From: Phycisphaerales bacterium
Lineage (GTDB): Bacteria; Planctomycetota; Phycisphaerae; Phycisphaerales; UBA1924
Reading direction: 5' to 3'
Assembly (NCBI GenBank): GCA_029260495.1
Contig: JAJDDD010000009.1
Location: 1-64,000 of the forward strand
DNA length: 64,000 nucleotides
Below, one piece after another: positions 1-64,000 of the stretch. Position 1 is the first letter of the stretch. Every line of letters begins with the position of its first letter. A program made the translations under genes and the position numbers. The notes under the pieces are model-generated. The model made no database searches, was not told the origin of the DNA, and worked only from the letters and a program-made list of their open reading frames with translations.

Positions 1-2
1 AG

Positions 3-140
3 CGATGCATCGGATGGCTCAAGAACTGCCGCCGTCTCGCCACCAGGTATGACAAACTCGCCACCCATTACCTGGCATTCGTCAAACTCGCCATGATTCA
101 ACGATGTTCACGCATTCTCGATCCATCAAACACGGCCTAG
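3..140 (+). mobile_element. IS5-type transposase, C-terminal end (cut by window edge)
   Basis: Reading frame 3 is open from the window edge to the TAG at 138-140 and gives RCIGWLKNCRRLATRYDKLA, then THYLAFVKLAMIQR. This is the typical C-terminal tail of DDE transposases of the IS5/IS427 type (a W-L-x-x-x-R-R-L-A-x-R-Y-[DE]-K-L core followed by a hydrophobic YLAFVKLA helix). The catalytic part would lie to the left of the window, so it cannot be said whether the element is intact. I did not recognise a terminal inverted repeat after the stop. The next ORF overlaps this tail in another frame and is a methyltransferase remnant, so the element appears to sit in or beside a broken restriction-modification locus. 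Confidence 0.62.
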
Positions 141-265
141 AACAGGTCGGCGGCCGCTGCATCTACAGCAGCGAATGGGACAAATACGCACAAAAGAACT
201 ACGATGCTTGGTTCAGAGTTATTGGAGAGCGATTATTTCAGAAAGTAAACCCGATTCGGAGATAG
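104..265 (+). pseudogene. Remnant of a C5-cytosine DNA methyltransferase (Dcm family)
   Basis: Frame 2 reads from an ATG at 104 to TAG 263-265 (53 codons). Its middle encodes GLEQVGGRC-IYSSEWDKYAQKNYD-AWF. This closely matches the motif I/II region of HhaI/Dcm-type methyltransferases (G-x-C-V-[YF]-[SA]-x-E-W-D-K-Y-A-Q-x-x-Y-x-x-N-F). The N-terminal FAG motif is replaced by codons that overlap the transposase tail. After AWF the similarity stops (RVIGERLFQ...) and the frame ends, so the PC, ENV and QxRxR motifs are all missing. It is therefore a scar with an internal deletion, not a working enzyme. An HNH endonuclease follows 9 bp downstream on the same strand, the usual order for a C5 methyltransferase/HNH restriction pair. 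Confidence 0.75.
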
Positions 266-274
266 TGGCAGGGG

Positions 275-1027
275 ATGACCCACGAACGTTGGACACGCCA
301 GCAGCTTGTTAAAACACTATCCCTGTACTGCCGAATTCCGTTTGGAATGATGCACTCTCTCAACCCTGATGTAGAACTGCTAGCAAGTATGATTGGGCGA
401 ACGCCCTCTGCAGTTGCATTAAAGCTTGTGAACTTTGCAAGCTTAGACCCTGAACTTCAGAATCGCGGAATCGCAGGCATGGGTAATACATCGGCCGCCG
501 ATCGTGACATATGGGCAGAATTTTACGGGCGGTGGGAAGCGTTATCAGAGCACGTCTTTGAACCAAGCTCTACGCAGGATTTGCCAGAAGACGCCATTAT
601 TCAGGATCGCAGTAAAGAAGCTACTGAGGTCATGCGTGAGGTTCGGCAGCGACGAGGACAGTCGTTCTTTCGAAGCGCTGTTTTGGCCGCTTATCAACAC
701 AAGTGCTGCATCACAGGAATTACAAATTTGGAGTTGCTTCGTGCGAGTCACATTGTTCCGTGGGCAGTTGAGCCGTCACTCCGGCTCGATCCGCACAATG
801 GACTTTGTCTCAACGCACTTCATGATGCAGCCTTTGACAGCGGACTGATCTCTCTGACTGACCGCCTTGAGTTGCTTGTATCCAAGCATCTTCGAGACGA
901 AGTTCCCAAGTCTGTATTCAACGAAATGTTTGAGAAGCGATCTGGGTTATGTGTTGACTTGCCTGATCGATTTAGGCCAACTGCTTCTGTACTCGAATAC
1001 CATCGTATGAACATTTTCCGCAATTAA
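275..1027 (+). CDS. HNH endonuclease, probable restriction enzyme
   Basis: 250 residues. The C-terminal third carries a zinc-ribbon-like HNH nuclease core of the HNH_2 type: a CC-x-T-G element near residue 145, ASHIVPW (first His), DPHNGLCL (Asn) and LHDAAFDSGL (last His/Asp). The N-terminal half is a helical region starting WTRQQLVKTLSLYCRIPFG that is commonly seen in putative restriction endonucleases of this family. It lies directly downstream of a degraded C5 methyltransferase, so it may be the surviving restriction half of a system whose protective partner is broken. If active, it must be protected otherwise or be non-toxic. Base composition looks AT-richer than the flanking core genes, which suggests transfer. 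The target site cannot be predicted. Confidence 0.85.
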   Translation: MTHERWTRQQLVKTLSLYCRIPFGMMHSLNPDVELLASMIGRTPSAVALKLVNFASLDPELQNRGIAGMGNTSAADRDIWAEFYGRWEALSEHVFEPSSTQDLPEDAIIQDRSKEATEVMREVRQRRGQSFFRSAVLAAYQHKCCITGITNLELLRASHIVPWAVEPSLRLDPHNGLCLNALHDAAFDSGLISLTDRLELLVSKHLRDEVPKSVFNEMFEKRSGLCVDLPDRFRPTASVLEYHRMNIFRN

Positions 1028-1046
1028 TGCTGTAAAGAGAGCTAGA

Positions 1047-1244
1047 ATGGTACAACTGATTGTACTCTTGATCGAAAGCTTCGAGGGAAAGGATGTCTAC
1101 TTGCGGTGTGGCAACGATGAGTAAAACTACTTGTACTGCGTTGCCAAGGTGAGTCAGGACGGAACAGGCGACATCGTAGATAGCGGATACAGATCACTCG
1201 CGGAGGTGGCTGACGCATGGCCGGAGGCTGTCCAACAGGTTTGA
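1047..1244 (+). pseudogene. Small ORF interrupted by an in-frame TAA
   Basis: From ATG 1047 one frame continues to TGA 1242-1244 (65 codons) apart from a TAA at 1122-1124. The two halves read MVQLIVLLIESFEGKDVYLR... and NYLYCVAKVSQDGTGDIVDS, then GYRSLAEVADAWPEA. The second half looks protein-like, with regular hydrophobic spacing. The simplest reading is a short hypothetical gene broken by one nonsense change. Alternatively only one half is translated. No family is recognised. It sits in the AT-richer segment between the HNH endonuclease and moaC. Confidence 0.4.
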
Positions 1245-1264
1245 TGTATTGTGCTGGTCCTGTC

Positions 1265-1744
1265 CTACTCCTCCTTCACCTTCTCAACCAACCGCACCCC
1301 CTCAATCCGCATCTCCGAATCAATCGCTTTCGTCATGTCATAAAGCGTAATTCCAGCCACCGTCGCCGCCGTGATCGCTTCCATCTCGACTCCCGTCCGC
1401 GCCGTCGTCGTCACGCTCGCTGTGATGCGAATCCGATCTTCGCCAACCCGGTCAAAAACAATCTCAGCATGATCGATCGGCAGCGGATGGCACAGCGGAA
1501 TCAGCTCCCCCGTGCGCTTCGCCGCCTGTATCCCAGCCACCCGCGCCACCGCCAGCGCCTCCCCTTTGGGCAGTTCCTGTGCGCGTGCCGGGGTCAGAAG
1601 GATGTCAATCGTGCGCACACTGGCGCAGTACATCGCTTCGGCGCGCGCAAACCGACGGACGATCGGCTTCCCGGAAACATCAACCATGTGCGCACGACCC
1701 AGGTCGTCAATATGCGTCAGCTCTTTCTTCATTTCATCCGCCAT
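1265..1744 (-). CDS. moaC: Cyclic pyranopterin monophosphate synthase MoaC
   Basis: MoaC converts 3',8-cyclo-GTP, made by MoaA, into cyclic pyranopterin monophosphate in molybdenum cofactor synthesis, in the cytoplasm. The protein is 159 residues from the ATG at 1744, matching the usual length. The signature LCHPLPI lies near residues 84-90, KGEALAVARVAGI lies before it, and the C-terminal MEAITAATVAG-ITLYDMTKAID block holds the conserved Asp and Lys near 136 and 139. The frame is open 20 codons further upstream to 1804, but that would overlap the preceding gene, and MADEMKKELTHID is the normal family start. It follows a membrane protein gene by 25 bp. No other Moco genes are nearby except a putative carrier at 32.3 kb. 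Confidence 0.95.
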   Translation of the reverse strand: MADEMKKELTHIDDLGRAHMVDVSGKPIVRRFARAEAMYCASVRTIDILLTPARAQELPKGEALAVARVAGIQAAKRTGELIPLCHPLPIDHAEIVFDRVGEDRIRITASVTTTARTGVEMEAITAATVAGITLYDMTKAIDSEMRIEGVRLVEKVKEE

Positions 1745-1769
1745 CATGCGCGCCCCATATGAAAAACAG

Positions 1770-2591
1770 TCAATAATCCGCGTACGGCGCCTCTTCATGC
1801 GCACCCAAAGGCGCGACCGGCGCGATCGCCTGAATCGGGTCCGGCGTCAAACGCCAAAACTCATGCATCCGCTCCATCGACGCCCCAATCCGGTCCGGCT
1901 TGAGCGGGCCGTTGTAAACCAAACACAGCCAACCATTTGCAACGCGCCAGTTAATATTGCGCTTCTTGGTCAGCAGGAATCGCTGCATGTCCAGAGTCAA
2001 CAGCGCAATCGCAAACCCTTCATCTTCCGTGCGAACATGAAACGATTTATTGAACTCCGGATCATCCAAAAGAACGCCGTCTTTGGCGCCAAACAGCCGC
2101 CGCAAAGCAAAAAGCGCCCCGCGCGGCTTGATGACTATTTCCGGCCAGTCACCGACCGCAAGCGCATACACCGTATGGGCCACGGGGATTACAGTCTGGC
2201 CGGTGTGAACCATATACATGTGAGTAAAGACGGTGAGCGATCTGCGGTCGATCTCGCCGACAAAGTGATGCTGAATCTTTCCTCGTGTAGGAAAGTCAGG
2301 CAGGAAGGCAAACTGGTTGCTAAGCGCCTTCTCTCCCTTGCCAAGATAGGTAAGTCCGTTCTGATCGGCGGCGGCTTCCAGTTGAACATTTCGACGAACC
2401 GGCCGATGGCGCGCGTTGTGCCGGCTGCGCACAATGATGAATACAATCAGCATGACAACGACGATCGCAACCACAACCGCAGCCCGCGCCGGAGCAGGAA
2501 GGGAAGCCGGGCTGCTGGGCCCGGTCATCGCGATAAAGGCAGCGATGAGGAAGCCTAGCAGGGCGACAAGGATGAGAAGTGGTCGCTGCAT
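1770..2591 (-). CDS. Membrane protein of unknown function
   Basis: 273 residues. There are two hydrophobic helices at the N-terminus, about residues 4-22 and 37-55, then a basic turn (RSRHNARHRPVRR) and a soluble domain of about 210 residues expected to be cytoplasmic. The soluble part contains a FNKSFHVRTEDEGFAIALLT-like stretch. This pattern recurs in uncharacterised two-helix membrane proteins of bacteria, in which a sheet domain follows the anchor. I do not recognise a named family with confidence. It lies upstream of moaC on the same strand, 25 bp apart, so the two may be co-transcribed, but no functional link to cofactor synthesis is visible. Confidence 0.82.
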   Translation of the reverse strand: MQRPLLILVALLGFLIAAFIAMTGPSSPASLPAPARAAVVVAIVVVMLIVFIIVRSRHNARHRPVRRNVQLEAAADQNGLTYLGKGEKALSNQFAFLPDFPTRGKIQHHFVGEIDRRSLTVFTHMYMVHTGQTVIPVAHTVYALAVGDWPEIVIKPRGALFALRRLFGAKDGVLLDDPEFNKSFHVRTEDEGFAIALLTLDMQRFLLTKKRNINWRVANGWLCLVYNGPLKPDRIGASMERMHEFWRLTPDPIQAIAPVAPLGAHEEAPYADY

Positions 2592-2789
2592 GGGAGAATG
2601 GTAATCGGGATCATGGGCGCTTGGCCAGGCTCTCGGCGCATTTCGGTTGATTTGTAGCGATGATACGCAAGCGCCGAAACTGATGTAGGCCGCCGCATTC
2701 AGCCACTATCATGGCGCCAACTCTCAGGAGCATATGTTGCTCGAGTGACCATCTTCTGTCAGGCCGCGCTGCATTGCTGAGGTCTTGCT

Positions 2790-3512
2790 ATGACGCTTTG
2801 CTTAACCCACTTCGACGCACTCACCTTCGATTGCTATGGCACACTTATTGACTGGGAGTCAGGGTTACTCGCAGTGCTCCGGCCATGGGTTGACCGGGTT
2901 GGCGCCGCGATCACCGACGATGAACTGCTCGCAGCGTATGGCGTGGCAGAATCCGCGGCGGAAAAACTAACGCCAACGGCGCCCTACCCTGATATTCTTC
3001 GCGCCGTTCACATTTGCCTCGCTGAACGATTCAGCGTCCATCCTTCACTCGCCGACGCGAACGCCCTGGCGCACTCAGTCGGCGAGTGGCCCGCATTCTC
3101 AGACACAAGAGCAGCGCTCAAGCGACTTAAAACGAAATATAAGCTCGCGATCGTCTCCAATGTCGATCGCGCATCGTTTGCGCGCAGCAATGAGAAACTG
3201 GACGTTGTCTTTGACGCCGTCATCACTGCTGAGGAAGTCGGCTCGTACAAGCCGGCTCACGGACATTTTCACAACGTCTTTACTGCACTGGGCCAACAGG
3301 GCGTAGCGCGTGATCGCATCTGCCACGTCGCCCAAAGCCTCTATCATGATCACGTTCCCGCAAAAGTGCTTGGCCTGGCGACGGTATGGATCGATAGGCG
3401 AGGGAGCTCAGCAAGTGGCGCCAGCGGCGGCGCAACGCCGAACGCCGCGCCCGTGACACCTGACCTGACGCTACCAAATCTCGCTGCCCTCGCAGACGCA
3501 GCCGGGGTTTGA
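2790..3512 (+). CDS. HAD-superfamily hydrolase, haloacid dehalogenase type II-like
   Basis: 240 residues. Motif I is FDCYGTLIDWE near residue 13, with the nucleophile Asp. Motif II is IVSNVD, motif III is the Lys in VGSYKPA, and the acidic end region is HVAQSLYHDHVPAK, as in 2-haloacid-dehalogenase-like proteins. The family uses an Asp nucleophile to hydrolyse C-halogen or phosphate ester bonds. The true substrate cannot be told from the sequence, and a phosphatase is as likely as a dehalogenase. A GAGG ribosome-binding site lies seven bases before the ATG. The last 45 residues are Ser/Gly/Ala-rich. lpxA follows 99 bp downstream on the same strand. Confidence 0.88.
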   Translation: MTLCLTHFDALTFDCYGTLIDWESGLLAVLRPWVDRVGAAITDDELLAAYGVAESAAEKLTPTAPYPDILRAVHICLAERFSVHPSLADANALAHSVGEWPAFSDTRAALKRLKTKYKLAIVSNVDRASFARSNEKLDVVFDAVITAEEVGSYKPAHGHFHNVFTALGQQGVARDRICHVAQSLYHDHVPAKVLGLATVWIDRRGSSASGASGGATPNAAPVTPDLTLPNLAALADAAGV

Positions 3513-3611
3513 TCGAACTCGTTATTGCCGTGCTGCACATACTTCCTCGTGCGGGCGCCGCGCTCAGCCGGCCGGTTTGCTGGTACAATTCCAGCTATTT
3601 GGAGTGCATAG

Positions 3612-4451
3612 ATGCCGGCAGTAGCCACGAACATTCATCCCACAGCGATTGTCGATCCCTCCGCCCAGCTCGGAGACGGCGTCACGATCGGGCCCGGCGC
3701 GATCATCGGGCCGGGCTGTATTGTTGGCGATGGCTCGCGCCTGCAGGCCGGCGCCATCCTTGTGGAGAACACCACTCTTGGCGCCCGCAACGATGTTCAC
3801 GCTGGAGCCATTCTCGGTGGCGATCCGCAGGATCGTTCATTTAATCGGGGTGATGACGTCGGATCACTCATCATTGGCGACCAGAATGTCTTCCGCGAGG
3901 GAGTGACGCTCAATCGCGGTGTCGGATCTGCTGGTCCGACGCGAATCGGCCATGGCAACTACTTCATGGCGTGTTCACACGCTGGGCATAACTGCATCGT
4001 CGGCAACGGGAACAACTTCGCCAACGGCTCCTGTCTCGCGGGGCATGTTCATGTTGGAGATCACTGTTTTATTTCTGCACACGCTGGTGTGCACCAGTTT
4101 GTGACGATCGGCGATCTTGTCATGATGCGCGGGATCGCTGGCGTGTCCATGCACGTGCCCCCCTTTGTCGTCGTTCGTAATATCAATAATGTGGTGTGTT
4201 TAAACTCAGTCGGGCTGCGCCGCTGCAAAGACTTCTCTTCTGATGAGTTGCACGAGCTGCGCGAAGCATTCGGCATTGTGTACCGAGGACGTTCCGCGCG
4301 GACGCTCTCTCGCGCTTTGGAGGCAGCCCAGGCCCGCCAATGGGGCCGGGCAGCGGCGCAGTTCTTCGACTTCATTCAGCGTATGATCGCCGCAGATCCG
4401 CCGCGCAGTCGTGGGATTTGCCCCGCTCGGCACATGTTGAAAAATACTTGA
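3612..4451 (+). CDS. lpxA: UDP-N-acetylglucosamine acyltransferase LpxA
   Basis: LpxA performs the first step of lipid A synthesis, transferring a 3-hydroxyacyl chain from ACP to UDP-GlcNAc. 279 residues: a left-handed beta helix of hexapeptide repeats from about residue 8 to 190 (for example GDGVTIGPGAIIGPG), then a helical C-terminal domain. The catalytic region CSHAGHNCIVG places His126 at the position of E. coli His125, with His123, His145 and His161 matching the other conserved histidines. AGVHQFVTIG and the GLRRCKDFS element are also typical. GGAG precedes the ATG. LpxA normally sits with lpxD/fabZ/lpxB. Here it is alone, so the rest of the pathway must be elsewhere. It is direct evidence for an LPS-type outer membrane. 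Confidence 0.93.
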   Translation: MPAVATNIHPTAIVDPSAQLGDGVTIGPGAIIGPGCIVGDGSRLQAGAILVENTTLGARNDVHAGAILGGDPQDRSFNRGDDVGSLIIGDQNVFREGVTLNRGVGSAGPTRIGHGNYFMACSHAGHNCIVGNGNNFANGSCLAGHVHVGDHCFISAHAGVHQFVTIGDLVMMRGIAGVSMHVPPFVVVRNINNVVCLNSVGLRRCKDFSSDELHELREAFGIVYRGRSARTLSRALEAAQARQWGRAAAQFFDFIQRMIAADPPRSRGICPARHMLKNT

Positions 4452-4464
4452 AATAAAGTGTAAT

Positions 4465-5325
4465 TCAACCGGAACCGCCAGGCCGATCCGTCGCAGCAGC
4501 TCTCCCCGCGTCCGCCTGGGCTGGCATTCCCACCGGCGATCCCGGTTTTTCGTTGGGCGGATCAAACCACGGCAGGATCAACTCAACAATCGTCGGATCG
4601 CGATGAAAGACCGGGTAAACATATTGGGTGCGTCCAGCGAAGAGCTCTTTCGTCTCGTCCGTCCAGGCGAGCCATCGCCGTGTGAAAAGCCCATAATCTT
4701 CGCCCGTCAACGTCTTGAGTGACTCCAGCGCCGCATGATTGACCGCCAGGCGCCGGTCCTGCAACGCGCCAATCAAAGCCTGCACAACGCGCGGCTCAGC
4801 GTATTGACCCAATGCAGTCGCTGCATAGGCCCGCGTATCTGTATCCTCTTCCGCGCTGGGATCAACAGCGGCCATAAGAGTTTCAACAACCTCAACATTG
4901 TGAATGCGTTGAAGAGCTCGGGCAGCCTCACGTCGAGCAGTCGCAGCCTCGTCCTCTGTCAAGATGTTCGCGAGCAGCGAAGCAGAGTCCGGGCTGCCGT
5001 GAAGCGCGAGCGCGCGCACCGCGACCGTTCGAACCGCCGGGTCGCCATCTTCCGTCGCAAGCGTGTACATCTCCATGTACGGTACCTCGCCGCCGAAAGG
5101 CGCGTTGGCCAGCAGCAGAATGCCCCGCTGGCGTTTGTCAGCGTCATAGGGATCCACCGCCCACCGGACCGCTTCCGCCGGAGAAGGCGGCGCCGGGATC
5201 AGCGAGAAAATCGTGTCTGCCTTGGGATTCGCGTTCTTGGCTAAGCCCCCGCAGGATGCGATCAGTATGCTCGCACCCGCGACCGACATGATGGCGGCTG
5301 TTGTTCGAAGTCGGCGAGCGTACAT
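4465..5325 (-). CDS. HEAT-repeat lipoprotein
   Basis: 286 residues from the ATG at 5325. The N-terminus MYARRLRTTAAIMSVAGASI ends in the lipobox IASC, so the mature protein begins at Cys and is membrane-anchored in the envelope. The body holds about four helical HEAT-like repeats (DPAVRTVAVRALALHG, ATARREAARALQRI, TDTRAYAATALGQYAEP, LAVNHAALESLKTLTG), which usually form protein-binding solenoids. The C-terminal tail is Pro/Gly/Ala-rich. The frame remains open upstream to 5493, but that would run into the divergent gene starting at 5360. It ends 13 bp from the lpxA stop, tail to tail. Partner unknown. Confidence 0.85.
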   Translation of the reverse strand: MYARRLRTTAAIMSVAGASILIASCGGLAKNANPKADTIFSLIPAPPSPAEAVRWAVDPYDADKRQRGILLLANAPFGGEVPYMEMYTLATEDGDPAVRTVAVRALALHGSPDSASLLANILTEDEAATARREAARALQRIHNVEVVETLMAAVDPSAEEDTDTRAYAATALGQYAEPRVVQALIGALQDRRLAVNHAALESLKTLTGEDYGLFTRRWLAWTDETKELFAGRTQYVYPVFHRDPTIVELILPWFDPPNEKPGSPVGMPAQADAGRAAATDRPGGSG

Positions 5326-5359
5326 GTGGACCGATCGATTTGGCGTTGGGGAATAGATC

Positions 5360-6157
5360 ATGGCTGGTACATCGGCATCAAGGGTAACTCTGCGTCCGAA
5401 TATAGCTTCCGAGCCCGGGCGTGGGTGGAATTCGAGTCTGCTCCAGGCAGTTTCCGCGATGGCTCTCGCCCTGAGTCTGCTCCCCGGATGCACCGGAAAG
5501 GCAACGCCGCCGGGGGACTCGATCTTCGGGATGGCGGCTAAGCCGGCGACCGTCGCACTCTCAGCGGCGATCGTCCTGCCTGATGACGCCCCTCTGAGCC
5601 TGACCTATGACGACGCCGACAGTCAGAAGATCACGATCAAGCGCTCAGACCCCGATCACGAAGGGCTGATCGAGCTTTCCCGTCAGAAAGCAAGCGAGAC
5701 GAAACCATTCCGCATCGACCGGGTTCGCTGGCAGCATGATGGCTCGATCGTGCTGATCGAAACAGAAACTCGAGATGAACAAGTGCTTTCCCGGTACGAC
5801 CCCCCGTTGGTACTCATGCCCGCGCGCCTCGCGCCGAACGAGCCTCATGTTCAGCAGGTGCATCTCACCGTGCACCCACTGAAAAACCCGAAGCGCATTT
5901 CCCATCAGGGCCCAGCCGAAAACACACTGCTCTATGTGGGCAAGCAACGGATCCGCACGCAAGCAGGAGCCTTCGAGGCGGCCCGCGTGGAGTCGAGATT
6001 CACCGCCAACCTTGGGCTCGCTCAGGTGGACAACGAAACAATCAGCTTATACGCGCCGACTGTAGGTTTGGTTGCAGAGCGCGGAACAGAGCAAGCGAAG
6101 ACGTTCGGAATCGCTGTGAAGAATGACTCGTGGGAGTTTGTGCTGAGTGAGCGGTAG
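5360..6157 (+). CDS. Putative lipoprotein of unknown function
   Basis: 265 residues. A signal-like segment with the lipobox LPGC lies near residue 44 (ALALSLLPGC), so it is probably a lipoprotein. The start is uncertain: the ATG at 5360 gives a long, Arg-containing n-region, while the ATG at 5459 would give a signal lacking positive charge. The mature part is soluble and beta-rich with no recognised domain. It begins 34 bp from the divergent HEAT-repeat lipoprotein and ends 1 bp before the convergent ankyrin gene. The three neighbouring lipoprotein genes may reflect an envelope-related locus, but nothing ties them to one pathway. Confidence 0.78.
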   Translation: MAGTSASRVTLRPNIASEPGRGWNSSLLQAVSAMALALSLLPGCTGKATPPGDSIFGMAAKPATVALSAAIVLPDDAPLSLTYDDADSQKITIKRSDPDHEGLIELSRQKASETKPFRIDRVRWQHDGSIVLIETETRDEQVLSRYDPPLVLMPARLAPNEPHVQQVHLTVHPLKNPKRISHQGPAENTLLYVGKQRIRTQAGAFEAARVESRFTANLGLAQVDNETISLYAPTVGLVAERGTEQAKTFGIAVKNDSWEFVLSER

Positions 6158-6158
6158 T

Positions 6159-6968
6159 CTATTGCGCGCCTGCCGCAAGAAGGATTTTTTCGACTTCCGG
6201 AAAGTAGTGAGTTTTTGCTACTTTGCGTGCTAATGCAAGCACCGATTGTCCACGAGTATTATGAACATTCGGATCTGCGCCAGAACTGAGAAGTAGCTTG
6301 ATTGCTTGAATCTGCTCGTCAGAATGTGCATAAACCGCGTGCATCAGAGGTGTGCTCCCAGCTTGATTCTTGACATGAACATTTGCACCCGCCGCCAACA
6401 AGACTTCCGTTATTTCTGCCTTTCGCACAACGCTCTCATGCAGCGCCGTATCACCCGCGACCGTGATCGCATGCACATCAGCGCCATTCTCAATTAGCCT
6501 CTTAACGCTTTCCACCATGCCAGTTCTTGCCGCGTACATAAGGGCAGTCTGGCCCCGATGATCACTAGCGTTGACATCGGCGCCGTGCTCCAGCAAGGCA
6601 ACAATTTTTTCCTGGCTTGGTCGACCGGCAAAACGTCCTAATGGCAAACCCGAGGCATACATCAGCGCTGTGCGTCCATCCCCATCGCCAACATCTACGC
6701 TCGCGCCTAGAGCGAGCAATCGACGGACCGTGGATTCCTCCCCATAACGAACTGCCAGCATGAGCGAGGTTTGGCTATTAGCGCCCCAACATCGTCCATT
6801 TGGATTGATGTCTCGTTCAAGGAGCGATTGCAAACGATCATGATCTCGATCTTGAATCGCATCACAGATTGCTTGGTGGGCGCAGCCGGCCGGCGACAAA
6901 AACAACAGAAGCCCCAGAGCAACCAGAACTGCGCGTCGGGCGGAGCAAAAAGGTTGGTGAGATCGCAT
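6159..6968 (-). CDS. Ankyrin-repeat lipoprotein
   Basis: 269 residues. The signal peptide ends in the lipobox PAGC at residues 26-29 (LLLFLSPAGC). About six ankyrin repeats follow, for example DGRTALMYASG, HRGQTALMYAARTGMVESV, AGDTALHESVVRKAEITEV and AGSTPLMHAVYAHSDEQIQA, each with the GADVN/GANVH turn. Ankyrin arrays bind other proteins, and here the array would sit on the periplasmic or outer face of a membrane. AGGAG lies eight bases before the ATG. The gene looks somewhat AT-richer than its neighbours. Function beyond protein binding cannot be stated. Confidence 0.9.
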   Translation of the reverse strand: MRSHQPFCSARRAVLVALGLLLFLSPAGCAHQAICDAIQDRDHDRLQSLLERDINPNGRCWGANSQTSLMLAVRYGEESTVRRLLALGASVDVGDGDGRTALMYASGLPLGRFAGRPSQEKIVALLEHGADVNASDHRGQTALMYAARTGMVESVKRLIENGADVHAITVAGDTALHESVVRKAEITEVLLAAGANVHVKNQAGSTPLMHAVYAHSDEQIQAIKLLLSSGADPNVHNTRGQSVLALARKVAKTHYFPEVEKILLAAGAQ

Positions 6969-7028
6969 CTTGGAATCTCCTGCCTGGTTTGTTCCGCATG
7001 GAGGCGCCCAGCGCTGCCGAATAGCCCG

Positions 7029-8954
7029 CTACATCTGCTCCAGCGGCGTAATCCCCAGCGTCATCAGCCCGTCCCGAAGCACGCGCCCCGTCAAGGCGCA
7101 CAGCCGCAAACGCGACAATCGCGTCGCGTCATCCTCAGCCCGAAGCACGGGGCAGGCTTGAAAAAACGAGGAAAAACTCGTCGCGACATCAAAAAGATAC
7201 CCGCACAACCGATGCGGCTCCAAATGCCCAGCCACAGCTTCAAGCGTCGCCGGAAATCGCAACAACGCCAGCGCCAGCGCCTTTTCCTCCGGCGCATGAA
7301 TAAGAAAAGCCGGGCGATCCGCCGCATCAGCCTCAAAACGCGCCGGGTCAATATCAAACTCGCTCTTCGCCTTCCGGAAAATACTGCGCACACGAACATA
7401 CGCATACTGAAGGTACGGCCCCGTGTCCCCCTCAAACGCCAGCATCCGATCAAAGTTGAACATGTAGTCCTTCACCCGATCAGCTGAAAGGTCCGCATAC
7501 TTAATCGCGCCAATCCCGATCGCCTCCGCAACCTCAGATCGCAACGCCGGCGAAAGCGACGGATTCTTCTCCTCGACCGCCTGCTCAGCCCGCCGAACCG
7601 CTTCATCAAGCAAATCCGCAAGCTTCACGTTCTCCCCCGATCGTGTCTTGAAGGGCGCGCCATCCTCACCAAGCACCGTTCCAAATGCAGCGTGCTCAAG
7701 CGCTGCGTCCGATCCATCGGCAGTGCGCGCATACCCAGCCTTCTTCGCAGCCGCGAAAACCTGCTTAAAGTGCAGCGACTGCCGCGCATCGACAGCGTAA
7801 ATCAGCCGATCACCCCCAAGCTTCTGCACGCGCCGGCGTATCCCCGCCAGATCAGTCGTCGCGTACAGGAACCCACCATCGCTCTTGCGCACAAGCAGCG
7901 GCTCCGCGATGCCAAACTCATCAAGCCGAACCACAAGCGCCCCCTGGCTTTGGGCCGCAATCCCGCGCGACTCCAAGTCAGCCACAATCTCAGGCAGCTC
8001 ATCCCGATACGTCGATTCACCCGCAGTGTGCTCCGTGGTCACCGTCGCCTGCAATCGCTCGCATGTGCGCAAGCACTCCGACATCGTAATTTCATACACC
8101 CGCTGCCAGTATCCAATCGCCTCCTCATTGCCACTCTGCAAACGCAACAGCATGTCGGTCGAGCGCGCCCGGGCGGCGATGCCGGGTTCAAGAGCGAGAG
8201 TAATTTCATCCAGAATCTTGGGATGGGCGCCATACTCTTCAACGATCTTTAGCGCACGTCCATCGCCCTCAATAGCGCACTCCCGCTGCGCCGCGCGATA
8301 GATGCGATCAAGCTCATCAAGCGAAAGCGCTGCAGGATCAAGCTCCCCAGCTTCATGAAGACTCTGAATCCGCGCCGCGACCATCGCAATAGGCAGTCCC
8401 CAGTCCCCAAGATGATTCTGCCGAACCGCGCGATGTCCCAGCCGCTCAAACGTGCGCGCCAGCGCATCGCCGATCACCGTCGCGCGCAAATGCCCAACAT
8501 GCATCTGTTTCGCAAGATTCACCCCGCACAAATCAACCACAACCGTTTCCGGCTGCGCAGGCGCTTCCACCCCAAGCTCCGGCGTGTCAAGCTCTGCAAG
8601 AAACCGCGCCAATGCCTCCGGCGCCAGCCGAACATTTATAAACCCCGGTCCCGCAATGGAGTTCTCCGTCAGCGGCTGCGCCAGACCCGACAAATCCAAA
8701 TGCTCCACAATCTGCTCAGCAATCGCCCGCGGCTTCTCCCCCAGCGCCTTCGCCAGCGGCATCGCAGCGTTGGACTGAAAATCACCAAACTCAGGATTCC
8801 GGGCCCCGCCGATCAGCGGATCAGGATTCGCAGGCAGCCGATCGCCAAAGGCAGCCTGCATCGCACTGAGAAATCGTTCGCGGAGAAGTTGAAGTGGGTC
8901 ATGCGTCATCGGACGCAGATGATGATGAGCTTTGAGCGCAGGCACAACCGCCAT
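7029..8954 (-). CDS. argS: Arginyl-tRNA synthetase
   Basis: Charges tRNA-Arg with arginine in the cytoplasm, and is essential. 641 residues. The N-terminal Add-1 tRNA-binding domain (GDFQSNAAMPLAKALG, GPGFINVRL) is followed by the class I catalytic core with the HVGH form of the HIGH signature at residues 152-155. Next come HLGDWG, the FKTRSG loop in place of KMSKS (normal for many ArgRS) and a DALR-type anticodon domain ending PLEQM. The start is ambiguous. The first ATG at 8954 has AGAGG upstream, while the ATG at 8909 (MTHDPLQLLRERF) matches the usual family N-terminus but lacks a clear ribosome-binding site. Confidence 0.95.
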   Translation of the reverse strand: MAVVPALKAHHHLRPMTHDPLQLLRERFLSAMQAAFGDRLPANPDPLIGGARNPEFGDFQSNAAMPLAKALGEKPRAIAEQIVEHLDLSGLAQPLTENSIAGPGFINVRLAPEALARFLAELDTPELGVEAPAQPETVVVDLCGVNLAKQMHVGHLRATVIGDALARTFERLGHRAVRQNHLGDWGLPIAMVAARIQSLHEAGELDPAALSLDELDRIYRAAQRECAIEGDGRALKIVEEYGAHPKILDEITLALEPGIAARARSTDMLLRLQSGNEEAIGYWQRVYEITMSECLRTCERLQATVTTEHTAGESTYRDELPEIVADLESRGIAAQSQGALVVRLDEFGIAEPLLVRKSDGGFLYATTDLAGIRRRVQKLGGDRLIYAVDARQSLHFKQVFAAAKKAGYARTADGSDAALEHAAFGTVLGEDGAPFKTRSGENVKLADLLDEAVRRAEQAVEEKNPSLSPALRSEVAEAIGIGAIKYADLSADRVKDYMFNFDRMLAFEGDTGPYLQYAYVRVRSIFRKAKSEFDIDPARFEADAADRPAFLIHAPEEKALALALLRFPATLEAVAGHLEPHRLCGYLFDVATSFSSFFQACPVLRAEDDATRLSRLRLCALTGRVLRDGLMTLGITPLEQM

Positions 8955-8986
8955 TCACAGCTCGCCTCTTTTCGCCCGGCGCCCGC

Positions 8987-9640
8987 CTACCGAAGCCCGT
9001 CATCATCAATCAAAGGAACCAACGGCTCCTCGTCGATATCTTCGAAGTCCGGCTCCGGCGACTCCATGTCGTCCAGATCGTTCTCAAAATCCTCATACAT
9101 GCCGTCATCGTCGTATTCAAACTCCGCGTCATCCGCGGGCATCTCATCCATCGCCGGCGCCGCAATGGACTCGTCAACCATGCTCGGTTCGAGAATGTCA
9201 CCCGGGTTTTGAGGTCCGCCCGTCGCGACAATCGCCCCGGGCAGTTCAGGCGTCGGGCGAATGGTCATCTCCATCAGCCGGGAGCTTGCCATCGGGATCG
9301 GCATCTTGTTGGACAAACGCCCGAAGCGCTTGCCCGCTGCCATGATGCGCCATTCCAGCACGTCGGGCATGGAGGGATCGTTCTTCTTATTGCGACCCTT
9401 CACAAATTTGACCGTCAGCTGCTGCCCCACCGGAATATCCACAGACCAAAGCACTTCCCCCGTCGAAGTATTGCGCAGCGTCATCGTCTTCGGCGCATAC
9501 GACCGGCTGACATAGGTGTACTGATCCAGCGAGGTCAAGGTGCCGCCCTCCGCGTAGAAGCAGCCGGAAATCGGGATCAGCGCCAGCGTCAGGCACAGTG
9601 CGCTGGCGCGGGCAAGAGTTGGAGCAGTCATGCGAAGCAT
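8987..9640 (-). CDS. Acidic lipoprotein of unknown function
   Basis: 217 residues. The signal peptide ends in the lipobox ISGC near residue 27. The first half is a small beta domain (YVSRSYAPKTMTLRNTSTGE... VGQQLTVKFVKG). The last 60 residues are strongly acidic (DDAEFEYDDDGMYEDFENDL and onward) and probably disordered. GGAGG lies 10 bases before the ATG at 9640, which supports this start over the one three codons later. It ends 32 bp upstream of argS on the same strand and could be co-transcribed. No named family recognised. Confidence 0.8.
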   Translation of the reverse strand: MLRMTAPTLARASALCLTLALIPISGCFYAEGGTLTSLDQYTYVSRSYAPKTMTLRNTSTGEVLWSVDIPVGQQLTVKFVKGRNKKNDPSMPDVLEWRIMAAGKRFGRLSNKMPIPMASSRLMEMTIRPTPELPGAIVATGGPQNPGDILEPSMVDESIAAPAMDEMPADDAEFEYDDDGMYEDFENDLDDMESPEPDFEDIDEEPLVPLIDDDGLR

Positions 9641-9834
9641 CTGTCAGGCGCCTCCGGAAGCGGGGGTGATTGCGCGTCGGCCATCTGCCGGATCAGCGTC
9701 GCCGACCCGGGGCAGTAAGATACGTCGGTCGCCTACGCGGGGCAGCATGAGCGTCATGGAAAGCTGGCCACTCGCCCGAGCGCATCGAGCGTCCGAGAAC
9801 GATTGTGGGTTGGCAGAAGGAGTCGTCGAGAGCT

Positions 9835-10392
9835 GTGACCGATCAGGAGCCCACCGCCACCCTCCCGCCTGCTTTGCGAGTCGGGCACGGGTACGACAAG
9901 CATCGCCTCGAGCCTGTAGCTCCCGAGGGGCCTGGGAGGCCCATGATCCTCGGGGGCGTTCGCCTCATCCACGATCGCGGCCCCGTCGGACATTCCGATG
10001 GCGATGCGCTCTACCACGCCATCACCGACGCCCTGCTCGGCGCCCTTGCGCTCCCAGATATCGGCCAGCTTTTCCCCGACAACGATCCCGAGAATGACGC
10101 CAGAGATTCCGCGGACTTTCTCCGGGCTGTAGCAGCGAAGCTCCAGCAGTTGCATTGGCGAGTGCTGAATCTCGACTGCACCGTGATCCTCGAACGACCC
10201 AAACTCAAGAATCACAAAGACGAGATGCGAAAGAATATCGCAGAGATCCTGGAGATAGACGTGAACGCGGTGAACGTCAAGGGCAAGACCGGCGAGCGTG
10301 TCGATGCGGTCGGCGAAGGCCGCGCCGTCGAAGCCCATGTCGTGGCGCTGCTTGCGCAGGTCGGCGAAGCGCGAGGGGCCGGCGCATCATGA
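9835..10392 (+). CDS. ispF: 2-C-methyl-D-erythritol 2,4-cyclodiphosphate synthase IspF
   Basis: IspF makes MEcPP in the non-mevalonate (MEP) route to isoprenoids. Family motifs: VGHGYDKHRL near the start (the metal-binding Asp and His), GGV-x-[IL], GHSDGDALYHAITDALLGAL (second His), DIGQLFPDNDPEN, and the C-terminal GKTGERVDAVGEGRAVEAHVV. The chosen GTG at 9835 has AAGGAG upstream. The frame is open to another GTG at 9805, which would add ten non-conserved residues. The stop overlaps the next start (ATGA), so the gene is translationally coupled to the HD-domain gene that follows. Confidence 0.93.
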   Translation: MTDQEPTATLPPALRVGHGYDKHRLEPVAPEGPGRPMILGGVRLIHDRGPVGHSDGDALYHAITDALLGALALPDIGQLFPDNDPENDARDSADFLRAVAAKLQQLHWRVLNLDCTVILERPKLKNHKDEMRKNIAEILEIDVNAVNVKGKTGERVDAVGEGRAVEAHVVALLAQVGEARGAGAS

Positions 10393-10907
10393 AACTTCCG
10401 TTGTGGCAGCAGGCCGCCGGGTTCGCAGCCCGCATGCACGCGGGGCAGTTCCGGCGCGATGAAAAAACGCCATACATCGCCCACCCTTTTCGTGTCACGC
10501 TGACAATCGCGTACGTCTTTCAATGCGATGACGAAACCGCGCTGACAGCAGCAATTCTGCACGACGTCATCGAAGACACCCCAGCCGATTACGATGATCT
10601 CTTGGAAATGTTCGGAAAGCCCGTCGCCGACTGCGTCGCCGCTTTGACCAAGGACATGCGCCTGCGCGAGGATGTGCGCGAAGAGGCGTATGATGAGGGG
10701 CTCCGACAAGCGGACTGGCGGGCGAAACTCGTCAAACTCGCAGATGCCTACGACAATCTCGCCGACGTGACAGGTGATGAAGCAGGCGCCGTCGAAAGAT
10801 GCCGCCGGGCGATTGCAATCGCGAAGCAAGCAGGCCAGACCAATGAAGCCCTCGTGCGCGCGATCGCCGTCGTTGAGCAAGTGGTGGAGCAGTTTGTCGC
10901 TGAGTGA
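10389..10907 (+). CDS. HD-domain hydrolase, SpoT/MESH1-like
   Basis: 172 residues, consisting almost entirely of one HD phosphohydrolase domain. Motifs in order are RRDEKTPYIAHP (His32), ILHDVIEDT (His58-Asp59, then Glu62-Asp63) and KLADAYDNLADV (Asp119/Asp122). These match the hydrolase half of RelA/SpoT enzymes and stand-alone MESH1-type (p)ppGpp 3'-pyrophosphohydrolases. No synthetase, TGS or ACT domain is present, so it would be a small alarmone hydrolase acting in the cytoplasm. The ATG overlaps the ispF stop by four bases, which couples its translation to isoprenoid synthesis. Another nucleotide substrate is possible. Confidence 0.87.
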   Translation: MKLPLWQQAAGFAARMHAGQFRRDEKTPYIAHPFRVTLTIAYVFQCDDETALTAAILHDVIEDTPADYDDLLEMFGKPVADCVAALTKDMRLREDVREEAYDEGLRQADWRAKLVKLADAYDNLADVTGDEAGAVERCRRAIAIAKQAGQTNEALVRAIAVVEQVVEQFVAE

Positions 10908-10934
10908 TGCAGCACAAACGAACGATGCGTCCAG

Positions 10935-11585
10935 CTATGTCGCCGTCGCTGCGTCGCGTTCCTCTTCCAGCAGATCGCCCCGGCCGACTTCAAAAGCGCG
11001 GATGAAACAGTGAACGCTGGCGGAAATGAACCCGGTGAAGACGAGGAACGCGACGAACGCGAGGATCGCCAGCCCGATCGAGGGCAGGTTCGCAAGCCAC
11101 GTTCTCGTCCCGCTGCTCGCCAGCAGCCCGACCGCTACCGCCATCGGCGCCGCCAAAACAACCCCCAGCCCAAGGTACCGCATCGAACGCGCCGGTCGCC
11201 GCAGCGTCATCGTCAGCCCCGCAAGCCCGAAGAGCGCCGCCGCGACTCCGATCCGTGTCAACACCATGGGATCATCCGCCATCGCCCGCACCAGTCGTCC
11301 CGGACTCGCCGCCCCCTCAGCTCCGCCAGCGGCGATGAACCCCAGCACGCCTCCCACAAGCACCGTTCCAGCGACGCAACACATTGTCATAACATGGCTT
11401 GCGCGGAATCGACCCCAAATCGGCGGAATCGCCATCAGCCCCGCAATGATGATAAGTGGCTCAAACCCCAGCGCCACCCAGGCTTCGCCCCGTATCGCTG
11501 CGATCGCGCTGGCGACTCCCGTGACGACCGCTGCCAGGCCCAGGAGGGCTGTGAGCATCAGGATGGGTTTCGGCGCCGTCGTCAT
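10935..11585 (-). CDS. Multi-spanning membrane protein of unknown function
   Basis: 216 residues from the ATG at 11585 (MTTAPKPILMLTALLGL). About six hydrophobic helices are visible (for example LMLTALLGLAAVVTGVASAI, VMTMCCVAGTVLVGGVLGFI, YLGLGVVLAAPMAVAVGLLA and IGLAILAFVAFLVFTGFI). The C-terminus FEVGRGDLLEEERDA is soluble and acidic. The frame is open upstream to 11651, but the extra residues are hydrophilic and would crowd the divergent methyltransferase start at 11669. No family recognised. Confidence 0.75.
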   Translation of the reverse strand: MTTAPKPILMLTALLGLAAVVTGVASAIAAIRGEAWVALGFEPLIIIAGLMAIPPIWGRFRASHVMTMCCVAGTVLVGGVLGFIAAGGAEGAASPGRLVRAMADDPMVLTRIGVAAALFGLAGLTMTLRRPARSMRYLGLGVVLAAPMAVAVGLLASSGTRTWLANLPSIGLAILAFVAFLVFTGFISASVHCFIRAFEVGRGDLLEEERDAATAT

Positions 11586-11668
11586 GGGGGTCCATACTCT
11601 ATCGGGCTGGCCAGGGTTGTTCCCAAGGCCGCTCTGGCGGGGGTGATTCATCTCCCGTACAACGGGCC

Positions 11669-12943
11669 ATGATGTCCGAAGGATCGGCCCAAACCCCGCA
11701 TGACGATACGAAACTGACCGCCTGCGAGTTTTTCGCCGGGATGGGGTTGGTCCGCCGAGCCCTGGAAGCTCCGCCGCATATCGGAGCGCCCATGTCCGCC
11801 CGCCGATTCCGCACCCTCTACGCCAACGACTTTTCGCCTTCCAAGCAGATGATCTACAACTCCAGCTTTGAGGATGCTGACAGTATTTTTGACAGTCGGG
11901 ATGTCCGCGAGGTGGTGGCGGCGGATGTTCCCGCTGCGGACCTGTGGACCGCCTCCTTTCCCTGCACCGACCTGAGCCTCGCCGGTCGCGGGGCGGGGAT
12001 CCACGCCGGGGAGTCCAGCGCCGTCTGGCCTGTGCTCGCCCTGCTCGAAGCCAGGGAGGAGACAGAACGGCCGGGACATCTTCTCTTCGAAAACGTCATG
12101 GGGCTCGCGACCCGGCGCGACGGCGCCGACTTCCACACCCTCGTCGAGCGCCTGAATCAGCTCGGGTACGGCGTGGATGTGATGCGTGTGGACGCGCAGC
12201 ATTTCACGCCGCAATCGAGGCCGCGCCTGTTCATCATCGCGACAGGCGCCACTCTTGGGCGCACCATCGAGGTTGCTGCGCCCGATTTGTGCGCATCGGA
12301 TGTCCGGCCCGAGCGATTGCTCCAGGCAATGTGCGCACGTCCGGACCTGAATTGGCACGCCAGGCGTGTAGCAGCGCTGCCGGTGCGCACAAATTTTTTG
12401 TCAGATATCGTTGAAAACCTCGCCGATGATTCCCCGCGCTGGTGGTCAAAAGAGCGCACAAAATATTTTCTCGCACAGATTCATCCATCGCATCGGCGCC
12501 GAGCTGATGAAATGGCGAGCGCTCAGACGGAGCAATACGCTGCAGGGTTTCGCCGGGTGCGCGCAATTGCTGATGATGTGTCAGGTGTAGTGAAGAAAAG
12601 AAGTGTGGTGGAGCTTCGCACGGACGGGGTGGCGGGCTGTTTGCGCACGCCGAAGGGAGGCAGCGCCAAACAAATTCTCTTTGTCGCGGGAGGCGGACGC
12701 CGGCGCGTTCGGCACATGACGCCGCTGGAGTGCGCCCGGCTGCAGGGCGTCGAATCGCTGCCTGAGGGCTTTTCCGATTCGGAGTTGCTGTTCGCGCTGG
12801 GGGATGCGGTGTGCGTTCCGGCGGTGCGGTGGGTGCTGGATCATCTCTTTGTGCGGGAGCGGGCGGATGCGGGGAGCGCGAATGAGGCTGGGCTTTTTGA
12901 GGCGAATGCCCAGCTCAGGGGGAGGTCGGCGGTTCGGAGTTGA
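11669..12943 (+). CDS. C5-cytosine-specific DNA methyltransferase (orphan)
   Basis: 424 residues. Transfers a methyl group from AdoMet to C5 of cytosine in a specific DNA site. Motif I is CEFFAGMGLVRRAL near residue 19, motif IV is SFPCTDLSLAG with the catalytic Cys99, motif VI is LLFENVMGL (Glu141) and motif VIII is QSRPRLF (about 182-188). LRTPKGGSAKQ and LTPLECARLQG-like motifs IX/X (MTPLECARLQGVESLPEGFS) follow. The target-recognition stretch at about 230-320 is unusual and gives no clue to specificity. No restriction gene is adjacent, so it is probably a regulatory or solitary enzyme. Its 3' end overlaps the convergent membrane-protein gene by 29 bp. Confidence 0.92.
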   Translation: MMSEGSAQTPHDDTKLTACEFFAGMGLVRRALEAPPHIGAPMSARRFRTLYANDFSPSKQMIYNSSFEDADSIFDSRDVREVVAADVPAADLWTASFPCTDLSLAGRGAGIHAGESSAVWPVLALLEAREETERPGHLLFENVMGLATRRDGADFHTLVERLNQLGYGVDVMRVDAQHFTPQSRPRLFIIATGATLGRTIEVAAPDLCASDVRPERLLQAMCARPDLNWHARRVAALPVRTNFLSDIVENLADDSPRWWSKERTKYFLAQIHPSHRRRADEMASAQTEQYAAGFRRVRAIADDVSGVVKKRSVVELRTDGVAGCLRTPKGGSAKQILFVAGGGRRRVRHMTPLECARLQGVESLPEGFSDSELLFALGDAVCVPAVRWVLDHLFVRERADAGSANEAGLFEANAQLRGRSAVRS

Positions 12944-14186
12944 AGAGCGGGGGGCCGCCGGGATCGAGGCTGCGAGAGAGGCGCGTGCGCAGGTTTGAGG
13001 TGAGTTCGATGACGATGGCGCCGACGATGACACCGGCGAGGATGGGGTCTGACATCGCGCCGGCGCGGTGCAGGGCGAGGGCGGCGATGATCTGAATGAC
13101 GCCGATGTTCGAGGCAGATATTGCTGCGGCGCGGCGCGAGGCTTGATTGCGCACGGCGTCGGGGCCGATGGTCCACCAGGCGAGCCAGGCGCCGATCCAT
13201 CGGCCGTCAGAGAGGATCGTTGCGATGACAGCTGCGATGGCGAAGTCGAGAGAGCGGAGGACGGTGGGGAGATCCATCGGCGCGAGCGCGAGAGCGACGA
13301 TTGCGGGGGCGAACAGCGCAGACGTCAGGCCGATGAGTGTGCGCCGGATGATGGGGGCGCGAGGACGCCAGCCTGTGAGGAGAGCAATCCAGCCGGCGGC
13401 GCCGAGCGCGGCGGTGAATATGACGGAGGCGAGAAGGTCGCGATCTGCAACAGCGACGATGATGCAGAGGGCGGCGGCGGCGAAGGTGTAGAGGGCTGCT
13501 CCTGAAAGATCGAGGTTGCGTGCTCGCGCGGGGGCGCCGACGAGGCGGGCGCGGAGTGAGATGCAAAGCGGGCCGGCGGCGAGCGATGTTGCGAAGGCGG
13601 CGGCCTGGAGTGTGTGTGAGTCAAGGAGCCAGCGAGCGAGGAGGGCAGTGAGTGCGCCGGCGACGATGAACGTGAGCAGTCCCGCGAGGATCGCGCGATC
13701 GGCGGGTTCGCGGGTTCGCGGTGCTCCTCTCCCGGCGGATCGCAGTGGTGCGGAAAGGGCGAGCAACGCGAAGAAGATTCCTGCGGCGGCGAGTGTGAGA
13801 CGGCTGTGTGATCGGAGGGCGATGCGCCACTGGAGTTCGAGATCGGATTCTTGCTCCCGGGTGATTCGGCGATGTTCTTCGATGGCGATGGGAGTGACGC
13901 CTGCATTGATCATGGCGGTGATGTCGATGGCATTCTGGCGTTCGGCCTGTTCGAGGGCTTGTCGTTCGGCGCGAGCGCCGACGAAGAGTTTTTCATGGAT
14001 TTCTGGCGCAGCTGCCCCGAGGGCGAGAGAGAGGAGCAGGCCGGCGAGAGCGCCTCCCAGGAGCCCTGCTGCGGGTTGACCGCCGGGCGGGCGGGCGATG
14101 CGCATGAGCAGCGCACTGGGGACCGCGACGAGAGCGGCGAGGGCTGCGAGAATCAGTGTGTCAACGATGGGGGTTGCGGTCAGCAT
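12915..14186 (-). CDS. Large multi-spanning membrane protein, unknown
   Basis: 423 residues with about ten hydrophobic helices (for example TLILAALAALVAVPSALLM, LLGGALAGLLLSLALGAAA, LTLAAAGIFFALLALSA). Between helices 2 and 3 is a soluble stretch of about 70 residues (EKLFVGARAERQALEQAERQ, then ...EEHRRITREQESDLELQWRI) that looks helical and charged. The layout recalls transporters or antiporter-like proteins, but no signature is certain. High Ala/Leu/Gly content causes long shadow frames on the other strand. The start at 14186 lies close to the divergent lgt gene, and the 3' end overlaps the methyltransferase gene by 29 bp. Confidence 0.78.
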   Translation of the reverse strand: MLTATPIVDTLILAALAALVAVPSALLMRIARPPGGQPAAGLLGGALAGLLLSLALGAAAPEIHEKLFVGARAERQALEQAERQNAIDITAMINAGVTPIAIEEHRRITREQESDLELQWRIALRSHSRLTLAAAGIFFALLALSAPLRSAGRGAPRTREPADRAILAGLLTFIVAGALTALLARWLLDSHTLQAAAFATSLAAGPLCISLRARLVGAPARARNLDLSGAALYTFAAAALCIIVAVADRDLLASVIFTAALGAAGWIALLTGWRPRAPIIRRTLIGLTSALFAPAIVALALAPMDLPTVLRSLDFAIAAVIATILSDGRWIGAWLAWWTIGPDAVRNQASRRAAAISASNIGVIQIIAALALHRAGAMSDPILAGVIVGAIVIELTSNLRTRLSRSLDPGGPPLFNSEPPTSP

Positions 14187-14242
14187 CGGAGCGCAGTGTA
14201 CGCCGAGCCCATGCGCCGAGCGTGTGTGTTAGTCTCCCGCGC

Positions 14243-15316
14243 GTGGCTCTCGACTTTTCCATCACACTGGCGGCGTGGCTGCATGATCTGGACCCTTTTG
14301 TGTGGGAGATCAGCGGCGGGTTTGGCATACGGTGGTATGGAGTTTCTTACATCGCGGGATTTGTGTGGGCGTGGTTTGTGCTGCGATGGCTGGCGAAGCG
14401 GGGCGCGAGTTTGCTGAGAGCTGAGTATGTGGCGGATGCGATGATTGCGCTGGTGTTGGGCGCGCTGCTTGGGGGGCGGCTGGGGTACATTTTGTTTTAT
14501 CAGCCGTCGCTTCTGTGGGCATTTTTTCCGAGCGCGCCGTGGTGGGGGGTTCTGGCGATTAATCATGGGGGGATGGCGAGCCACGGGGGGATGATCGGAG
14601 TGATGCTCGCGGGCCTTTGGGTGGCGCGGCGGGAGCGCTTGCCGCGACTGCATGTGCTTGATCTTGTGTGTTTCGCAGCTCCGGTTGGCTTGCTGTTTGG
14701 GCGCCTGGCGAACTTCATTAATGGTGAACTGCTTGGTGTGATTGTCGCGGCGCCTGGCGAGGAGGGCCCGTGGTGGACGGTGAAGTTCCCGCAGGAGCTT
14801 GCGACGGATCATGCGCCGAAGTTGTCACTCGAACAGGCGCTTCAATTGCGCATGCTGCTTGAGAGTTTCACACCCAATGTGGATTCGGTGAAAGCACAAG
14901 TCGGCGGGCTACTCTTTGCGGTGCAGCACAATGTGAGCAATGCGCGGGAGCAGATTGCGCCGCTGCTGGCGTCGCGGGCGCCGTCGCAGCTTTTTCAGGC
15001 GGCGGCGGAGGGGGTGGTTTTGTCGCTGTTGCTGTGGGTGATCTGGGCGAAGCCGCGCAAGCCGGGTGTGGTGGGAGCGTGGTTTCTGATTGGGTATGGG
15101 GTGATGCGGATCATTACGGAGATGTGGCGGCTGCCTGATGACCATCTGCTGACGAATCCGGCGGTGCTGGGGCTGTCGCGCGGGCAGTGGCTGAGTGTGG
15201 TGATGGTCGGCGCGGGGGTGGTTGTGCTTGTTCTTTCGATGCGCCGAACAGTGCTTCCCATTGGGGGTTGGCGACAGAGGCGGGCAGAAAAAAAGCCGAG
15301 CGCGAGCCCGGCTTGA
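14243..15316 (+). CDS. lgt: Prolipoprotein diacylglyceryl transferase Lgt
   Basis: Lgt transfers diacylglycerol from phosphatidylglycerol to the lipobox Cys of prolipoproteins, in the inner membrane. It serves the several lipoproteins in this window. From the GTG at 14243 the protein has 357 residues and about seven helices. Signature elements are GFGIRWYGVSYIAGF, GARLGY-like LGGRLGYILFYQP, HGGMASHGGMIG and GRLANFINGEL, with RAPSQLFQAAAEG near the end. A segment of about 70 extra residues between the NGEL signature and the PSQL motif (around ATDHAPKLSLEQALQLRMLL) is longer than in E. coli Lgt. An earlier ATG at 14156 would overlap the divergent gene and adds a non-conserved, basic stretch. 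Confidence 0.92.
   Translation: MALDFSITLAAWLHDLDPFVWEISGGFGIRWYGVSYIAGFVWAWFVLRWLAKRGASLLRAEYVADAMIALVLGALLGGRLGYILFYQPSLLWAFFPSAPWWGVLAINHGGMASHGGMIGVMLAGLWVARRERLPRLHVLDLVCFAAPVGLLFGRLANFINGELLGVIVAAPGEEGPWWTVKFPQELATDHAPKLSLEQALQLRMLLESFTPNVDSVKAQVGGLLFAVQHNVSNAREQIAPLLASRAPSQLFQAAAEGVVLSLLLWVIWAKPRKPGVVGAWFLIGYGVMRIITEMWRLPDDHLLTNPAVLGLSRGQWLSVVMVGAGVVVLVLSMRRTVLPIGGWRQRRAEKKPSASPA
15288..15314 (-). terminator. Rho-independent terminator of trxA
   Basis: Read on the minus strand: AAGCCGGGC, loop TCGC, GCTCGGCTT, then a run of seven T. The nine-base arms pair with one mismatch. It starts 36 bp after the trxA stop and lies inside the last codons of the convergent lgt gene, so the two genes share this end. 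Confidence 0.82.
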
Positions 15317-15349
15317 GATTCGATGAAGTTGTTATGCGCGGAAGAGGGC

Positions 15350-15685
15350 TTAGGCGGGGACGGCTTCGTCGAGGACTTCCTCGAAGGCATTTTTCTTGGC
15401 GATGCCGACGAACTTCTTGGTGACTTCGCCGTTCTGGAAGAGCATGACGGTTGGGATTGAGGTGACGCCGTACTTCATGCTGACTTCGCGGTTGGAGTCG
15501 GTGTCAACTTTGCCCACGACGACGCGGCCGGCGTATTGGTCGGCGAGCTCGTCGATGGTGGGGCTGAGCATGCGGCAGGGCATGCACCACTCGGCCCAGA
15601 AATCGACGAGGACGGGTTGGTCGGATTGCAGCACCTCTGATTGGAAGTTCTGGTCCGTAAACTCTTGGACGTTCGGGCTTGCCAT
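15350..15685 (-). CDS. trxA: Thioredoxin
   Basis: 111 residues with the full thioredoxin fold: LVDFWAEWCMPCRMLSP (active site Cys34/Cys37), KVDTDSN, the cis-Pro loop GVTSIPTVMLFQNGE, and KKFVGIAKKNAFEEVL. It reduces protein disulfides in the cytoplasm, using thioredoxin reductase. The active site is WCMPC rather than the usual WCGPC, with Met in the dipeptide that tunes redox potential. The start at 15685 (MASPNVQEFTD) is the family start, although the frame is open to 15754. A strong terminator follows. folP lies upstream on the same strand, 106 bp away. Confidence 0.94.
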   Translation of the reverse strand: MASPNVQEFTDQNFQSEVLQSDQPVLVDFWAEWCMPCRMLSPTIDELADQYAGRVVVGKVDTDSNREVSMKYGVTSIPTVMLFQNGEVTKKFVGIAKKNAFEEVLDEAVPA

Positions 15686-15791
15686 GGCGGCTCTCCGTAG
15701 GTTCGAGGTGATTGGTGGGGCGAGAGTGTATCGCCGGGGCCAGCGGGGGATCAAACGCCGGCGATTTTCGTTGCGCTGGGCACAGCGGGGT

Positions 15792-16703
15792 TCACCCCTG
15801 TGATGCCTCTAGGATCGTCTCGGTCACACGGAGAGCTTCAGCGTGGATTGAGACATCGTGGACGCGGAAGAGGCGGAGGCCGGCCTGATAGAGGGACAGG
15901 CAGGCTGCGACGGAGGCGTGGGCGCGCTCTTTCGGGGGGAGGGCTGGTTGGTCGTCTTTGACGTGTCCCAAGAAGCTCTTGCGGCTGGCGGCGCCGAGGA
16001 CGGGATAGCCGAGCGAGACGATTTTGCTGATTTGAGCGATGAGCTCGAAGTTCTGCTGGACGGACTTGCCGAAGCCGAGGCCGGGGTCGAGGACGATTGC
16101 CTGGGGATGGACGCCGGCGGCGACGGCTGCCTGGGCGCGATCGAGGAGAAAATCGCTCACTTCGGCGACGACGCCGCGCGGGTATTGGGGGGGGTGTTTG
16201 TATTGAGTTGAGTAGGAGTCTGCGGAAGGGGAACGGAGGCGGTGCATGAGGATGAGGCCGGCGTTTTGTTGGGCGGCGAGTTTGAGGATGGGGGGGTCAT
16301 CGAGGCCGGCGGAGACATCGTTGATTGCGTTGGCGCCGACTTCGAGGGCGGCGCGGGCGACGGCGGCGCTGGTGGTGTCGATGGAGATGGGGGCTGTGAC
16401 GCCGGCGTTGCGTATTGCTTCGATAGCGGGGCAGACGCGGTCGATTTGATTGGCGGGCGTGACGGGGGAGGCGCCGGGTCTGGTGGATTCGCCGCCGATG
16501 TCGAGCATGGCGGCGCCTTCTTTGATGGCTTGGCGTGCGCGGGTGACGACCTGTTCGGTGGCAGCGAGTTCGCCGCCGTCGGAGAAGCTGTCGGGTGTGA
16601 TATTGAGAATGGCGATGAGCTTGGCGCTGGTGAGAGAGAGTGTGTGGTGTTGAGCGAAGCGCCAGTGGGTGGGACCGGGAGTTTTTGTTTCTTGATGCGT
16701 CAT
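15792..16703 (-). CDS. folP: Dihydropteroate synthase FolP
   Basis: 303 residues. Condenses 6-hydroxymethyl-dihydropterin diphosphate with p-aminobenzoate in folate synthesis, and is the sulfonamide target. The TIM-barrel motifs are all present: LNITPDSFSDGG near residue 33, MLDIGGESTRPGA, ISIDTTSA, INDVSAG, LDPGLGFGKS and GAASRKSFLG, ending with a VHDVS-type RVHDVSIHAEALRV motif. About 25 residues precede the first strand. The gene stands alone between the Met/Gly-rich exported protein and trxA, all on the minus strand. No other folate genes are seen. Confidence 0.95.
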   Translation of the reverse strand: MTHQETKTPGPTHWRFAQHHTLSLTSAKLIAILNITPDSFSDGGELAATEQVVTRARQAIKEGAAMLDIGGESTRPGASPVTPANQIDRVCPAIEAIRNAGVTAPISIDTTSAAVARAALEVGANAINDVSAGLDDPPILKLAAQQNAGLILMHRLRSPSADSYSTQYKHPPQYPRGVVAEVSDFLLDRAQAAVAAGVHPQAIVLDPGLGFGKSVQQNFELIAQISKIVSLGYPVLGAASRKSFLGHVKDDQPALPPKERAHASVAACLSLYQAGLRLFRVHDVSIHAEALRVTETILEASQG

Positions 16704-16756
16704 GGCGCGGGGTTCCGGGGTTTCGTAGAGCGTTGCTTACCGCGCTTTGGGCGCAA

Positions 16757-16785
16757 AGAAAAGAGCCCGGGTTGTGTCCCGGGCT
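16757..16785 (-). terminator. Rho-independent terminator downstream of the 16.8-18.5 kb gene
   Basis: Minus strand: AGCCCGGG, loop ACACAA, CCCGGGCT, then CTTTTCTTT. The eight-base arms are perfect. It starts about 38 bp after the stop at 16823 and separates that gene from folP. Confidence 0.85.
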
Positions 16786-16822
16786 CCAGGGTAGGTTTTT
16801 GTGATTGCTGAATGGTTGAGTT

Positions 16823-18553
16823 TTAGAAACGAGGCTTGTGCTGCTCGTCGGTGTCCTGTTGTTGCTGGAGCGACTCAGCCTGTTTGGCGAGAGAGGCGCC
16901 GAGCTTGAGGACTTGCGTCGGAACGACGAGGCGTCCGTGGAAGGCGCCGCCTTCAGCGGTCATGCCCATCGCGATGGGTGGGACGTTGGTGTTGACATCG
17001 AACTGCAGGCCGAACATGCCGGCCATGGGGAGGACCTGATCGAGAATGGGCCCGATTCCGATGTACATCTCGCCGGCGAGATCGCGGGGGAGCATGGGTC
17101 GGATTTGGGCGATCGTCGGGTTGCTGGCGAGCGAGTTTCCGCGGCCAGCCTTGAGTGACTGGCTCATGAGGGGGGAGTTGTTGGAGAGGGTCATGTAGAC
17201 GCCGCCGTTGCCGGTGGCGAGATAGCCGCCCATGCCGCCGGGGCCGAACATCATGGCCATTGGGTCCATCATCATGCCGCCGCCCTGAGGGCTGTTCATG
17301 GTGAAGTCGAGGCCCCAGGCATCGACGAACTGGCCGTTGATCTGCTCTGCGTCAGGTGTGAACACACCGCTCATTTTTGTGAACTCGGCGGCTTCACCCA
17401 TGTCGACGTTGTTGAGATTCTTCATGGCTGTGCCGAAGAGCTGGCGTACGTGCGCGGGGTTGTCGGCGCCGAAGAATTCGATGGTGTTTGCGAGGGCGCC
17501 AGCCATGATGCCGGCTGAGTTGGGATAGACAGCGAAAGACTGGCTGTTGATGGCTTTCATCAGTTCTCCGCCCTTCATGGCGGCGAAGGCGGGGCCGCCG
17601 CCTTTCTCCATGATTTTGACCATCATGGAAGTGGCGGGCGTGGAGAAGTCGATGCTGCCTGCGAAGAGGAAGGGCTGATCGGGGAGAGCAGCGAGGCTGG
17701 CCTGTGACTTGCCGCCATTTTGGAGTTTGTTGGCGGTTTCCGAGCCTGGTTTGAAGACGATGCCGAAATCGGCGGTGGTGGCGAGCGTGCTCATATCGAA
17801 GCCGCCGACGAGGGCCTGACCGTCTTCTTCGAGGGCTTTGATGAACTGCTCGGCCATTTCCTGTGACATTTGGGCCTGCTCGGCGCCCATGCCGCCGAAG
17901 GCGTTCATCATCTGCATCTGCTGGCGCATGTCCTGGCGCCACTCGTCAAACATTGGGTCCAATGCAGAGACATTGGCAATGAAGAGCACATCATTCTTCT
18001 CAGCGATGTTGGCGCCGATGGGGCCAATCGTCTGTGTGAAGTGGGCCATCGCGCCGGCGTTACCAGCGAAGTTCTGAATCAGCTCGCGTTCGGGGCTCAT
18101 GACGGCCCAGGATCCAACTTTCTTGGAGAAGATGGATTCACCTTCAACCTCGAAGCTTGTGATGGCGCCGTTGGCGCCGGGGACTGCGTTGAAGTTGTCG
18201 AGGAGAGCTGTGTAGTTCTTGGTGGGAATGAGCGCGACGACGGGAGGATCTTCCCCGTTCTGGAAGTCTCCGGGGAGCAGCACGAATGCCGCTGACCCAT
18301 TCATATCGAGCCCCTGCCGGAAGCCGGCCGTCTGGAGCATCTGCTTGGGAGTGAAGAGGTCAGGCATCTCAAGCATTCCCAGCACCTGTGAAGCGTCGTT
18401 GTCGAGTTGACTCAGGCTCGGGGTCGCGATGACGAGCACAGCGTCGGTGGGCACCTGGTCGAGCACGCTGGGCAGGCCGGCGTGGGCGCCCAGAGCGAAC
18501 GCGAAGGTTGTGGTCGTGAACGCAGCAACGGTTGTGCGCGAAAAAATGGTCAT
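16823..18553 (-). CDS. Exported Met/Gly-rich protein of unknown function
   Basis: 576 residues from the ATG at 18553, which is preceded by AAGAGGA. The signal peptide MTIFSRTTVAAFTTTTFAFALGAHA is followed by GLPSVLDQVPTDAVLVIATP. Openings like this (lifespan of P-x-D-A-x-x-V-x-x-x-x-S) are seen in DUF3352-like surface or periplasmic proteins, so a distant relation is possible. Two methionine-rich stretches stand out: MRQQMQMMNAFGGMGAEQAQ with MSQEM after it, and GGGMMMDPMAMMFGPGGMGG. Met-rich patches can bind Cu(I) in other proteins, but that is only a suggestion here. The frame is open to 18733 upstream, without signal-like features. It has its own terminator, so it is probably monocistronic. 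Confidence 0.85.
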   Translation of the reverse strand: MTIFSRTTVAAFTTTTFAFALGAHAGLPSVLDQVPTDAVLVIATPSLSQLDNDASQVLGMLEMPDLFTPKQMLQTAGFRQGLDMNGSAAFVLLPGDFQNGEDPPVVALIPTKNYTALLDNFNAVPGANGAITSFEVEGESIFSKKVGSWAVMSPERELIQNFAGNAGAMAHFTQTIGPIGANIAEKNDVLFIANVSALDPMFDEWRQDMRQQMQMMNAFGGMGAEQAQMSQEMAEQFIKALEEDGQALVGGFDMSTLATTADFGIVFKPGSETANKLQNGGKSQASLAALPDQPFLFAGSIDFSTPATSMMVKIMEKGGGPAFAAMKGGELMKAINSQSFAVYPNSAGIMAGALANTIEFFGADNPAHVRQLFGTAMKNLNNVDMGEAAEFTKMSGVFTPDAEQINGQFVDAWGLDFTMNSPQGGGMMMDPMAMMFGPGGMGGYLATGNGGVYMTLSNNSPLMSQSLKAGRGNSLASNPTIAQIRPMLPRDLAGEMYIGIGPILDQVLPMAGMFGLQFDVNTNVPPIAMGMTAEGGAFHGRLVVPTQVLKLGASLAKQAESLQQQQDTDEQHKPRF

Positions 18554-18769
18554 TTTCGGTCCTCTTTCCAATGGTGGATAGTCCAATCCCGCTGTTGCTT
18601 GTTCGGACGATTTGGCGCCGCGTTTCAGTCCTGGCGGGGGCATGGGGTGTTGAACTGTGCTCGTTATCCGGGACGCGCCTGTTGGCCGACCGCCCATACT
18701 AGCGCCTGGAAGGGGTCGGTGTGGCGATGCCAACTGTTGCTATTGCCGAAGCCGACGGCAGTTGCTCAT

Positions 18770-18800
18770 AAAAACAGGCCGCCCCGCAGTGGGACGGCCT
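18770..18800 (-). terminator. Rho-independent terminator of the haem peroxidase gene
   Basis: Minus strand: AGGCCGTCCC, loop ACTGC, GGGGCGGCCT, followed by GTTTTTATG. The stem of about nine pairs has a single mismatch. It starts 32 bp after the peroxidase stop. Confidence 0.8.
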
Positions 18801-18831
18801 GAGACGGATTCAAGTTTGTCGAAGGGCGGAC

Positions 18832-20514
18832 CTAGCGACGACGACGACGGGCGATCGCGAGGCCGGCGAAGGCGAACAGGCTGCCGGCGCCGGGGGCCGG
18901 GATGAAGAAGACGTTGCTTTGCAGCTGGGTCGCGTCGAGGTCAGAGTTGAAGACCATGATGTCCTTGAGGCGGATGTCCTCGAGGTCCGCGAGCGTCAGG
19001 CTTGCGGCGGTGAGGGCGGCGGCGAGATCGCCGTCGTTCTCGTACCAGAAGCGGTCGCCATCACGGAGACGGTTGAACTGATCCGAGACGATCGCAGCGA
19101 GGGTTTCGCCGACGCTGCCGCCAGCGACGTGATCTTCAGCGAGCATGCCGACCCACGGGTCGATCTCGTCGACATCGTTGTAGACGCTCGCGAGGGCAGC
19201 CTGCACGGAGGCGTCGGAGGTGATGTCCGAGAAGTTGGCGACAGCGGCGAGGCCGAATGACTGGCGCATGGTGTTGTAGTCAGCGAGGCCGTGATCGCGT
19301 CCGCGCTGGATATTGAGTGAGGCGAGATCAAAGCCGCCGGCTCCGGGAGGGCCGAAGAGGAAGTTGCGCACGTCATCGACAACCTTGACATCGATTTCCT
19401 GGGCAGCCTGAGAGGACAAGCCCTTGAGGAGCGGATCGATCCCGCCTTCGTTGGTGATGCGTGTGGGGTTGAAGAAGCCGTCTTTGAGGGCGAGATCGCC
19501 ATCGGGGATCATCTGTCCGTTTCCGCCGCGGCGAAGGAGGGTGCTGCTGAGCATGGTGTGCCCGAGGCGGTAGGCGGCGGTCGAGAACTCATTGCCGATG
19601 CCGGCGTCGATGTTGGCGTCATAAGTTCCGGTTGCGGCGACGGCGCCATCACCAAGCAGCGCTGGCAGGAAACCCTTGTAGGTGATGACCTGCATCTCAG
19701 CGCCGACGATCTTGCGAGCGGCCTGGTAGACATCTTCACCGGACATGCCGGGGTTGTTGGATTTGATGGTGTCGGCGAGGCGGTTGTGCTCACGCATGAA
19801 GAGCGTGTGCATTGAGGTCAGGCCGACTTGCTCGTTGGCGCGAACATCGCCGGAGACGAACATTTGATTATTCGGGATGGGACTCTCGTTGGCGTTGTCG
19901 AGGCCGAAGGTGTTGAAGGGGAGCAGGTTGCCGGCGCTTGTGAGCAACTTACCGCTGCCGTCGTTTATGCGGAGCGTGTTGGCGCGGACTGCGTCTGAGC
20001 CGTAGATGTTTGATGCGTCGATGAAGGAGCTGATGATGTTCTTTTGCTGGCGCGGGCCGCCGCCGTCATGGATTGAGCGGTTGAAACCGATTGGCGTTCC
20101 AGCAAAGAAGGGGTCGCCGCCGGGCGTGGAGATGGGCATGGGCTCGGCGGGGTCGGCGCCGGGGGTGAGGTCGATGTCATGATCGACGAACTGACCCCAC
20201 TGCCAGACCATGTCGGTCATGCCGCGATTGTTGAGGGTGGAGCCAACCTGGGCATGGACAGCATTGGAAATCTCCCGCGGGCCTGAGACGCCTTGGCGAG
20301 CCATTGTTGAGACGCCGTCGCCGTACGCGATAGGTGAGAATCTGAGCAAGTTGGTGTCGCTGGCGCCCCAGGAGGGGTTCAGGACGTTGTTTCCCGATCC
20401 GTCAATCGAGCGGTTGGCAGCGATGGCGCTGGATGCTGTGCCTACGGTGACAAGGACAGTGGCAGCACAATAAGCGCTGCTACGAATAAGTGACATGGAC
20501 CTTCCGATCTTCAT
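18832..20514 (-). CDS. Animal-type haem peroxidase with PEP-CTERM-like tail
   Basis: 560 residues. The signal peptide ends around SSAIAA (residue 33). The catalytic part belongs to the animal haem-dependent peroxidase superfamily: MVWQWGQFVDHDIDLTP with distal His112, SSFIDASNIYGS, TLFMREHNRLAD with the catalytic Arg, STAAYRLGHTML with proximal His319, and NIQRGRDHGLADYN. Such enzymes oxidise halides, phenols or other donors with H2O2. The last 25 residues are IPAPGAG, a hydrophobic helix and RRRRR, a planctomycete-style PEP-CTERM sorting tail, so the protein is probably exported and cell-surface sorted. AGAGGT precedes the ATG. A second possible start lies six codons in. Confidence 0.93.
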   Translation of the reverse strand: MKIGRSMSLIRSSAYCAATVLVTVGTASSAIAANRSIDGSGNNVLNPSWGASDTNLLRFSPIAYGDGVSTMARQGVSGPREISNAVHAQVGSTLNNRGMTDMVWQWGQFVDHDIDLTPGADPAEPMPISTPGGDPFFAGTPIGFNRSIHDGGGPRQQKNIISSFIDASNIYGSDAVRANTLRINDGSGKLLTSAGNLLPFNTFGLDNANESPIPNNQMFVSGDVRANEQVGLTSMHTLFMREHNRLADTIKSNNPGMSGEDVYQAARKIVGAEMQVITYKGFLPALLGDGAVAATGTYDANIDAGIGNEFSTAAYRLGHTMLSSTLLRRGGNGQMIPDGDLALKDGFFNPTRITNEGGIDPLLKGLSSQAAQEIDVKVVDDVRNFLFGPPGAGGFDLASLNIQRGRDHGLADYNTMRQSFGLAAVANFSDITSDASVQAALASVYNDVDEIDPWVGMLAEDHVAGGSVGETLAAIVSDQFNRLRDGDRFWYENDGDLAAALTAASLTLADLEDIRLKDIMVFNSDLDATQLQSNVFFIPAPGAGSLFAFAGLAIARRRRR

Positions 20515-20974
20515 TTTTGACCTCTCTGCGCCCCTCCGGCGCTTTTTGATAAGACTGACTTCCTACACCTGCGCCATCCGTGCCTGGAATGACCCCCATT
20601 CCCACGAGTGGCGATTATGTGATTCCTACCGCGCCAATGGAACTGCGCCAAGTGAAAAGGCCCGGAATAGGCGACCTGATCGTCCGGGAAATGAATTGGA
20701 GCAAGATGGAACAAAGCGCCCCTCGGAGAAGTTGCCATTCTCAAGTCTTCCGCTGCCGATCTGGCAGGTTTGCTAGGTCCGAAGACTCGTGGCGGCACGA
20801 AATGAGGTTGATATGGCGGTTTGCATCGGGGGCGGGGTTGGCGCCGCGCTTGCGTTTATGCATGGGTGAAACCGGCAGTGGCGCCAGGAGAATGGCGGCC
20901 GCGGCGGGCTGGACAATCGCAAGTGAAAGAAAACTGGCGCGTCCGCGTGACGAAGCTGGGAGGAGCAATAGGAA
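20515..20974 (+). other. Intergenic region between peroxidase and dnaK
   Basis: 460 bp between divergent starts, so it must hold both promoters. I see no convincing ORF, CIRCE element or sigma-32-type promoter. The octamer AAGTGAAA occurs at 20650 and again at 20921, about 55 bp before dnaK, and also upstream of hsp20 at 31070. The strong site GGGAGGAG lies 10-17 bases before the dnaK ATG. Confidence 0.5.
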
Positions 20975-22885
20975 ATGGGCAAGACCATTGGAATCGACCT
21001 GGGCACGACCAACTCTGTTGTCGCGGTGATGGAGGGGGGCCAGCCCAAGGTCATCACGAACAGCGTCGGGGCGCGAACGACTCCTTCAGTTGTCGCGTTT
21101 ACGGACAAGGGCGAGCGGCTCGTGGGGCAGCCTGCTAAGCATCAACAGGTGACGAATCCGAAGAACACGGTGTACTCGATCAAGCGGTTTATGGGGCGCC
21201 GGCATAATGAGGTTGAGTCGGAAGAAAAGATCGTTCCGTATGAGATCGTTGGCGGGCCTGATGATTTGGTCAAGGTCAACGTCCGGGGCAAGGAGTACAC
21301 GCCGCCCGAGGTGAGCGCGATGATCCTCCAATCCTTGAAGAAGGCGGCGGAAGATTATCTTGGTGAGAAGGTGGAGCAGGCGGTGATCACGGTGCCTGCG
21401 TATTTTAATGATGCGCAGCGTCAGGCGACCAAAGACGCCGGTGAGATCGCCGGGCTGAAGGTTGAGCGAATTATCAACGAGCCGACTGCGGCAGCGCTGG
21501 CGTATGGGCTTGAGAAGAAGGCCAACGAGAAGATCGTTGTCTTTGACTTCGGCGGCGGCACCTTTGATATCTCGATTCTTGATGTTGGTGATGGCGTCTT
21601 CGAGGTGCTTTCGACGAACGGCGACACGCACCTCGGTGGCGACGACATCGATGAGTTGCTCATCGACCATGTCGCAGAGGAGTTCCGCAAGCAGGAAGGG
21701 ATCGATATCCGTGCGGATGCGATGGCGTTGCAGCGTTTGAAAGAGGCTGCGGAAAAGGCCAAGGTGGAGCTTTCCACAGCGCAGGAGACGCAGATTAATC
21801 TGCCCTTTATCACTGCGGATCAGAATGGACCGAAGCATCTTCAGAGTGCGCTGACGCGGGCGAAGTTTGAATCGCTGATTCAGCCTGTTATTGAACGTTT
21901 GCGCAAGCCGGCGGAGCAGGCGCTGGCGGACGCGAAGCTCGACCTCAGCAAGATTGATGAGATCGTGCTGGTTGGTGGTTCGACTCGGATTCCCGCGGTG
22001 CAGGAGCTGTGCAAGAAGATATTCGGGAAAGATCCGAACAAGAGCATCAATCCCGATGAGGTCGTTGCGCTGGGCGCGGCGATTCAGGGAGGCGTTCTGC
22101 AGGGTGAAGTGAAGGACGTGCTTCTGCTGGATGTCACGCCGCTCTCGCTTGGTGTCGAGACGCGGGGGAATGTGATGACGACGCTCATTCAGCGCAACAC
22201 AACGATTCCGACGAGCAAGAAAGAGACGTTCTCAACAGCGGTTGATAATCAGACGAGCGTGCAGATTCATGTGCTTCAGGGTGAGCGCGAGTTTGCTCAG
22301 GACAATCGAACGCTGGGCATGTTTGAGCTCAAGGACATCCCGCCCGCTCCGCAGGGGATGCCGCAGATTGAAGTCGAGTTTGCGCTGGACGCCAATGGCA
22401 TTCTCACGGTCACCGCGACGGATGTGAAGACGGGCAAGAGCCAGAACATTGAGATCAAGGGCTCAAGCGGGCTTTCTGAAGATGAGATTGACAAGATGAA
22501 GCGCGAGGCTGAGGAGCACGCCGCTGAGGATAAGGCGAGGCGCGAAGTCGTTGATGTGAAGAACCGGGCCGAAGCGATGGTGCATCAGACGCGCAAAGCG
22601 CTGGAAGAGCATGGCGACAAGGTGGAGCCCGGAACGCGCGGCTCGATCGAGAACGCCATCTCCAATGTCGAAACCGCGCTGAAGGGCGATGACAAGAAGG
22701 CGATTGATAAAGCCGCATCCGAGCTTGAAACCGCGTCGATGGAGTTAGGAAAGGCTGTGTACGAAGCTGAAGCGGCGGCGACGGCCCAGGGTGGCGGCGG
22801 CGCCGAGGGCGCGAGCGCGACTACAGGCGCTGCGGGCGACGATGTCATCGACGCGGAGTATGAGGTCAAGGACGAGGACTCATAA
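20975..22885 (+). CDS. dnaK: Chaperone protein DnaK (Hsp70)
   Basis: 636 residues. The ATP-dependent Hsp70 chaperone binds exposed hydrophobic peptides. The nucleotide-binding domain starts [20 protein letters not shown] and contains [57 protein letters not shown] and [12 protein letters not shown]. The linker is [13 protein letters not shown], followed by the substrate domain and an Ala/Gly-rich C-terminus ending [14 protein letters not shown], the typical DnaK tail. No grpE or dnaJ is adjacent; a CbpA-type J protein lies 7 kb away. A strong terminator follows, so it is probably transcribed alone. Confidence 0.98.
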
Positions 22886-22925
22886 CGAAAGCAGCGTGCG
22901 TCGCAATTCGAACAGTTGAATTAAA

Positions 22926-22962
22926 CAAAGCCCGGGATTGAACTCCTGGGCTTTTCTTTTTT
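22926..22962 (+). terminator. Rho-independent terminator of dnaK
   Basis: AAAGCCCGGGA, loop TTGAAC, TCCTGGGCTTT, then TTCTTTTTT. The stem has about ten pairs and one mismatch, with a long T-run. It begins 41 bp after the dnaK stop. Confidence 0.9.
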
Positions 22963-22994
22963 GCGCCTGTTTCAGCGGGCGTGTTGGGTGTCGT

Positions 22995-23657
22995 TCACGC
23001 TCGTCTGCGTCGGGCGGCGCCTGCCATGCCAAGCATCATGAGCGTCACAGCGCCGGGGGCGGGAATCGCGAGGATATTATCGACGCCGAGTTCGGCGATG
23101 ACTGAAGGCGCTGTTCCCGGTCCCGCGGGCGCACCGGTTTGGTGACGCAGCAGGAGTCTGCCGACGGTGGAGATGGTTGAGGCGTAATCACCAATTCCGC
23201 CGACAGCGGTGAGATCGCCGGAGTCCAGGCTGAATACGAATGTGTGCCATTGGTTGTCCGCGGGAACAAGCGTTGTGCTGGTGGATGTGAATTGGCCGCC
23301 GTCGCCGAAAAGCATGATGCGCATCTCAAAGTCAAAGGTGCTTTGGTTGCGCATGTCCATTTGCACCGCAGTGACGCCGGCGGCGAGATAGTCACCACCC
23401 CACTGGGCGGAGTTGAAGGCCGCGAGCTTGGAGCCCGGGCCGCCTCCGCCGAATGCGTTGATGCGCAGGTATGGATCAGCGGCGCCATCCGCGCCGTCGG
23501 TCGGATTATTGACGGGGGAGCCGCCGCCACCTTCCCAGGCTTGTGTTGTGAAGTCGGTGAAGGTGTCCAGTTGGCCGTTTGAGATACCGAAGGCCGGCGA
23601 AGCCAAGCCGACGCAAGCTGCGAGCGCAGCACACCTGAAAACAGTCAAAGCTCTCAT
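22995..23657 (-). CDS. Exported protein with PEP-CTERM-like tail
   Basis: 220 residues from the ATG at 23657, preceded by GGGAGAGAG. The signal peptide MRALTVFRCAALAACVGLAS leads into PAFG. The mature domain is beta-rich and Gly-rich (DFTTQAWEGGGGSPVNNPTD and onward). It looks like a carbohydrate-binding or jelly-roll type domain (DNQWHTFVFSLDSGDLTAVG), as is common in PEP-CTERM exoproteins. It ends IPAPGAVTLMMLGMAGAARR RRA. The frame is open upstream to 23741, without signal-peptide features. Its function is unknown, and a structural surface role is likely. Confidence 0.85.
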   Translation of the reverse strand: MRALTVFRCAALAACVGLASPAFGISNGQLDTFTDFTTQAWEGGGGSPVNNPTDGADGAADPYLRINAFGGGGPGSKLAAFNSAQWGGDYLAAGVTAVQMDMRNQSTFDFEMRIMLFGDGGQFTSTSTTLVPADNQWHTFVFSLDSGDLTAVGGIGDYASTISTVGRLLLRHQTGAPAGPGTAPSVIAELGVDNILAIPAPGAVTLMMLGMAGAARRRRA

Positions 23658-23781
23658 CTCTCTCTCCCGTGGGCGGCGCTGACGAGGCGCCAGCTTGTTT
23701 CTTCCCGGTGCGATCATGGCGGAAAGGTGCCGCATGAGCAAGAGAGAAGGGGCGATTTCTCGTGTATTGGCTGTTTTCCGG

Positions 23782-23820
23782 TTGACGGTGATGGATCAAT
23801 ATGTCACTATTTAGTGACAT
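23782..23820 (+). promoter_or_regulatory. Candidate promoter and operator palindrome of the ArsR-type gene
   Basis: Bases 23801-23820 form a perfect inverted repeat, ATGTCACTA-TT-TAGTGACAT. TTGACG at 23782-23787 could be a -35 box; 17 bases further, CACTAT (23805-23810) is a weak -10 candidate inside the palindrome. ArsR-family repressors normally bind such 9+9 palindromes over their own promoter. The palindrome also covers the first possible start codon of the gene. Confidence 0.7.
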
Positions 23821-24184
23821 GATATCGGCTTCCGTCAAACACGAGCGAATCTGGGCAGCACTCGCGGACCCGACACGCAGGGCGATTCTCGATTTGCTGC
23901 GTGAAACCCCCCGGACGACCGGCGAGGTGTGCAGCGCGTTCAAGGAGCGTCTCTCCCGTGTCGGCGTCATGAAGCATCTTGATGTTCTGACCGGCGCCGG
24001 CTTGGTTGTCGCGCGGCGGAAGGGCCGAAACCGCTGGAATCACCTGAACCCTGAACCGTTGCGGGAGGTGTGTATGCCCTGGATTGAGCGATATCAGGCG
24101 GCGCAGCTGAGCGCGCTTGAAGCATTGAAAACTCACGTTGAAGCGAATGAACAACCTGACAAGAAGGAGACTCAGAATGGGTGA
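23801..24184 (+). CDS. ArsR-family transcriptional regulator
   Basis: 127 residues. The winged helix-turn-helix core reads RIWAALADPTRRAILDLLRE, then TPRTTGEVCSAF (recognition region LSRVGVMKHLDVLTGAGLV) and a wing at ARRKGRNRWNHLN. This is the metal-independent subgroup that is often paired with SRPBCC/AHSA1 proteins; no CxC metal-binding motif is seen. The start is uncertain. ATG 23801 lies inside the operator palindrome and has no ribosome-binding site, while ATG 23819 lies just behind it. The stop overlaps the next gene by eight bases, which gives a two-gene operon that is probably autorepressed. Confidence 0.9.
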   Translation: MSLFSDMISASVKHERIWAALADPTRRAILDLLRETPRTTGEVCSAFKERLSRVGVMKHLDVLTGAGLVVARRKGRNRWNHLNPEPLREVCMPWIERYQAAQLSALEALKTHVEANEQPDKKETQNG

Positions 24185-24665
24185 CAGTGGAACCAACGTC
24201 TACTCGGAGGGCGTCATTGGCGCGACCCGTCTTGAACTTTCGGTCGAGATCAACGCTTCGGCGAGCCGGGTTTGGAAGGCGTTTGTCGAGGAGATCGGGC
24301 AGTGGTGGCCTGCTGATTTTCATTGTGTCGCGGGGGCGGATCAGATGAAGCTCGAAGCGTGGCCGGGCGGGCGTATGTGGGAGGAGGGGGCGAGTGGCGC
24401 GGGGCTTCTGTGGGCGCATGTGACGACGATTGAGCCGGGAAAGTCGATGCAGTTTGTGAGCTATCTTGCGCCGCCGTTCGGCGGGCCGGGAATGGCGTTT
24501 GTGCGGTACAACTTCGACGAAGAGGGCGGGCAGACCACGGTTCATCTGACCAATGATGTCTTTGGCTATCTCGGCGACGAAGCGAAGATGAGCGAGGATG
24601 TCGAACAGGGCTGGCGCTATCTTCTGGAAGGGGGGCTGAAGACCCACGTCGAAGGCCAGGGATAG
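24177..24665 (+). CDS. SRPBCC/AHSA1-type domain protein
   Basis: 162 residues from the ATG at 24177, preceded by AAGAAGGAG. A START/SRPBCC helix-grip fold is indicated by SVEINASASRVWKAFVEEIGQWWP, GGRMWEEG, LLWAHVTTIEPGKSMQFV, and a final amphipathic helix (EDVEQGWRYLLEGGLKTHVE). These domains bind hydrophobic ligands or act like the Aha1 C-terminal domain. Exact ligand unknown. Genes of this type are often directly downstream of an ArsR-type regulator, as here, and the two probably form one response unit. Confidence 0.87.
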   Translation: MGDSGTNVYSEGVIGATRLELSVEINASASRVWKAFVEEIGQWWPADFHCVAGADQMKLEAWPGGRMWEEGASGAGLLWAHVTTIEPGKSMQFVSYLAPPFGGPGMAFVRYNFDEEGGQTTVHLTNDVFGYLGDEAKMSEDVEQGWRYLLEGGLKTHVEGQG

Positions 24666-24797
24666 CTTGCTGTCGTTTTCCATAGGAAGAGGTTGCCCAG
24701 CGCTCTGCAGGAAGCGGGTGGCTAGCATTCCCAATGAGGAACGCTGGATCAGGCGCTCGTGTGTGCGCCGGCTGGCCTATTCCGGAGGATCGACGTG

Positions 24798-25436
24798 ATG
24801 ACAAGCAAATACCTCATGGTGGCTTTGACGATGACGGGCGCGATGGCGCTGGTTGGTTGCAATAAGGAAGGGGAGGATGAGAGCGCAAGCACCGCTGCAG
24901 ACAAGACTTCGAATATCGAGGAGCACGCCAGCAAGACGCTGGATGATGTGAAAGCCGAGGGTGAGCAGGTTGTGAAGGGCGCTGAGGAGGCGATGGATGA
25001 CGCCAAGCAACATGCTGAGAAGGTCGTGGATGACGTGAAACAGCAAGCTGAGGATGTTGTCAAAGATGTGAAGGAGAAGGTGAGCGAGAAAGCGGCAGCG
25101 GTGTCAGCTGAGGCCAAAGAGGCGATGGATGTGTATCTCACCAAGCTGGCAGGCGCCACGGATGTGTTGGAGGGTGTCAAGAGCCAGTTTGGAGCGGTGT
25201 CAGCGCTGCCGAAGCTCACCGGTCTGGCCGGGGACATCAAGAAGCAATGGGGGACGCTGAATGGGCTTTCGCCGGACTCGATGGGGCAACTTACGGATCT
25301 GTTTGGCGGGCGAATGAACGACGTGGTGAGTGGATTCAAGACACAGGTTGAGCGGATGAAGGGGTCCGGGGATTTCGGGGCAATTTCTCAGTTGCTGGAG
25401 AAGATTCCGCTTCCTTCCAGTGAGCCATCCAAGTGA
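24798..25436 (+). CDS. Coiled-coil (LEA/apolipoprotein-like) lipoprotein
   Basis: 212 residues from the ATG at 24798, preceded by GGAGG. The lipobox ALVGC lies near residue 21. Residues about 40-115 form a long, highly charged amphipathic helix of repeated 11-mers (VKAEGEQVVKGAEEAMDDAK, QHAEKVVDDVKQQAEDVVKD). This pattern is seen in LEA-like and apolipoprotein-like proteins. A less charged C-terminal part follows (LTKLAGATDVLEGVKSQFGA). It is probably an envelope-anchored stress or spacer protein, but this is inference. A terminator follows at once. Confidence 0.82.
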   Translation: MTSKYLMVALTMTGAMALVGCNKEGEDESASTAADKTSNIEEHASKTLDDVKAEGEQVVKGAEEAMDDAKQHAEKVVDDVKQQAEDVVKDVKEKVSEKAAAVSAEAKEAMDVYLTKLAGATDVLEGVKSQFGAVSALPKLTGLAGDIKKQWGTLNGLSPDSMGQLTDLFGGRMNDVVSGFKTQVERMKGSGDFGAISQLLEKIPLPSSEPSK

Positions 25437-25484
25437 AGGGCACGCCATAGGTAGATGGTTTTGCTGAAAATTATGCGCACAAAG

Positions 25485-25520
25485 AAGGCCGGGGCGACGA
25501 ATCGTCCCGGCCTTTATTAT
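25485..25520 (+). terminator. Bidirectional terminator between lipoprotein and HU genes
   Basis: AAGGCCGGGGCGA, loop CGAA, TCGTCCCGGCCTT, then TATTATT. The arms have 13 positions with one G-T pair. On the minus strand the hairpin is followed by CTTTGTG. It lies between the convergent genes ending at 25436 and 25577. Confidence 0.88.
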
Positions 25521-25576
25521 TGCGTTATCACAGGGCCAACTGATTACCTCGTGTGAGGATCAGTGGTTGTGATCGT

Positions 25577-25996
25577 TTAGACCAGTTCCTTGAGGGCCTT
25601 GAGCGGGCGAACCTTGACCACCTTGCGGGCGGGCTTGGCTTTGAACATCATCTCTTCGCCGGTGAAGGGGTTGACGCCCTTGCGCGCACGGGTGGCGGGT
25701 TTCTTCTGGACGGTGACCTTCATGAGTCCGCCGAGATTGAGCACGCCGGGGCCGCGGGCAGAGAGATCCTTCTGAATCATCGTCTGGATGACATCGAAGA
25801 CCTCTTCGACTTGCTTCTTGGGGATCTCGGTGCTTTCGGAGATTGTGCGGAAGAACTCGGACTTGGTCCGTGGTGTATCCGCGGCGCTGATCCGACCGCC
25901 GCTGGTGGCGCGGGCAGCGGGCTTGCGGGTGGCCTTCTTCCTTGTGGTTTTGCGGGTGGATTTACGGGTCGCTTTTTTGGCGCGTCTTTTTGCCAT
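25577..25996 (-). CDS. HU-type DNA-binding protein with histone-H1-like basic tail
   Basis: 139 residues from the ATG at 25996, preceded by GGAGG. The first 35 residues are a Lys/Arg/Ala/Thr tail (MAKRRAKKATRKSTRKTTRK and onward) like bacterial H1-like proteins. Residues about 45-139 are an HU/IHF fold: TKSEFFRTISESTEIPKKQV, GVLNLGGLMKVTVQKK, and the DNA-contacting arm with ARKGVNPFTGEEMMFKAKPA, then RKVVKVRPLKALK. It bends and compacts DNA. The tail adds non-specific charge contacts. Planctomycetes and some other phyla carry such extended HU proteins. Confidence 0.93.
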   Translation of the reverse strand: MAKRRAKKATRKSTRKTTRKKATRKPAARATSGGRISAADTPRTKSEFFRTISESTEIPKKQVEEVFDVIQTMIQKDLSARGPGVLNLGGLMKVTVQKKPATRARKGVNPFTGEEMMFKAKPARKVVKVRPLKALKELV

Positions 25997-26310
25997 GATT
26001 CGGAGCCTCCATGATTGGTTTGGTAACTGATGCAGCGCCAAGCCAACGTGGCTGGGCAACTCATTTTCACAAGCAACGACGGGGTTTTACTGTGACATTT
26101 CCTTCGGCACAAGCGGTTTTCACTGCTATTTTCGGAGAAATGCGCTTTCCGGGTTGAATACATCTTTGTTTTTGCTGATTTTGGTGAGTGATTCCACCTT
26201 AATGCGTCCAGCAGGAGCGTTGAAGCGGGCTCTTTTGCGGGGGCGAGGAAGGGCAGATCAACCTGCAAGAATGCTGCAAAAACAGATATTTGGAGCCTCG
26301 CGGATCCTTT
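25997..26310 (-). other. Intergenic region upstream of HU
   Basis: 314 bp that looks AT-richer than the surroundings and must hold the HU promoter. I see no ORF, RNA gene or strong hairpin in it. Confidence 0.4.
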
Positions 26311-27006
26311 TCACCCACGGTTGCCACCTGCTCGGAGGATGAAATAGAGCAGTGTCATGATGGCGCTGAGCGTGGCCGCGACATAGGTGAGCGCCGCCGC
26401 CCCAAGGACTCTCTCGACCTCTTTGCGCTCGGCGCCTTCTTGGATCATTCCCGATTCGGTGAGTACCCGTTTGGCTCGGGCTGAGGCGTCAAACTCCACG
26501 GGAAGGTTGATGAGCTGAAAAAGAACGGTCAGCGAGAAGAGCCCGATGCCGACGAAGATCAGCACTTGTCCCAGACCTTGTGCGGCGCTCATCAGCACAA
26601 AGCCTCCCATAATCAGCAGGAATGAAAACTTGCTGCCGATCGAAGCCAACGGCACGATTCCATTGCGCAGGCGGAGCGGCGCATAGCCTTTGGCGTCCTG
26701 AAGAGCGTGGCCGGCTTCGTGGGCGGCGATGCCGAGCGAGGCGAGGCTGGCGCCATCATGGACTGCCTGGCTGAGTCGAAGCACTTTGGCGCGAGGATCG
26801 TAATGATCGGAAAGCACGCCGCCGACGCGCTCGATGCGCACGGTGTTCATGCCGTTGGCGTCGAGGATGCGTTGGGCGGCCTGGGCGCCGGTCAGACCGG
26901 AGGCGGCGCGAATTTGGCTTGCGTGCGCATAAGCGCTTTTGACACGAGCCTGCGCGATCATTGCGAGGATCATCGCGGGGGCCAGAAAGAGCAGATACAT
27001 CAACAC
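26311..27006 (-). CDS. YugP-like zinc metallopeptidase (membrane)
   Basis: 231 residues. N-terminal membrane helix, then SGLTGAQAAQRILDANGM, a DHYDP element, and the zinc site HEAGH at residues 96-100 within LASLGIAAHEAGHALQDAKG. Two to three further helices follow (IGSKFSFLLIMGGFVLM, VLIFVGIGLFSLTVLFQLIN), then LPVEFDASARAKRVL, which supplies the conserved Glu, and a final helix. This matches the YugP family (neutral zinc metallopeptidase) in length and order. It probably degrades membrane proteins. It lies 65 bp downstream of clpB on the same strand. Confidence 0.92.
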   Translation of the reverse strand: MLMYLLFLAPAMILAMIAQARVKSAYAHASQIRAASGLTGAQAAQRILDANGMNTVRIERVGGVLSDHYDPRAKVLRLSQAVHDGASLASLGIAAHEAGHALQDAKGYAPLRLRNGIVPLASIGSKFSFLLIMGGFVLMSAAQGLGQVLIFVGIGLFSLTVLFQLINLPVEFDASARAKRVLTESGMIQEGAERKEVERVLGAAALTYVAATLSAIMTLLYFILRAGGNRG

Positions 27007-27071
27007 GTTGGTTCCCCTGGAAAAAGGACAGGTAGAGATTCGCCTATTCGCCCGCTTATTCGGCGATCGTG

Positions 27072-29729
27072 TCAGCCGGTTGCGTTTGCGGTTGGTCTGT
27101 TCTGTGATTTGACCGGCGTCTGAACGCGAACCACGAGTTCGCCGTTCTCAACATCAACCGTCACGTTTGAGCCGTCCGTGATGTCACCTGCGATGATTTT
27201 GCGTCCGAGACGAGTTTCGATTTCGTGCTGAATGTACCGTTTGAGCGGGCGAGCGCCATAGACAGGGTCGTAGGCTGTTGTAGCGATCAACTCCTTGGCG
27301 TTGTCTGTCAGGGTGAGTTTCATGCGCCGCTCAGCCAGGCGATCTCGGAGTTCATCTGCGAGAAGATCAACGATTCGTGTGATCTCTTCAATCCGCAACG
27401 GTTTAAAGAGGACGATGTCATCGACGCGGTTGAGGAACTCCGGTCGGAAGTGGCTGCGCAAATCGCGCATGACGGTTTCGCGGGCGTCGGTAGTGATCTG
27501 CCCGCCTGCGGTCACGCCTTCGAGCAGATGGTGTGAGCCGATGTTGCTGGTCATGATGATGACGGTGTTCTTGAAGTTCACGGTGCGGCCGTGGGAATCG
27601 GTGACACGCCCGTCGTCAAGAATCTGCAAGAGCACGTTGAAGACATCATGGTGGGCCTTCTCGATTTCATCGAAGAGAACAACGGAATAGGGTTTGCGCC
27701 GGACGGCTTCTGTGAGCTGGCCGCCCTCCTCGAAGCCGACATATCCGGGAGGCGCGCCGATGAGCCGGGAGACAGCGTGCTTCTCCATATACTCGCTCAT
27801 ATCGATGCGAATAATATTTTCTTCAGAGTCAAAGAGCGTTTGGGCGAGCGTGCGGGCAAGCTCTGTTTTTCCCACGCCTGTGGGGCCGAGGAAAATGAAT
27901 GAGCCGATGGGGCGTTTGGGATCCTTGATTCCTGCACGGGCTCGCAGCACAGCGTCAGCGACAAGCTGAACCGCTTCATCCTGGCCGATGACGCGCTCGT
28001 GCAGCACCTCGTCAAGTTTCAGCAGTTTTTCTTTTTCCCCTTCAACCAGGCGAGCCACAGGGATGCCGGTCCACCGTGCGACGATTTCCGCGATTTCATC
28101 TTCCGTCACCTCTTCGCGCAAGAGTGGGGAGGCGCCGGCTGCCTGTTTTTCGTGCAGGCGCGTTTCTTCTGCTTCAAGTTGTTGCATGAGGTTCGGCAAG
28201 ACTCCATGCCGCAACTCAGCGGCGCGATCGAGGTTGTAATCGCGCTCTGCCTTTTCGATTTCGAATCGTGTTTGTTCGATGGCGCTGCGCAGCTCGGAGA
28301 CTTGCGTCAGAGCGCCCTTTTCCGTTTCCCACTGGTCCCGCATCGAATCAGCCTTGGCTTTTGCATCAGCCAGTTCCTTGCGCAGGGTTTGGAGCCGATC
28401 CTGGCTTGCGTTGTCTTTTTCTTTCTTCAGCGCCGCTTCCTCGATTTCGAGGCGCATGACGCGACGGGTGACAGCGTCAAGCTCGGCGGGCATGGAGTCG
28501 ATCTCGGTGCGGATCATGGCGCATGCTTCATCCATCAGATCAATCGCTTTGTCCGGCAGGAACCGATCGGTGATGTACCGAGCCGACAACGTCGCAGCAG
28601 CGACGAGCGCATTATCCTGGATTTTCACGCCGTGATGCACCTCGAAGCGCTCACGAAGGCCGCGCAAGATGGAGATGGCGTCTTCAACGGAGGGTTGGTC
28701 AACTAGCACGGATTGGAATCGTCGCTCGAGGGCAGCGTCCTTCTCGATGTGTTTGCGATATTCATCGAGGGTCGTGGCGCCTATGCAGTGAAGCTCTCCG
28801 CGAGCCAACATGGGTTTAAGCATGTTGCCGGCGTCCATCGCGCCTTCGGCGGCGCCCGCGCCGACGATGGTGTGCAACTCATCAATAAAGAGAACGATGC
28901 GGCCTTCCGCCTGTTTCACTTCCTGTAAGACAGCTTTCAGCCGCTCCTCGAACTCGCCTCGATACTTCGCGCCGGCGATGAGCGAGGCGAGATCTAATGC
29001 AAAAACGGTCTTGTTTTTCAAACCCTCAGGGACGTCGCCGCGCACGATGCGCTGGGCGAGCCCTTCAACGATCGCAGTCTTCCCGACGCCGGGCTCGCCA
29101 ATGAGCACCGGGTTGTTCTTGGTTTTGCGAGAGAGGATCCGAATGACCCGACGGATTTCGTCGTCGCGCCCGATCACAGGATCAAGCTTGCCGGCCCGCG
29201 CGTCTTTGACGAGATCCTGCCCGTATTTTTCCAGGGCTTCGTAGGTTGCTTCGGGATTGGCGCTTTGGACGCGCTGGGCGCCGCGAACGCTTGTCAGCGT
29301 TTCAAGGAAACGATCGCGCGTCACACCGTGTTTGGTGAACACCGCCACCGCTTTCGAGTCACCCTTGTCCGCGAGCATTGCGAGCGCGATGTGCTCAACG
29401 GAGACGTACTCATCCTTCAGGCGTTTGGCTTCCTGCTCAGCTGCCGCCAAAACGCCAGCGAGCTGCGGGGAAAGATAGACTTTGCCAACCTCGCCGCCGG
29501 GGCCTGAAACAGACGGCGCTCGTTCAAGCTCCGTCTGCACATCCTGCTGCAACCCGTTGATATTGACATCCATGCGCGACAAGAGCCGGGGCAGGAGGCC
29601 GTCATTTTGTTCAACAAGCGCCAGCAGAACATGCAGCACGTCGACTTGTTGATGGCCGAACCGCGTCGCGAGGGCTTGCGCGTCGTGAATAGCTTCCTGG
29701 CTTTTTTGTGTGAGTCGGTTCAGGTCCAT
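27072..29729 (-). CDS. clpB: ATP-dependent disaggregase ClpB
   Basis: 885 residues. ClpB extracts polypeptides from aggregates together with DnaK/DnaJ. The N-terminal Clp domain is two repeats ([20 protein letters not shown] and on). AAA+ module 1 has Walker [14 protein letters not shown] near 205 and VLFIDELHT. The coiled-coil middle domain spans about 410-520 and is rich in E/K/R. Module 2 has [13 protein letters not shown] near 605, [11 protein letters not shown] and sensor 2 [10 protein letters not shown]. The Clp protease-binding IGF/IGL loop was not recognised, consistent with a disaggregase. It is 60 bp downstream of the dnaJ-type gene, on the same strand. Confidence 0.97.
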
Positions 29730-29789
29730 GTGTGCGCCTCAAAGTTGGTGTGTGTTGTTCGGATGGCGAAAAAAGAGCGAGGGGTTCAC

Positions 29790-30755
29790 TCAAGCTCGGG
29801 GGTCGAATGCAGATTCATCGCGCAGTTGTTCATACAAACGGCGTTCCGCATCGCTGAGCTCCTTCGGCACTGTGACGCGGACCTCGACGTAGAGATCGCC
29901 CCTGTCATCGCCGCGTCGTGGGAGCCCCTTACCGCGCAAGCGGAATCGCTGTCCACTTTGGGCTCCGGGGGGGATGGTCATGCTGACCGAGCCGTCTAGT
30001 GTTGTGATGTCGATCTTGGCGCCAAGGGCGGCTTCCCACGGCGCGATGAGGGCGATCAGTTCAAGATCATGCCCATGGGCGCGAAACAGTGGGTGGGGCG
30101 CCATGTTGATGCGCAGGTGTAAATCTCCCGCAGGGCCGCCGCCGACGCCCGATCCGCCCTGGCCGCGCAGGCGAATGACGGCGCCATTCGTTGTGCCCGC
30201 GGGGATTTTCACGTCGTAGGTTTTCGCGGAGCGCACAGGCTGGCCGGCTTCGTCCCGATCGGTCACCTGAAGTGATATTGACTTTGTCGCCCCGGAGTGG
30301 GCGTCTTCGAGTGAGATGGTGACGGCGGCCTCGACATCCTGGCCGCGCTGCTGTCGCGGTCTTTGCGCGCGGTGCGTGCCCGCGCCGGGGCGAGCGCGTC
30401 GGTCACCGAACTGACCTCCGAAAATCGTCTCGAAGAAATCGCTGAATCCGCCAAGATCTTCGGCGTTGGCGCCGCCGAAGTTGACGCGCATATTTTCCCA
30501 ACCTTCAGGCGGGGAGAAATCCTGCCCGGACTTCCATTTAGCGCCCAGTTGGTCATATTTCTTGCGTGTCTCCGGGTTCTTGAGAACTTCGTAAGCCTCA
30601 GAGATCTGCTTGAACTTCTCCTCGGCGCCTTGCTCTTTGTTCAGGTCGGGATGGTGCTCGCGCGCGAGCTTCCGGTAGCTGCGCTGAATCTCCTCCTGCG
30701 TGGCGGTTCGGCTGACGCCAAGTGTTTCGTAATAGTCCTGAAACTTCACATTCAT
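29790..30755 (-). CDS. cbpA: J-domain co-chaperone, CbpA/DnaJ type II
   Basis: 321 residues from the ATG at 30755. The J domain has DYYETLGVSRTATQEEIQRS and the HPD motif at residues 35-37. A Gly/Phe-rich linker (GGFSDFFETIFGGQFGDRRA) follows, then two C-terminal beta-barrel domains (VEAAVTISLEDAHSGATKSI; MAPHPLFRAHGHDLELIALI). No CxxCxGxG zinc repeats, so it is of the CbpA class. It stimulates DnaK ATPase and delivers substrates. The frame extends to 30848 upstream, but only the part from MNVKFQDYYE is conserved. It is the first gene of a dnaJ-clpB unit and divergent from hsp20. Confidence 0.93.
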   Translation of the reverse strand: MNVKFQDYYETLGVSRTATQEEIQRSYRKLAREHHPDLNKEQGAEEKFKQISEAYEVLKNPETRKKYDQLGAKWKSGQDFSPPEGWENMRVNFGGANAEDLGGFSDFFETIFGGQFGDRRARPGAGTHRAQRPRQQRGQDVEAAVTISLEDAHSGATKSISLQVTDRDEAGQPVRSAKTYDVKIPAGTTNGAVIRLRGQGGSGVGGGPAGDLHLRINMAPHPLFRAHGHDLELIALIAPWEAALGAKIDITTLDGSVSMTIPPGAQSGQRFRLRGKGLPRRGDDRGDLYVEVRVTVPKELSDAERRLYEQLRDESAFDPRA

Positions 30756-30809
30756 TGACGTCTTCGTACTCCTTCGTCGCTCAGCGGATCGCCTCGGTGT
30801 GCGCGCATT

Positions 30810-30830
30810 CCTTTGATGGTATTGCAAAGG
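30810..30830. promoter_or_regulatory. Inverted repeat upstream of dnaJ-clpB
   Basis: CCTTTG, nine bases (ATGGTATTG), CAAAGG. It lies 55-75 bp before the dnaJ-type start. The 9-base spacer recalls the geometry of CIRCE, but arm length and sequence differ, so another repressor or chance is possible. Confidence 0.35.
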
Positions 30831-30905
30831 GCGTTCCACGGCGCACATCCAATCTGGAGATTGTGTGCGGCTAGGAGCTGTATAACGCCATCCGACAGAC
30901 CGCCG

Positions 30906-30929
30906 GGCGCCAGAATGACAGGCGCCAGA
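30906..30929. repeat. Two direct repeats GGCGCCAGA
   Basis: GGCGCCAGA occurs at 30906-30914 and again at 30921-30929, a spacing of 15 bases, in the middle of the 405-bp divergent region between dnaJ-clpB and hsp20. Each contains the palindrome GGCGCC. This could be a regulator-binding pair or chance in GC-rich DNA. Confidence 0.3.
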
Positions 30930-31083
30930 GCGTGTTAGTCCAAGGTGGCAGTGGAAGCTCCTTTCAGGGGTGATCCCAGGTGGATTCTCAGCCCTGCTGG
31001 AGGTTGGCGCCGGCTTTGCAATCTCTTCCCTTGCAGGCGTCGCCGGCCCTGTTCGGTCGCTTGCGACAGAAGTGAAAGTTCAT

Positions 31084-31115
31084 TTGTCAGCGTCCGAATC
31101 GTTGCTCGCTGACAA
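31084..31115. promoter_or_regulatory. Inverted repeat upstream of hsp20
   Basis: TTGTCAGCG, 14 bases, CGCTGACAA: perfect nine-base arms ending 45 bp before the first hsp20 ATG. It could be a repressor site or a stem-loop in the 5' leader of a heat-shock mRNA. AAGTGAAAG lies just before it at 31070. Confidence 0.6.
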
Positions 31116-31160
31116 GCTGTTCTTACAGACAAGCGAAGTTTTCGTAGAGGAGTTGCAACC

Positions 31161-31619
31161 ATGTTCACCACCCGCGCCAACCAACTGATGCGCACGTCCG
31201 ATCTCGCGACTGAGATGGATCGCGTCTTTCATCAACTGTTTGCTGGCGGTTCGCCAAGGCGTCTTGTTGATGTGCCCGCGTTCTCCAGTCGGAATCCGGC
31301 GACGGATATCATTGAGACCGAAGAAAGCTTTCTGATTGAAACGGAAGTTCCTGGTTTCAGTATGGAGCAGATTGATATCACACTGACTGGCGGCGAACTG
31401 ACCATCTCGGGCAATCGGGCTGAAGAGACCGAGGAGATGGTCGAGGCTGAGCACCACCGCAAGGAGCGTCGCTCGGCGCAGTTCCGTCGGAGTTTTACGT
31501 TTCCGATTGCTCTCGATAGCGAAAATGTCACGGCTCAGCTTGCAGATGGTGTGCTCAGCATCACGCTTCCCAAGGCGCCTGAGCTCAAGCCGCGCAAGAT
31601 CGAAGTTGTTTCGAGCTGA
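31161..31619 (+). CDS. Small heat-shock protein Hsp20 (first of two)
   Basis: 152 residues. The alpha-crystallin domain spans about residues 45-135: NPATDIIETEESFLIETEVPG, ITLTGGELTISGNRA, RSAQFRRSFTFPIALDSENV and ADGVLSITLPKAPELKPRKI. The last part holds the conserved A-x-x-x-n-G-V-L motif and a degenerate I-x-I/V tail. It is an ATP-independent holdase that binds unfolding proteins and passes them to DnaK/ClpB, which lie divergently upstream. AGGAG lies upstream of the ATG (GAGGAGTTGCAACC). Confidence 0.95.
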   Translation: MFTTRANQLMRTSDLATEMDRVFHQLFAGGSPRRLVDVPAFSSRNPATDIIETEESFLIETEVPGFSMEQIDITLTGGELTISGNRAEETEEMVEAEHHRKERRSAQFRRSFTFPIALDSENVTAQLADGVLSITLPKAPELKPRKIEVVSS

Positions 31620-31691
31620 CTGGTTGAGCTTCGACCTGAGCGATCAATCGCTTCCCACTGGCGCCTGAACGGCGCCTGAAATCAACTGACA

Positions 31692-32153
31692 ATGAACACG
31701 AAGGAAGAAAAAGAAATGAATACAACCATCCCAACTCAGCACACGAACTCCTCCGATTGTTGCGGCGGTGAGTGCGCTGTCGAAACCAAGCTGGCGACTG
31801 ATGAATCCACCGCCCACGAGTATCAGGTGATTCGCCCAAACGTTGACATCATTGAGGAGAAGGATCGGTTCATCATCCACGTTGAAACACCAGGTGTCGC
31901 GCGTGAGGATATCTCTGTGAAGTACGACGATGGCGAACTCACCATCGAAGCGTGCGCTTGTCGTGAACCAACAGCCGGCGGGCGCCGATTCCTGAACGAG
32001 CGCGTTCAGGGCTTGTTCCGGCGATCCTTCCGGGTTGGCGAGCGGATCGACACGCAGTCCGTCGCAGCGGAGTATGCCAACGGCCTGCTCACGATCCGGC
32101 TTCCGAAGACCGAACAATCGCGTTCACGGTCCATTGAGATCAGCGCGAATTAA
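31692..32153 (+). CDS. Small heat-shock protein Hsp20 (second of two)
   Basis: 153 residues with an alpha-crystallin domain (RPNVDIIEEKDRFIIHVETP, YDDGELTIEA, RRSFRVGERIDTQSVAAEYA, NGLLTIRLPK). The N-terminal region is different from the first copy and has a cluster of cysteines (SSDCCGGECAV), and CACREP sits in the core. The ATG at 31692 and another at 31716 are both possible starts, and AAGGAAGAAAAAG precedes the second. It lies 72 bp downstream of the first copy and is followed by a strong terminator, so the pair forms an operon. The divergence suggests different substrates or hetero-oligomers. Confidence 0.92.
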   Translation: MNTKEEKEMNTTIPTQHTNSSDCCGGECAVETKLATDESTAHEYQVIRPNVDIIEEKDRFIIHVETPGVAREDISVKYDDGELTIEACACREPTAGGRRFLNERVQGLFRRSFRVGERIDTQSVAAEYANGLLTIRLPKTEQSRSRSIEISAN

Positions 32154-32206
32154 CTAAGCCAGTTTTTTTACCACACGAGTTCTCCCGAACTACTCTTTCT
32201 CCTCCA

Positions 32207-32240
32207 GGGGGCGTCCACTACGGTGGGCGCCCTCTGTTTT
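32207..32240 (+). terminator. Rho-independent terminator of the hsp20 pair
   Basis: GGGGGCGTCCAC, loop TACG, GTGGGCGCCCTC, then TGTTTT. The 12-base stem has two G-U pairs and a stable tetraloop. It begins 54 bp after the second hsp20 stop. Confidence 0.88.
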
Positions 32241-32290
32241 GGTTGATGATTCGATTCGCCGTCTCGTTGTCTACTCGTCATCATGTGCGC

Positions 32291-32803
32291 ATGATCAAGC
32301 GCATCGTCTCAGGCGGACAAACAGGCGTGGACCGGGCAGCCCTCGACGCTGCGATGGCGGCGGGGATCGCTGTTGGCGGGTGGTGCCCGAAGGGGCGCCG
32401 GGCTGAGGGGGAACTGATTCCCGAGCGCTATCCGCTGAAGGAAACGCCGAATCGAACCTACGCTGAGCGCACACGCTGGAACGTTCATGATTCTGACGCC
32501 ACGCTTGTGATTGCCTCATTGAAGGCGCCTGCGGCTGGGGGAACCAAGCTCACGATTGACTTTGCTCGGGAGATTCGCCGGCCGTGTCTTGTTGTGGACC
32601 CCGCTCGCGATGGTTCTGCGCAGCGAGTGTGCGAATGGCTGTGGTCGCTGAATGTGCGCATTTTGAATGTGGCTGGGCCGCGCGAGCAGGAACACGCCGG
32701 AGTATATGCCGCCGCCCTCGCCTTTCTTGCGGATCTTCTGCCCTCCATCGCACAAGTTGATGCGCACGTTGGGGTCAATGAAAGTGTGGAGACGCCCTCG
32801 TGA
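32291..32803 (+). CDS. Putative molybdenum-carrier / Rossmann-type nucleotide-binding protein
   Basis: 170 residues from the ATG at 32291. It opens IKRIVSGGQTGVDRAALDAA, continues GGWCPKGRRAEGE and PLKETPNRTYAERTRWNVHD, then SDATLVIASLKAPAAGGTKL. These are hallmarks of the family annotated as putative molybdenum carrier (related to the MCP fold of lysine-decarboxylase/LOG-like Rossmann proteins). The annotation rests on similarity to algal Moco carrier protein, and the true ligand is uncertain. The stop overlaps the psuG start (GTGA), so the two are coupled. Confidence 0.85.
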   Translation: MIKRIVSGGQTGVDRAALDAAMAAGIAVGGWCPKGRRAEGELIPERYPLKETPNRTYAERTRWNVHDSDATLVIASLKAPAAGGTKLTIDFAREIRRPCLVVDPARDGSAQRVCEWLWSLNVRILNVAGPREQEHAGVYAAALAFLADLLPSIAQVDAHVGVNESVETPS

Positions 32804-33681
32804 TTGATCACCTTATTAATCGGGCTGGTGATCGCGCGGTCGCACTGGAAACAACGCTGGTTGCGCATGGCGTTCCTGCGGGAGAAGGCCTGCCGCTCAG
32901 CCGCAAGCTCAATAGCATCATTTGCGAAGAGGGGGCTGAGCCGGCTCTTGTGGGCGTGCTCCACGGAATGCCCATCATCGGCATGACCGATCAGGAGCTG
33001 GGTGAGCTTCTCAATGAACCGAGCGTCTTGAAAACGAACACTGCGAATCTCGGCGTCGCGATCCACCGGGGAATTTCCGCTGCGACGACTGTGAGCGCGA
33101 CGATGGAGCTTGCAGCGGCTGCGAGCGTGCGCATGTTTGCGACGGGCGGGATTGGCGGCGTGCATCGAGGGTTTAGCGAGAGGCTTGACATCAGCTCAGA
33201 CCTGACAGCGCTGACGCGCTTCCCCGTGGCGGTGGTCGCGAGCGGTGTGAAATCCATTCTGGATGTCGTCTCAACGCGCGAGGCGCTTGAAACTCTTGGT
33301 GTGCCGGTCATCGGATATCAAACGGACGAGTTTCCGGCGTTCTATCTGCGCACGAGCGGGGCCGAGGTTGACGCGCGTTTTGATGATGCTGACGAGCTTG
33401 CTGGGTTCATCGCATCCGAGCTCACTCGAACCGGAAGAGGGGTGTTGATCGTGAATCCGATTCCAGTTCAGGATGAGATTGCGGGGTCGGACTGGCGCCG
33501 GTGGCTTGATGAAGCGCAGGTACGGGCGAGCGCTGTGCCGGGGCGGGATGCGACGCCGGCCCTCCTGGCGGCGCTGCATCAGGTGTCAGGAGGCGCGACG
33601 CTTCGCGCCAATATCGCGCTGGTTGAGTCAAACGCTCGCCTCGCGGCGCGGCTGGCAGCATCAATGCCGGCTGGCGTCTGA
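32800..33681 (+). CDS. psuG: Pseudouridine-5'-phosphate glycosidase PsuG
   Basis: 293 residues. PsuG splits pseudouridine 5'-phosphate into uracil and ribose 5-phosphate (reversible), in the breakdown of modified RNA bases. Family blocks are ALETTLVAHGVPAGEGLPLS, PALVGVLHGMPIIGMTDQEL, LKTNTANLGVAIHRGISAAT TV, MFATGGIGGVHRG, DISSDLTALTRFPVAVVASG VKSILD, GYQTDEFPAFY, and NPIPVQDEI. The start is a GTG that overlaps the previous stop by four bases. The kinase PsuK, which would supply the substrate, is not nearby. Confidence 0.95.
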   Translation: MIDHLINRAGDRAVALETTLVAHGVPAGEGLPLSRKLNSIICEEGAEPALVGVLHGMPIIGMTDQELGELLNEPSVLKTNTANLGVAIHRGISAATTVSATMELAAAASVRMFATGGIGGVHRGFSERLDISSDLTALTRFPVAVVASGVKSILDVVSTREALETLGVPVIGYQTDEFPAFYLRTSGAEVDARFDDADELAGFIASELTRTGRGVLIVNPIPVQDEIAGSDWRRWLDEAQVRASAVPGRDATPALLAALHQVSGGATLRANIALVESNARLAARLAASMPAGV

Positions 33682-33765
33682 GACGCAGGTCGGTCAGGCC
33701 GACTTCCGTGTTTCGGCGTTGCTTCGGCCTCTCTTGGGGCTTCGGCGATCTGGTATCCTATCCTG

Positions 33766-34380
33766 ATGTCCTCCGACGCCCCAGTTCGTTCGGACGCCCC
33801 CAACGCGGAGGCCGCGTTGCTGGTCCGTCTGCAGGCGGGCGATGACGCTGCGTTTGAGGAGCTCGTCCGAGAAAATGCTCCGCGGATGCTCGCGGTCGCC
33901 CGGCGTTTTGTGGCGGATGAAAATGAAGCCCAGGATATTTTGCAAGAAGCGTTTCTTTCTGCGTTTCGCGGCATCCAACGTTTTGAAGGCGGCTCGAAAA
34001 TATCGACCTGGCTTCACCGGATTGTTGTCAACGCGGCGTTGATGCGTCTGCGCAAGAAAAAGCGCCGGCGCGAGGTGCAGGTTGATGAGCTATTGCCGGG
34101 GTTTTTAGAGGACGGTCATCTCGCGTCCATTCCCAAAGGCTGGCCCGCGGCGGACCAGCGCCTGGAGCAGGAGGACACGCGGGCGAAGATTCGCGGCCTG
34201 ATTGACGAACTGCCCGAGTCATACCGCTCGGTCTTGCTGCTGAGAGATATAGAGGAGTTTTCCACACAGGACGCTGCCCACATTCTTGAGATTACGCCGG
34301 GGGCGGTCAAGACCCGGCTGCACCGCGCCAGGCAGGCGCTGCGGGCATTGATTGAGCAGGAGCTGGCAAACGAGACGTAG
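33766..34380 (+). CDS. ECF-type RNA polymerase sigma factor
   Basis: 204 residues. Region 2 is LLVRLQAGDDAAFEELVREN, VARRFVADENEAQDILQEAF and STWLHRIVVNAAL. Region 4 is LIDELPESYRSVLLLRDIEE and TQDAAHILEITPGAVKTRLH, followed by RARQALR. A linker of about 40 residues separates them. It directs RNA polymerase to promoters of a stress or envelope regulon. The partner anti-sigma gene begins 4 bp after its stop. No other target is visible. Its AT content and the MRLRKKKRRREVQ basic patch are ordinary for the family. Confidence 0.95.
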   Translation: MSSDAPVRSDAPNAEAALLVRLQAGDDAAFEELVRENAPRMLAVARRFVADENEAQDILQEAFLSAFRGIQRFEGGSKISTWLHRIVVNAALMRLRKKKRRREVQVDELLPGFLEDGHLASIPKGWPAADQRLEQEDTRAKIRGLIDELPESYRSVLLLRDIEEFSTQDAAHILEITPGAVKTRLHRARQALRALIEQELANET

Positions 34381-34383
34381 TAC

Positions 34384-34638
34384 ATGGGAAAAGCAAAGCT
34401 GACATGCAGGGAGTTTGTGGAGTTCCTCGATGACTATGTCGCCGACGAGCAGTCGGGAGACGTGCGCGCGACCTTTGAGAAGCACATCGCCAAGTGCCCG
34501 CCATGCGCTGATTATGTTCGGACCTATCAAGAGACGATTGAGCTTGGCAAGTGTGTGTGCAGGGATGGCGAGGGAGCGCCTGGGGATGTGCCGGAACAGT
34601 TGATCGACGCGATATTGCAAGCCCGCCGGTCGCAATGA
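34384..34638 (+). CDS. zf-HC2 type anti-sigma factor
   Basis: 84 residues. The zinc-binding motif is the classic C...H-x3-C-x2-C: Cys8 in LTCREFVEFLDDYVADE, His33, then KCPPC. This anti-sigma domain binds the neighbouring ECF sigma factor and holds it inactive; zinc or redox change may release it. No membrane helix is seen, so it is a soluble type, and release by proteolysis is less likely. It starts 4 bp after the sigma gene. Confidence 0.9.
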   Translation: MGKAKLTCREFVEFLDDYVADEQSGDVRATFEKHIAKCPPCADYVRTYQETIELGKCVCRDGEGAPGDVPEQLIDAILQARRSQ

Positions 34639-35040
34639 TCGGCGCAGCTGTTCTAACTGGCGGGACGCGCGAGGGTGGTCCTGTATGCGCCCGCGCTGCT
34701 TGAATAGGCGCCAAAGTATACAAGTTTGAGGAATATGCAGGCTTTGGGGCCGGTTGCGTATATACAGCCTTACATTTCGATTGATAAGGTGTATACGGAG
34801 GTCAACACAGTGAGTTTGAATTGCAGGCGGGCATCCTGACCAACAAGTTTGAATCCGCTTGGCGCACATTTGATGAACATGAAATTGGCAGTGCTCTTAT
34901 CAAGGACGAATCTTCCATGCATGACGACGCGATGCCTTTCGGCGTGGTAAAGGCTTCGGGTGTCGGGAGGAGGCATTCGCTACGCAATAGTTAGCATGAG
35001 TGACAATCGGCTGGTGGTGATTTCCCGACAGCGGGCGTAA
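34638..35040 (+). pseudogene. Decayed C-terminal part of an aldehyde dehydrogenase
   Basis: No intact ORF exists, but joined frames read like the last ~130 residues of an NAD(P)-dependent aldehyde dehydrogenase. In order: IGAAVLTGGTREGG (34638-34679); LYAPALLE-stop-APKYTSLRNMQALGPVAYIQ then PYISIDKVYTEVN (34681-34806); after a one-base loss EFELQAGILTNKFESAWRTF... MPFGVVKASGVGR (34812-34968); after a frameshift GIRYAIVSMSDNRLVVISRQ RA-stop (34971-35040). Family markers are LTGG, the FGPV region (here LGPV), LQAG[VI][FL]TN, MPFGG-x-K-x-SG-x-GR and EG-x-RYA. It begins right at the anti-sigma stop. At least three frameshifts and one stop make it non-functional. Confidence 0.86.
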
Positions 35041-35073
35041 CATCACTTGGGATGGGGGCATCCGAGGAGGACC

Positions 35074-35961
35074 ATGGCTGCACTTCCAATTCAAAGGCGA
35101 GCACTCGAAACTACACCCGCTCCGGTGATGCAGTGCATGGAAATCTGGGGAGGAAACGACGAAGTCAACAGCGCAATTTCCAACCCCGGGCTCGATATCT
35201 GGGTTTCGAGTCGGCCGCATCGCGGCGACAAACTTGGTGGAGATATTCATTACGTTTCCATGTGCGCCTCGGGGCGCATCTCCCGTGTGGCGCTCGCCGA
35301 TGTCGCGGGTCATGGCGATGAGGTCGCTGAACTGGCGACGAGCTTACGCAAGCAGATGCGCCGGCATATCAACACAATTGACCAGACACGATTTGCCAAA
35401 GCGTTGAATCGTGAGTTTGCCGAGCTATCAGAGCGCAGCGGCAAGTTTGCAACGGCGCTTCTCGCAGCTTACTTTTCTCCTTCGCAGCATGTTGTATTTT
35501 GCAATGCCGGGCATCCCAGGCCGTTGCATTATCGTGTTGAGAATAGGACTTGGTCGGCGCTTGATGAGGCCAAGTGTCACCCTGATCCTGAGCGGGCGGG
35601 AAAAATCGCCAATCTTCCGCTGGGTGTGATCGCAGAAACTGAATATTCACAGTTCGCCATGCCGCTCGACTACGGCGACCTGGTGCTGATCTATTCCGAC
35701 GCTCTTATTGAAGCGCCGGACGGCGAAGGTGATATGCTTGGCGAAGCCGGCCTGCTTGACCTTGTTCGAGAGTTGGACGCGAGCCGGCCTGAAACGGTCG
35801 TCAAGGAGTTGTTGAGTCGTATTGATCAGCTCGCGGACGGCGATCTTGAGGATGACGCGACCATTATTATGCTTCATCACAACTCCTCACCCCTGCCGAA
35901 GCAATCGATGGGATTGATGATGCGCAGCGCGGCAAGAATGCTCGGATTGGCGCCTGTTTAA
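35074..35961 (+). CDS. SpoIIE-type PPM protein serine phosphatase
   Basis: 295 residues from the ATG at 35074, preceded by GAGGAGG. A PP2C/SpoIIE core is seen: GGDIHYVSMCASGRISRVAL ADVAGHGDEVAEL with the metal-binding Asp in ADVAGHG, YFSPSQHVVFCNAGHPRPLH, DYGDLVLIYSDALIEAPDGE, and DDATIIMLHH. Such enzymes dephosphorylate anti-sigma antagonists (STAS proteins) or other phosphoserine proteins. A STAS gene lies 14 kb away at 49.4 kb, but no direct link is shown. No sensor domain is fused. It ends 27 bp before a four-gene chain and could be its first member. Confidence 0.9.
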   Translation: MAALPIQRRALETTPAPVMQCMEIWGGNDEVNSAISNPGLDIWVSSRPHRGDKLGGDIHYVSMCASGRISRVALADVAGHGDEVAELATSLRKQMRRHINTIDQTRFAKALNREFAELSERSGKFATALLAAYFSPSQHVVFCNAGHPRPLHYRVENRTWSALDEAKCHPDPERAGKIANLPLGVIAETEYSQFAMPLDYGDLVLIYSDALIEAPDGEGDMLGEAGLLDLVRELDASRPETVVKELLSRIDQLADGDLEDDATIIMLHHNSSPLPKQSMGLMMRSAARMLGLAPV

Positions 35962-35988
35962 CCTAACCAGTCAGCGGAGAACAGGCGC

Positions 35989-36213
35989 ATGGAGGCAGCA
36001 CTTTGGATCGTTCGCGGCGCGGCAGTGTACGCAATTATCGGTGTGTTTTTTAGTGTGTGGTTTGTCACGCGAGGCATAGGCCGCGTTGATCCGGCGACGA
36101 CGGGATCGACCTGGGGCTTTCGCGCGATGATCACACCGGCTTGTTGTGCGCTGTGGCCGCTGGCCTTCTTTTGGCTCCTGAGAGGAAGAAGCTGGAAAGG
36201 CTCCGAATCATGA
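35989..36213 (+). CDS. Small two-helix membrane protein (redox gene chain, gene 1)
   Basis: 74 residues: helix 1 ALWIVRGAAVYAIIGVFFSV, a turn with TRGIGRVDPATTGSTWGF, helix 2 AMITPACCALWPLAFFWLLR, and a short basic end. GGAG lies nine bases before the ATG. The stop overlaps the next start (ATGA). I do not recognise the family. Its position and coupling suggest a subunit or assembly partner of the membrane redox protein two genes downstream. Confidence 0.8.
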   Translation: MEAALWIVRGAAVYAIIGVFFSVWFVTRGIGRVDPATTGSTWGFRAMITPACCALWPLAFFWLLRGRSWKGSES

Positions 36214-36383
36214 CGCGGCCCCAACGTAAACTTCATCTTTTCATATGGCTTGTGCTTTCTGTTGCGATACCCGTCATTGTGGTCATTGCGATCAAAGCGC
36301 GGCCGGCGCCGCTAGCGGCTGCGCCTCCGACAGAGGATGTGAACGAAGCGGAATCACGCCCCGCGTTGGGTGGTGCACGATGA
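36210..36383 (+). CDS. Very small single-helix membrane protein (gene 2)
   Basis: 57 residues: basic start MTRPQRKLHLF, one membrane helix IWLVLSVAIPVIVVIAIKA, then a Pro/Ala-rich, acidic tail (APLAAAPPTEDVNEAESRPA). Both ends overlap neighbours by four bases (ATGA at 36210 and 36380), which strongly supports that it is translated. No family recognised. Confidence 0.8.
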   Translation: MTRPQRKLHLFIWLVLSVAIPVIVVIAIKARPAPLAAAPPTEDVNEAESRPALGGAR

Positions 36384-37438
36384 GCGTCGCTTACAAGGCT
36401 GTCAATTGGAACAGGCATAAGCTGGTGTACGACGCGCTGCTTCTCGTTGGCATTATTTTTTCCATCGGTGCTTTCTATACTGCGGGGCGCGTTGTTTTTT
36501 CTGGCGCCACCGATGAAACACTGATCATGCGCGCGCTCGCTTTCACTGCTTTTCTTCTGCTGCACATCATCCTCTGCGTGGGTCCGTTGTGTCGGATGAG
36601 CCCTCGCTTTCTTCCGCTTCTCTACAATCGCAGGCATATGGGCGTCGCGGTGTTTCTTGTTGGCCTGGTCCATGCGGTATTTGCACTGCTGCAATACAGC
36701 GCTGGCGGGGTTCTCAATCCGCTTGTGGCGCTGCTGGCGCGGGGCACGGACATCACAAGCATCGCACAGTTTCCATTTGAGTTTCTGGGTTTGGCAGCGA
36801 TCATGATTCTCTTCCTCATGGCAGCGACAAGCCATGATTTTTGGCTCGCCAATCTGACGCCGCGCTTGTGGAAGCGGCTTCATATGCTGGTGTACGTTGC
36901 TTACGCACTGATTGTTGCTCATGTTGCGATCGGGTTTCTGCAGGATGAGCGGCGGCCGGTCTACTTGTTCCTTCTTCTCGCCGGCGTTGGCGTTATTGCC
37001 GGGTTGCACGTTGCTGCAGGTTTTATGCAGTGGCGCCGGGATGCGCGATCCAGACGCGATGACAAGTCTTTTGTCGACGTCTGCCCGGTCTCTGAAATCA
37101 TTCCTGATCGGGCCAGGGTTGTGTTTGTCGGAGAGGAATCCATCGCCATCTTTCGTCACGGCGTGGGCGGCAAGTTGTTTTCAGCAATTTCGAGCGTCTG
37201 TGCTCATCAGGGCGGCCCGCTCGGGGAAGGGAAGATTATCGACGGTTGCGCCACCTGCCCCTGGCATGGCTACCAATACCGCCCTGAGGACGCTCAGTCT
37301 CCGCCTCCCTACACCGAGAGACTGAAGACGTACGACGTACGCATAGAAGAGGGAATCGTGCGCGTCAACCCCAAGCCCCATGCGCCGGGGACGCGCGTCG
37401 AGCCGGCGCAGCTCGCGTCACTGGAGACAAACGTATGA
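36380..37438 (+). CDS. Ferric-reductase-like (MsrQ-like) membrane domain fused to a Rieske domain (gene 3)
   Basis: 352 residues from the ATG at 36380. The first 230 residues hold six helices with paired histidines as in MsrQ/ferric reductases: FLLLHIILCVGPL, RRHMGVAVFLVGLVHAV, and KRLHMLVYVAYALIVAHVAI, which would bind two b-type haems. The last 100 residues are a Rieske [2Fe-2S] domain with ligands Cys274-x-His276 and Cys293-x2-His296 (CAHQGG and CPWHG). The order suggests electron flow between membrane haem and a soluble iron-sulfur centre. Which side of the membrane carries the Rieske domain, and the electron donor, are unknown. ATGA overlaps join it to both neighbours. Confidence 0.9.
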   Translation: MSVAYKAVNWNRHKLVYDALLLVGIIFSIGAFYTAGRVVFSGATDETLIMRALAFTAFLLLHIILCVGPLCRMSPRFLPLLYNRRHMGVAVFLVGLVHAVFALLQYSAGGVLNPLVALLARGTDITSIAQFPFEFLGLAAIMILFLMAATSHDFWLANLTPRLWKRLHMLVYVAYALIVAHVAIGFLQDERRPVYLFLLLAGVGVIAGLHVAAGFMQWRRDARSRRDDKSFVDVCPVSEIIPDRARVVFVGEESIAIFRHGVGGKLFSAISSVCAHQGGPLGEGKIIDGCATCPWHGYQYRPEDAQSPPPYTERLKTYDVRIEEGIVRVNPKPHAPGTRVEPAQLASLETNV

Positions 37439-38220
37439 CGAGCGAGAATCAAGACGCCGCAACAGGCCGGCCTGATGAGTTTTATGTTGGCTACCTTTCC
37501 ATGCCGCGAGGGCTTGGTGTTATTGTGCGCATTGTCTCCATATGCCTGCTTGTCATAGTTGTTGTTATGCAGGTTGTGCTCGCGGTGAGTCAGAACGACC
37601 CCGGCGACGGCGTGTATGAGTTTGGCATAGCAACAGAACTTTCAGGTCGAGTGATGGTGCGTCCGGGCCCCTTTTTGCTTGTCGCGGCTGAAGACGGCGG
37701 CATCGAACCGGTGCTTGTGGTCGGCGCCATGAAGACGGGCGCCTTGGCGCGGCTCAATGAGTACGACGGACAGCTTGTCCGTTTGACTGGATCGCTTATC
37801 TTTCGAGACGGGGTGACGATTCTGGAGCTTGCAGCGAACGATGACGCGATCACTGCTGAACAGGAACTTTCGCCGGCGATCGGCGCGACTCCGCGATCCG
37901 TCGGCCTTGTCACACTCCGCGGCGAGGTTATTGATCCCAAATGCTACTTCGGCACCATGAAACCCGGGCATGGCAAGGTGCATAAAGCCTGCGCAACACT
38001 TTGCATTCGCGGCGGGGTTCCTCCGGTCTTATGGAGTGTCGCTGCTGACGGCTCGCCGCGGTATCACCTGATTGTCAGCGGGCAGGATCGGCCGATGAAT
38101 GGGCAGGTGCTTGAGTATGTTGGTGAAATCATTGACATTGAAGGTGAAGAACTCTCGCTGGGGCAAGGCCCTCTTCGCATCCTTCGTGTCGATCACAGCG
38201 CGATAGAACTACGTCCGTGA
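37435..38220 (+). CDS. Membrane-anchored protein with CYFG...C...C motif (gene 4)
   Basis: 261 residues. A soluble N-terminal piece (FYVGYLSMPRG) is followed by one helix (VIVRIVSICLLVIVVVMQVV) and two beta domains. The first (VYEFGIATELSGRVMVRPGP) and second (LVTLRGEVIDPKCYFGTMKP) look like repeated OB-type barrels. The second carries a conserved-looking motif: C-Y-F-G-x-M-K-P-G-x-G-K-x-H-K-A-C-A-x2-C, then IRGGVPPVL. Three Cys and a His could bind a metal or haem. Not a known named family to me. The start overlaps the Rieske gene by four bases. The last bases overlap the convergent antiporter gene by 12 bp. Confidence 0.82.
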   Translation: MTSENQDAATGRPDEFYVGYLSMPRGLGVIVRIVSICLLVIVVVMQVVLAVSQNDPGDGVYEFGIATELSGRVMVRPGPFLLVAAEDGGIEPVLVVGAMKTGALARLNEYDGQLVRLTGSLIFRDGVTILELAANDDAITAEQELSPAIGATPRSVGLVTLRGEVIDPKCYFGTMKPGHGKVHKACATLCIRGGVPPVLWSVAADGSPRYHLIVSGQDRPMNGQVLEYVGEIIDIEGEELSLGQGPLRILRVDHSAIELRP

Positions 38221-40224
38221 ATCTTTCGACGTGGGCGCGGGAGGCGAGCTTGTTGGAGTCGCCGGCTCGACCTGTTCGCTGGCGGGAGACTCAGCGTCAA
38301 CCAGCGCAATGATGGTGTCCCCGGGCTTGGGATCGATCGGGCGATCCCACGTGACCACCGTCAGCTTTCCTGACTCGGCGACCACGAATAGCGGCAAGGC
38401 GCGATCGGCGTACATTGCTTCGTAGTCAGCGTAGGGAAACTCACTGCGCAACGTCGTCGCCTTCACAGACGCTCCATGTCCAACACGCGACGCGAGGCGG
38501 GCGTACGTCGGGCCTGTGGAAAAGAGCACGCGACCGGGAACGGATTCACCCTGGTCCTTGTTCTCATTTTCTCGTTTTTTATCCCGCCCTTCCGGAGCCA
38601 GTTGGAAGACCTCCGACCGCCCGAACAACGAGATGAAGTTCTGCACCGCGAGTGTGTTGACTTCTGTATTCGCCGTCATCATCAACAGTCTGCCGATCCC
38701 GGTGAGATCAAGCAGCCGCACGATGTCGTTGGAAAGGACGCCCCCTTGTATCGCGGACAGTCCCGCGAGCCGGGCGGCTGCGATGTTTTGGCGATTGGTG
38801 TCAATAAGGAGAACAGCGAAGCCCAGGCCTTTGAGCGTTTGCGCGATCTCGCGCGAAAGTTTGTGCGCTCCCACGATGAGCAGGCCTTGTGGATCTCGAT
38901 CCGCAACCTTGAGCCATCGCGCCATCGGGCCGGCGGTGAGTCCATAGACAACCACGGTCACCAGAATTACGACGAATGTAATCGGGACGATGAGGTTCGC
39001 GTCCGTGAACTGGCCTTGCTCTTCCAAACGCAGGCCGAAGACCGCTGCGACTGCCGCCGCGACAATCCCGCGCGGCGCCATCCACGCGATAAACGTCTTC
39101 TGATGAACTGAGAGCGGAGAGCGAATGGTTGAAAACATCGTCGCCAGTGGGCGCGCGATCAAAATGAGAGTCCCGGCGAACAACACACTTTGCAGCCCAA
39201 CCTCTTTGACGCTTTCCAGATCAATTCTTGCCGCGAGAATGATGAACAGACTCGATATGAGCAGAACACGAAGGTTTTCTTTGAACTCGACTATGTGCCG
39301 GATGTCCACCGCGCGCTGATTCGCCAGCGCCACGCCCATGACGGTGACGGCGAAGAGGCCGGATTCCTCCTGCATCATGTCTGAGATCGTAAAGGTCGCC
39401 AGGACCAGCGCCACGCTCATCGGGTTGATGAGTGAATCAGGCAGCCAGTAGCGTTTGATGATCTGCGTCAACAGGAACGCCGAAGCGATCCCAAGCAACC
39501 CGCCTCCTAGAAGCGTCAGCAGGATGCTCTTGATCGCCTCCAGCGTCGCATGCTGAACGCCGGTCGCGAGAATGACCTCGAACACGAGCACCGCCAGCAG
39601 CGCTCCAACTGGATCAATGACAATCCCTTCCCAGCGAAGAATCGGTCCCACCGGAGCATGGGGTCGGATGTGCCGAATCAGCGGACCCACCACTGTCGGA
39701 CCGGTCACCACGAGCACAGCGCCAATCAGCACGCACAACGCCGGATCCAAACCAAAGATCAGCCACGCGAAGAGAGCCGCGACACCCCACGTCACCAAGA
39801 CGCCAACAGTGACAAGAGAAAGAACCACCCGCCCGACCTGAGGCAGTTCGCTGAATCGCAGCGTCAGCCCGCCCTCGTACAGAATGAGCGCGACCGACAA
39901 CGACGTGATTGGCAGCACCAGATTTGGAAGGAGCGTGTCCGGATCAAGCCCCCCAAGAATCGGCCCAATCAGTATGCCGATCAGCAACAGGACAAGAATC
40001 GAAGGCAGGCGCAGTATCGACGCGAGGGCCTGCGACGCCACCCCCAGCACCAGGACGGCGGCCAGTCCGCGCAGGACATTGTCAGCGGATGCCAACAGCA
40101 GCAGGGGGGCGGCGTCATGCACGATTGGGTGTGTGCTCCGAATGCGCGAGAAGTGGCGGGCGATGTCAGCAGGGCGCACAAGCTTAGCGAGATGCCAACG
40201 ATGCGGGCCCTGCTTGGCCGCCAA
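38209..40224 (-). CDS. CPA1-type Na+/H+ antiporter with TrkA-like C-terminal domain
   Basis: 671 residues. About twelve helices from residue 50 to 440 make a CPA1 exchanger, with LILYEGGLTLRFSEL, VLVVTGPTVVGPLIRHIRPH (the TGPT-type unwound helix) and RWEGIVIDPVGALLAVLVFE (the Asp in the ion site, DP). IARPLATMF and WMAPRGIVAAAVAAVFGLRL (a conserved Arg) follow. The C-terminus is a Rossmann TrkA-N-like domain (LLIVGAHKLSREIAQTLKGL, VLLIDTNRQNIAAARLAG) and a TrkA-C-like end, suggesting nucleotide gating. It exports Na+ or K+ for protons. The start is uncertain, as the first 40 residues are not membrane-like. Confidence 0.9.
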   Translation of the reverse strand: MAAKQGPHRWHLAKLVRPADIARHFSRIRSTHPIVHDAAPLLLLASADNVLRGLAAVLVLGVASQALASILRLPSILVLLLIGILIGPILGGLDPDTLLPNLVLPITSLSVALILYEGGLTLRFSELPQVGRVVLSLVTVGVLVTWGVAALFAWLIFGLDPALCVLIGAVLVVTGPTVVGPLIRHIRPHAPVGPILRWEGIVIDPVGALLAVLVFEVILATGVQHATLEAIKSILLTLLGGGLLGIASAFLLTQIIKRYWLPDSLINPMSVALVLATFTISDMMQEESGLFAVTVMGVALANQRAVDIRHIVEFKENLRVLLISSLFIILAARIDLESVKEVGLQSVLFAGTLILIARPLATMFSTIRSPLSVHQKTFIAWMAPRGIVAAAVAAVFGLRLEEQGQFTDANLIVPITFVVILVTVVVYGLTAGPMARWLKVADRDPQGLLIVGAHKLSREIAQTLKGLGFAVLLIDTNRQNIAAARLAGLSAIQGGVLSNDIVRLLDLTGIGRLLMMTANTEVNTLAVQNFISLFGRSEVFQLAPEGRDKKRENENKDQGESVPGRVLFSTGPTYARLASRVGHGASVKATTLRSEFPYADYEAMYADRALPLFVVAESGKLTVVTWDRPIDPKPGDTIIALVDAESPASEQVEPATPTSSPPAPTSKDSRT

Positions 40225-40411
40225 GGTTGCCTGGTCGGCGCCCCGCTTCGTGGGTGGCGCTGTTTCCCCGGACTTCTTCTACTTCTACACTGGACCCGAG
40301 CCGGGCGGGAGGCCGGCCGGTATTCTTGGTGGGGACAGTTCAACGTGAAGTGCGTTTGGCGGGCGGCTCGAGCTTGAAGTCGCCCAGGTTTCATTTGAGG
40401 AGGCAACAGAA

Positions 40412-41047
40412 ATGGCTATTCGACTCGGCGACACGGCTCCTGATTTCACAGCACAGACCACTGAAGGGGAGATTCATTTTCATGATTGGCTGGGGGGTGG
40501 CTGGGGCGTGCTGTTCTCGCACCCCGCGGACTTCACGCCGGTTTGCACCACGGAGCTTGGCGCGGTGGCGAAACTGAAGCCTGAGTTCCAGAAGAGGAAT
40601 GTGAAGGTCGCGGGGCTGAGTGTGGACCCACTGAAGGACCATGAGGCCTGGTCGAAGGACATCGCTGAGACACAGGGGACGGCGCTCAACTTCCCCCTGA
40701 TCGCGGACCCGGATCGGACAGTCTCGGAGCTGTACGACATGATCCATCCGAAAGCGGATGCGACCCTGACCGTGCGATCAGTCTTTGTCATCGGTCCGGA
40801 CAAGAAGGTGAAGCTGATGCTGACCTACCCCGCGAGCACGGGGCGGAACTTTGATGAGCTCTTGCGCGTGATTGATTCGCTGCAGTTGACAGCGGAGTAT
40901 CAGGTCGCGACGCCGGCAAACTGGTCTGAGGGTGAGGACTGCATCATCGTGCCTGCGGTTTCCAATGCGGAGGCGGATGCGAAGTTCCCGAAGGGGTACA
41001 CGGAAGTCAAGCCATACCTGCGGTACACGCCGCAGCCGAATATTTGA
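40412..41047 (+). CDS. 1-Cys peroxiredoxin (Prx6 type)
   Basis: 211 residues. Reduces H2O2 and organic peroxides. The catalytic peroxidatic Cys45 sits in the loop LFSHPADFTPVCTTELG. The Prx6 class is shown by its length, by SVFVIGPDKKVKLMLTYPAS, and by the C-terminal arm (ANWSEGEDCIIVPAVSNAEA). The Cys in EDCII could help or be structural. GAGGAG lies ten bases before the ATG. It lies 23 bp before a persulfide-dioxygenase-like gene, and the pair suggests a role in peroxide and sulfane-sulfur defence. Confidence 0.95.
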   Translation: MAIRLGDTAPDFTAQTTEGEIHFHDWLGGGWGVLFSHPADFTPVCTTELGAVAKLKPEFQKRNVKVAGLSVDPLKDHEAWSKDIAETQGTALNFPLIADPDRTVSELYDMIHPKADATLTVRSVFVIGPDKKVKLMLTYPASTGRNFDELLRVIDSLQLTAEYQVATPANWSEGEDCIIVPAVSNAEADAKFPKGYTEVKPYLRYTPQPNI

Positions 41048-41070
41048 GGATATGAAGGGGAATCGAAGGC

Positions 41071-42492
41071 GTGTTTTTTCGGCTGATTTATGACGATGGG
41101 CTGGCTCAGGCTTCGTATCTCATTGGTGAAGATGAGGGCGATGCGATTGTTTTTGACCCCCAGCGCGATGTTGATCGCTACATCGCGCTCGCGGAAAAGC
41201 ACAAGCTCCGGATTGTCGGGGTCGCCGAGACGCATATCCATGCGGACTTTGTCTCCGGGGCGCGGGAGCTGGCTGAGCGGACCGGGGCTCATGTCTATGT
41301 TTCAGGTGAAGGTGGGGCGCAGTGGACGCCGACCTGGCTGAAAAATCGAAGCAGCGGCGGTGCGTATCCCAACACCGTTCTGCGTGACGGCGATGAGTTT
41401 TGCGCAGGAGCGGTCAGGTTTCGGGCGGTGCATACGCCGGGGCACACGCCGGAGCATATGAGCTTCCTCGTGACTGACGCCGGCGCCGAGACGCCGCCAA
41501 TCGGTGCCCTGACGGGAGATTTTGTTTTTGTAGGCGATCTTGGCAGGCCCGATCTGCTCGAAAACGCGGTGGGCGTCGCGGGGGCAGCCAAGCCCGCGGC
41601 GAGGCAGTTGCACGAGTCTTTGGAGTGGTTTCGCGGGCTTGAAGATTTTGTGCAGGTGTGGCCGGGGCACGGCGCCGGAAGCGCGTGCGGAAAATCGCTC
41701 GGGGCGGCGCCGCAATCCACGGTCGGGTATGAGAAGCGGCAAAACGCGCTGGTGATGGATGGCGACGAAGATCATTTCGTGGAAAGCATCTTGTCTGGGC
41801 AGCCGGAGCCGCCGGTGTATTTCGGGCGGATGAAGCGGGTGAACGTTGAGGGGCCGCCTGTGCTCGGCGAGCTCACCCAACCCGACCGAGTGAGTGTTGA
41901 TCATCTGGCAGAGCTCGATCCGAAGCAGTGCGCGATCGCGGACGGTCGGGCGTGGGATGAGTTTCGCGTAGGGCATCTGCCGGGGGCGCTTTCGCTGCCC
42001 GTTGATGGCACGCTCTCGACGACAGCCGGGTGCTACATCGGACCGGATCAGCCGATCTATCTGATCGTTGAAGAAGGTGAGGTTGAAGACGCCCTTCGCC
42101 GGCTGATGCGTGTGGGGCTTGACCGAATCGCGGGATGGGCGCCAGCGGGCGAAATGCGGGCATTTGCTGCGGCTAATCCAGACCGGCTTGAGCGAACCAA
42201 AGAAATCAGCGCACAGGAGCTCGCCCAAAGGCTTGGCGATGGCGGGGAGTTTGTCCTGGATGTTCGCCGGCAGGGGGAATGGGACATGGGGCACATCGAG
42301 GGAGCCAGGCGGCTGGTGCACACGCAGCTTCCGAAAACGCTGGGCGAACTCCCGCGTGGCAGAGAGATCGTCGTGAACTGCCGGAGCGGGGTGCGGAGCG
42401 CCCGGGCGTGCTCACTCTTGCAGCGTGAGGGGCTGGATGCCGTCAATTTGGCTGGCGGAATCAAAGCATGGGTGAAGGAAAGTCAGGCATAA
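41071..42492 (+). CDS. Persulfide-dioxygenase-like beta-lactamase fold with two rhodanese domains
   Basis: 473 residues from a GTG. Residues 1-240 are a metallo-beta-lactamase fold of the ETHE1/persulfide dioxygenase type: AETHIHADFVSG (His55, His57, Asp59), HTPGHTPEHMSF, DFVFVGDLGRPDLL and WPGHGAGSACGKSLG. Residues about 265-365 form a rhodanese domain with no active-site Cys (YLIVEEGEVEDA replaces the loop). Residues 375-473 form a second rhodanese with VVNCRSGVRS, catalytic Cys437. The enzyme probably oxidises persulfides and transfers sulfur. It follows the peroxiredoxin by 23 bp. Confidence 0.9.
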   Translation: MFFRLIYDDGLAQASYLIGEDEGDAIVFDPQRDVDRYIALAEKHKLRIVGVAETHIHADFVSGARELAERTGAHVYVSGEGGAQWTPTWLKNRSSGGAYPNTVLRDGDEFCAGAVRFRAVHTPGHTPEHMSFLVTDAGAETPPIGALTGDFVFVGDLGRPDLLENAVGVAGAAKPAARQLHESLEWFRGLEDFVQVWPGHGAGSACGKSLGAAPQSTVGYEKRQNALVMDGDEDHFVESILSGQPEPPVYFGRMKRVNVEGPPVLGELTQPDRVSVDHLAELDPKQCAIADGRAWDEFRVGHLPGALSLPVDGTLSTTAGCYIGPDQPIYLIVEEGEVEDALRRLMRVGLDRIAGWAPAGEMRAFAAANPDRLERTKEISAQELAQRLGDGGEFVLDVRRQGEWDMGHIEGARRLVHTQLPKTLGELPRGREIVVNCRSGVRSARACSLLQREGLDAVNLAGGIKAWVKESQA

Positions 42493-42602
42493 CGGCGCCG
42501 ATCCTCCTTTGAGCGCATAATGGACAGCCTCAGCAACGCGGCGATCGGGTTCCCAACGGATGGGACAGGCGCGGCGGGCGAGATACAAGGGAACAGGACT
42601 TT

Positions 42603-43619
42603 ATGAACAACGGCGTGCTTGTTGCGGTGCTCATCGTCGTCGGGCTGATTCTGCTCGTCGCTATTTTCATTCTGGCGCAGTTCCTGAACCTGTGGATTCA
42701 GGCGTTGGTGAGCGGCGCCCGGGTTGGACTGATTGACCTCATCGGAATGAGGCTGCGAAAGGTTGATCCGCGCGTCATCGTCTACAGCCGAATTCGGTCG
42801 GTGAAAGCAGGGATTAACGTCTCGACCAATGAGCTTGAGCAGCACTACCTCGCTGGTGGTCGCGTGCCGAGTGTGATTAATGCGCTGATCGCAGCGGATC
42901 GCGCCAGCATTAGTCTGCCCTTCAAGACGGCATGCGCCATTGATCTGGCGGGCCGGGACATTCTTGAAGCGGTGCAGACCTCGGTGAATCCGAAGGTGAT
43001 CGACTGTCCGAATCCTTCCGGAGGCCGGCCCACGATTGACGCGGTCGCTAAGGACGGCATCCAGCTTCGAGCCCGGGCGCGGGTGACGGTGCGGGCGAAC
43101 ATCGCCAGGCTGGTCGGCGGCGCGACCGAGGAAACGATCATCGCTCGCGTCGGCGAAGGCATTGTGTCAACGATTGGCTCCGCCCTGACGCACAAAGATG
43201 TGCTGGAAAATCCGGATCGGATTTCCAAGACCGTGCTCGAGAAGGGGCTCGACGCGGGAACAGCGTTTGAGATTCTCTCGATTGACATCGCGGATATTGA
43301 TGTCGGTGAGAACATCGGCGCCAAGCTTCAGGAAGATCAGGCAGAAGCGGACAAGCGCCGGTATCAGGCGGAAGCGGAGAAGCGGCGCTCGCTCGCTGTG
43401 GCGCTGGAACAGGAAAACCGGGCGAAGATTCAGGAAAATCGCGCCCTGGTGGTTCTCGCGGAATCCGAAGTGCCCAAAGCGATGGCAGACGCCTTCCGCA
43501 GCGGCAATCTCGGCATCATGGACTATTACAAGATGAAGAACGTCGTCGCGGACACCAGCATGCGCAGCGCCATCGCTGGTGACAGCGCCGGCAAGGATCA
43601 GCCCCAGGGTGAGAACTGA
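42603..43619 (+). CDS. floA: Flotillin-like protein FloA
   Basis: 338 residues. One N-terminal membrane hairpin ([20 protein letters not shown]) and a SPFH-type domain of the FloA/YqfA family: [71 protein letters not shown] and [20 protein letters not shown], followed by the E/A/K-rich coiled coil and a tail ending [16 protein letters not shown]. FloA oligomers organise membrane microdomains and affect secretion and signalling. Length and motifs are fully typical. A hydrolase gene follows 3 bp after the stop. Confidence 0.96.
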
Positions 43620-43622
43620 GTT

Positions 43623-44456
43623 GTGGGCTGGAGCTTTCGTGTTCTACGCGCTGGCGCGTTCAAGCTGGACGCCGGAGCGATGTTTGGTTTGGTTCCGAAG
43701 CCTCTCTGGTCGCGGGTCTGTGAGACGGATGAGCGCAATCGGATTGATCTGCAGACAAACTGCCTGCTCCTTGAACAAGACGGCAAGCTCGCGCTGATCG
43801 AGGCGGGCATCGGCGATAAGTCCGATACCAAGACACGCGACATTTTCGCAATCGAAGATCGGTGCGTGCTCGATGCGCTGCGCGAGGTTGACTGCGATCC
43901 TGCGGATATTTCAACAGTCGTGCTGACGCATCTGCATTTTGATCACGCGGGCGGCGTGACGAAGTTTGATGAGGCTGGAAAGCTTCAGCGGAGCTTCCCG
44001 AACGCTGAAATTGTCGTGCAGCAGCAGGAGTGGGAAGACGCGCTGGCGAACAAGTCCGTCATGCACAGCACCTATCTGCGCGAACATCTGGATCCGATCC
44101 GGGAGTGTGTTCGGACGGTCGAGGGGGCTGCGGAGGTGCTGGCGGGCGTTCGCGTCGAGCCGGCGCCGGGCCACACCTGGGGTCAGCAAGCGGTTTTTTT
44201 TGAGGACGATCAAGGCCGGCCTGTGGTTTTCCCGGGCGACCTGATGCCGACTCGGATGCACGTCGGCCTGACATACAACATGGCCTATGACATGCTGCCC
44301 TACGAGAACATGCTTCAAAAAAGACGATTCTTGGAGCGGGCGAGCGCGGAGAAGTGGATCATCGCGATGGATCATGATCCGGGCGACCCGCTGGTGGTCG
44401 CTGAGGCGCGTAAAGACCGGCCTGGGGCGTTTCTATTGACTCCTGCGGGTGGGTGA
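43623..44456 (+). CDS. Metallo-beta-lactamase-fold hydrolase
   Basis: 277 residues from a GTG three bases after the floA stop. The metal site is VVLTHLHFDHAGG, with further ligands in APGHTWGQ, FPGDLMPT and MDHDP near the end. N-acyl-homoserine-lactone lactonase, phosphodiesterase and other hydrolases share this layout, so the substrate is not known. The N-terminal GAFKLDAGAMFGLVPKPLWS resembles lactonase-like members (a -GAF-LDGG-MFG- type opening). It is likely co-transcribed with floA. Confidence 0.88.
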   Translation: MGWSFRVLRAGAFKLDAGAMFGLVPKPLWSRVCETDERNRIDLQTNCLLLEQDGKLALIEAGIGDKSDTKTRDIFAIEDRCVLDALREVDCDPADISTVVLTHLHFDHAGGVTKFDEAGKLQRSFPNAEIVVQQQEWEDALANKSVMHSTYLREHLDPIRECVRTVEGAAEVLAGVRVEPAPGHTWGQQAVFFEDDQGRPVVFPGDLMPTRMHVGLTYNMAYDMLPYENMLQKRRFLERASAEKWIIAMDHDPGDPLVVAEARKDRPGAFLLTPAGG

Positions 44457-44545
44457 GGGTGTTTTCATAAGTGGGGTTTCGCCGCCGCTACAATGGAGGC
44501 GCTGTCGTTGGCGCGGGAGTTGACAGATTGACGCAGGCTGGAAAG

Positions 44546-45205
44546 ATGCCCGCTGGAGCCGAGCGCGTGGAATCGAGCACAATCAATGAGCCAGTGTCGG
44601 GGGCCTCATCGGGTGCGGGGGTGTCACCCGGCGCGATTGACGCGCCAGTCGGCCGCGCGGTGCGCAAGGCCAAGCCCAAGGTGAACCGCGTGGAGGCGTT
44701 CTTCTCGCGTCTGAGCGCCAAGAGCAACTTCTTTCATCGACTTTTCTCACTCTTCTATCTGCCCTACGCCTTCCGGTCAGGCATTCGAATGAAGCGTGTC
44801 GGCGAGAAGAAGTTCGCAGCTGTGCTGCCTTTCAAACGCTTCAACCGCAACTGGTACAACGCGATGGCCGGCGGCGCGCTGCTCGCCAACAGCGAGATCG
44901 CTGCGGGAATGTACCTCTTCGGCAAATGTGGAGGCGGGTACAGCGTTGTCTGTAAAGAGTTGACGTACAAGTTTCTGCGGCCCTGCTTCGGACCGGCGGA
45001 ATATCAGGTGGAGCCTCTCCAGGAGATCGAGGAGTTCCTCGCGACTGGGGATGAGTTCAATATTGATCTGAGCGTGCTGGTGATGCAGCAGATCAAGGGC
45101 CGCAAACGCAAGGAGCGGCGGGTGGGGAAATGCTCCGCGACGTTCTATGTCACGCCGCACTCTCTCAGCGCGAGAGGCAAGAGCAAGACGAAGCCCAATC
45201 GGTGA
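44546..45205 (+). CDS. Hotdog-fold protein, DUF4442-like (tentative)
   Basis: 219 residues from the ATG at 44546. After a Ser/Gly-rich first 50 residues, the core reads RLFSLFYLPYAFRSGIRMKR, FKRFNRNWYNAMAGGALLAN SEIAAGMYLF, YSVVCKELTYKFLRPCFGPA and FNIDLSVLVMQQIKGRKRKE RRVGKC. The N-x-x-A-M-x-G-A-x-x-A-x-x-E layout is like the DUF4442/PaaI hotdog proteins, a group that includes acyl-CoA thioesterases. This is a pattern-based guess. The frame is open to a GTG at 44471. It ends close to a membrane protein gene 59 bp downstream. Confidence 0.75.
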   Translation: MPAGAERVESSTINEPVSGASSGAGVSPGAIDAPVGRAVRKAKPKVNRVEAFFSRLSAKSNFFHRLFSLFYLPYAFRSGIRMKRVGEKKFAAVLPFKRFNRNWYNAMAGGALLANSEIAAGMYLFGKCGGGYSVVCKELTYKFLRPCFGPAEYQVEPLQEIEEFLATGDEFNIDLSVLVMQQIKGRKRKERRVGKCSATFYVTPHSLSARGKSKTKPNR

Positions 45206-45263
45206 CCCGAGCGATGGCGCATTGTGAAGAGGCAGGCAAGGTCGCGCCAGCGGAGTGCGCGCG

Positions 45264-46568
45264 ATGAAAGTTCGCAGCTTCTACGTCGCGGGAACGCGCG
45301 GGGCCTATCTGGCGTGCTCATGGACATGGTGCATCGGGATGTTCTTCCCGATCCTGCTGCTCATGGACTTCGGCTGGCCGGCTTTCTTTGTTTTTGCGGT
45401 TCCGAATGTCGCCGGGGTGATGCTTTTCGGCTGGGTGATGAAGCGAGATGGGGCCGCCGCCTCGCTGACTGAGCGACATAGTCGGGCGGCGGCAATGTTT
45501 TCCCTCGTGACGCTTGCATTTCATGCGTTTTTCATCGCATGGGTAGTCGGGATGTGGGTCAACCTGGCGGCGCTCGGACCCTGGGCCCAGCCGTTGGCTG
45601 ATCCGGCAAATGTGGCGATGAGCCTCGGGAACACACGGGAACTCGGAGAGACTGTGAAATTTCTCCGGCTCGCCGGATTCACACTGTGGCAAAGTCCAGC
45701 GCTGATTGGGCTGGTCGGAGGGCTGTTGGTGTATTTCGTCGGCCTGCTCGCTTCGGTGTCTTCGTTGCGCGTCTGGTTTGGTGTGTCCGCGCTGGTGTGG
45801 GCGATTTCGGTCGGGCTGCTTGCGCTCGCGATGCCGTGGGACGGACTCACCACAGGTGAGTGGACGCTGGATGTCGCGTCATTGTCCGGGCCAGCTGAGT
45901 TATTGTGGGCGGCGCCGGCGATCGCGTTTGGTTTCCTGCTCTGTCCCTATCTGGACCTGACATTTCTGCGCGTCCGGCGCGAGTCTCCCGGCGCGGGCGG
46001 CGACGGGGCATTTGCAGTTGGGTTCCCGTTGTTTTTCACAGTGATGATTGTCGGCACACTGACATATGCGCCGGGCGTGCTGATGGATTTGCGCATCGCA
46101 GCGTTGGCCTTGCTTCACATCATGATGCAGTCCGCCTTCACCATCGGCGCCCACCTGCGCGAACTGCGAGAGCTGAGACAGACGCTCCCAGCCGCGAGCT
46201 CAGGATTTGTTCGGCTCGCTCCCGTAGCAGCGACATTGCTTCCGATGGTCTTTGCAGAAATGTGGGGGGGCGGCGAACTGACCTACCGCTTCTTTATGAG
46301 CGCCTACGGCCTCGTCTTCCCAGCGTTTGTGTGGATAATGGTGATGCCTCGCGCAACGGGCGGCGAGGTCTCCGGACGGCGGAAGCTGGTTGGATTCATG
46401 CTCGCTGTCGGGATTGCGGCGCCGTTCTTTGGGCTGGGTTTTCTTGGGCGTCAGTGGTGGCTGCTGGCGCCCGGGGTGGGCGTTGTGCTTGTGGCGCCGT
46501 TGGTGTTGCGAGTTGTCCGGGGCGCGTCGCCCAAGGGCAGCCTGGAGGCTCGCGCCCGGGAGGCGTGA
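45264..46568 (+). CDS. Multi-spanning membrane protein of unknown function
   Basis: 434 residues from the ATG at 45264, preceded by GGAG. About eleven to twelve helices. It opens YVAGTRGAYLACSWTWCIGM FFPILLL and contains FVFAVPNVAGVMLFGWVM, LLWAAPAIAFGFLLCPYLDL TFLRVRRE and FAVGFPLFFTVMIVGTLTYA. The Asn/Pro in helix 2 and the sequence PYLDLTFLR recall sodium/solute symporter-like folds, but no family signature is definite. It is 114 bp upstream of gyrA on the same strand. Confidence 0.8.
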   Translation: MKVRSFYVAGTRGAYLACSWTWCIGMFFPILLLMDFGWPAFFVFAVPNVAGVMLFGWVMKRDGAAASLTERHSRAAAMFSLVTLAFHAFFIAWVVGMWVNLAALGPWAQPLADPANVAMSLGNTRELGETVKFLRLAGFTLWQSPALIGLVGGLLVYFVGLLASVSSLRVWFGVSALVWAISVGLLALAMPWDGLTTGEWTLDVASLSGPAELLWAAPAIAFGFLLCPYLDLTFLRVRRESPGAGGDGAFAVGFPLFFTVMIVGTLTYAPGVLMDLRIAALALLHIMMQSAFTIGAHLRELRELRQTLPAASSGFVRLAPVAATLLPMVFAEMWGGGELTYRFFMSAYGLVFPAFVWIMVMPRATGGEVSGRRKLVGFMLAVGIAAPFFGLGFLGRQWWLLAPGVGVVLVAPLVLRVVRGASPKGSLEARAREA

Positions 46569-46682
46569 AGAGGCGTTTGAGCGTAGAATAGAAGGCTGGA
46601 GAATGCGGTCGGGATCGGCCCTGTCAGGCCTCCCTGGCAGGCTGTTTCCTCGCACGAATGTAAGGCAGGAGCGACGCGACGT

Positions 46683-49349
46683 ATGGCAGACCCCATGGGG
46701 CCGGAATCAGGTTTGATAGCGCAGCGCCCGGAAGATGGGCGCATTGTCGAGATGCAGATTGAGCGTGAGCTGCACGACAGCTACCTCGTCTATGCGATGA
46801 GCACGATCATGGATCGCGCTCTCCCTGACGTGCGCGACGGGCTCAAGCCTTCCCAGCGGCGAATCCTCGTCGCGATGAATGATCTGAACCTGCGCCCCGG
46901 CCGCAAGCACATCAAGTGTGCCAAGATCGCTGGCGACACCTCAGGCAACTACCACCCCCACGGTGAATCAGTCATCTACCCGACCTTGGTCGGCCTCACC
47001 CAGCCTTGGCGCATGCGCGTCCCGCTGATCGACCCTCAAGGAAACTTTGGTTCGATTGACGGCGATCCTCCCGCAGCGATGCGTTACACCGAAGCACGCA
47101 TGGCCGCAGCAGCTGTGGACATGCTCGAGGACATCAAGCTCGACACCGTCGATTTCCAGCCCAACTATGACGAGCGTCTGCTTGAGCCCCTGGTGCTTCC
47201 CGGCAAGTTCCCCAACCTGCTGATTAATGGCGGCGTCGGAATCGCAGTGGGGATGGCGACCAGCCTCGCTCCGCACAATCCCGGTGAGATTCTCGATGCG
47301 ATCGTCGCATTTATTGAAAAGCCGGAAATGGAGCTTGCTGATCTGCTTGAGATCGTCCAGGGGCCGGACTTCCCGACCGGCGGTGTCATTTGCGGGAAGC
47401 GCGGCATCATTGACGCGTATTCATCAGGTCGCGGGCGCGTGCAGGTGCGCGGGCGCATGCACGTTGAAGAGCTTCCCAACGGCCGCGAGCAGATCGTCAT
47501 TGATGAAATTCCCTATCAGGTGGTGCAAAACACCTTGATGGAAAAAATCGTCGCTGCGGTGAAAGACGAGCGAATCAAGGACATTTCCGACGTTCGCAAT
47601 GAATCAGGCAGGCAGGCGCGGACACGGATCGTTTGCGAGCTGCGCCGAAACGCCGACTCGAACGTTGTCGAACAGCAGTTGTATCAGTACACGCCGCTGC
47701 AGCAGACGTTTTCGATCATGAATGTCGCGTTGGTGAACCGCCAACCGCGCACGCTTCCGATTCTGGAAATGATCCGCCTGTACGTCGATCATCGTTTCGA
47801 TGTCATCACCAGGCGAACGAAACGACTGCTCCATGATGCGCAAAAGAAAGCGCACATTTTGGAGGGCCTGATCTTTGCGGTCTGCGATATTGATGAGGTA
47901 ATCGCATTGATTCGCGGTTCGCGCTCGCGCGATGAAGCGATCGAAAAGCTCATCGAGCGCCGATTCCGCATCGCGCCCGGCCATGAGCATGCGCCGAAGA
48001 TTCCAGAGCGGCTGATGGCGAGGTCTGCCGACAGCGCCGTCGGCGTCGCGATGACACGCGTGCAGGCAGAAGCAATCGGAGCGATGCGCCTTATCCAGCT
48101 TGTCGGACTTGAAATCGACAAACTCGTCGGGGATTACCGTAAGCTCGTCGAGGAAATCGAAGGTTACGAAGCGATCCTGGCGGATCCGGATTGCGTGCTC
48201 TCGATCATCAAGGATGACTGCGCCGAGATGAAAGAGCGGTACGCCTCGCCCCGCGTCACCGCGATTGAGGAATCAGAATCCGACTTCGACATCGAGGCGC
48301 TCATCAAGGAAGAGGAGATGGTCGTTACCATCTCCAATCAGGGGTATATCAAGCGCGTGCCGCTGGACACATACCGGCAGCAGGGGCGCGGGGGGCGCGG
48401 GATCAAGGCTTCTGAATCGAAGGAAGATGACTTCACCGAACATCTCTTCGTCGCAAGCACACACGATGATCTGCTGTGCTTTACGGATCGGGGGCGCGTC
48501 TTCAAGATCAAGGTGTATGAAGCGCCAGCGCTCTCACGGACCAGCCGCGGCCGGGCGATCATCAACCTGCTCGCCTTGAAAGAAGGCGAAAAATGCGTCG
48601 AGTTCATGCCGATCTCAGACTTTGAAAAGGGCGAGCATTTCCTTGTCTTCGCAACCTGGCAGGGCAAAGTGAAGCGCACCAGCCTTCGCCTCTATCGCAA
48701 TGTGCATAAGGGCGGACTGATCGCGATTAATCTGAATGAAGGCGATCATCTCGTCGGCGTCACCTGGACCACCGGGCACGATCACCTGTTGCTCGGCACC
48801 GAACGCGGAATGGCCATCCGCTTCAACGAAAGCGATGCCCGTCCCATGGGTCGGTCGGCGGCGGGGGTGAAGGGCATCGATCTTCGTGACGGAGACAACG
48901 TGGTCGGACTCGTCAAGATTGAAATGTCCGAAGAGGACGATGACGGGCGCCAGCAGCCGGCCTACCCTGAAAATGATCTGCTTACCGCAACTGAGAATGG
49001 CTACGGCAAGCGCACCGACCTCGCCGAGTACCTCGTCTGGCGCGAAGGCGCCGACCACGGGGAGCCCCAAAACCGCGGCGGCAAGGGGCGCATCGATATC
49101 CGCACAAGCGATCGCAACGGCAAGGTCGTCACGATCAAGTCTGTCACGCCGGGCCAGGATGTCATGTTCATCTCCTCAGGCGGACTTTTGGTGCGGATTC
49201 CTGTGAATGATATTTCCCGCATCGGCCGCGCGACGCAGGGCGTCCGACTCGTCAATGTGAAGGGTGGAGATCGGTTGATTGCAGCGGCGCGTGTTGCGGA
49301 AAGTGATGGCGAGGACTCAAATGCAGGCGCCGCGCCGGGTGACGATTGA
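46683..49349 (+). CDS. gyrA: DNA gyrase subunit A
   Basis: 888 residues. GyrA cuts and rejoins DNA in the A2B2 gyrase that adds negative supercoils. The breakage-reunion domain has MQIERELHDSYLVYAMSTIM, VRDGLKPSQRRIL, GNYHPHGESVIYPTLVGLTQ and PAAMRYTEARM with catalytic Tyr135. The C-terminal beta-pinwheel begins after VTAIEESESDFDIEALIKEE. The gyrase box is QQGRGGRG, supporting GyrA rather than ParC. At the quinolone-resistance region Ser is kept but the residue equal to E. coli Asp87 is Pro100. gyrB is not next to it. The tail is acidic. Confidence 0.96.
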   Translation: MADPMGPESGLIAQRPEDGRIVEMQIERELHDSYLVYAMSTIMDRALPDVRDGLKPSQRRILVAMNDLNLRPGRKHIKCAKIAGDTSGNYHPHGESVIYPTLVGLTQPWRMRVPLIDPQGNFGSIDGDPPAAMRYTEARMAAAAVDMLEDIKLDTVDFQPNYDERLLEPLVLPGKFPNLLINGGVGIAVGMATSLAPHNPGEILDAIVAFIEKPEMELADLLEIVQGPDFPTGGVICGKRGIIDAYSSGRGRVQVRGRMHVEELPNGREQIVIDEIPYQVVQNTLMEKIVAAVKDERIKDISDVRNESGRQARTRIVCELRRNADSNVVEQQLYQYTPLQQTFSIMNVALVNRQPRTLPILEMIRLYVDHRFDVITRRTKRLLHDAQKKAHILEGLIFAVCDIDEVIALIRGSRSRDEAIEKLIERRFRIAPGHEHAPKIPERLMARSADSAVGVAMTRVQAEAIGAMRLIQLVGLEIDKLVGDYRKLVEEIEGYEAILADPDCVLSIIKDDCAEMKERYASPRVTAIEESESDFDIEALIKEEEMVVTISNQGYIKRVPLDTYRQQGRGGRGIKASESKEDDFTEHLFVASTHDDLLCFTDRGRVFKIKVYEAPALSRTSRGRAIINLLALKEGEKCVEFMPISDFEKGEHFLVFATWQGKVKRTSLRLYRNVHKGGLIAINLNEGDHLVGVTWTTGHDHLLLGTERGMAIRFNESDARPMGRSAAGVKGIDLRDGDNVVGLVKIEMSEEDDDGRQQPAYPENDLLTATENGYGKRTDLAEYLVWREGADHGEPQNRGGKGRIDIRTSDRNGKVVTIKSVTPGQDVMFISSGGLLVRIPVNDISRIGRATQGVRLVNVKGGDRLIAAARVAESDGEDSNAGAAPGDD

Positions 49350-49380
49350 GATTTAAGCCGGCGATTGAAGGGTGTGACAC

Positions 49381-49725
49381 ATGTCCACGGATTGGTCTGA
49401 CGAAATCCTCATCTCGAATCTCGCCGACGAGCCTGAGCTCTCGGACGAACTCTCCGATGTTCACGCGAGACTCGAAGGGCTTGAAGCAACGCAGACGCCT
49501 GATGTTGTGCTGAATCTCGCAGCCGTCACACACCTCAACTCCTCAAATATCGCGCAGCTTCTTCGGCTTCGAACCGTGCTGCAACAGCGCGAACGGCGGC
49601 TTGCGTTGTGCTCGGTCGCAAATCCGGTGTGGTCCACCATGCTTCTCACCGGGCTCGACAAGGTCTTCAATTTTGCCCCCGATCCCGCGACTGCGCTCGC
49701 GTCACTCCAGATGGATCGTGAATAA
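49381..49725 (+). CDS. STAS-domain protein (anti-sigma antagonist type)
   Basis: 114 residues, about the size of one STAS domain: VVLNLAAVTHLNSSNIAQLL RLRTVLQQRERRLALCSVAN, then WSTMLLTGLDKVFNFAPDPA. In SpoIIAA-type proteins the loop before the helix carries a phosphorylated Ser; here the loop is HLNSSNIAQ, with two candidate serines. It may be a partner-switch regulator. The SpoIIE-type phosphatase at 35 kb could act on it, but there is no proof. It lies 31 bp after gyrA, a context without obvious meaning. Confidence 0.85.
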   Translation: MSTDWSDEILISNLADEPELSDELSDVHARLEGLEATQTPDVVLNLAAVTHLNSSNIAQLLRLRTVLQQRERRLALCSVANPVWSTMLLTGLDKVFNFAPDPATALASLQMDRE

Positions 49726-49779
49726 GCGGCCCAAAGAGAGGCGCACGGACTCGCAGCCCATCATGTGTGAGCTTTCTGA

Positions 49780-50526
49780 ATGATCCCACTAATAGCGCTG
49801 CTCGCCGCTGCTGTTCTTGCGATGGTGGTCATCCGCACGGGAGCGATTGCGCTTGAGATGACCGGTCTCTCGCGCGATGCAGCCAGGTTCCAGGCCCTCT
49901 CCGCATTCTTTGGCGCCGGCTTTACAACGGGTGAATCCGAGTTGGTTGTGAATCATCCCGTGCGCCGGCGCGTCATCCGCGATCTCATCATCGTCGGGAA
50001 TATCGGCATATTGACTTTGATCACCGCGACGATCCTCACCTTTGTTGGCGAGGGCGCCGAGGGTGGGCTGAAAAAAGGCGTGATCATCGTCTTCGTGCTC
50101 TTGCTCCTCGGGCTTCTCTCGCGCAGCCGGCTGTGGATGGCCTTCATTGATCGCACCATCACCGCGGCGCTCAAGCAAGGCGGCGTCGTCCGGGCTCTGG
50201 ATTACGAAAGCATGCTCCATGTGCGAGAGGGGTACAGCGTGGGTGAGTTTCTCATCGAGGCTGATCATGCGCTCGTTGGCCGCACGCTCGGCCAGTCCCG
50301 CCCGCGGGCGGAAGGGCTTACCGTGCTGGGCATCACCCGCGCCAACGGCTCCTATGAAGGGCTCCCGCACGGCGACGCGACCATCCATGCCGGCGATACG
50401 CTGATCGTCTACGGGCAGGAGTCAGCCCTGCGCCGGCTCGCATCTCAAAGGACGGACGATAGCACCGGGATAAATACAAATGCGGAAGCCGCGGATATCT
50501 CATCAAGAGTCGAGCCCGCAGACTGA
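49780..50526 (+). CDS. Membrane protein with C-terminal TrkA-C domain
   Basis: 248 residues. Helix 1 is IALLAAAVLAMVVIRTGAIA, then RDAARFQALSAFFGAGFTTG ESELVVNHPVRRRVIRDLII, two more helices (VGNIGILTLITATILTFVGE; GVIIVFVLLLLGLLSRSRLW), and a soluble half (HVREGYSVGEFLIEADHALV, RAEGLTVLGITRANGSYEGL, GDTLIVYGQESALRRLA) that is a TrkA-C/RCK-C ligand-binding domain. The SAFFGAGFTTGESE part recalls the pore region of TrkH-type K+ transporters, so it may be a shortened ion channel or regulator. Exact role unknown. Confidence 0.8.
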   Translation: MIPLIALLAAAVLAMVVIRTGAIALEMTGLSRDAARFQALSAFFGAGFTTGESELVVNHPVRRRVIRDLIIVGNIGILTLITATILTFVGEGAEGGLKKGVIIVFVLLLLGLLSRSRLWMAFIDRTITAALKQGGVVRALDYESMLHVREGYSVGEFLIEADHALVGRTLGQSRPRAEGLTVLGITRANGSYEGLPHGDATIHAGDTLIVYGQESALRRLASQRTDDSTGINTNAEAADISSRVEPAD

Positions 50527-50607
50527 TACTGATCGCCAACCAGCAATCCGCCCCCGGATTTCTCCCAAACTCGCCACCGCAGAGCCCGTGAGCGGTACAC
50601 TCGCTCG

Positions 50608-51369
50608 ATGACTGCCTTGACCCAATCCGCACGTGATATTTCAGAGCCTGCCTCGGCGCCCGCGCCACTGGTCGAGCTGCGCGAGATTCGCAAAATTTAC
50701 TACAAGCCCGACGGCAGCGTCCTTGTCGAGGCGCTGCGCGGCGTCGATCTTTCCATTCCACACGGGCAGTACGTCGCGATCATGGGGGCATCGGGATCGG
50801 GCAAATCCACCATGATGAATGTGCTGGGCTGTCTGGATCGCCCGACAAGCGGCGCCTTCCTCCTTGAAGGTCGGGATATCGCGTCCTTTGACGATGAGGG
50901 GCTCAGCGAGTTTCGCGGGCGTCGGATTGGCTTTGTGTTTCAGGCCTTCAACCTGATCAGCGAACTCACGGTTGAGGAAAACGTCGAAACACCTCTCTTC
51001 TATCAGCGGGTGCCCAAGGCAGAGCGCCGCCAGCGAGCGATCGACAAGCTTGAGCGTGTGGGGCTTGGAGATCGACTTGGGCATCGACCCAGGGAGCTTT
51101 CCGGTGGTCAGCAGCAGCGGGCCGCGATCGCTCGCTCGCTCGTCACCGAGCCGGCCCTGCTTCTCGCTGACGAGCCGACGGGAAATCTGGATTCAGCGAC
51201 TGGGGCTGCAATTCTCGATCTTTTTGACGAACTCCACCACGCGGGCATGACCATCATCATCGTCACCCACGATGACAGCGTCGCGGCGCGCTGTCAGCGC
51301 ATCATTCGGCTGGCGGATGGACAGATTGAGACAGATCGAATGGTGGCGCGTCAAGATGGGCAGTCTTGA
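50608..51369 (+). CDS. ABC transporter ATP-binding protein, MacB/LolD type
   Basis: 253 residues. Walker A is GASGSGKSTMMNVLG, Q-loop FVFQAFNLISELTVEENVET PL, signature LSGGQQQRAAIARSL, Walker B LLLADEPTGNLDSATG and the H-loop TIIIVTHDDSVAARC. These motifs fit the MacB/LolD/FtsE subgroup that drives mechanotransmission rather than substrate transport through a channel. The N-terminal 30 residues are Ala/Pro-rich. No permease gene is next to it, so its partner must be elsewhere. The next gene is ruvC, about 294 bp downstream. Confidence 0.92.
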   Translation: MTALTQSARDISEPASAPAPLVELREIRKIYYKPDGSVLVEALRGVDLSIPHGQYVAIMGASGSGKSTMMNVLGCLDRPTSGAFLLEGRDIASFDDEGLSEFRGRRIGFVFQAFNLISELTVEENVETPLFYQRVPKAERRQRAIDKLERVGLGDRLGHRPRELSGGQQQRAAIARSLVTEPALLLADEPTGNLDSATGAAILDLFDELHHAGMTIIIVTHDDSVAARCQRIIRLADGQIETDRMVARQDGQS

Positions 51370-51433
51370 CGATCGCGCAGCTCTTCGAAGACGCGTGAAA
51401 AGAAGCCAAACACGCGAAAAAATGAAAAAAATA

Positions 51434-51466
51434 CCGGACCGGCGCGATAAATCGCGGCCGATCCGG
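51434..51466. terminator. Hairpin between ABC ATPase and ruvC
   Basis: CCGGACCGGCGCGAT, loop AA, ATCGCGGCCGATCCGG form a long imperfect stem. On the plus strand no T-run follows; on the minus strand it is followed by a T-rich stretch, but no minus-strand gene ends here. It lies 65 bp after the ABC gene and may end or process that transcript. Confidence 0.45.
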
Positions 51467-51663
51467 CTTCCGGGGGCAATGGTTGAAGCGGGCAGTATAC
51501 CAAGGGTTGCTCCGCTGTCGAGGGTCTAGTCCACCTATGTTTTCCATGAGTTTCATGCCCGGCCTCACCGACCGATAGACTCTTGACGCGGAAGACGTCA
51601 GCCCCGAGAGTGACGCCGACCCGCCCGGTAAGCGAAGTGACTTTTCTTCAAAAGGACGCACGG

Positions 51664-52176
51664 ATGCGGATTCTTGGTATCGATCCCGGGCTTCGATTCA
51701 CCGGATACGCCTGCGTTGAGCGCATTCCCAATGCCGAACCCACCCTGGTGGAGGCCGGCGTCGTGCGGCTGCGCACCGGGACGAGTGTCTCAGCTCGGCT
51801 CTTGGAGCTTGAGCGAGATCTCGGTGAGATCATCGAGCGGGTGCATCCCGAGCGGGCCTGCGTCGAGAAGCTCTTTGCCCATTATCGCAGGCCGATGACC
51901 GCCGTCGCCATGGGCCACGCCCGGGGAGTCGTTCTACTGACAATTCGAAAAGCCGGGGTGGAGCTGAGTGAACTCGCTGCGACGGAAGTCAAAAAATCGC
52001 TGACGGGCAACGGCCACGCGAGCAAGACCCAGATGCAGGCGTCGGTGCGGGCTCAGTTGGGGCTTCTTGAGACGCCCCGCCCGCCGGATGTCGCCGACGC
52101 CATCGCCATCGCGCTGTGTGAAGCTCGGCGGGCGGAAGCCGCAGTCGAACTGACCGGGCGCGTCACGAGTCTGTAA
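51664..52176 (+). CDS. ruvC: Holliday-junction resolvase RuvC
   Basis: 170 residues from the ATG at 51664. RuvC cuts Holliday junctions in a symmetric way during recombination repair. Motifs are MRILGIDPGLRFTGYA (first catalytic Asp7), RACVEKLFAHYRRPMTAVAM (Glu), GVELSELAATEVKKSLTGNG HASKTQM and DVADAIAIALCEA (C-terminal Asp pair region). AAAGGA lies upstream. The frame is open to 51583, but the extra part is non-conserved. The usual partners ruvA/ruvB are not in the window. Confidence 0.94.
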   Translation: MRILGIDPGLRFTGYACVERIPNAEPTLVEAGVVRLRTGTSVSARLLELERDLGEIIERVHPERACVEKLFAHYRRPMTAVAMGHARGVVLLTIRKAGVELSELAATEVKKSLTGNGHASKTQMQASVRAQLGLLETPRPPDVADAIAIALCEARRAEAAVELTGRVTSL

Positions 52177-52222
52177 TGGCGTGCACGGTCCGCAGTCGCC
52201 GCGTCGATACACTCTCTCCCCT

Positions 52223-53662
52223 ATGACCACCAGCGAACAAAATCAGGCGCCGCTCCGGGCCCAGGTGCTGATTGTCGAGGATGAAGTCGATCACGCGGAT
52301 GTGATGGCAGACGCCCTGCGCAAGCCCGGCCATGTCTCGACGATTGTCAACACGGTCGATGACGCCTTCGAGGAACTCGTCGGCGGAGCTTTCGACGTCA
52401 TCGTGACGGACCTGCGTATGCCCACAAGCGCGGGTCAGCATGGTGTAGCAAGCGACGGCGCCGACGCCGGGCTCAAGATTCTCGACGCCGCCCAGCGCAT
52501 GCAGCCAAATGCTGAAACCATCATGGTGACAGCTCATGGGGATGTTGCGACAGCCCGGGCAGCCTTCAAGCACGGCGCCTACGACTTCATCGAGAAGCCG
52601 CTCGATCTCGACATATTCCGTTCGCTTGTCAACCGAGCCGCTGAGACTGTGCTGCTTCGCCACGAGTCGGGCGGACTCGCAGACCTTGTTCAGCATGATG
52701 GGTTCGAGGGGATCATCGCCGGCTCAGAGCCGATGCGACGGATTCTCGCCACCGTAAAAACCGTCGCCGCCTCGAACATCCCGGTGCTCATCACGGGTGA
52801 GTCAGGGACGGGCAAGGAACTGATTGCCCAGGCGGTGCACCGCAACAGCCCGCGTGTCAAGCAGCGGTTCGTCGCCTTCAACTGCGCGGGGCAGAGTGAA
52901 ACCCTCCTGGAAGATCAACTCTTCGGTCATGTGCGCGGCGCCTTTACCGGCGCGGAGAAGGATCGGCAGGGAGTCTTTGAATACGCAGACAAAGGCACAC
53001 TCTTTCTCGATGAAATTGGCGATATGCCCCTGAATATGCAGGCCAAACTGCTCCGCGTTCTGGAGAGCGGGGAAGTCATCCGGCTTGGCGCCAATGACTC
53101 TCGCAAAACAGATGTGCGGTTTGTTTCAGCGACAAACAAAGATCTGCAGCAGGCGATCAAGGACGGTGTCTTCCGTGAGGATCTCTTTTTTCGCATCAAG
53201 GGCGCGAATGTTGAACTGCCCCCGCTGCGCGATCGGCGCGAAGACATTCCGCGGATCGTTCACCACGCTGTCGCCAAACATGCGGCGCAGATGGCGCCCA
53301 ACACCGCTCCCCCTGCGATGAGCGATGCTGCGATGCTGCGGCTGACGACCTACGACTGGCCGGGAAATGTGCGTGAGCTTCTCAATGTCGTCCAGAGCAT
53401 GACCGTGATGTCGATCGGAACAGGCGAGGAAACAATTGATGTGCGTCACATTCCCGATGAAGTTCGCGCATCTGACGATAACGACGGCGGGGACGCGTCA
53501 GGCGCCGGCTCACTCGCCGGAGCGAGCCTTCAGCAACTCGAAAAACGCGCCATTCGTGAGACACTGCGCCTCACCGCGGGCAATCGCGAGCAAGCAGCCA
53601 GGATGCTTGGAATTGGCGAGCGAACGCTCTATCGCAAGCTGAAGGAATATGGACTGCGCTAG
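52223..53662 (+). CDS. NtrC-type sigma-54-dependent response regulator
   Basis: 479 residues from the ATG at 52223. The receiver domain (about 12-140) has VLIVEDE, VIVTDLRMP (phosphorylated Asp63) and MVTAHGD and FIEKPLD. Between DLRMP and the next helix is an extra stretch of about 15 residues (TSAGQHGVASDGADA). The AAA+ domain has GESGTGKELIAQAVHRNS, the sigma-54 contact loop GAFTGAEKDRQG and LFLDEIGDMP. The C-terminal Fis-type HTH is REQAARMLGIGERTLYRKLK. It activates sigma-54 promoters once phosphorylated. No histidine kinase gene is adjacent, so its input is unknown. Confidence 0.94.
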   Translation: MTTSEQNQAPLRAQVLIVEDEVDHADVMADALRKPGHVSTIVNTVDDAFEELVGGAFDVIVTDLRMPTSAGQHGVASDGADAGLKILDAAQRMQPNAETIMVTAHGDVATARAAFKHGAYDFIEKPLDLDIFRSLVNRAAETVLLRHESGGLADLVQHDGFEGIIAGSEPMRRILATVKTVAASNIPVLITGESGTGKELIAQAVHRNSPRVKQRFVAFNCAGQSETLLEDQLFGHVRGAFTGAEKDRQGVFEYADKGTLFLDEIGDMPLNMQAKLLRVLESGEVIRLGANDSRKTDVRFVSATNKDLQQAIKDGVFREDLFFRIKGANVELPPLRDRREDIPRIVHHAVAKHAAQMAPNTAPPAMSDAAMLRLTTYDWPGNVRELLNVVQSMTVMSIGTGEETIDVRHIPDEVRASDDNDGGDASGAGSLAGASLQQLEKRAIRETLRLTAGNREQAARMLGIGERTLYRKLKEYGLR

Positions 53663-53928
53663 AGCGCCGTTCACATATCGTGGGCATTCAATGCGCACAA
53701 ATCCTGTTTCACAGCATCTCACATGCGGTTTTTCGCAAGCAACGAGCGCACAGAACGGGTTGAAACGCTCATATGTTGTGCAGTTGTCTTTCACTTTTTT
53801 GCAAAATGTCACTTGACGCGCGTCCCAGGGCGCCGATATCCGTATTGTGCAGGAAGTGAATGGGGGAGCGCCGCGTTGAGTCGAGAGTTGGCTTCTCAAA
53901 CTCCGCGAGCACACAAACGAACGCGACA

Positions 53929-53974
53929 ATGGGCCAAGACGTGTCCTCCCGCTCCGAGGGGACACGTCGCCCAT
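53929..53974 (+). other. Long stem-loop in the 413-bp gap after the NtrC-type gene
   Basis: ATGGGC and GACGTGTCC (53929-53946) pair with GGACACGTC and GCCCAT (53960-53974); three bases bulge out on the left arm and 13 bases form the loop. It lies 267 bp after the regulator stop and 102 bp beyond the convergent DUF1801 gene's stop. No T-run follows on either strand, so it may be part of an RNA or a weak terminator. The rest of 53663-54075 shows no convincing gene. Confidence 0.5.
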
Positions 53975-54075
53975 TTCGTATGAGCTGTACACACGAGATG
54001 ACAGGAGGCCAGTTGAATGTTCATGTTGCAGGCTTGGGAAGCCTGTCCCGCGGCGTTTGCTGGCTGCTTGCCGGC

Positions 54076-54519
54076 TCAGGCCGTGTTCAGTGCCACGGCG
54101 GCGCAGATGAGCGTCTTGAACGCGCTTTCATCGATCTTGTCGCCCTCATGGATATCGATGGCGCGCCTCGTATTGCCTTCGAGGCTGGCGTTAAAGAGAC
54201 CTGCAGGATCCTCGAGAGCCGCTCCTTGAGCGAAGGTGAGTTTCACCTTGTCCTTGTACGTTTCGCCGGTGCAAATGATCCCGTCGTGGGACCACACCGG
54301 AACCCCCAGCATCGAGTTCGATGGCTTTCTCCATTTCACCTCCTCGATGACATCTGGGTCCGCTTGCTTGATGAGGCGCCGCATCCGGGAGAGAGCCTTG
54401 CCCCGCCAATCACCCAACTCCTTGATTCTTGCATCGATCAACTGAGGTGGAGAATCTCCGCCGTTGGCAGCGACTTTCTTCGCGACCTTCGCCGACTTTT
54501 TGGGCGTCTTCTCAGCCAT
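54076..54519 (-). CDS. DUF1801 (YdhG-type) protein
   Basis: 147 residues from the ATG at 54519, with GGAG upstream. The N-terminus is Lys/Ala-rich (KTPKKSAKVAKKVAANGGDS). The rest is the DUF1801 domain: LGDWRGKALSRMRRLIKQAD PDVIEEVKWRKPSNSMLGVP, then VWSHDGIICTGETYKDKVKL TFAQGA and FNASLEGNTRRAIDIHEGDK IDESAFKTLICAAV. The biochemical role of the family is not well known. The frame is open upstream to 54717, without similarity. It stands alone. Confidence 0.88.
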   Translation of the reverse strand: MAEKTPKKSAKVAKKVAANGGDSPPQLIDARIKELGDWRGKALSRMRRLIKQADPDVIEEVKWRKPSNSMLGVPVWSHDGIICTGETYKDKVKLTFAQGAALEDPAGLFNASLEGNTRRAIDIHEGDKIDESAFKTLICAAVALNTA

Positions 54520-54779
54520 CGCATTCACTCCATTCCAGACCCTACTCGCAAACGGCAGCCGCTGGGTGTTCATCCAACACGACAGCTCTCCACGACTGCT
54601 GCATTCGTAGGCACTGCATGTGACGTGAGATTTTGCTGATTTTGCCACCATGCGGCAACAACTTGAAAACGTGTTTTTTGGATTGCGGCGCCAGGGTGCA
54701 ACTCTTATCCCCACCAACGAGAAAGAACTTCGACGTAACTGTAGAAAAACTTTCTATCGAGAATCGCGATTACGATGAA

Positions 54780-56354
54780 CTACTCGTGCTCCAGAAATGC
54801 GATGCGTTCGCCTTCGATATCAAAGACAACAACAAAGCGTCGGATCAGGTTGGCCCCGACAATGCCGTCACGCAGCACGTCGGCGCCGGCGCCTTTGTCC
54901 TCCGTGACGAACATCGTGGGCACATTTTTGAAGCGCCGCCCGCCCCACTCGACCCAGTCGAGCGCGCCGTTTCGGGCCGACACACTCCCGCCGGTGCCGT
55001 ACGCCCTCGTTTGCTGCGTCTTTCGGCCCTTGAGCAGGTTGTGCCGATCGACGACGTGCGGCCCGATGATAAGCCGCCCCGGCGCGCCGGTGTCGATGAC
55101 GAAAAGACCAGAGTGCCCCTCGTACTCGAGTTGGACCGCGGGCTTGCTGTTGTGGATCGGCATCTTCACCCAGCGCCCGCCCAGCAGGTCATACATGTCT
55201 GGCACATGGAAACTGATTTCAACGTCGCGCTCGTTGTAGACGATCACTCCCTGCGCAAGCAGATCAACACCCAGATACCCCGCGACATCCACGCCCATCG
55301 ATCTATTCTTCGAGCTCAGATCCCGAGAGACGATTGGCACGTCTTCGATCCGCACGCCCGCGAGTTGCATTGACCCAACCTTCCGGATCTCTGACTCGGC
55401 GCGCCCGCCCATGCCCGTGGAGTCAATGTCGCCGAACGACACCAGACCAAGATCGCGCGCGATCCGCTCGTCGATGACCGTTCCATTCGCGCCCGTGTCA
55501 AACAGGAACCATCCGACGTCCTTGCCGTTGATGAGCGGGCGCACCCACAGGTGCCCTCCGCTTGCTTTGATCGTGCGAAGCTCAGGTGCGACTGAGCGGT
55601 CATACACGACCTTGATGGCGTCGGACGGCTGCGAGAACGACGGCGCTTGCGCAAGCACGCTCCGCTGTTCGATCTCCCACCGAACGAACGTCTTGCCATC
55701 ATCAGTCATCTCAAGCCGCCTCGGCACAGCCACGCCGCCGACTCGCTCACCCCACTCAAGTGTCGCGGTCTTCTCCCGCCCAAACTGCGTTGTCCTGAGA
55801 ACCTCGGGTAGCCACGTTTCGCGGTCAATCAATATCACACCTTCCGCGCCGTGGCCGGCGTCGACGTGCAGTCCCACCATGCCCCGCCGCGTGCTGGCGC
55901 GATCCACCGACAGACTCAGCCCGCTCTCGGGCGCCACCCATTGCCCGGTGAGGAACCAGCCAAAGAGCCGCGAGAAGCTCGCGTTGCCAGCCTCCAGCCG
56001 CTGGACGTTCCCGCCTGGGCTCTGCTCCCAAGTGATCGTGCCATCATGCCCCGAGATCTGTACGAAGTCCCCCGTGAACTCGGTGCGGTAACTCAAATGC
56101 CCGTCGAACACCAGCACGCCATCGAGTTCCATGTCGAAGATGCGTGCAGGCCCACGGAGCTCGATAAACTCGCCGCCGCGCACGCCGTCATGACCGAACA
56201 AAGCGCCTCTGACTTGCGCAAGCACGTCATCGATCTGCGGCTCCTCCCGCGACGCCAGACCGGGCCCGATCGCGACAGCGCAGAGAGCGGCTAGCCCGAC
56301 AACGATCGCGAAGACCCTCAAACTCGAAAAAGCAGGCGGCTTTCGTCTTGGCAT
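54780..56354 (-). CDS. Exported single-chain aspartyl protease with two DTGA motifs
   Basis: 524 residues. A signal peptide or anchor (VFAIVVGLAALCAVAIGPGL ASRE) is followed by a beta-rich domain of about 200 residues (VRGGEFIELRGPARIFDMEL and so on). Then come two retropepsin-like halves: GWFLFDTGANGTVIDERIAR with Asp286 and SGLFVIDTGAPGRLIIGPHV with Asp421. In retropepsins one D-T-G per chain works as a dimer; here two lie in one chain, each with its own flap-like and hydrophobic-Gly elements (VAGYLGVDLLAQ; DGIVGANLIRRF). It is probably periplasmic or surface-bound. Activity is likely but not proven. Confidence 0.88.
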   Translation of the reverse strand: MPRRKPPAFSSLRVFAIVVGLAALCAVAIGPGLASREEPQIDDVLAQVRGALFGHDGVRGGEFIELRGPARIFDMELDGVLVFDGHLSYRTEFTGDFVQISGHDGTITWEQSPGGNVQRLEAGNASFSRLFGWFLTGQWVAPESGLSLSVDRASTRRGMVGLHVDAGHGAEGVILIDRETWLPEVLRTTQFGREKTATLEWGERVGGVAVPRRLEMTDDGKTFVRWEIEQRSVLAQAPSFSQPSDAIKVVYDRSVAPELRTIKASGGHLWVRPLINGKDVGWFLFDTGANGTVIDERIARDLGLVSFGDIDSTGMGGRAESEIRKVGSMQLAGVRIEDVPIVSRDLSSKNRSMGVDVAGYLGVDLLAQGVIVYNERDVEISFHVPDMYDLLGGRWVKMPIHNSKPAVQLEYEGHSGLFVIDTGAPGRLIIGPHVVDRHNLLKGRKTQQTRAYGTGGSVSARNGALDWVEWGGRRFKNVPTMFVTEDKGAGADVLRDGIVGANLIRRFVVVFDIEGERIAFLEHE

Positions 56355-56500
56355 GACACAATCTCCTGGCGCAACGATCGCGCTCCCCAGGTCTTTGGGA
56401 TTGTGGGGAGCCGAGTTTCGGCCGTCGAAGAAAAAGCTCCTCAGCGCTCCGGCCGAAGGGCATCCTCGCCAAAAAAATCAGGCGAAAGCGATGAGAACCT

Positions 56501-57511
56501 TCACCGCGCCCAAAGCTGATAGCCGATCGTCGCGACGTAGATCACAAGCAGAATCACCCCTTCAGTGCGCGCGATGCTCCGGTTCGCTGTAAAGCTCATC
56601 GGCACAACCAGAATTGCCAACACCGTCATCGCCAGCAGCGAAACAATCGCGTTCGCCGGAATGCTGATCGGCGCCACAACAGCCGTCGCGCCGAGAATCA
56701 ACAACAGGTTGAAAATGTTCGACCCCACAATGTTCCCCACCGCCAAATCCGTCTCTCCCTTGCGCGCCGCGATGATCGACGTCGCAAGCTCCGGAAGACT
56801 CGTCGCGACCGCGACCACCGTCAGCCCGATCGTCTGCTGGCTCCACCCAAGAAGCTCCGCCAGCCCGACCGCGCCATGCTCCGCGAGTTTCCCACCCACG
56901 CCGAGTCCAATCAGCCCGAGAATAAGGAGCAAAACAGAAATCGCCAGCGATCCTTGCCCTCCCGGCCCCTTCGGTAGCGCCGCCGCTGTGTGCCTGCGCT
57001 CAGCCCGCGACTCCTGTGCCTGCTTCGCCGCCGCGACCAGCGTCACGACCATATACAGCACAAACCCAGCCAAAAGAAAAACGCCGTCCATCCGTGTAAT
57101 CGCCTGAATGGTCCCGCCCGCTGCCTCCTGATCCGGCGGAAGATATGCAACAAGCAGCACGATCACCGTTGCCGAAACCATGATCGGAATCTCCCTGCGC
57201 ACGAGATTACGATCCACCTTCATCGCGCGAATCATCGCCGCAACGCCAAGAACCAACCCGATGTTGGCGATATTCGAGCCAACAATATTTCCCAGCGACA
57301 AGTCTGTGTTGCCGTTGAAAGCCGCAACCAGATTCAGCGCAAGCTCCGGCGCCGATGTGCCGAATGCAACAACCGTCAGCCCCACAATTAAAGGCCGAAT
57401 CCCAAGCCGCGCAGCCAGCGCAGAAGCGCCGCGAACGAGCGCATCGCCGCCGACAAGCAAGATAATCACCCCGCCAGCCAGCGAGAGAGAAAAGAGAAGC
57501 GTTTCGGTCAT
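56501..57511 (-). CDS. Na+/Ca2+ exchanger (CaCA family, YrbG-like)
   Basis: 336 residues with ten helices in two inverted repeats. The alpha-1 repeat is VAFGTSAPELALNLVAAFNG and GNIVGSNIANIGLVLG; the alpha-2 repeat is VAVATSLPELATSIIAARKG and GNIVGSNIFNLLLILG. The Glu residues in SAPE and SLPE bind cations. A central loop of about 45 residues holds EAAGGTIQAITRMDG and a basic region (KQAQESRAERRHTAAALPKG). It probably exchanges Ca2+ for Na+ or H+ in the inner membrane. The upstream gene on the same strand is purB, 70 bp away. Confidence 0.94.
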   Translation of the reverse strand: MTETLLFSLSLAGGVIILLVGGDALVRGASALAARLGIRPLIVGLTVVAFGTSAPELALNLVAAFNGNTDLSLGNIVGSNIANIGLVLGVAAMIRAMKVDRNLVRREIPIMVSATVIVLLVAYLPPDQEAAGGTIQAITRMDGVFLLAGFVLYMVVTLVAAAKQAQESRAERRHTAAALPKGPGGQGSLAISVLLLILGLIGLGVGGKLAEHGAVGLAELLGWSQQTIGLTVVAVATSLPELATSIIAARKGETDLAVGNIVGSNIFNLLLILGATAVVAPISIPANAIVSLLAMTVLAILVVPMSFTANRSIARTEGVILLVIYVATIGYQLWAR

Positions 57512-57581
57512 GCTCGAAGGGTTCCAGTCGAAAAAGAGGCGTCGGGCTTAAGCAGAGCGTTCGGGTCGCGCAGGGAGCTCC

Positions 57582-59063
57582 TCACACGGATAAGTCCTCT
57601 GCGGGTTGCAACTGCTCGCGATACCGATCACGAATCGGACCCGCAACATCGCGCAGGAAAGCATCCACCTGGTTGGGCGCAAGCCCAACATAGCTCGCCG
57701 GGTCCATCGCGCCGGAGAGATCAACTCCCTCGAGCAGCTGCTCCTCTCTAAGGCGATCCATGAGATCGTTGTCCGCCCCTCGATTCTTGATGCGCGTCGC
57801 TGCGTCCTGTGAATGCCGGCGAATCGCTTCATGCGCCTGCTGCCGATCGCGACCGAGCTTAACCGCCTGCATGAGCAGGTTTTCACTTGCAAGAAAGGGC
57901 ATTTCCTCGCGCAGCGCTCGCTTGACCACTTCCTGATTGACAATGAGCCCCGACGCAACGTTATGAACAATATCCAGCGCTCCATCCAGCGCAAGAAAAG
58001 GCTCAGGCAGCGCCACGCGCCGAAATGATGAATCGTCCAGCGTGCGCTCAAGCCACTGCGTCGCTTCCGTCGCCCACGCCCCGGGCGCCAGCGTCATCAC
58101 CAGCCTGCACAACCCCGTCGCCCGCTCACAGCGCATCGGATTGCGCTTGTAGGGCATCGCAGAAGACCCCACCTGACTTGCTCCAAACGGCTCCTCAATC
58201 TCCCGCCGATGCGAAAGCAGTCGGATGTCATTGCACATTTTGTGGATGACCGACGCCGTCGCAGCCAGTTCACTCAAGACAAACGCATCCACCACGCGCG
58301 GGTACGTCTGCCCCGTCAGCAGATATCGCTTGTCCGGATCAAAGCCGAGCTTTCTGCACACGAGTCGATCGAGTTCCTCAACCTTCTGGCTATCACCTTC
58401 AAAGAGTTCGAGGAACGACGCCTGTGTGCCGGTTGCGCCCTTGACGCCGCGCAGGCGCAACTCCGCGCCTGTGCGCTCAAGACGATCCAGGCACAGCGCC
58501 AGGTCATACGCCCACGTCGCCGCCCGTTTGCCCACCGTGGTTGGCTGGGCCGGCTGGAAATGCGTGAATCCAAGGCAGGGCAGATCGCGCCACGTCTGGG
58601 CAAAATCCGCCAAAGCGTCAATCACGCGCGCCGTCTTGGCGCACAAAAGAGCAAGCCCGTCTCGAAGCTGAAGCAGTTCAGCGTTGCAGTTGACGAACTG
58701 GCTCGTCGCGCCGAGGTGAAGAATCGCCCGAGCCTCAGGAGCAGCGTCTCCCAGCGCGTGGATGTGGGCCATCACATCGTGGCGCAAGCGTTCTTCGTGG
58801 CGCCTGGCGCGGGCGAAGTCTTCGTGTGTCAGATCCAGCCGATCGCGAATCGCCTGAAGTTGCTCCTCGCTGATCGGCAACCCCAGTTCGTGCTGGGCCT
58901 CAGCCAGCGCCAGCCAGAGTCGGCGCCAGGAGCCGAATTTTCTAGCTGGTGAAAAAATCTCCTGCATCTCCGCAGAAGCATTGCGCGTCGCGAGTGGCGA
59001 GACGTACGTCCGAAAGTCATCAGGCTGGGGCGGCGTGTCTGCGTCGCTGGAAGAATTTGTCAT
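57582..59063 (-). CDS. purB: Adenylosuccinate lyase
   Basis: 493 residues from the ATG at 59063. PurB splits SAICAR and adenylosuccinate, each releasing fumarate, in purine synthesis. The fumarase/aspartase-fold signature is GSSAMPYKRNPMRCE. Other blocks are ATSQFVNCNAELLQLRDGLA, PCLGFTHFQPAQPTTVGKRA, RGVKGATGTQASFLELF and LERTLDDSSFRRVALPEPFL. PDDFRTYVSPLATRNASAEM QEIFSP is the normal start. The frame is open a further 140 codons upstream to 59489, but that is antisense to the sigma gene and not conserved. Confidence 0.95.
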   Translation of the reverse strand: MTNSSSDADTPPQPDDFRTYVSPLATRNASAEMQEIFSPARKFGSWRRLWLALAEAQHELGLPISEEQLQAIRDRLDLTHEDFARARRHEERLRHDVMAHIHALGDAAPEARAILHLGATSQFVNCNAELLQLRDGLALLCAKTARVIDALADFAQTWRDLPCLGFTHFQPAQPTTVGKRAATWAYDLALCLDRLERTGAELRLRGVKGATGTQASFLELFEGDSQKVEELDRLVCRKLGFDPDKRYLLTGQTYPRVVDAFVLSELAATASVIHKMCNDIRLLSHRREIEEPFGASQVGSSAMPYKRNPMRCERATGLCRLVMTLAPGAWATEATQWLERTLDDSSFRRVALPEPFLALDGALDIVHNVASGLIVNQEVVKRALREEMPFLASENLLMQAVKLGRDRQQAHEAIRRHSQDAATRIKNRGADNDLMDRLREEQLLEGVDLSGAMDPASYVGLAPNQVDAFLRDVAGPIRDRYREQLQPAEDLSV

Positions 59064-59205
59064 TGTCGCATCATCTGCATTGAACCGCGGGGTCTGCGGT
59101 CGATATCCAGTGTGGGGCGGCGGATCGCCCTCGTGAACAGCCATCGTATCGCCGGGCGCCCATATTGTCGGGGCGCTCGAGACACTGGAGGAATGACGAA
59201 GACCA

Positions 59206-59802
59206 ATGTCTGACGCCGACCTTGTCAAACAAGCCCAGGCAGGTGATAGCGACGCCCTCCAGAGACTGCTTGTCCAGCACGAAGGGCGCATTTTCGCTGT
59301 TTGCCTGCGAATGGTCGGGTCGCGAGAGCGAGCCTCGGACCTCACGCAGGACGCCTTTGTCAAGATCATCCAGGGTCTCGGAACCTTCGACGGGCGGGCG
59401 AGCTTCACCACCTGGATGACGCGCGTCACGATGAATAACTGCTTGAGCCATCTCCGCAAGGAAAAACTTCGTCGCCACGCCAGCCTCAATGCCCCCGCCG
59501 GCCCCGAAGGATCGGACGCGATTTGGCAATTGATGGCGGACCCTCGGGAACTCGGCTCCGGCGTCCGCGTCGAAGATGAGGAACGGATGCTCCTGCTTGA
59601 TCAGGCGATCCGCGACCTGGAGCCCGAACAGCGGGCGATTCTGATTCTTCGGGACGTGCGCGAGCTGGACTACAAGCAGATCGCACAGGTGCTGGAAGTC
59701 GCGGTGGGGACGGTGAAAAGCCGTCTTTTCCGGGCTCGGGCAACACTTCGCGAGCGGATTGAGCAGCTACAAGGCGAGAACGACGACGAGAACGACCGAT
59801 AA
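59206..59802 (+). CDS. ECF-type RNA polymerase sigma factor (second)
   Basis: 198 residues. Region 2 is LVKQAQAGDSDALQRLLVQH EGRIFAVCLRMVGSRERASD LTQDAFVKI and ASFTTWMTRVTMNNCLSHLR KEKLRR; region 4 is IRDLEPEQRAILILRDVREL DYKQIAQVLEVAVGTVKSRL FRARATLRER. It directs polymerase to its own regulon. The neighbouring membrane protein, 26 bp after the stop, is its likely anti-sigma factor, so this is a second, transmembrane-controlled ECF unit distinct from the one at 34 kb. Confidence 0.95.
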   Translation: MSDADLVKQAQAGDSDALQRLLVQHEGRIFAVCLRMVGSRERASDLTQDAFVKIIQGLGTFDGRASFTTWMTRVTMNNCLSHLRKEKLRRHASLNAPAGPEGSDAIWQLMADPRELGSGVRVEDEERMLLLDQAIRDLEPEQRAILILRDVRELDYKQIAQVLEVAVGTVKSRLFRARATLRERIEQLQGENDDENDR

Positions 59803-59828
59803 CACATCATCGAAGCACGGCGACCAAT

Positions 59829-61193
59829 ATGGCGCCGCCTCCTTCGAGTTCTGGGCGAGTGGATGATATGAGCGCGATTGAAGAACAAGACCTGTTGGCT
59901 TGGATCGAGGGCGAGCTGCCGAACGATCGGCGGGCGATTGTCGAGGCGGCGCTCAACGCCGACCCGGAGCTGCGCCGCTGGGCCGACGCCGCCGTGAAAG
60001 ATCGAAGCCGGCTCCAAAGCTGGGGCGACGCCGCTTCCTCAGCCGTTCCCCCAGGACTGCTCGATGACGCGATTGCCGCCGCTGAGCGCGAAGCTCTGGT
60101 TGGGCAGGCGACGGCGGGAGTCATTGGGCCGGCAGGCGGACGTTTTCGATTGTCGCGGACGCAGCTTGCTGCAGCTGCGGGATTTGTCCTGCTGGCCGGC
60201 GGCGCCGTCCTGTTCGCGCCGGTGATCTGGCCCGCCGGGCCTGGCTCCACCGGGCCTGTAGCGCTGAACAACGCCGAAGACTTCGAACCTGAGCAACTCA
60301 AAGAAATGATGGCTGACGCGCCGTCGGATCATTTTGAAAAAACGCGGAGCGCTGGCGCTTTGGCTCTCAACGATCGCGCAGATGAATCCGGCGCTGACTC
60401 CATGCGCGATGCAGCCCCCGCCGGACCGATCGATCCCATCGCGGTCACCGCGAACGCAGATGATGCGATCTCTTCTGCTGCCGCCAACGGATTGCTCGCC
60501 CCGGACTCGGTCGAGCCTGAAATGAGGTTCACCCAGCAGACCCCGGCGGACGAAGCAGACGATGCCGCAGCCAAGCTGACAGAGGAAGTTCAGCTCGCTC
60601 TCGCAGATGAATCGCAGGAGGCTCGTGAGGTTCAGGATCTTCTCACCGGAGACAGCCCGACGGAGCTTCGTCAACGAGCGGAGCGCGCGGTGAAGAACGC
60701 TGACGATCAATCCGTCGATGAAATCGCACTCAACGAAGAAGCTGCCCGCGATGCGCCGGCGCCCGCTCGCGCCGAGCCTGAAACCCTGAATCTTTCGGAG
60801 TTGGAGCTCTCCGCGATCATGGCGATCGAGGACGCGCTGGCTCTTGCTGCGAGCGGAAAACTCCAGATGATCGTCCTGCTGGATGACACAAATGTGCGCG
60901 ATTTTGATGATTCAGTGCGCACAGAAACTCAACAAAACGCGCACAAATCGGTCGCAGATTCACCATCCGTGCGCACGTTTTCTCTTGATCGCGCCGGCTT
61001 GCTAACACTGGCTCAGAATCTGATGCAGGAGTTCGGCGCCGCCGCTGTCACCTTCCGCGAGGGCGCCGGGGTTGAAGCTCCGGTTGCTGATCCAGATGCA
61101 ACTACTCCGTCTGTGCGCGTGGGGCGAGTTGAGGTGTTGATCGCACCGGCGTCGGCGTCGCTTGCCGACGATTCGGCTGCGGGGGATGACTGA
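59829..61193 (+). CDS. Transmembrane anti-sigma factor-like protein
   Basis: 454 residues. The N-terminal cytoplasmic part (EEQDLLAWIEGELPNDRRAI VEAALNADPELRRW) resembles anti-sigma N-terminal domains but lacks the zinc ligands. One membrane helix (LAAAAGFVLLAGGAVLFAPV) follows near residue 115. The outer part of about 300 residues is acidic, Ala-rich and low in complexity up to residue 320. Then comes a folded-looking end (LSAIMAIEDALALAASGKLQ MIVLLDDTNV; LTLAQNLMQEFGAAAVTFRE). The ATG at 59868 is an alternative start. It is 26 bp downstream of the sigma gene and likely inhibits it until a signal at the envelope is sensed. Confidence 0.83.
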   Translation: MAPPPSSSGRVDDMSAIEEQDLLAWIEGELPNDRRAIVEAALNADPELRRWADAAVKDRSRLQSWGDAASSAVPPGLLDDAIAAAEREALVGQATAGVIGPAGGRFRLSRTQLAAAAGFVLLAGGAVLFAPVIWPAGPGSTGPVALNNAEDFEPEQLKEMMADAPSDHFEKTRSAGALALNDRADESGADSMRDAAPAGPIDPIAVTANADDAISSAAANGLLAPDSVEPEMRFTQQTPADEADDAAAKLTEEVQLALADESQEAREVQDLLTGDSPTELRQRAERAVKNADDQSVDEIALNEEAARDAPAPARAEPETLNLSELELSAIMAIEDALALAASGKLQMIVLLDDTNVRDFDDSVRTETQQNAHKSVADSPSVRTFSLDRAGLLTLAQNLMQEFGAAAVTFREGAGVEAPVADPDATTPSVRVGRVEVLIAPASASLADDSAAGDD

Positions 61194-61647
61194 CCCGCGC
61201 GTGCGGTGCGAAGGCATTTGCGGCTCGCGTGCGCGGTGAACTTCCTTGGTTCGAAGCTGGCTGCTCAGCGCCTTCGGGGCTGGCTTGTGGCGGAGTCAGT
61301 ATTTCGGTGAGTTGGCGGACGCGGCGGCGCGCCAGGCGACGATCGGCGGCCATGGCGGCGAGCGTGGCAGGGGGCGCGATCAGAAACGCAAGGACGATGA
61401 CGAGTTCAACGGTGCGAGCCCGGCTCATCGCGCCGGCGTCGAGCTTGCCCCACAAAATCACAGCCGCCCCAGCGACGCTCAGCGCTGCACATATCAGCAC
61501 TGCGGACTGTCGCAGCGCCCACGCGGTTCGTTCTCCCAAAGCATCCAGGAGCAGAACGAGCTCGGCGTCTTCAGAATCTGGTAGTGGACCCACCACTCCG
61601 CCGGGCAGTGGTGGGTCTGGAGGAGTGGGTTGGGCGAGTTGAATCAT
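61102..61647 (-). CDS. Small two-helix membrane protein, unknown
   Basis: 181 residues. Two helices (LRQSAVLICAALSVAGAAVI LW; VELVIVLAFLIAPPATLAAM) are followed by RRLARRRVRQLTEILTPPQA and a Pro/Ala/Gln-rich end. The first 25 residues are also Pro-rich. The 3' end overlaps the anti-sigma gene by 92 bp tail to tail, longer than is usual; the C-terminal low-complexity half may thus be an artefact of GC-rich open frame. The N-terminal half with two membrane helices looks real. A plus-strand ORF (61229-61642) over the same DNA is judged a shadow. Confidence 0.55.
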   Translation of the reverse strand: MIQLAQPTPPDPPLPGGVVGPLPDSEDAELVLLLDALGERTAWALRQSAVLICAALSVAGAAVILWGKLDAGAMSRARTVELVIVLAFLIAPPATLAAMAADRRLARRRVRQLTEILTPPQASPEGAEQPASNQGSSPRTRAANAFAPHARVSHPPQPNRRQATPTPVRSTPQLAPRAQTE

Positions 61648-61872
61648 CTTTGTTCATCCGTGAACCACATAGGGGGCGGACCATAGCGGGGCGCACGCTC
61701 CAGAGCCACTGCCGGCGGTGGAGAGTGGAAATCTGGTTGACAACACAAAGGCGACCCGGTTGTACCACCTGCCGCCGGTAAGTATCGTCACGCTGCTCGT
61801 TCGTTGGGGGATCGCCGCGAGCATGGTTTGCCATCGAAAGGGAACGTCAGGCGGCGTGCGTCAGGCGTCGAC

Positions 61873-64000
61873 ATGTGGGCGAAAGGACTCGCAGGCATCT
61901 GCACTCGTTTCTTCATCATGGCTCAGCAGGCGATCTTCGCGGTGATGGCGGTCAGTGTGGTTGCGGTTGTGGCACTGGGATCGCCGGCGGCGTTTGGGCA
62001 GGAGGCGCCTGCGGGGGCTCGTCCGGAGCTTGCGGCAGCTGAAGGCCGGCCGATTGCGGAATTGCGATTTCGGAGTCTTGAGAAGACGGCAGATCAGTTT
62101 GTGCGGAACCAGATTCGGACGCGCGAAGGGCGCCCATTCCAGTCGGCGACGGTCTCGGAGGACATCGCCCGGTTGTATCGCACCGGTCGGTTCCGCCACG
62201 TCGACGTGCTGGCGGAGATTCTTGCGGATGGCGCCGTCGCAGTGGTTTACGTTTTTGAGGAAGCGCAGATCATTGAGGACGTGCAGGTGGTGGGCAATCG
62301 CAGCCTCTCCGATGGCGAGTTGGGCGATGTGGTTGACCTGCTGCAAGGGACTCCGGTTGATGAGTTCCAGCTTGGCCGCGCAAGGCGGGCGATTGAAGAA
62401 CTCTACCGCGAGAAAGGCTACTTCCAGGCGCTGGTGACGCTTGATCGAGAAACACTGGATCGCGACGGGATTGTGCTTTTTCGGATTCGCGAGGGCGAAC
62501 GGCTGCGGGTGACGGGCATTCGCTTTGATGGAAATGAAGCGTTCAGCGCGAAGCAGCTTCGGACGAATGTCAAGACAGAGATTGCCGGCTGGCTCTTCAA
62601 GGAGGGGGCGCTGCGCGAGGATGTACTTGAGACGGACGTGGTGGCGATCGCAGGTTTTTACAAAGATCGCGGGTATCTCGATGTCCGGGCGGATCGAGAA
62701 CTCACGATGAGCCCGGATGGGCGCGAGGCGATCGTAACGTTTCTTATCGCAGAAGGACCGCGGTACACACTGCGCGACATTCGCATCAATATCCGGGATG
62801 CAGAGAAGGAAGACGGGGCGGCGTCTGTTTTTTCGACGGAGCAGTTGGCCGGGCTTATGAAGCTGAAGCGCGGGGATGTCCAGAGCGCCCGGCGTGTGCG
62901 TGAGTCAGTCAGCGCGATTCGTGACGCGTACCACAGGCTTGGGTACGCTGACGCCTCCGTGAGCGCGCGGGAGTTGCGCGATTCAGAGACGCCCGAAGTT
63001 GACCTTCTCATTATGATCACGGAAGGAGAGCAGTTTCGTGTTGGCGAAGTGATTATCCAGGGCAATCGGCTGACGAAGCACAATGTGATTCGCCGACACT
63101 CTCAGTTGCAGCCTGAGCGACCGCTTGATCCGGTGGCGATGGAAGAATCGCGGCGCCGGCTTGAGTCGCTGCGTCTGTTTCAGCCAGGAAGCGTGACGAT
63201 CACCTACCAAACGGAGGACCCGGCAGATCCCGGGTATCGCGACGTATTGATCGAAGTGGAGGAGACGAACACGGCGTCATTTAACTTTGGCGCCGCCGTG
63301 AGCACGGACAGCGGTGTGATCGGCACGGTTTCACTGACACAGAGTAACTTTGATATCGCCAATGTGCCGACGAGCGTTGATGATCTTTTGGCAGGGCGCG
63401 CTTTTCGCGGGGCGGGGCAGAACTTTGCGTTGGTGCTGGCGCCCGGGTTTGAGTTGCAGACGTACTCATTGAGTCTTTCGGATCCGTATTTTTTGGAATC
63501 AGATTATTCGGTGGGGGGAACGATCTTTTTCCGCGAACGCCGTTTTCAGGATTACGATGAGCAGCGCATCGGCGCGCGGGGCCAGGTCGGACGGCGTTTT
63601 GGCGACCGGTGGACTGGCGCCGTCACTGTCAGGGGCGAGCAAGTTGATCCCAGCGATATCGACAGTGATGCGCCGATCGATATCTTTGAAGTGGAGGGCG
63701 CCAACATCATTCTCGGCGTCGGAGGAACTCTGACGCGGACGACTGTGCCTCCGGATGAGCGGCTTAACCCCGGCCGGGGCGCCCGGACGACGCTGGGCGT
63801 CGAGCAGATATTCGGCGATTTCAACTTCACCAAGCTCAGCGCGAGGCATGAGCTGTGGATCACGTTGGATGAGGACTTCCTGGGGCGCAAGAAGATTCTG
63901 TCGCTGAGCACATCGGCGCGGTTTATTCCGCAGTCGGATGAGGCGCCAATTTACGAGCGTTATTTTCTTGGCGGGCAGAGCTTCCGCGGGTTTGAGCTCC
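61873..64000 (+). CDS. bamA: Outer-membrane protein assembly factor BamA (3' end beyond window)
   Basis: 709 complete codons are visible. The signal peptide is AVMAVSVVAVVALGSPAAFG, then POTRA domains, the first opening PIAELRFRSLEKTADQFVRN and others at QIIEDVQVVGNRSLSDGELG, LRVTGIRFDGNEAFSAKQLR, YTLRDIRINIRDAEKEDGAA and FRVGEVIIQGNRLTKHNVIR (about five). The barrel begins near FNFGAAVSTDSGVIGTVSLT and the window ends just after RYFLGGQSFRGFEL, the conserved loop 6 motif. BamA folds and inserts beta-barrel proteins. The start may be 61873 or 61918; both are in frame. The rest of the barrel is outside. Confidence 0.93.
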   Translation, partial: MWAKGLAGICTRFFIMAQQAIFAVMAVSVVAVVALGSPAAFGQEAPAGARPELAAAEGRPIAELRFRSLEKTADQFVRNQIRTREGRPFQSATVSEDIARLYRTGRFRHVDVLAEILADGAVAVVYVFEEAQIIEDVQVVGNRSLSDGELGDVVDLLQGTPVDEFQLGRARRAIEELYREKGYFQALVTLDRETLDRDGIVLFRIREGERLRVTGIRFDGNEAFSAKQLRTNVKTEIAGWLFKEGALREDVLETDVVAIAGFYKDRGYLDVRADRELTMSPDGREAIVTFLIAEGPRYTLRDIRINIRDAEKEDGAASVFSTEQLAGLMKLKRGDVQSARRVRESVSAIRDAYHRLGYADASVSARELRDSETPEVDLLIMITEGEQFRVGEVIIQGNRLTKHNVIRRHSQLQPERPLDPVAMEESRRRLESLRLFQPGSVTITYQTEDPADPGYRDVLIEVEETNTASFNFGAAVSTDSGVIGTVSLTQSNFDIANVPTSVDDLLAGRAFRGAGQNFALVLAPGFELQTYSLSLSDPYFLESDYSVGGTIFFRERRFQDYDEQRIGARGQVGRRFGDRWTGAVTVRGEQVDPSDIDSDAPIDIFEVEGANIILGVGGTLTRTTVPPDERLNPGRGARTTLGVEQIFGDFNFTKLSARHELWITLDEDFLGRKKILSLSTSARFIPQSDEAPIYERYFLGGQSFRGFEL

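Follow-up and report, generated by a model that had tools for sequence, protein, structure and literature searches.

Organization of the Locus

Four short genes follow one another on the forward strand of the window, the whole 64,000-nucleotide stretch of Phycisphaerales DNA that was analysed. Gene 1 (35989..36213) encodes a 74-residue membrane protein, gene 2 (36210..36383) a 57-residue protein with a single membrane anchor, gene 3 (36380..37438) a 352-residue fusion of a ferric-reductase domain (FRD) with a Rieske [2Fe-2S] domain, and gene 4 (37435..38220) a 261-residue membrane-anchored protein with predicted tandem OB folds. They are chained by three ATGA stop/start overlaps, at 36210..36213, 36380..36383 and 37435..37438 of the same strand, and these coordinates, lengths and overlaps agree with those of the first-pass annotation. 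The four-base overlap between genes 3 and 4 recurs in 27 of 80 related loci, with the gene starts as chosen by script.

A SpoIIE-type gene (35074-35961; PF07228, 1.4e-33) ends 27 bases before gene 1 and had been proposed as a possible leader of the unit. No relative of it was found at E<=1e-3 in 81 loci nor in the wider locus set, the extracted locus of the window itself (L001) being too short to include it. Its absence from the related loci at this threshold rules it out as a member of the unit.

Genes 1 and 2 have no significant family match in Pfam or NCBIfam, which leaves unproven their suggested resemblance to small subunits of respiratory complexes. Relatives of gene 1 (E<=1e-3) precede gene 3 in 75 of the 80 related loci, at a distance of about 3 kb in L025. 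The gene 2 product has a basic N-terminus and a membrane helix at about residues 10-28. BLAST at 1e-3 retrieves its relatives in only 20 of the 80 loci, and a filter on position and motif recognizes a gene-2-like anchor protein upstream in 65. The family comes in a long form of 125-199 residues (37 of 66 loci with a recognized member) and a short form of 41-73 residues (29 loci, including that of the window), lengths being those given by the shortest start that fits.

Structure of the FRD–Rieske Fusion

The gene 3 product matches PF01794 (Ferric_reduct; 4e-12, 46.7 bits, above the gathering score of 28) and PF00355 (Rieske; 5e-13, 49.2 bits for a cut-off of 20.3). The FRD membrane domain (36413..37045, about residues 12-222) has six membrane helices and is followed by a Rieske domain of the dioxygenase-ferredoxin type (37067..37393, about residues 230-338). 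Throughout 54 aligned sequences, the four histidines at the FRD haem positions (H86, H98, H168 and H181) are invariant, as are H152 and the Rieske ligands of the C274-x-H276 and C293-x2-H296 motifs. The Pfam matches and these residues bear out the first-pass reading of gene 3 as a bis-haem ferric-reductase-like domain joined to a Rieske domain with these same four ligands.

Structure comparison relates the membrane part to STEAP2 (7tai; Z 18.0, 203 aligned, rmsd 3.4) and to the membrane domain of NOX5 (Z 16.9), with no bc-type complex among the matches listed. The Rieske domain superimposes on BphA3 (2e4q; Z 15.5, 105 aligned, rmsd 1.9) and ranks closest to the soluble dioxygenase ferredoxins. 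FRD proteins such as NOX, STEAP, the ferric reductases and MsrQ are known with a flavin input. In gene 3, Pfam matches no domain for binding FAD or NAD(P)H at E<=1, and a Rieske domain stands in place of the flavin module, in line with the earlier suggestion of an electron path different from that of the usual flavin partners. The charge distribution along the chain suggests a cytosolic position for the N-terminus, for both basic loops and for the Rieske domain.

Gene 4: An Anchored Double OB Fold

Gene 4 has no match in Pfam or NCBIfam, and its sequence has no credible relative among the solved structures. Its predicted structure (pLDDT 90.8) consists of a membrane helix (37507..37590, residues 25-52) and two OB folds, the first one at 37624..37872 (about residues 64-146) and the second one at 37888..38217 (about residues 152-261), all on the forward strand. 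Foldseek returned nothing at E<=1e-3 with this model. Structure comparison pairs residues 63-146 with an SSB (4dam, Z 7.9) and residues 152-261 with potempin A (8b2m, Z 8.0); such Z values of about 8, obtained with a predicted model, point to a common arrangement.

The Cys-His motif quoted in the first-pass annotation is indeed found at 37942..38004 (forward strand), as C170-x4-M175-x7-H183-x2-C186-x3-C190. In the predicted structure, this C-M-H-C-C site is carried by two short helices inside the second OB fold, and its five residues are invariant in 55 of 55 sequences. The motif had been thought to bind a metal or haem. The metal half of this proposal stands, gene 4 being a probable metal-binding partner of gene 3; the haem half is without support. 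Haem c was rejected, as gene 4 contains no CxxCH. Alternatively, these residues could coordinate zinc or be engaged in a disulphide.

The C-H-C-C domain has five retrieved relatives that stand alone, two of which (L105 and L106) do not keep the equivalent of M175. Their surroundings, partly named by eye, are diverse: L106 adjoins a CusB-type gene and RND-like genes, L107 RND-like genes, L090 a Rieske-GltS gene and L105 a molybdopterin-type enzyme, while the neighbourhood of L109 could not be named.

Conservation of the Gene 3/Gene 4 Cassette

Gene 3 is followed by a gene 4 relative in 79 of the 80 related loci (E<=1e-3), and within 120 bases in 75. In L046, the only exception, just the initial residues of gene 4 remain before the sequence continues as a Rieske-GltS gene. 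These 80 loci were picked as the most similar to gene 3 and are hence a chosen set, unlike the whole-genome draws, where 17 of 195 planctomycete genomes have full-length gene 3 and precisely these 17 have full-length gene 4. For gene 3, full length means a match over most of the query (in two pieces in G101), and 41 of the 58 listed genomes were dropped since they match the Rieske part only; for gene 4, 17 of the 21 listed genomes qualify, the other four matching the C-terminal domain only. Conservation of gene 4 beside gene 3, on which the proposal of a single unit had been made to depend, is thus observed in loci and genomes alike, and the four genes form one conserved unit. The cassette extends over at least nine phyla.

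Genes 3 and 4 are even merged into a single frame in three loci (L010, L088 and L089), the L010 locus having a frame that extends to the contig end. The gene 3 and gene 4 distances are correlated over 45 shared loci (r 0.76, the best of 2000 permutations giving 0.25), with shared ancestry left uncorrected. An alignment mixing the two genes, which placed gene 4 rows on gene 3 at 14 to 21% identity, was set aside. Neighbour clusters 2, 3, 9 and 12, lying wholly on the opposite strand, were taken as shadow frames and ignored, and the family-level test assumed 57 families as a lower bound.

Genes Associated with the Cassette

Two kinds of company had been missed by the first-pass annotation, namely Rieske-GltS and Rieske-ThDP fusions, and a linked operon of DinB-like, TANGO2 and putative ATP-grasp genes. 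The genome of the window encodes both of these further Rieske fusions (contig C8), and one or the other is found in the flanks of 23 of the 80 loci. The cassette is present in 6 of 10 genomes with Rieske-ThDP and 6 of 13 with Rieske-GltS, compared with 17 of 195 overall, a Rieske-GltS genome being one whose match includes the Rieske end of the query (13 of 21 listed genomes). Because both enzymes are missing, at the thresholds used, from 11 of the 17 planctomycete cassette genomes, they are not general partners.

The VTT/putative-ATP-grasp gene, which often shares an operon with the DinB-like and TANGO2 genes, occurs in all 17 planctomycete cassette genomes and in 13 of the 178 others; matches were counted if they extended to residue 500 of the query or beyond (30 of 45 listed genomes), shorter ones, covering at most residues 15-258, being dropped. 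In the Bacteroidota draw, it is found in all eight cassette genomes and in 31 of the 190 others. Among the 45 genomes searched by way of 46 of the 80 cassette loci, 43 also carry it; in five of the 45 (L002, L004, L017, L026 and L073), it had already been seen beside the cassette. These tallies overlap, since the L068 genome is G076 and G199, G223, G224 and G235 also belong to the Bacteroidota draw. Among the linked genes, this one alone was searched genome-wide, and it is within the flanks of 28 of the 80 loci; the DinB-like, TANGO2, GNAT and other genes were counted in flanks.

The labels are of unequal weight. VTT, alpha/beta hydrolase, GNAT (Acetyltransf_5), SDR, TANGO2 and GH3 come from Pfam, while DoxX, LPLAT, LysE, the antiporter-like neighbour and the RND pumps were named by eye. 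The ATP-grasp label comes from weak Pfam matches (RimK 0.085), and the DinB-like (21.0) and YHS (28.4) scores are below their cut-offs of 24.8 and 30.3. YHS-like genes are found near 22 of the 80 loci.

A Possible Transmembrane Electron Conduit and its Alternatives

In our judgement, the four genes probably encode a small transmembrane electron-transfer complex, although considerable doubt is warranted, in which a Rieske cluster on the cytosolic side and two b haems would relay electrons to an outer site on gene 4. A cytosolic donor, which may be an NAD(P)H flavoprotein or, in certain genomes, the Rieske-fused enzymes, would reduce the Rieske cluster of gene 3, from which the electron would reach the inner b haem (H86/H168), then the outer one (H98/H181) and finally the second OB domain of gene 4, presumed to face outwards. 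The C-M-H-C-C site would bind a metal, with copper as a first guess, and genes 1 and 2 would provide small membrane subunits. By inference, these electrons would be used in the pathway to which the co-occurring VTT/putative-ATP-grasp gene belongs.

The direction of electron flow could be reversed, with entry through gene 4 or quinol on the periplasmic or membrane side and exit via the cytosolic Rieske domain towards Rieske-fused enzymes of the cytosol that would require reductant, Rieske-GltS among them. The presence of both fused enzymes in the genome of the window, their position in the flanks of 23 loci and the enrichment of the cassette in genomes encoding them fit such a scheme, but the 11 cassette genomes without either enzyme at these thresholds do not, and a membrane potential that is positive on the outer side draws electrons outwards; we regard reversal as improbable. 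Similarly unlikely, in our opinion, is a system for copper or iron in which gene 3 would reduce a metal carried or passed on by gene 4, rather than feed a longer relay. FRD proteins of the STEAP/FRE kind do reduce metals, and the CusB-type and RND-like neighbours of the L106 and L107 domain relatives, as well as the recurrent YHS-like genes, go in this direction. However, no recurring metal transporter was seen among the neighbour clusters viewed by eye, where the recurrent neighbours look lipid- or ligase-like.

Another reading, compatible with the electron conduit, is a supply of electrons for the desaturation, hydroxylation or reduction of some uncommon membrane lipid or peptide, which the linked GNAT, LPLAT-like and VTT/putative-ATP-grasp genes would produce. 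The constant presence of the putative ATP-grasp gene in the cassette genomes of both draws, its near-constant presence in those reached through cassette loci and its 28 flank positions argue for it. No oxygenase or desaturase was identified, the putative ATP-grasp gene also occurs without the cassette, and its label comes from weak matches, so that we see this reading as possible but doubtful. Repair of periplasmic methionine sulphoxide by an MsrPQ-like system is hardly credible: the NCBIfam MsrQ match of gene 3 (32.4 bits) is far under the model cut-off of 130, and the PF00174 molybdoprotein is absent from 16 of 30 cassette genomes tested. For the genome of the window, which has 0 PF00174 matches, MsrPQ was rejected. 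No respiratory or NosZ-type operon was noticed by eye in the neighbour clusters and ORFs inspected.

Significance and Comparison with Known Systems

If true, the electron conduit would be a separate and widespread transmembrane electron route, fed by a dioxygenase-type Rieske domain and paired with an outer partner that is both new and constant. The cassette gives a testable role to proteins without any Pfam or NCBIfam match. Its frequent TANGO2-operon company also offers a bacterial setting for the disputed role of TANGO2, proposed to lie in haem trafficking (PMC10470608) or, alternatively, in acyl-CoA binding (PMC11867700). Taking everything together, we tentatively propose, as a broader claim that may well fail, an undescribed complex spread over at least nine phyla, where a NOX-like haem protein would use a cytosolic dioxygenase-type Rieske cluster instead of a flavin module and, as outer acceptor, a membrane-anchored OB-fold metalloprotein belonging to a new class, and would power a conserved lipid/peptide-ligase pathway (DinB-like, TANGO2, VTT/putative ATP-grasp, GNAT and LPLAT-like genes).

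No description of the gene set was found in the open-licence PMC literature, in agreement with the first-pass remark that it is not a known named system. A survey from 2013 includes an architecture M4, with FRD and Rieske in one model, to which the legend adds FMN (PMC3591440); this legend names the architecture only, and does not mention gene 4, the small proteins or the linked operon.

Gene 3 shares the six-helix FRD and the two histidine pairs of the FRD superfamily (FRE, NOX and STEAP), but has a C-terminal Rieske domain where flavin domains would be expected, and gene 4 as a constant partner. The FAD- and NAD(P)H-binding domains carried on the same chain by NOX and long FRE proteins give no Pfam match in it at E<=1. 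MsrQ (YedZ) is also an FRD membrane protein, from which gene 3 differs by its score, its Rieske fusion and a genome without any MsrP-type protein. The Rieske domain has the fold and ligand pattern of ferredoxins such as BphA3 and CarAc, but is covalently joined to a membrane haem domain. As regards cytochrome bc/b6f, where a Rieske subunit of the respiratory type is anchored outside next to cytochrome b, the Rieske domain of gene 3 ranks nearest to soluble dioxygenase ferredoxins and is predicted to be cytosolic by charge, and the membrane part ranks with STEAP and NOX. CusF-type copper chaperones are small OB folds with a metal site; gene 4 resembles them in its small OB fold with a putative metal site, and two of its domain relatives lie by efflux-like genes, but its C-M-H-C-C residues are borne by two inserted short helices, and the protein is membrane-anchored and has a second OB fold.

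The Locus and Its Components

The four forward-strand reading frames chained by three ATGA overlaps in the first-pass annotation were recovered exactly, namely gene 1 (35989–36213, 74 aa), gene 2 (36210–36383, 57 aa), gene 3 (36380–37438, 352 aa) and gene 4 (37435–38220, 261 aa). Contig C9, to which the window belongs, is part of a 3.2 Mb genome, and 11 Phycisphaerae sequences form a group with gene 3 in the tree (98/96 support), which makes a phycisphaeral planctomycete the most probable host. Just 5′ of the SpoIIE-type phosphatase (35074), an ECF-type sigma factor precedes an anti-sigma-like protein with a zinc finger (zf-HC2; both within 33766–34638), a set that may form a separate regulatory group. 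A Na+/H+ exchanger with a TrkA-N domain (38212–40224) is convergent with gene 4 and is followed by an AhpC-type peroxiredoxin (40412–41044); an antiporter-like gene, labelled by eye, adjoins the cassette (gene 3 plus full-length gene 4) in 6 of the 80 loci most like gene 3.

Gene 3 matches Pfam Ferric_reduct and Rieske, and its structure is predicted with a pLDDT of 89.8 and a pTM of 0.82. In model comparisons, the membrane part resembles STEAP2 (Z 18.0, 203 residues, rmsd 3.4) and the NOX5 membrane domain (Z 16.9), while the Rieske part resembles BphA3 (Z 15.5, 105 residues, rmsd 1.9). Over 54 aligned sequences, H86, H98, H152, H168 and H181 are invariant, as are the Rieske ligands C274, H276, C293 and H296, and H62 and H210 are almost so. 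Hydropathy and charge lead us to infer six helices, with the N- and C-termini both on the inner side; the Rieske domain would then stand where NOX and FRE carry their dehydrogenase module. In this arrangement, helices 3 and 5 would bear H86 and H168 at their inner ends and H98 and H181 would lie farther out, which would make for one inner and one outer haem.

Gene 4 has no Pfam or NCBIfam match. In its predicted structure (pLDDT 90.8), a single anchor helix precedes two OB folds, the second carrying, on two short helices of the model, C170, M175, H183, C186 and C190, which are invariant in 55/55 sequences; D167, K169, G173, P177, A187, G193 and G194 are also invariant in this set. When 195 planctomycete genomes were searched with a profile of this second domain, the matches were the 17 copies in cassettes plus 5 others. 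One stand-alone relative (L090) adjoins a gene for Rieske-GltS, another Rieske fusion enzyme, with no gene 3 within the stretch examined. The others adjoin a molybdopterin-type enzyme (by eye; L105, 447–896), an RND-like pump (by eye) with a CusB-type membrane-fusion protein (Pfam; L106, 4890–5306), and an RND-like pump with an outer-membrane-factor-like ORF (both by eye; L107, about 5903–6106); no nameable neighbourhood was found for L109. C, H, C and C are retained in L105, L106 and L090; M175 is retained in L090, not in L105 or L106. These neighbours and retained residues point to a putative metal-binding domain, copper being a guess. The small C-H-C-C OB-domain proteins of L105, L106 and L107, two of them next to RND-like efflux genes, possibly represent a broader family of periplasmic metal-binding proteins; the two tested (L105, L106) gave no significant Pfam match.

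Spread and Gene Company

At least 569 stretches encoding gene 3 relatives were obtained among at least 590 pattern matches. According to record titles, the best 80 of these, which were analysed, comprise Bacteroidota (26), Acidobacteriota (22), Planctomycetota (12), Verrucomicrobiota (9), Balneolota (4), one each of Gemmatimonadota, Lentisphaerota, Krumholzibacteriota and Rhodothermota, and three without group. Since the nine group labels require 10 changes on the gene 3 tree, for a possible minimum of 8, inheritance looks largely vertical. The cassette is uncommon: full-length gene 3 occurs in 17/195 planctomycete genomes and in 8/198 genomes of a Bacteroidota draw, and full-length gene 4 in the identical 17 planctomycete genomes, always adjoining gene 3.

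Gene 4 lies 3′ of gene 3 in 79/80 loci, with a 4-base overlap in 27, a spacing of at most 25 bases in 56 and of at most 120 in 75, start codons being picked by script. A single reading frame spans both genes in L010 (Acidobacteriota, where it extends to the contig's end) and in L088 and L089 (Planctomycetota). A gene 1 relative was found in 75/80 loci; among the 66, window included, where the filter found a gene 2-like protein, its length was 41–73 aa in 29 and 125–199 aa in 37. At L046 (9041–10298), the start of gene 4 continues straight into a Rieske-GltS gene deprived of its Rieske end, through either a deletion or an assembly fault.

The flanks of the 80 loci (up to 8 kb, shorter in some) contain genes for VTT/putative-ATP-grasp (28; the ATP-grasp label comes from weak Pfam matches), DinB-like (28), TANGO2 (24), YHS-like (22), Acetyltransf_5 (21), DoxX-like (18) and LPLAT-like (10) proteins, and for the fusions Rieske-GltS (20) and Rieske-ThDP (13). 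The putative ATP-grasp gene is present in 17/17 planctomycete cassette genomes versus 13/178 others (Fisher 1e-16), or by family, assuming 57 families, in 7/7 versus 2/50, and in the Bacteroidota draw in 8/8 versus 31/190 (1.2e-6), or 7/7 (6e-6) minus the chosen centre, kinship being not fully corrected in any of these comparisons. It was also found in 43/45 genomes reached via cassette loci, a set sharing some members with both draws. In the window's genome, an operon-like row of GH3, DinB-like, TANGO2 and alpha/beta-hydrolase/VTT/putative ATP-grasp (905 aa) genes (L108, 5554–11590; C9 at about 530 kb) lies ~0.5 Mb from the cassette on the same contig.

In this genome, both of these Rieske fusions are on contig C8, where Rieske-ThDP (681 aa) lies near the Rieske-FMN-glutamate-synthase fusion (543 aa), the pair falling within L086, 5601–10464. 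They are linked to each other, co-occurring in 9/195 planctomycete genomes (Rieske-ThDP in 10, Rieske-GltS in 13). The cassette is enriched with them (6/10 and 6/13 genomes, respectively); both are absent from 11/17 planctomycete cassette genomes at the thresholds used. The search of open-licence PMC papers returned no description of either fusion.

Proposed Mechanism and Relation to Known Systems

The cassette is probably an outward electron conduit, in which electrons would pass from a cytosolic donor to the Rieske centre, the inner haem, the outer haem and the putative metal site of gene 4. Domain fold assignments, invariant residues, gene adjacency and gene 3/4 fusions come directly from the analyses; cofactors, topology, direction, metal and substrate are inferred. 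More tentatively, co-occurrence suggests that its electrons might feed the pathway to which the linked putative ATP-grasp gene belongs.

Gene 3 belongs to the ferric-reductase-domain (FRD) superfamily, and the FRD plus Rieske architecture was already drawn as model M4 of a 2013 survey (PMC3591440). Assignment to NOX/FRE, which have flavin domains, was rejected, as none was found in gene 3. MsrQ was likewise discarded, since gene 3 scores below the model cut-off and the window's genome has no MsrP-type protein. A search of open-licence PMC papers found no description of the four-gene set.
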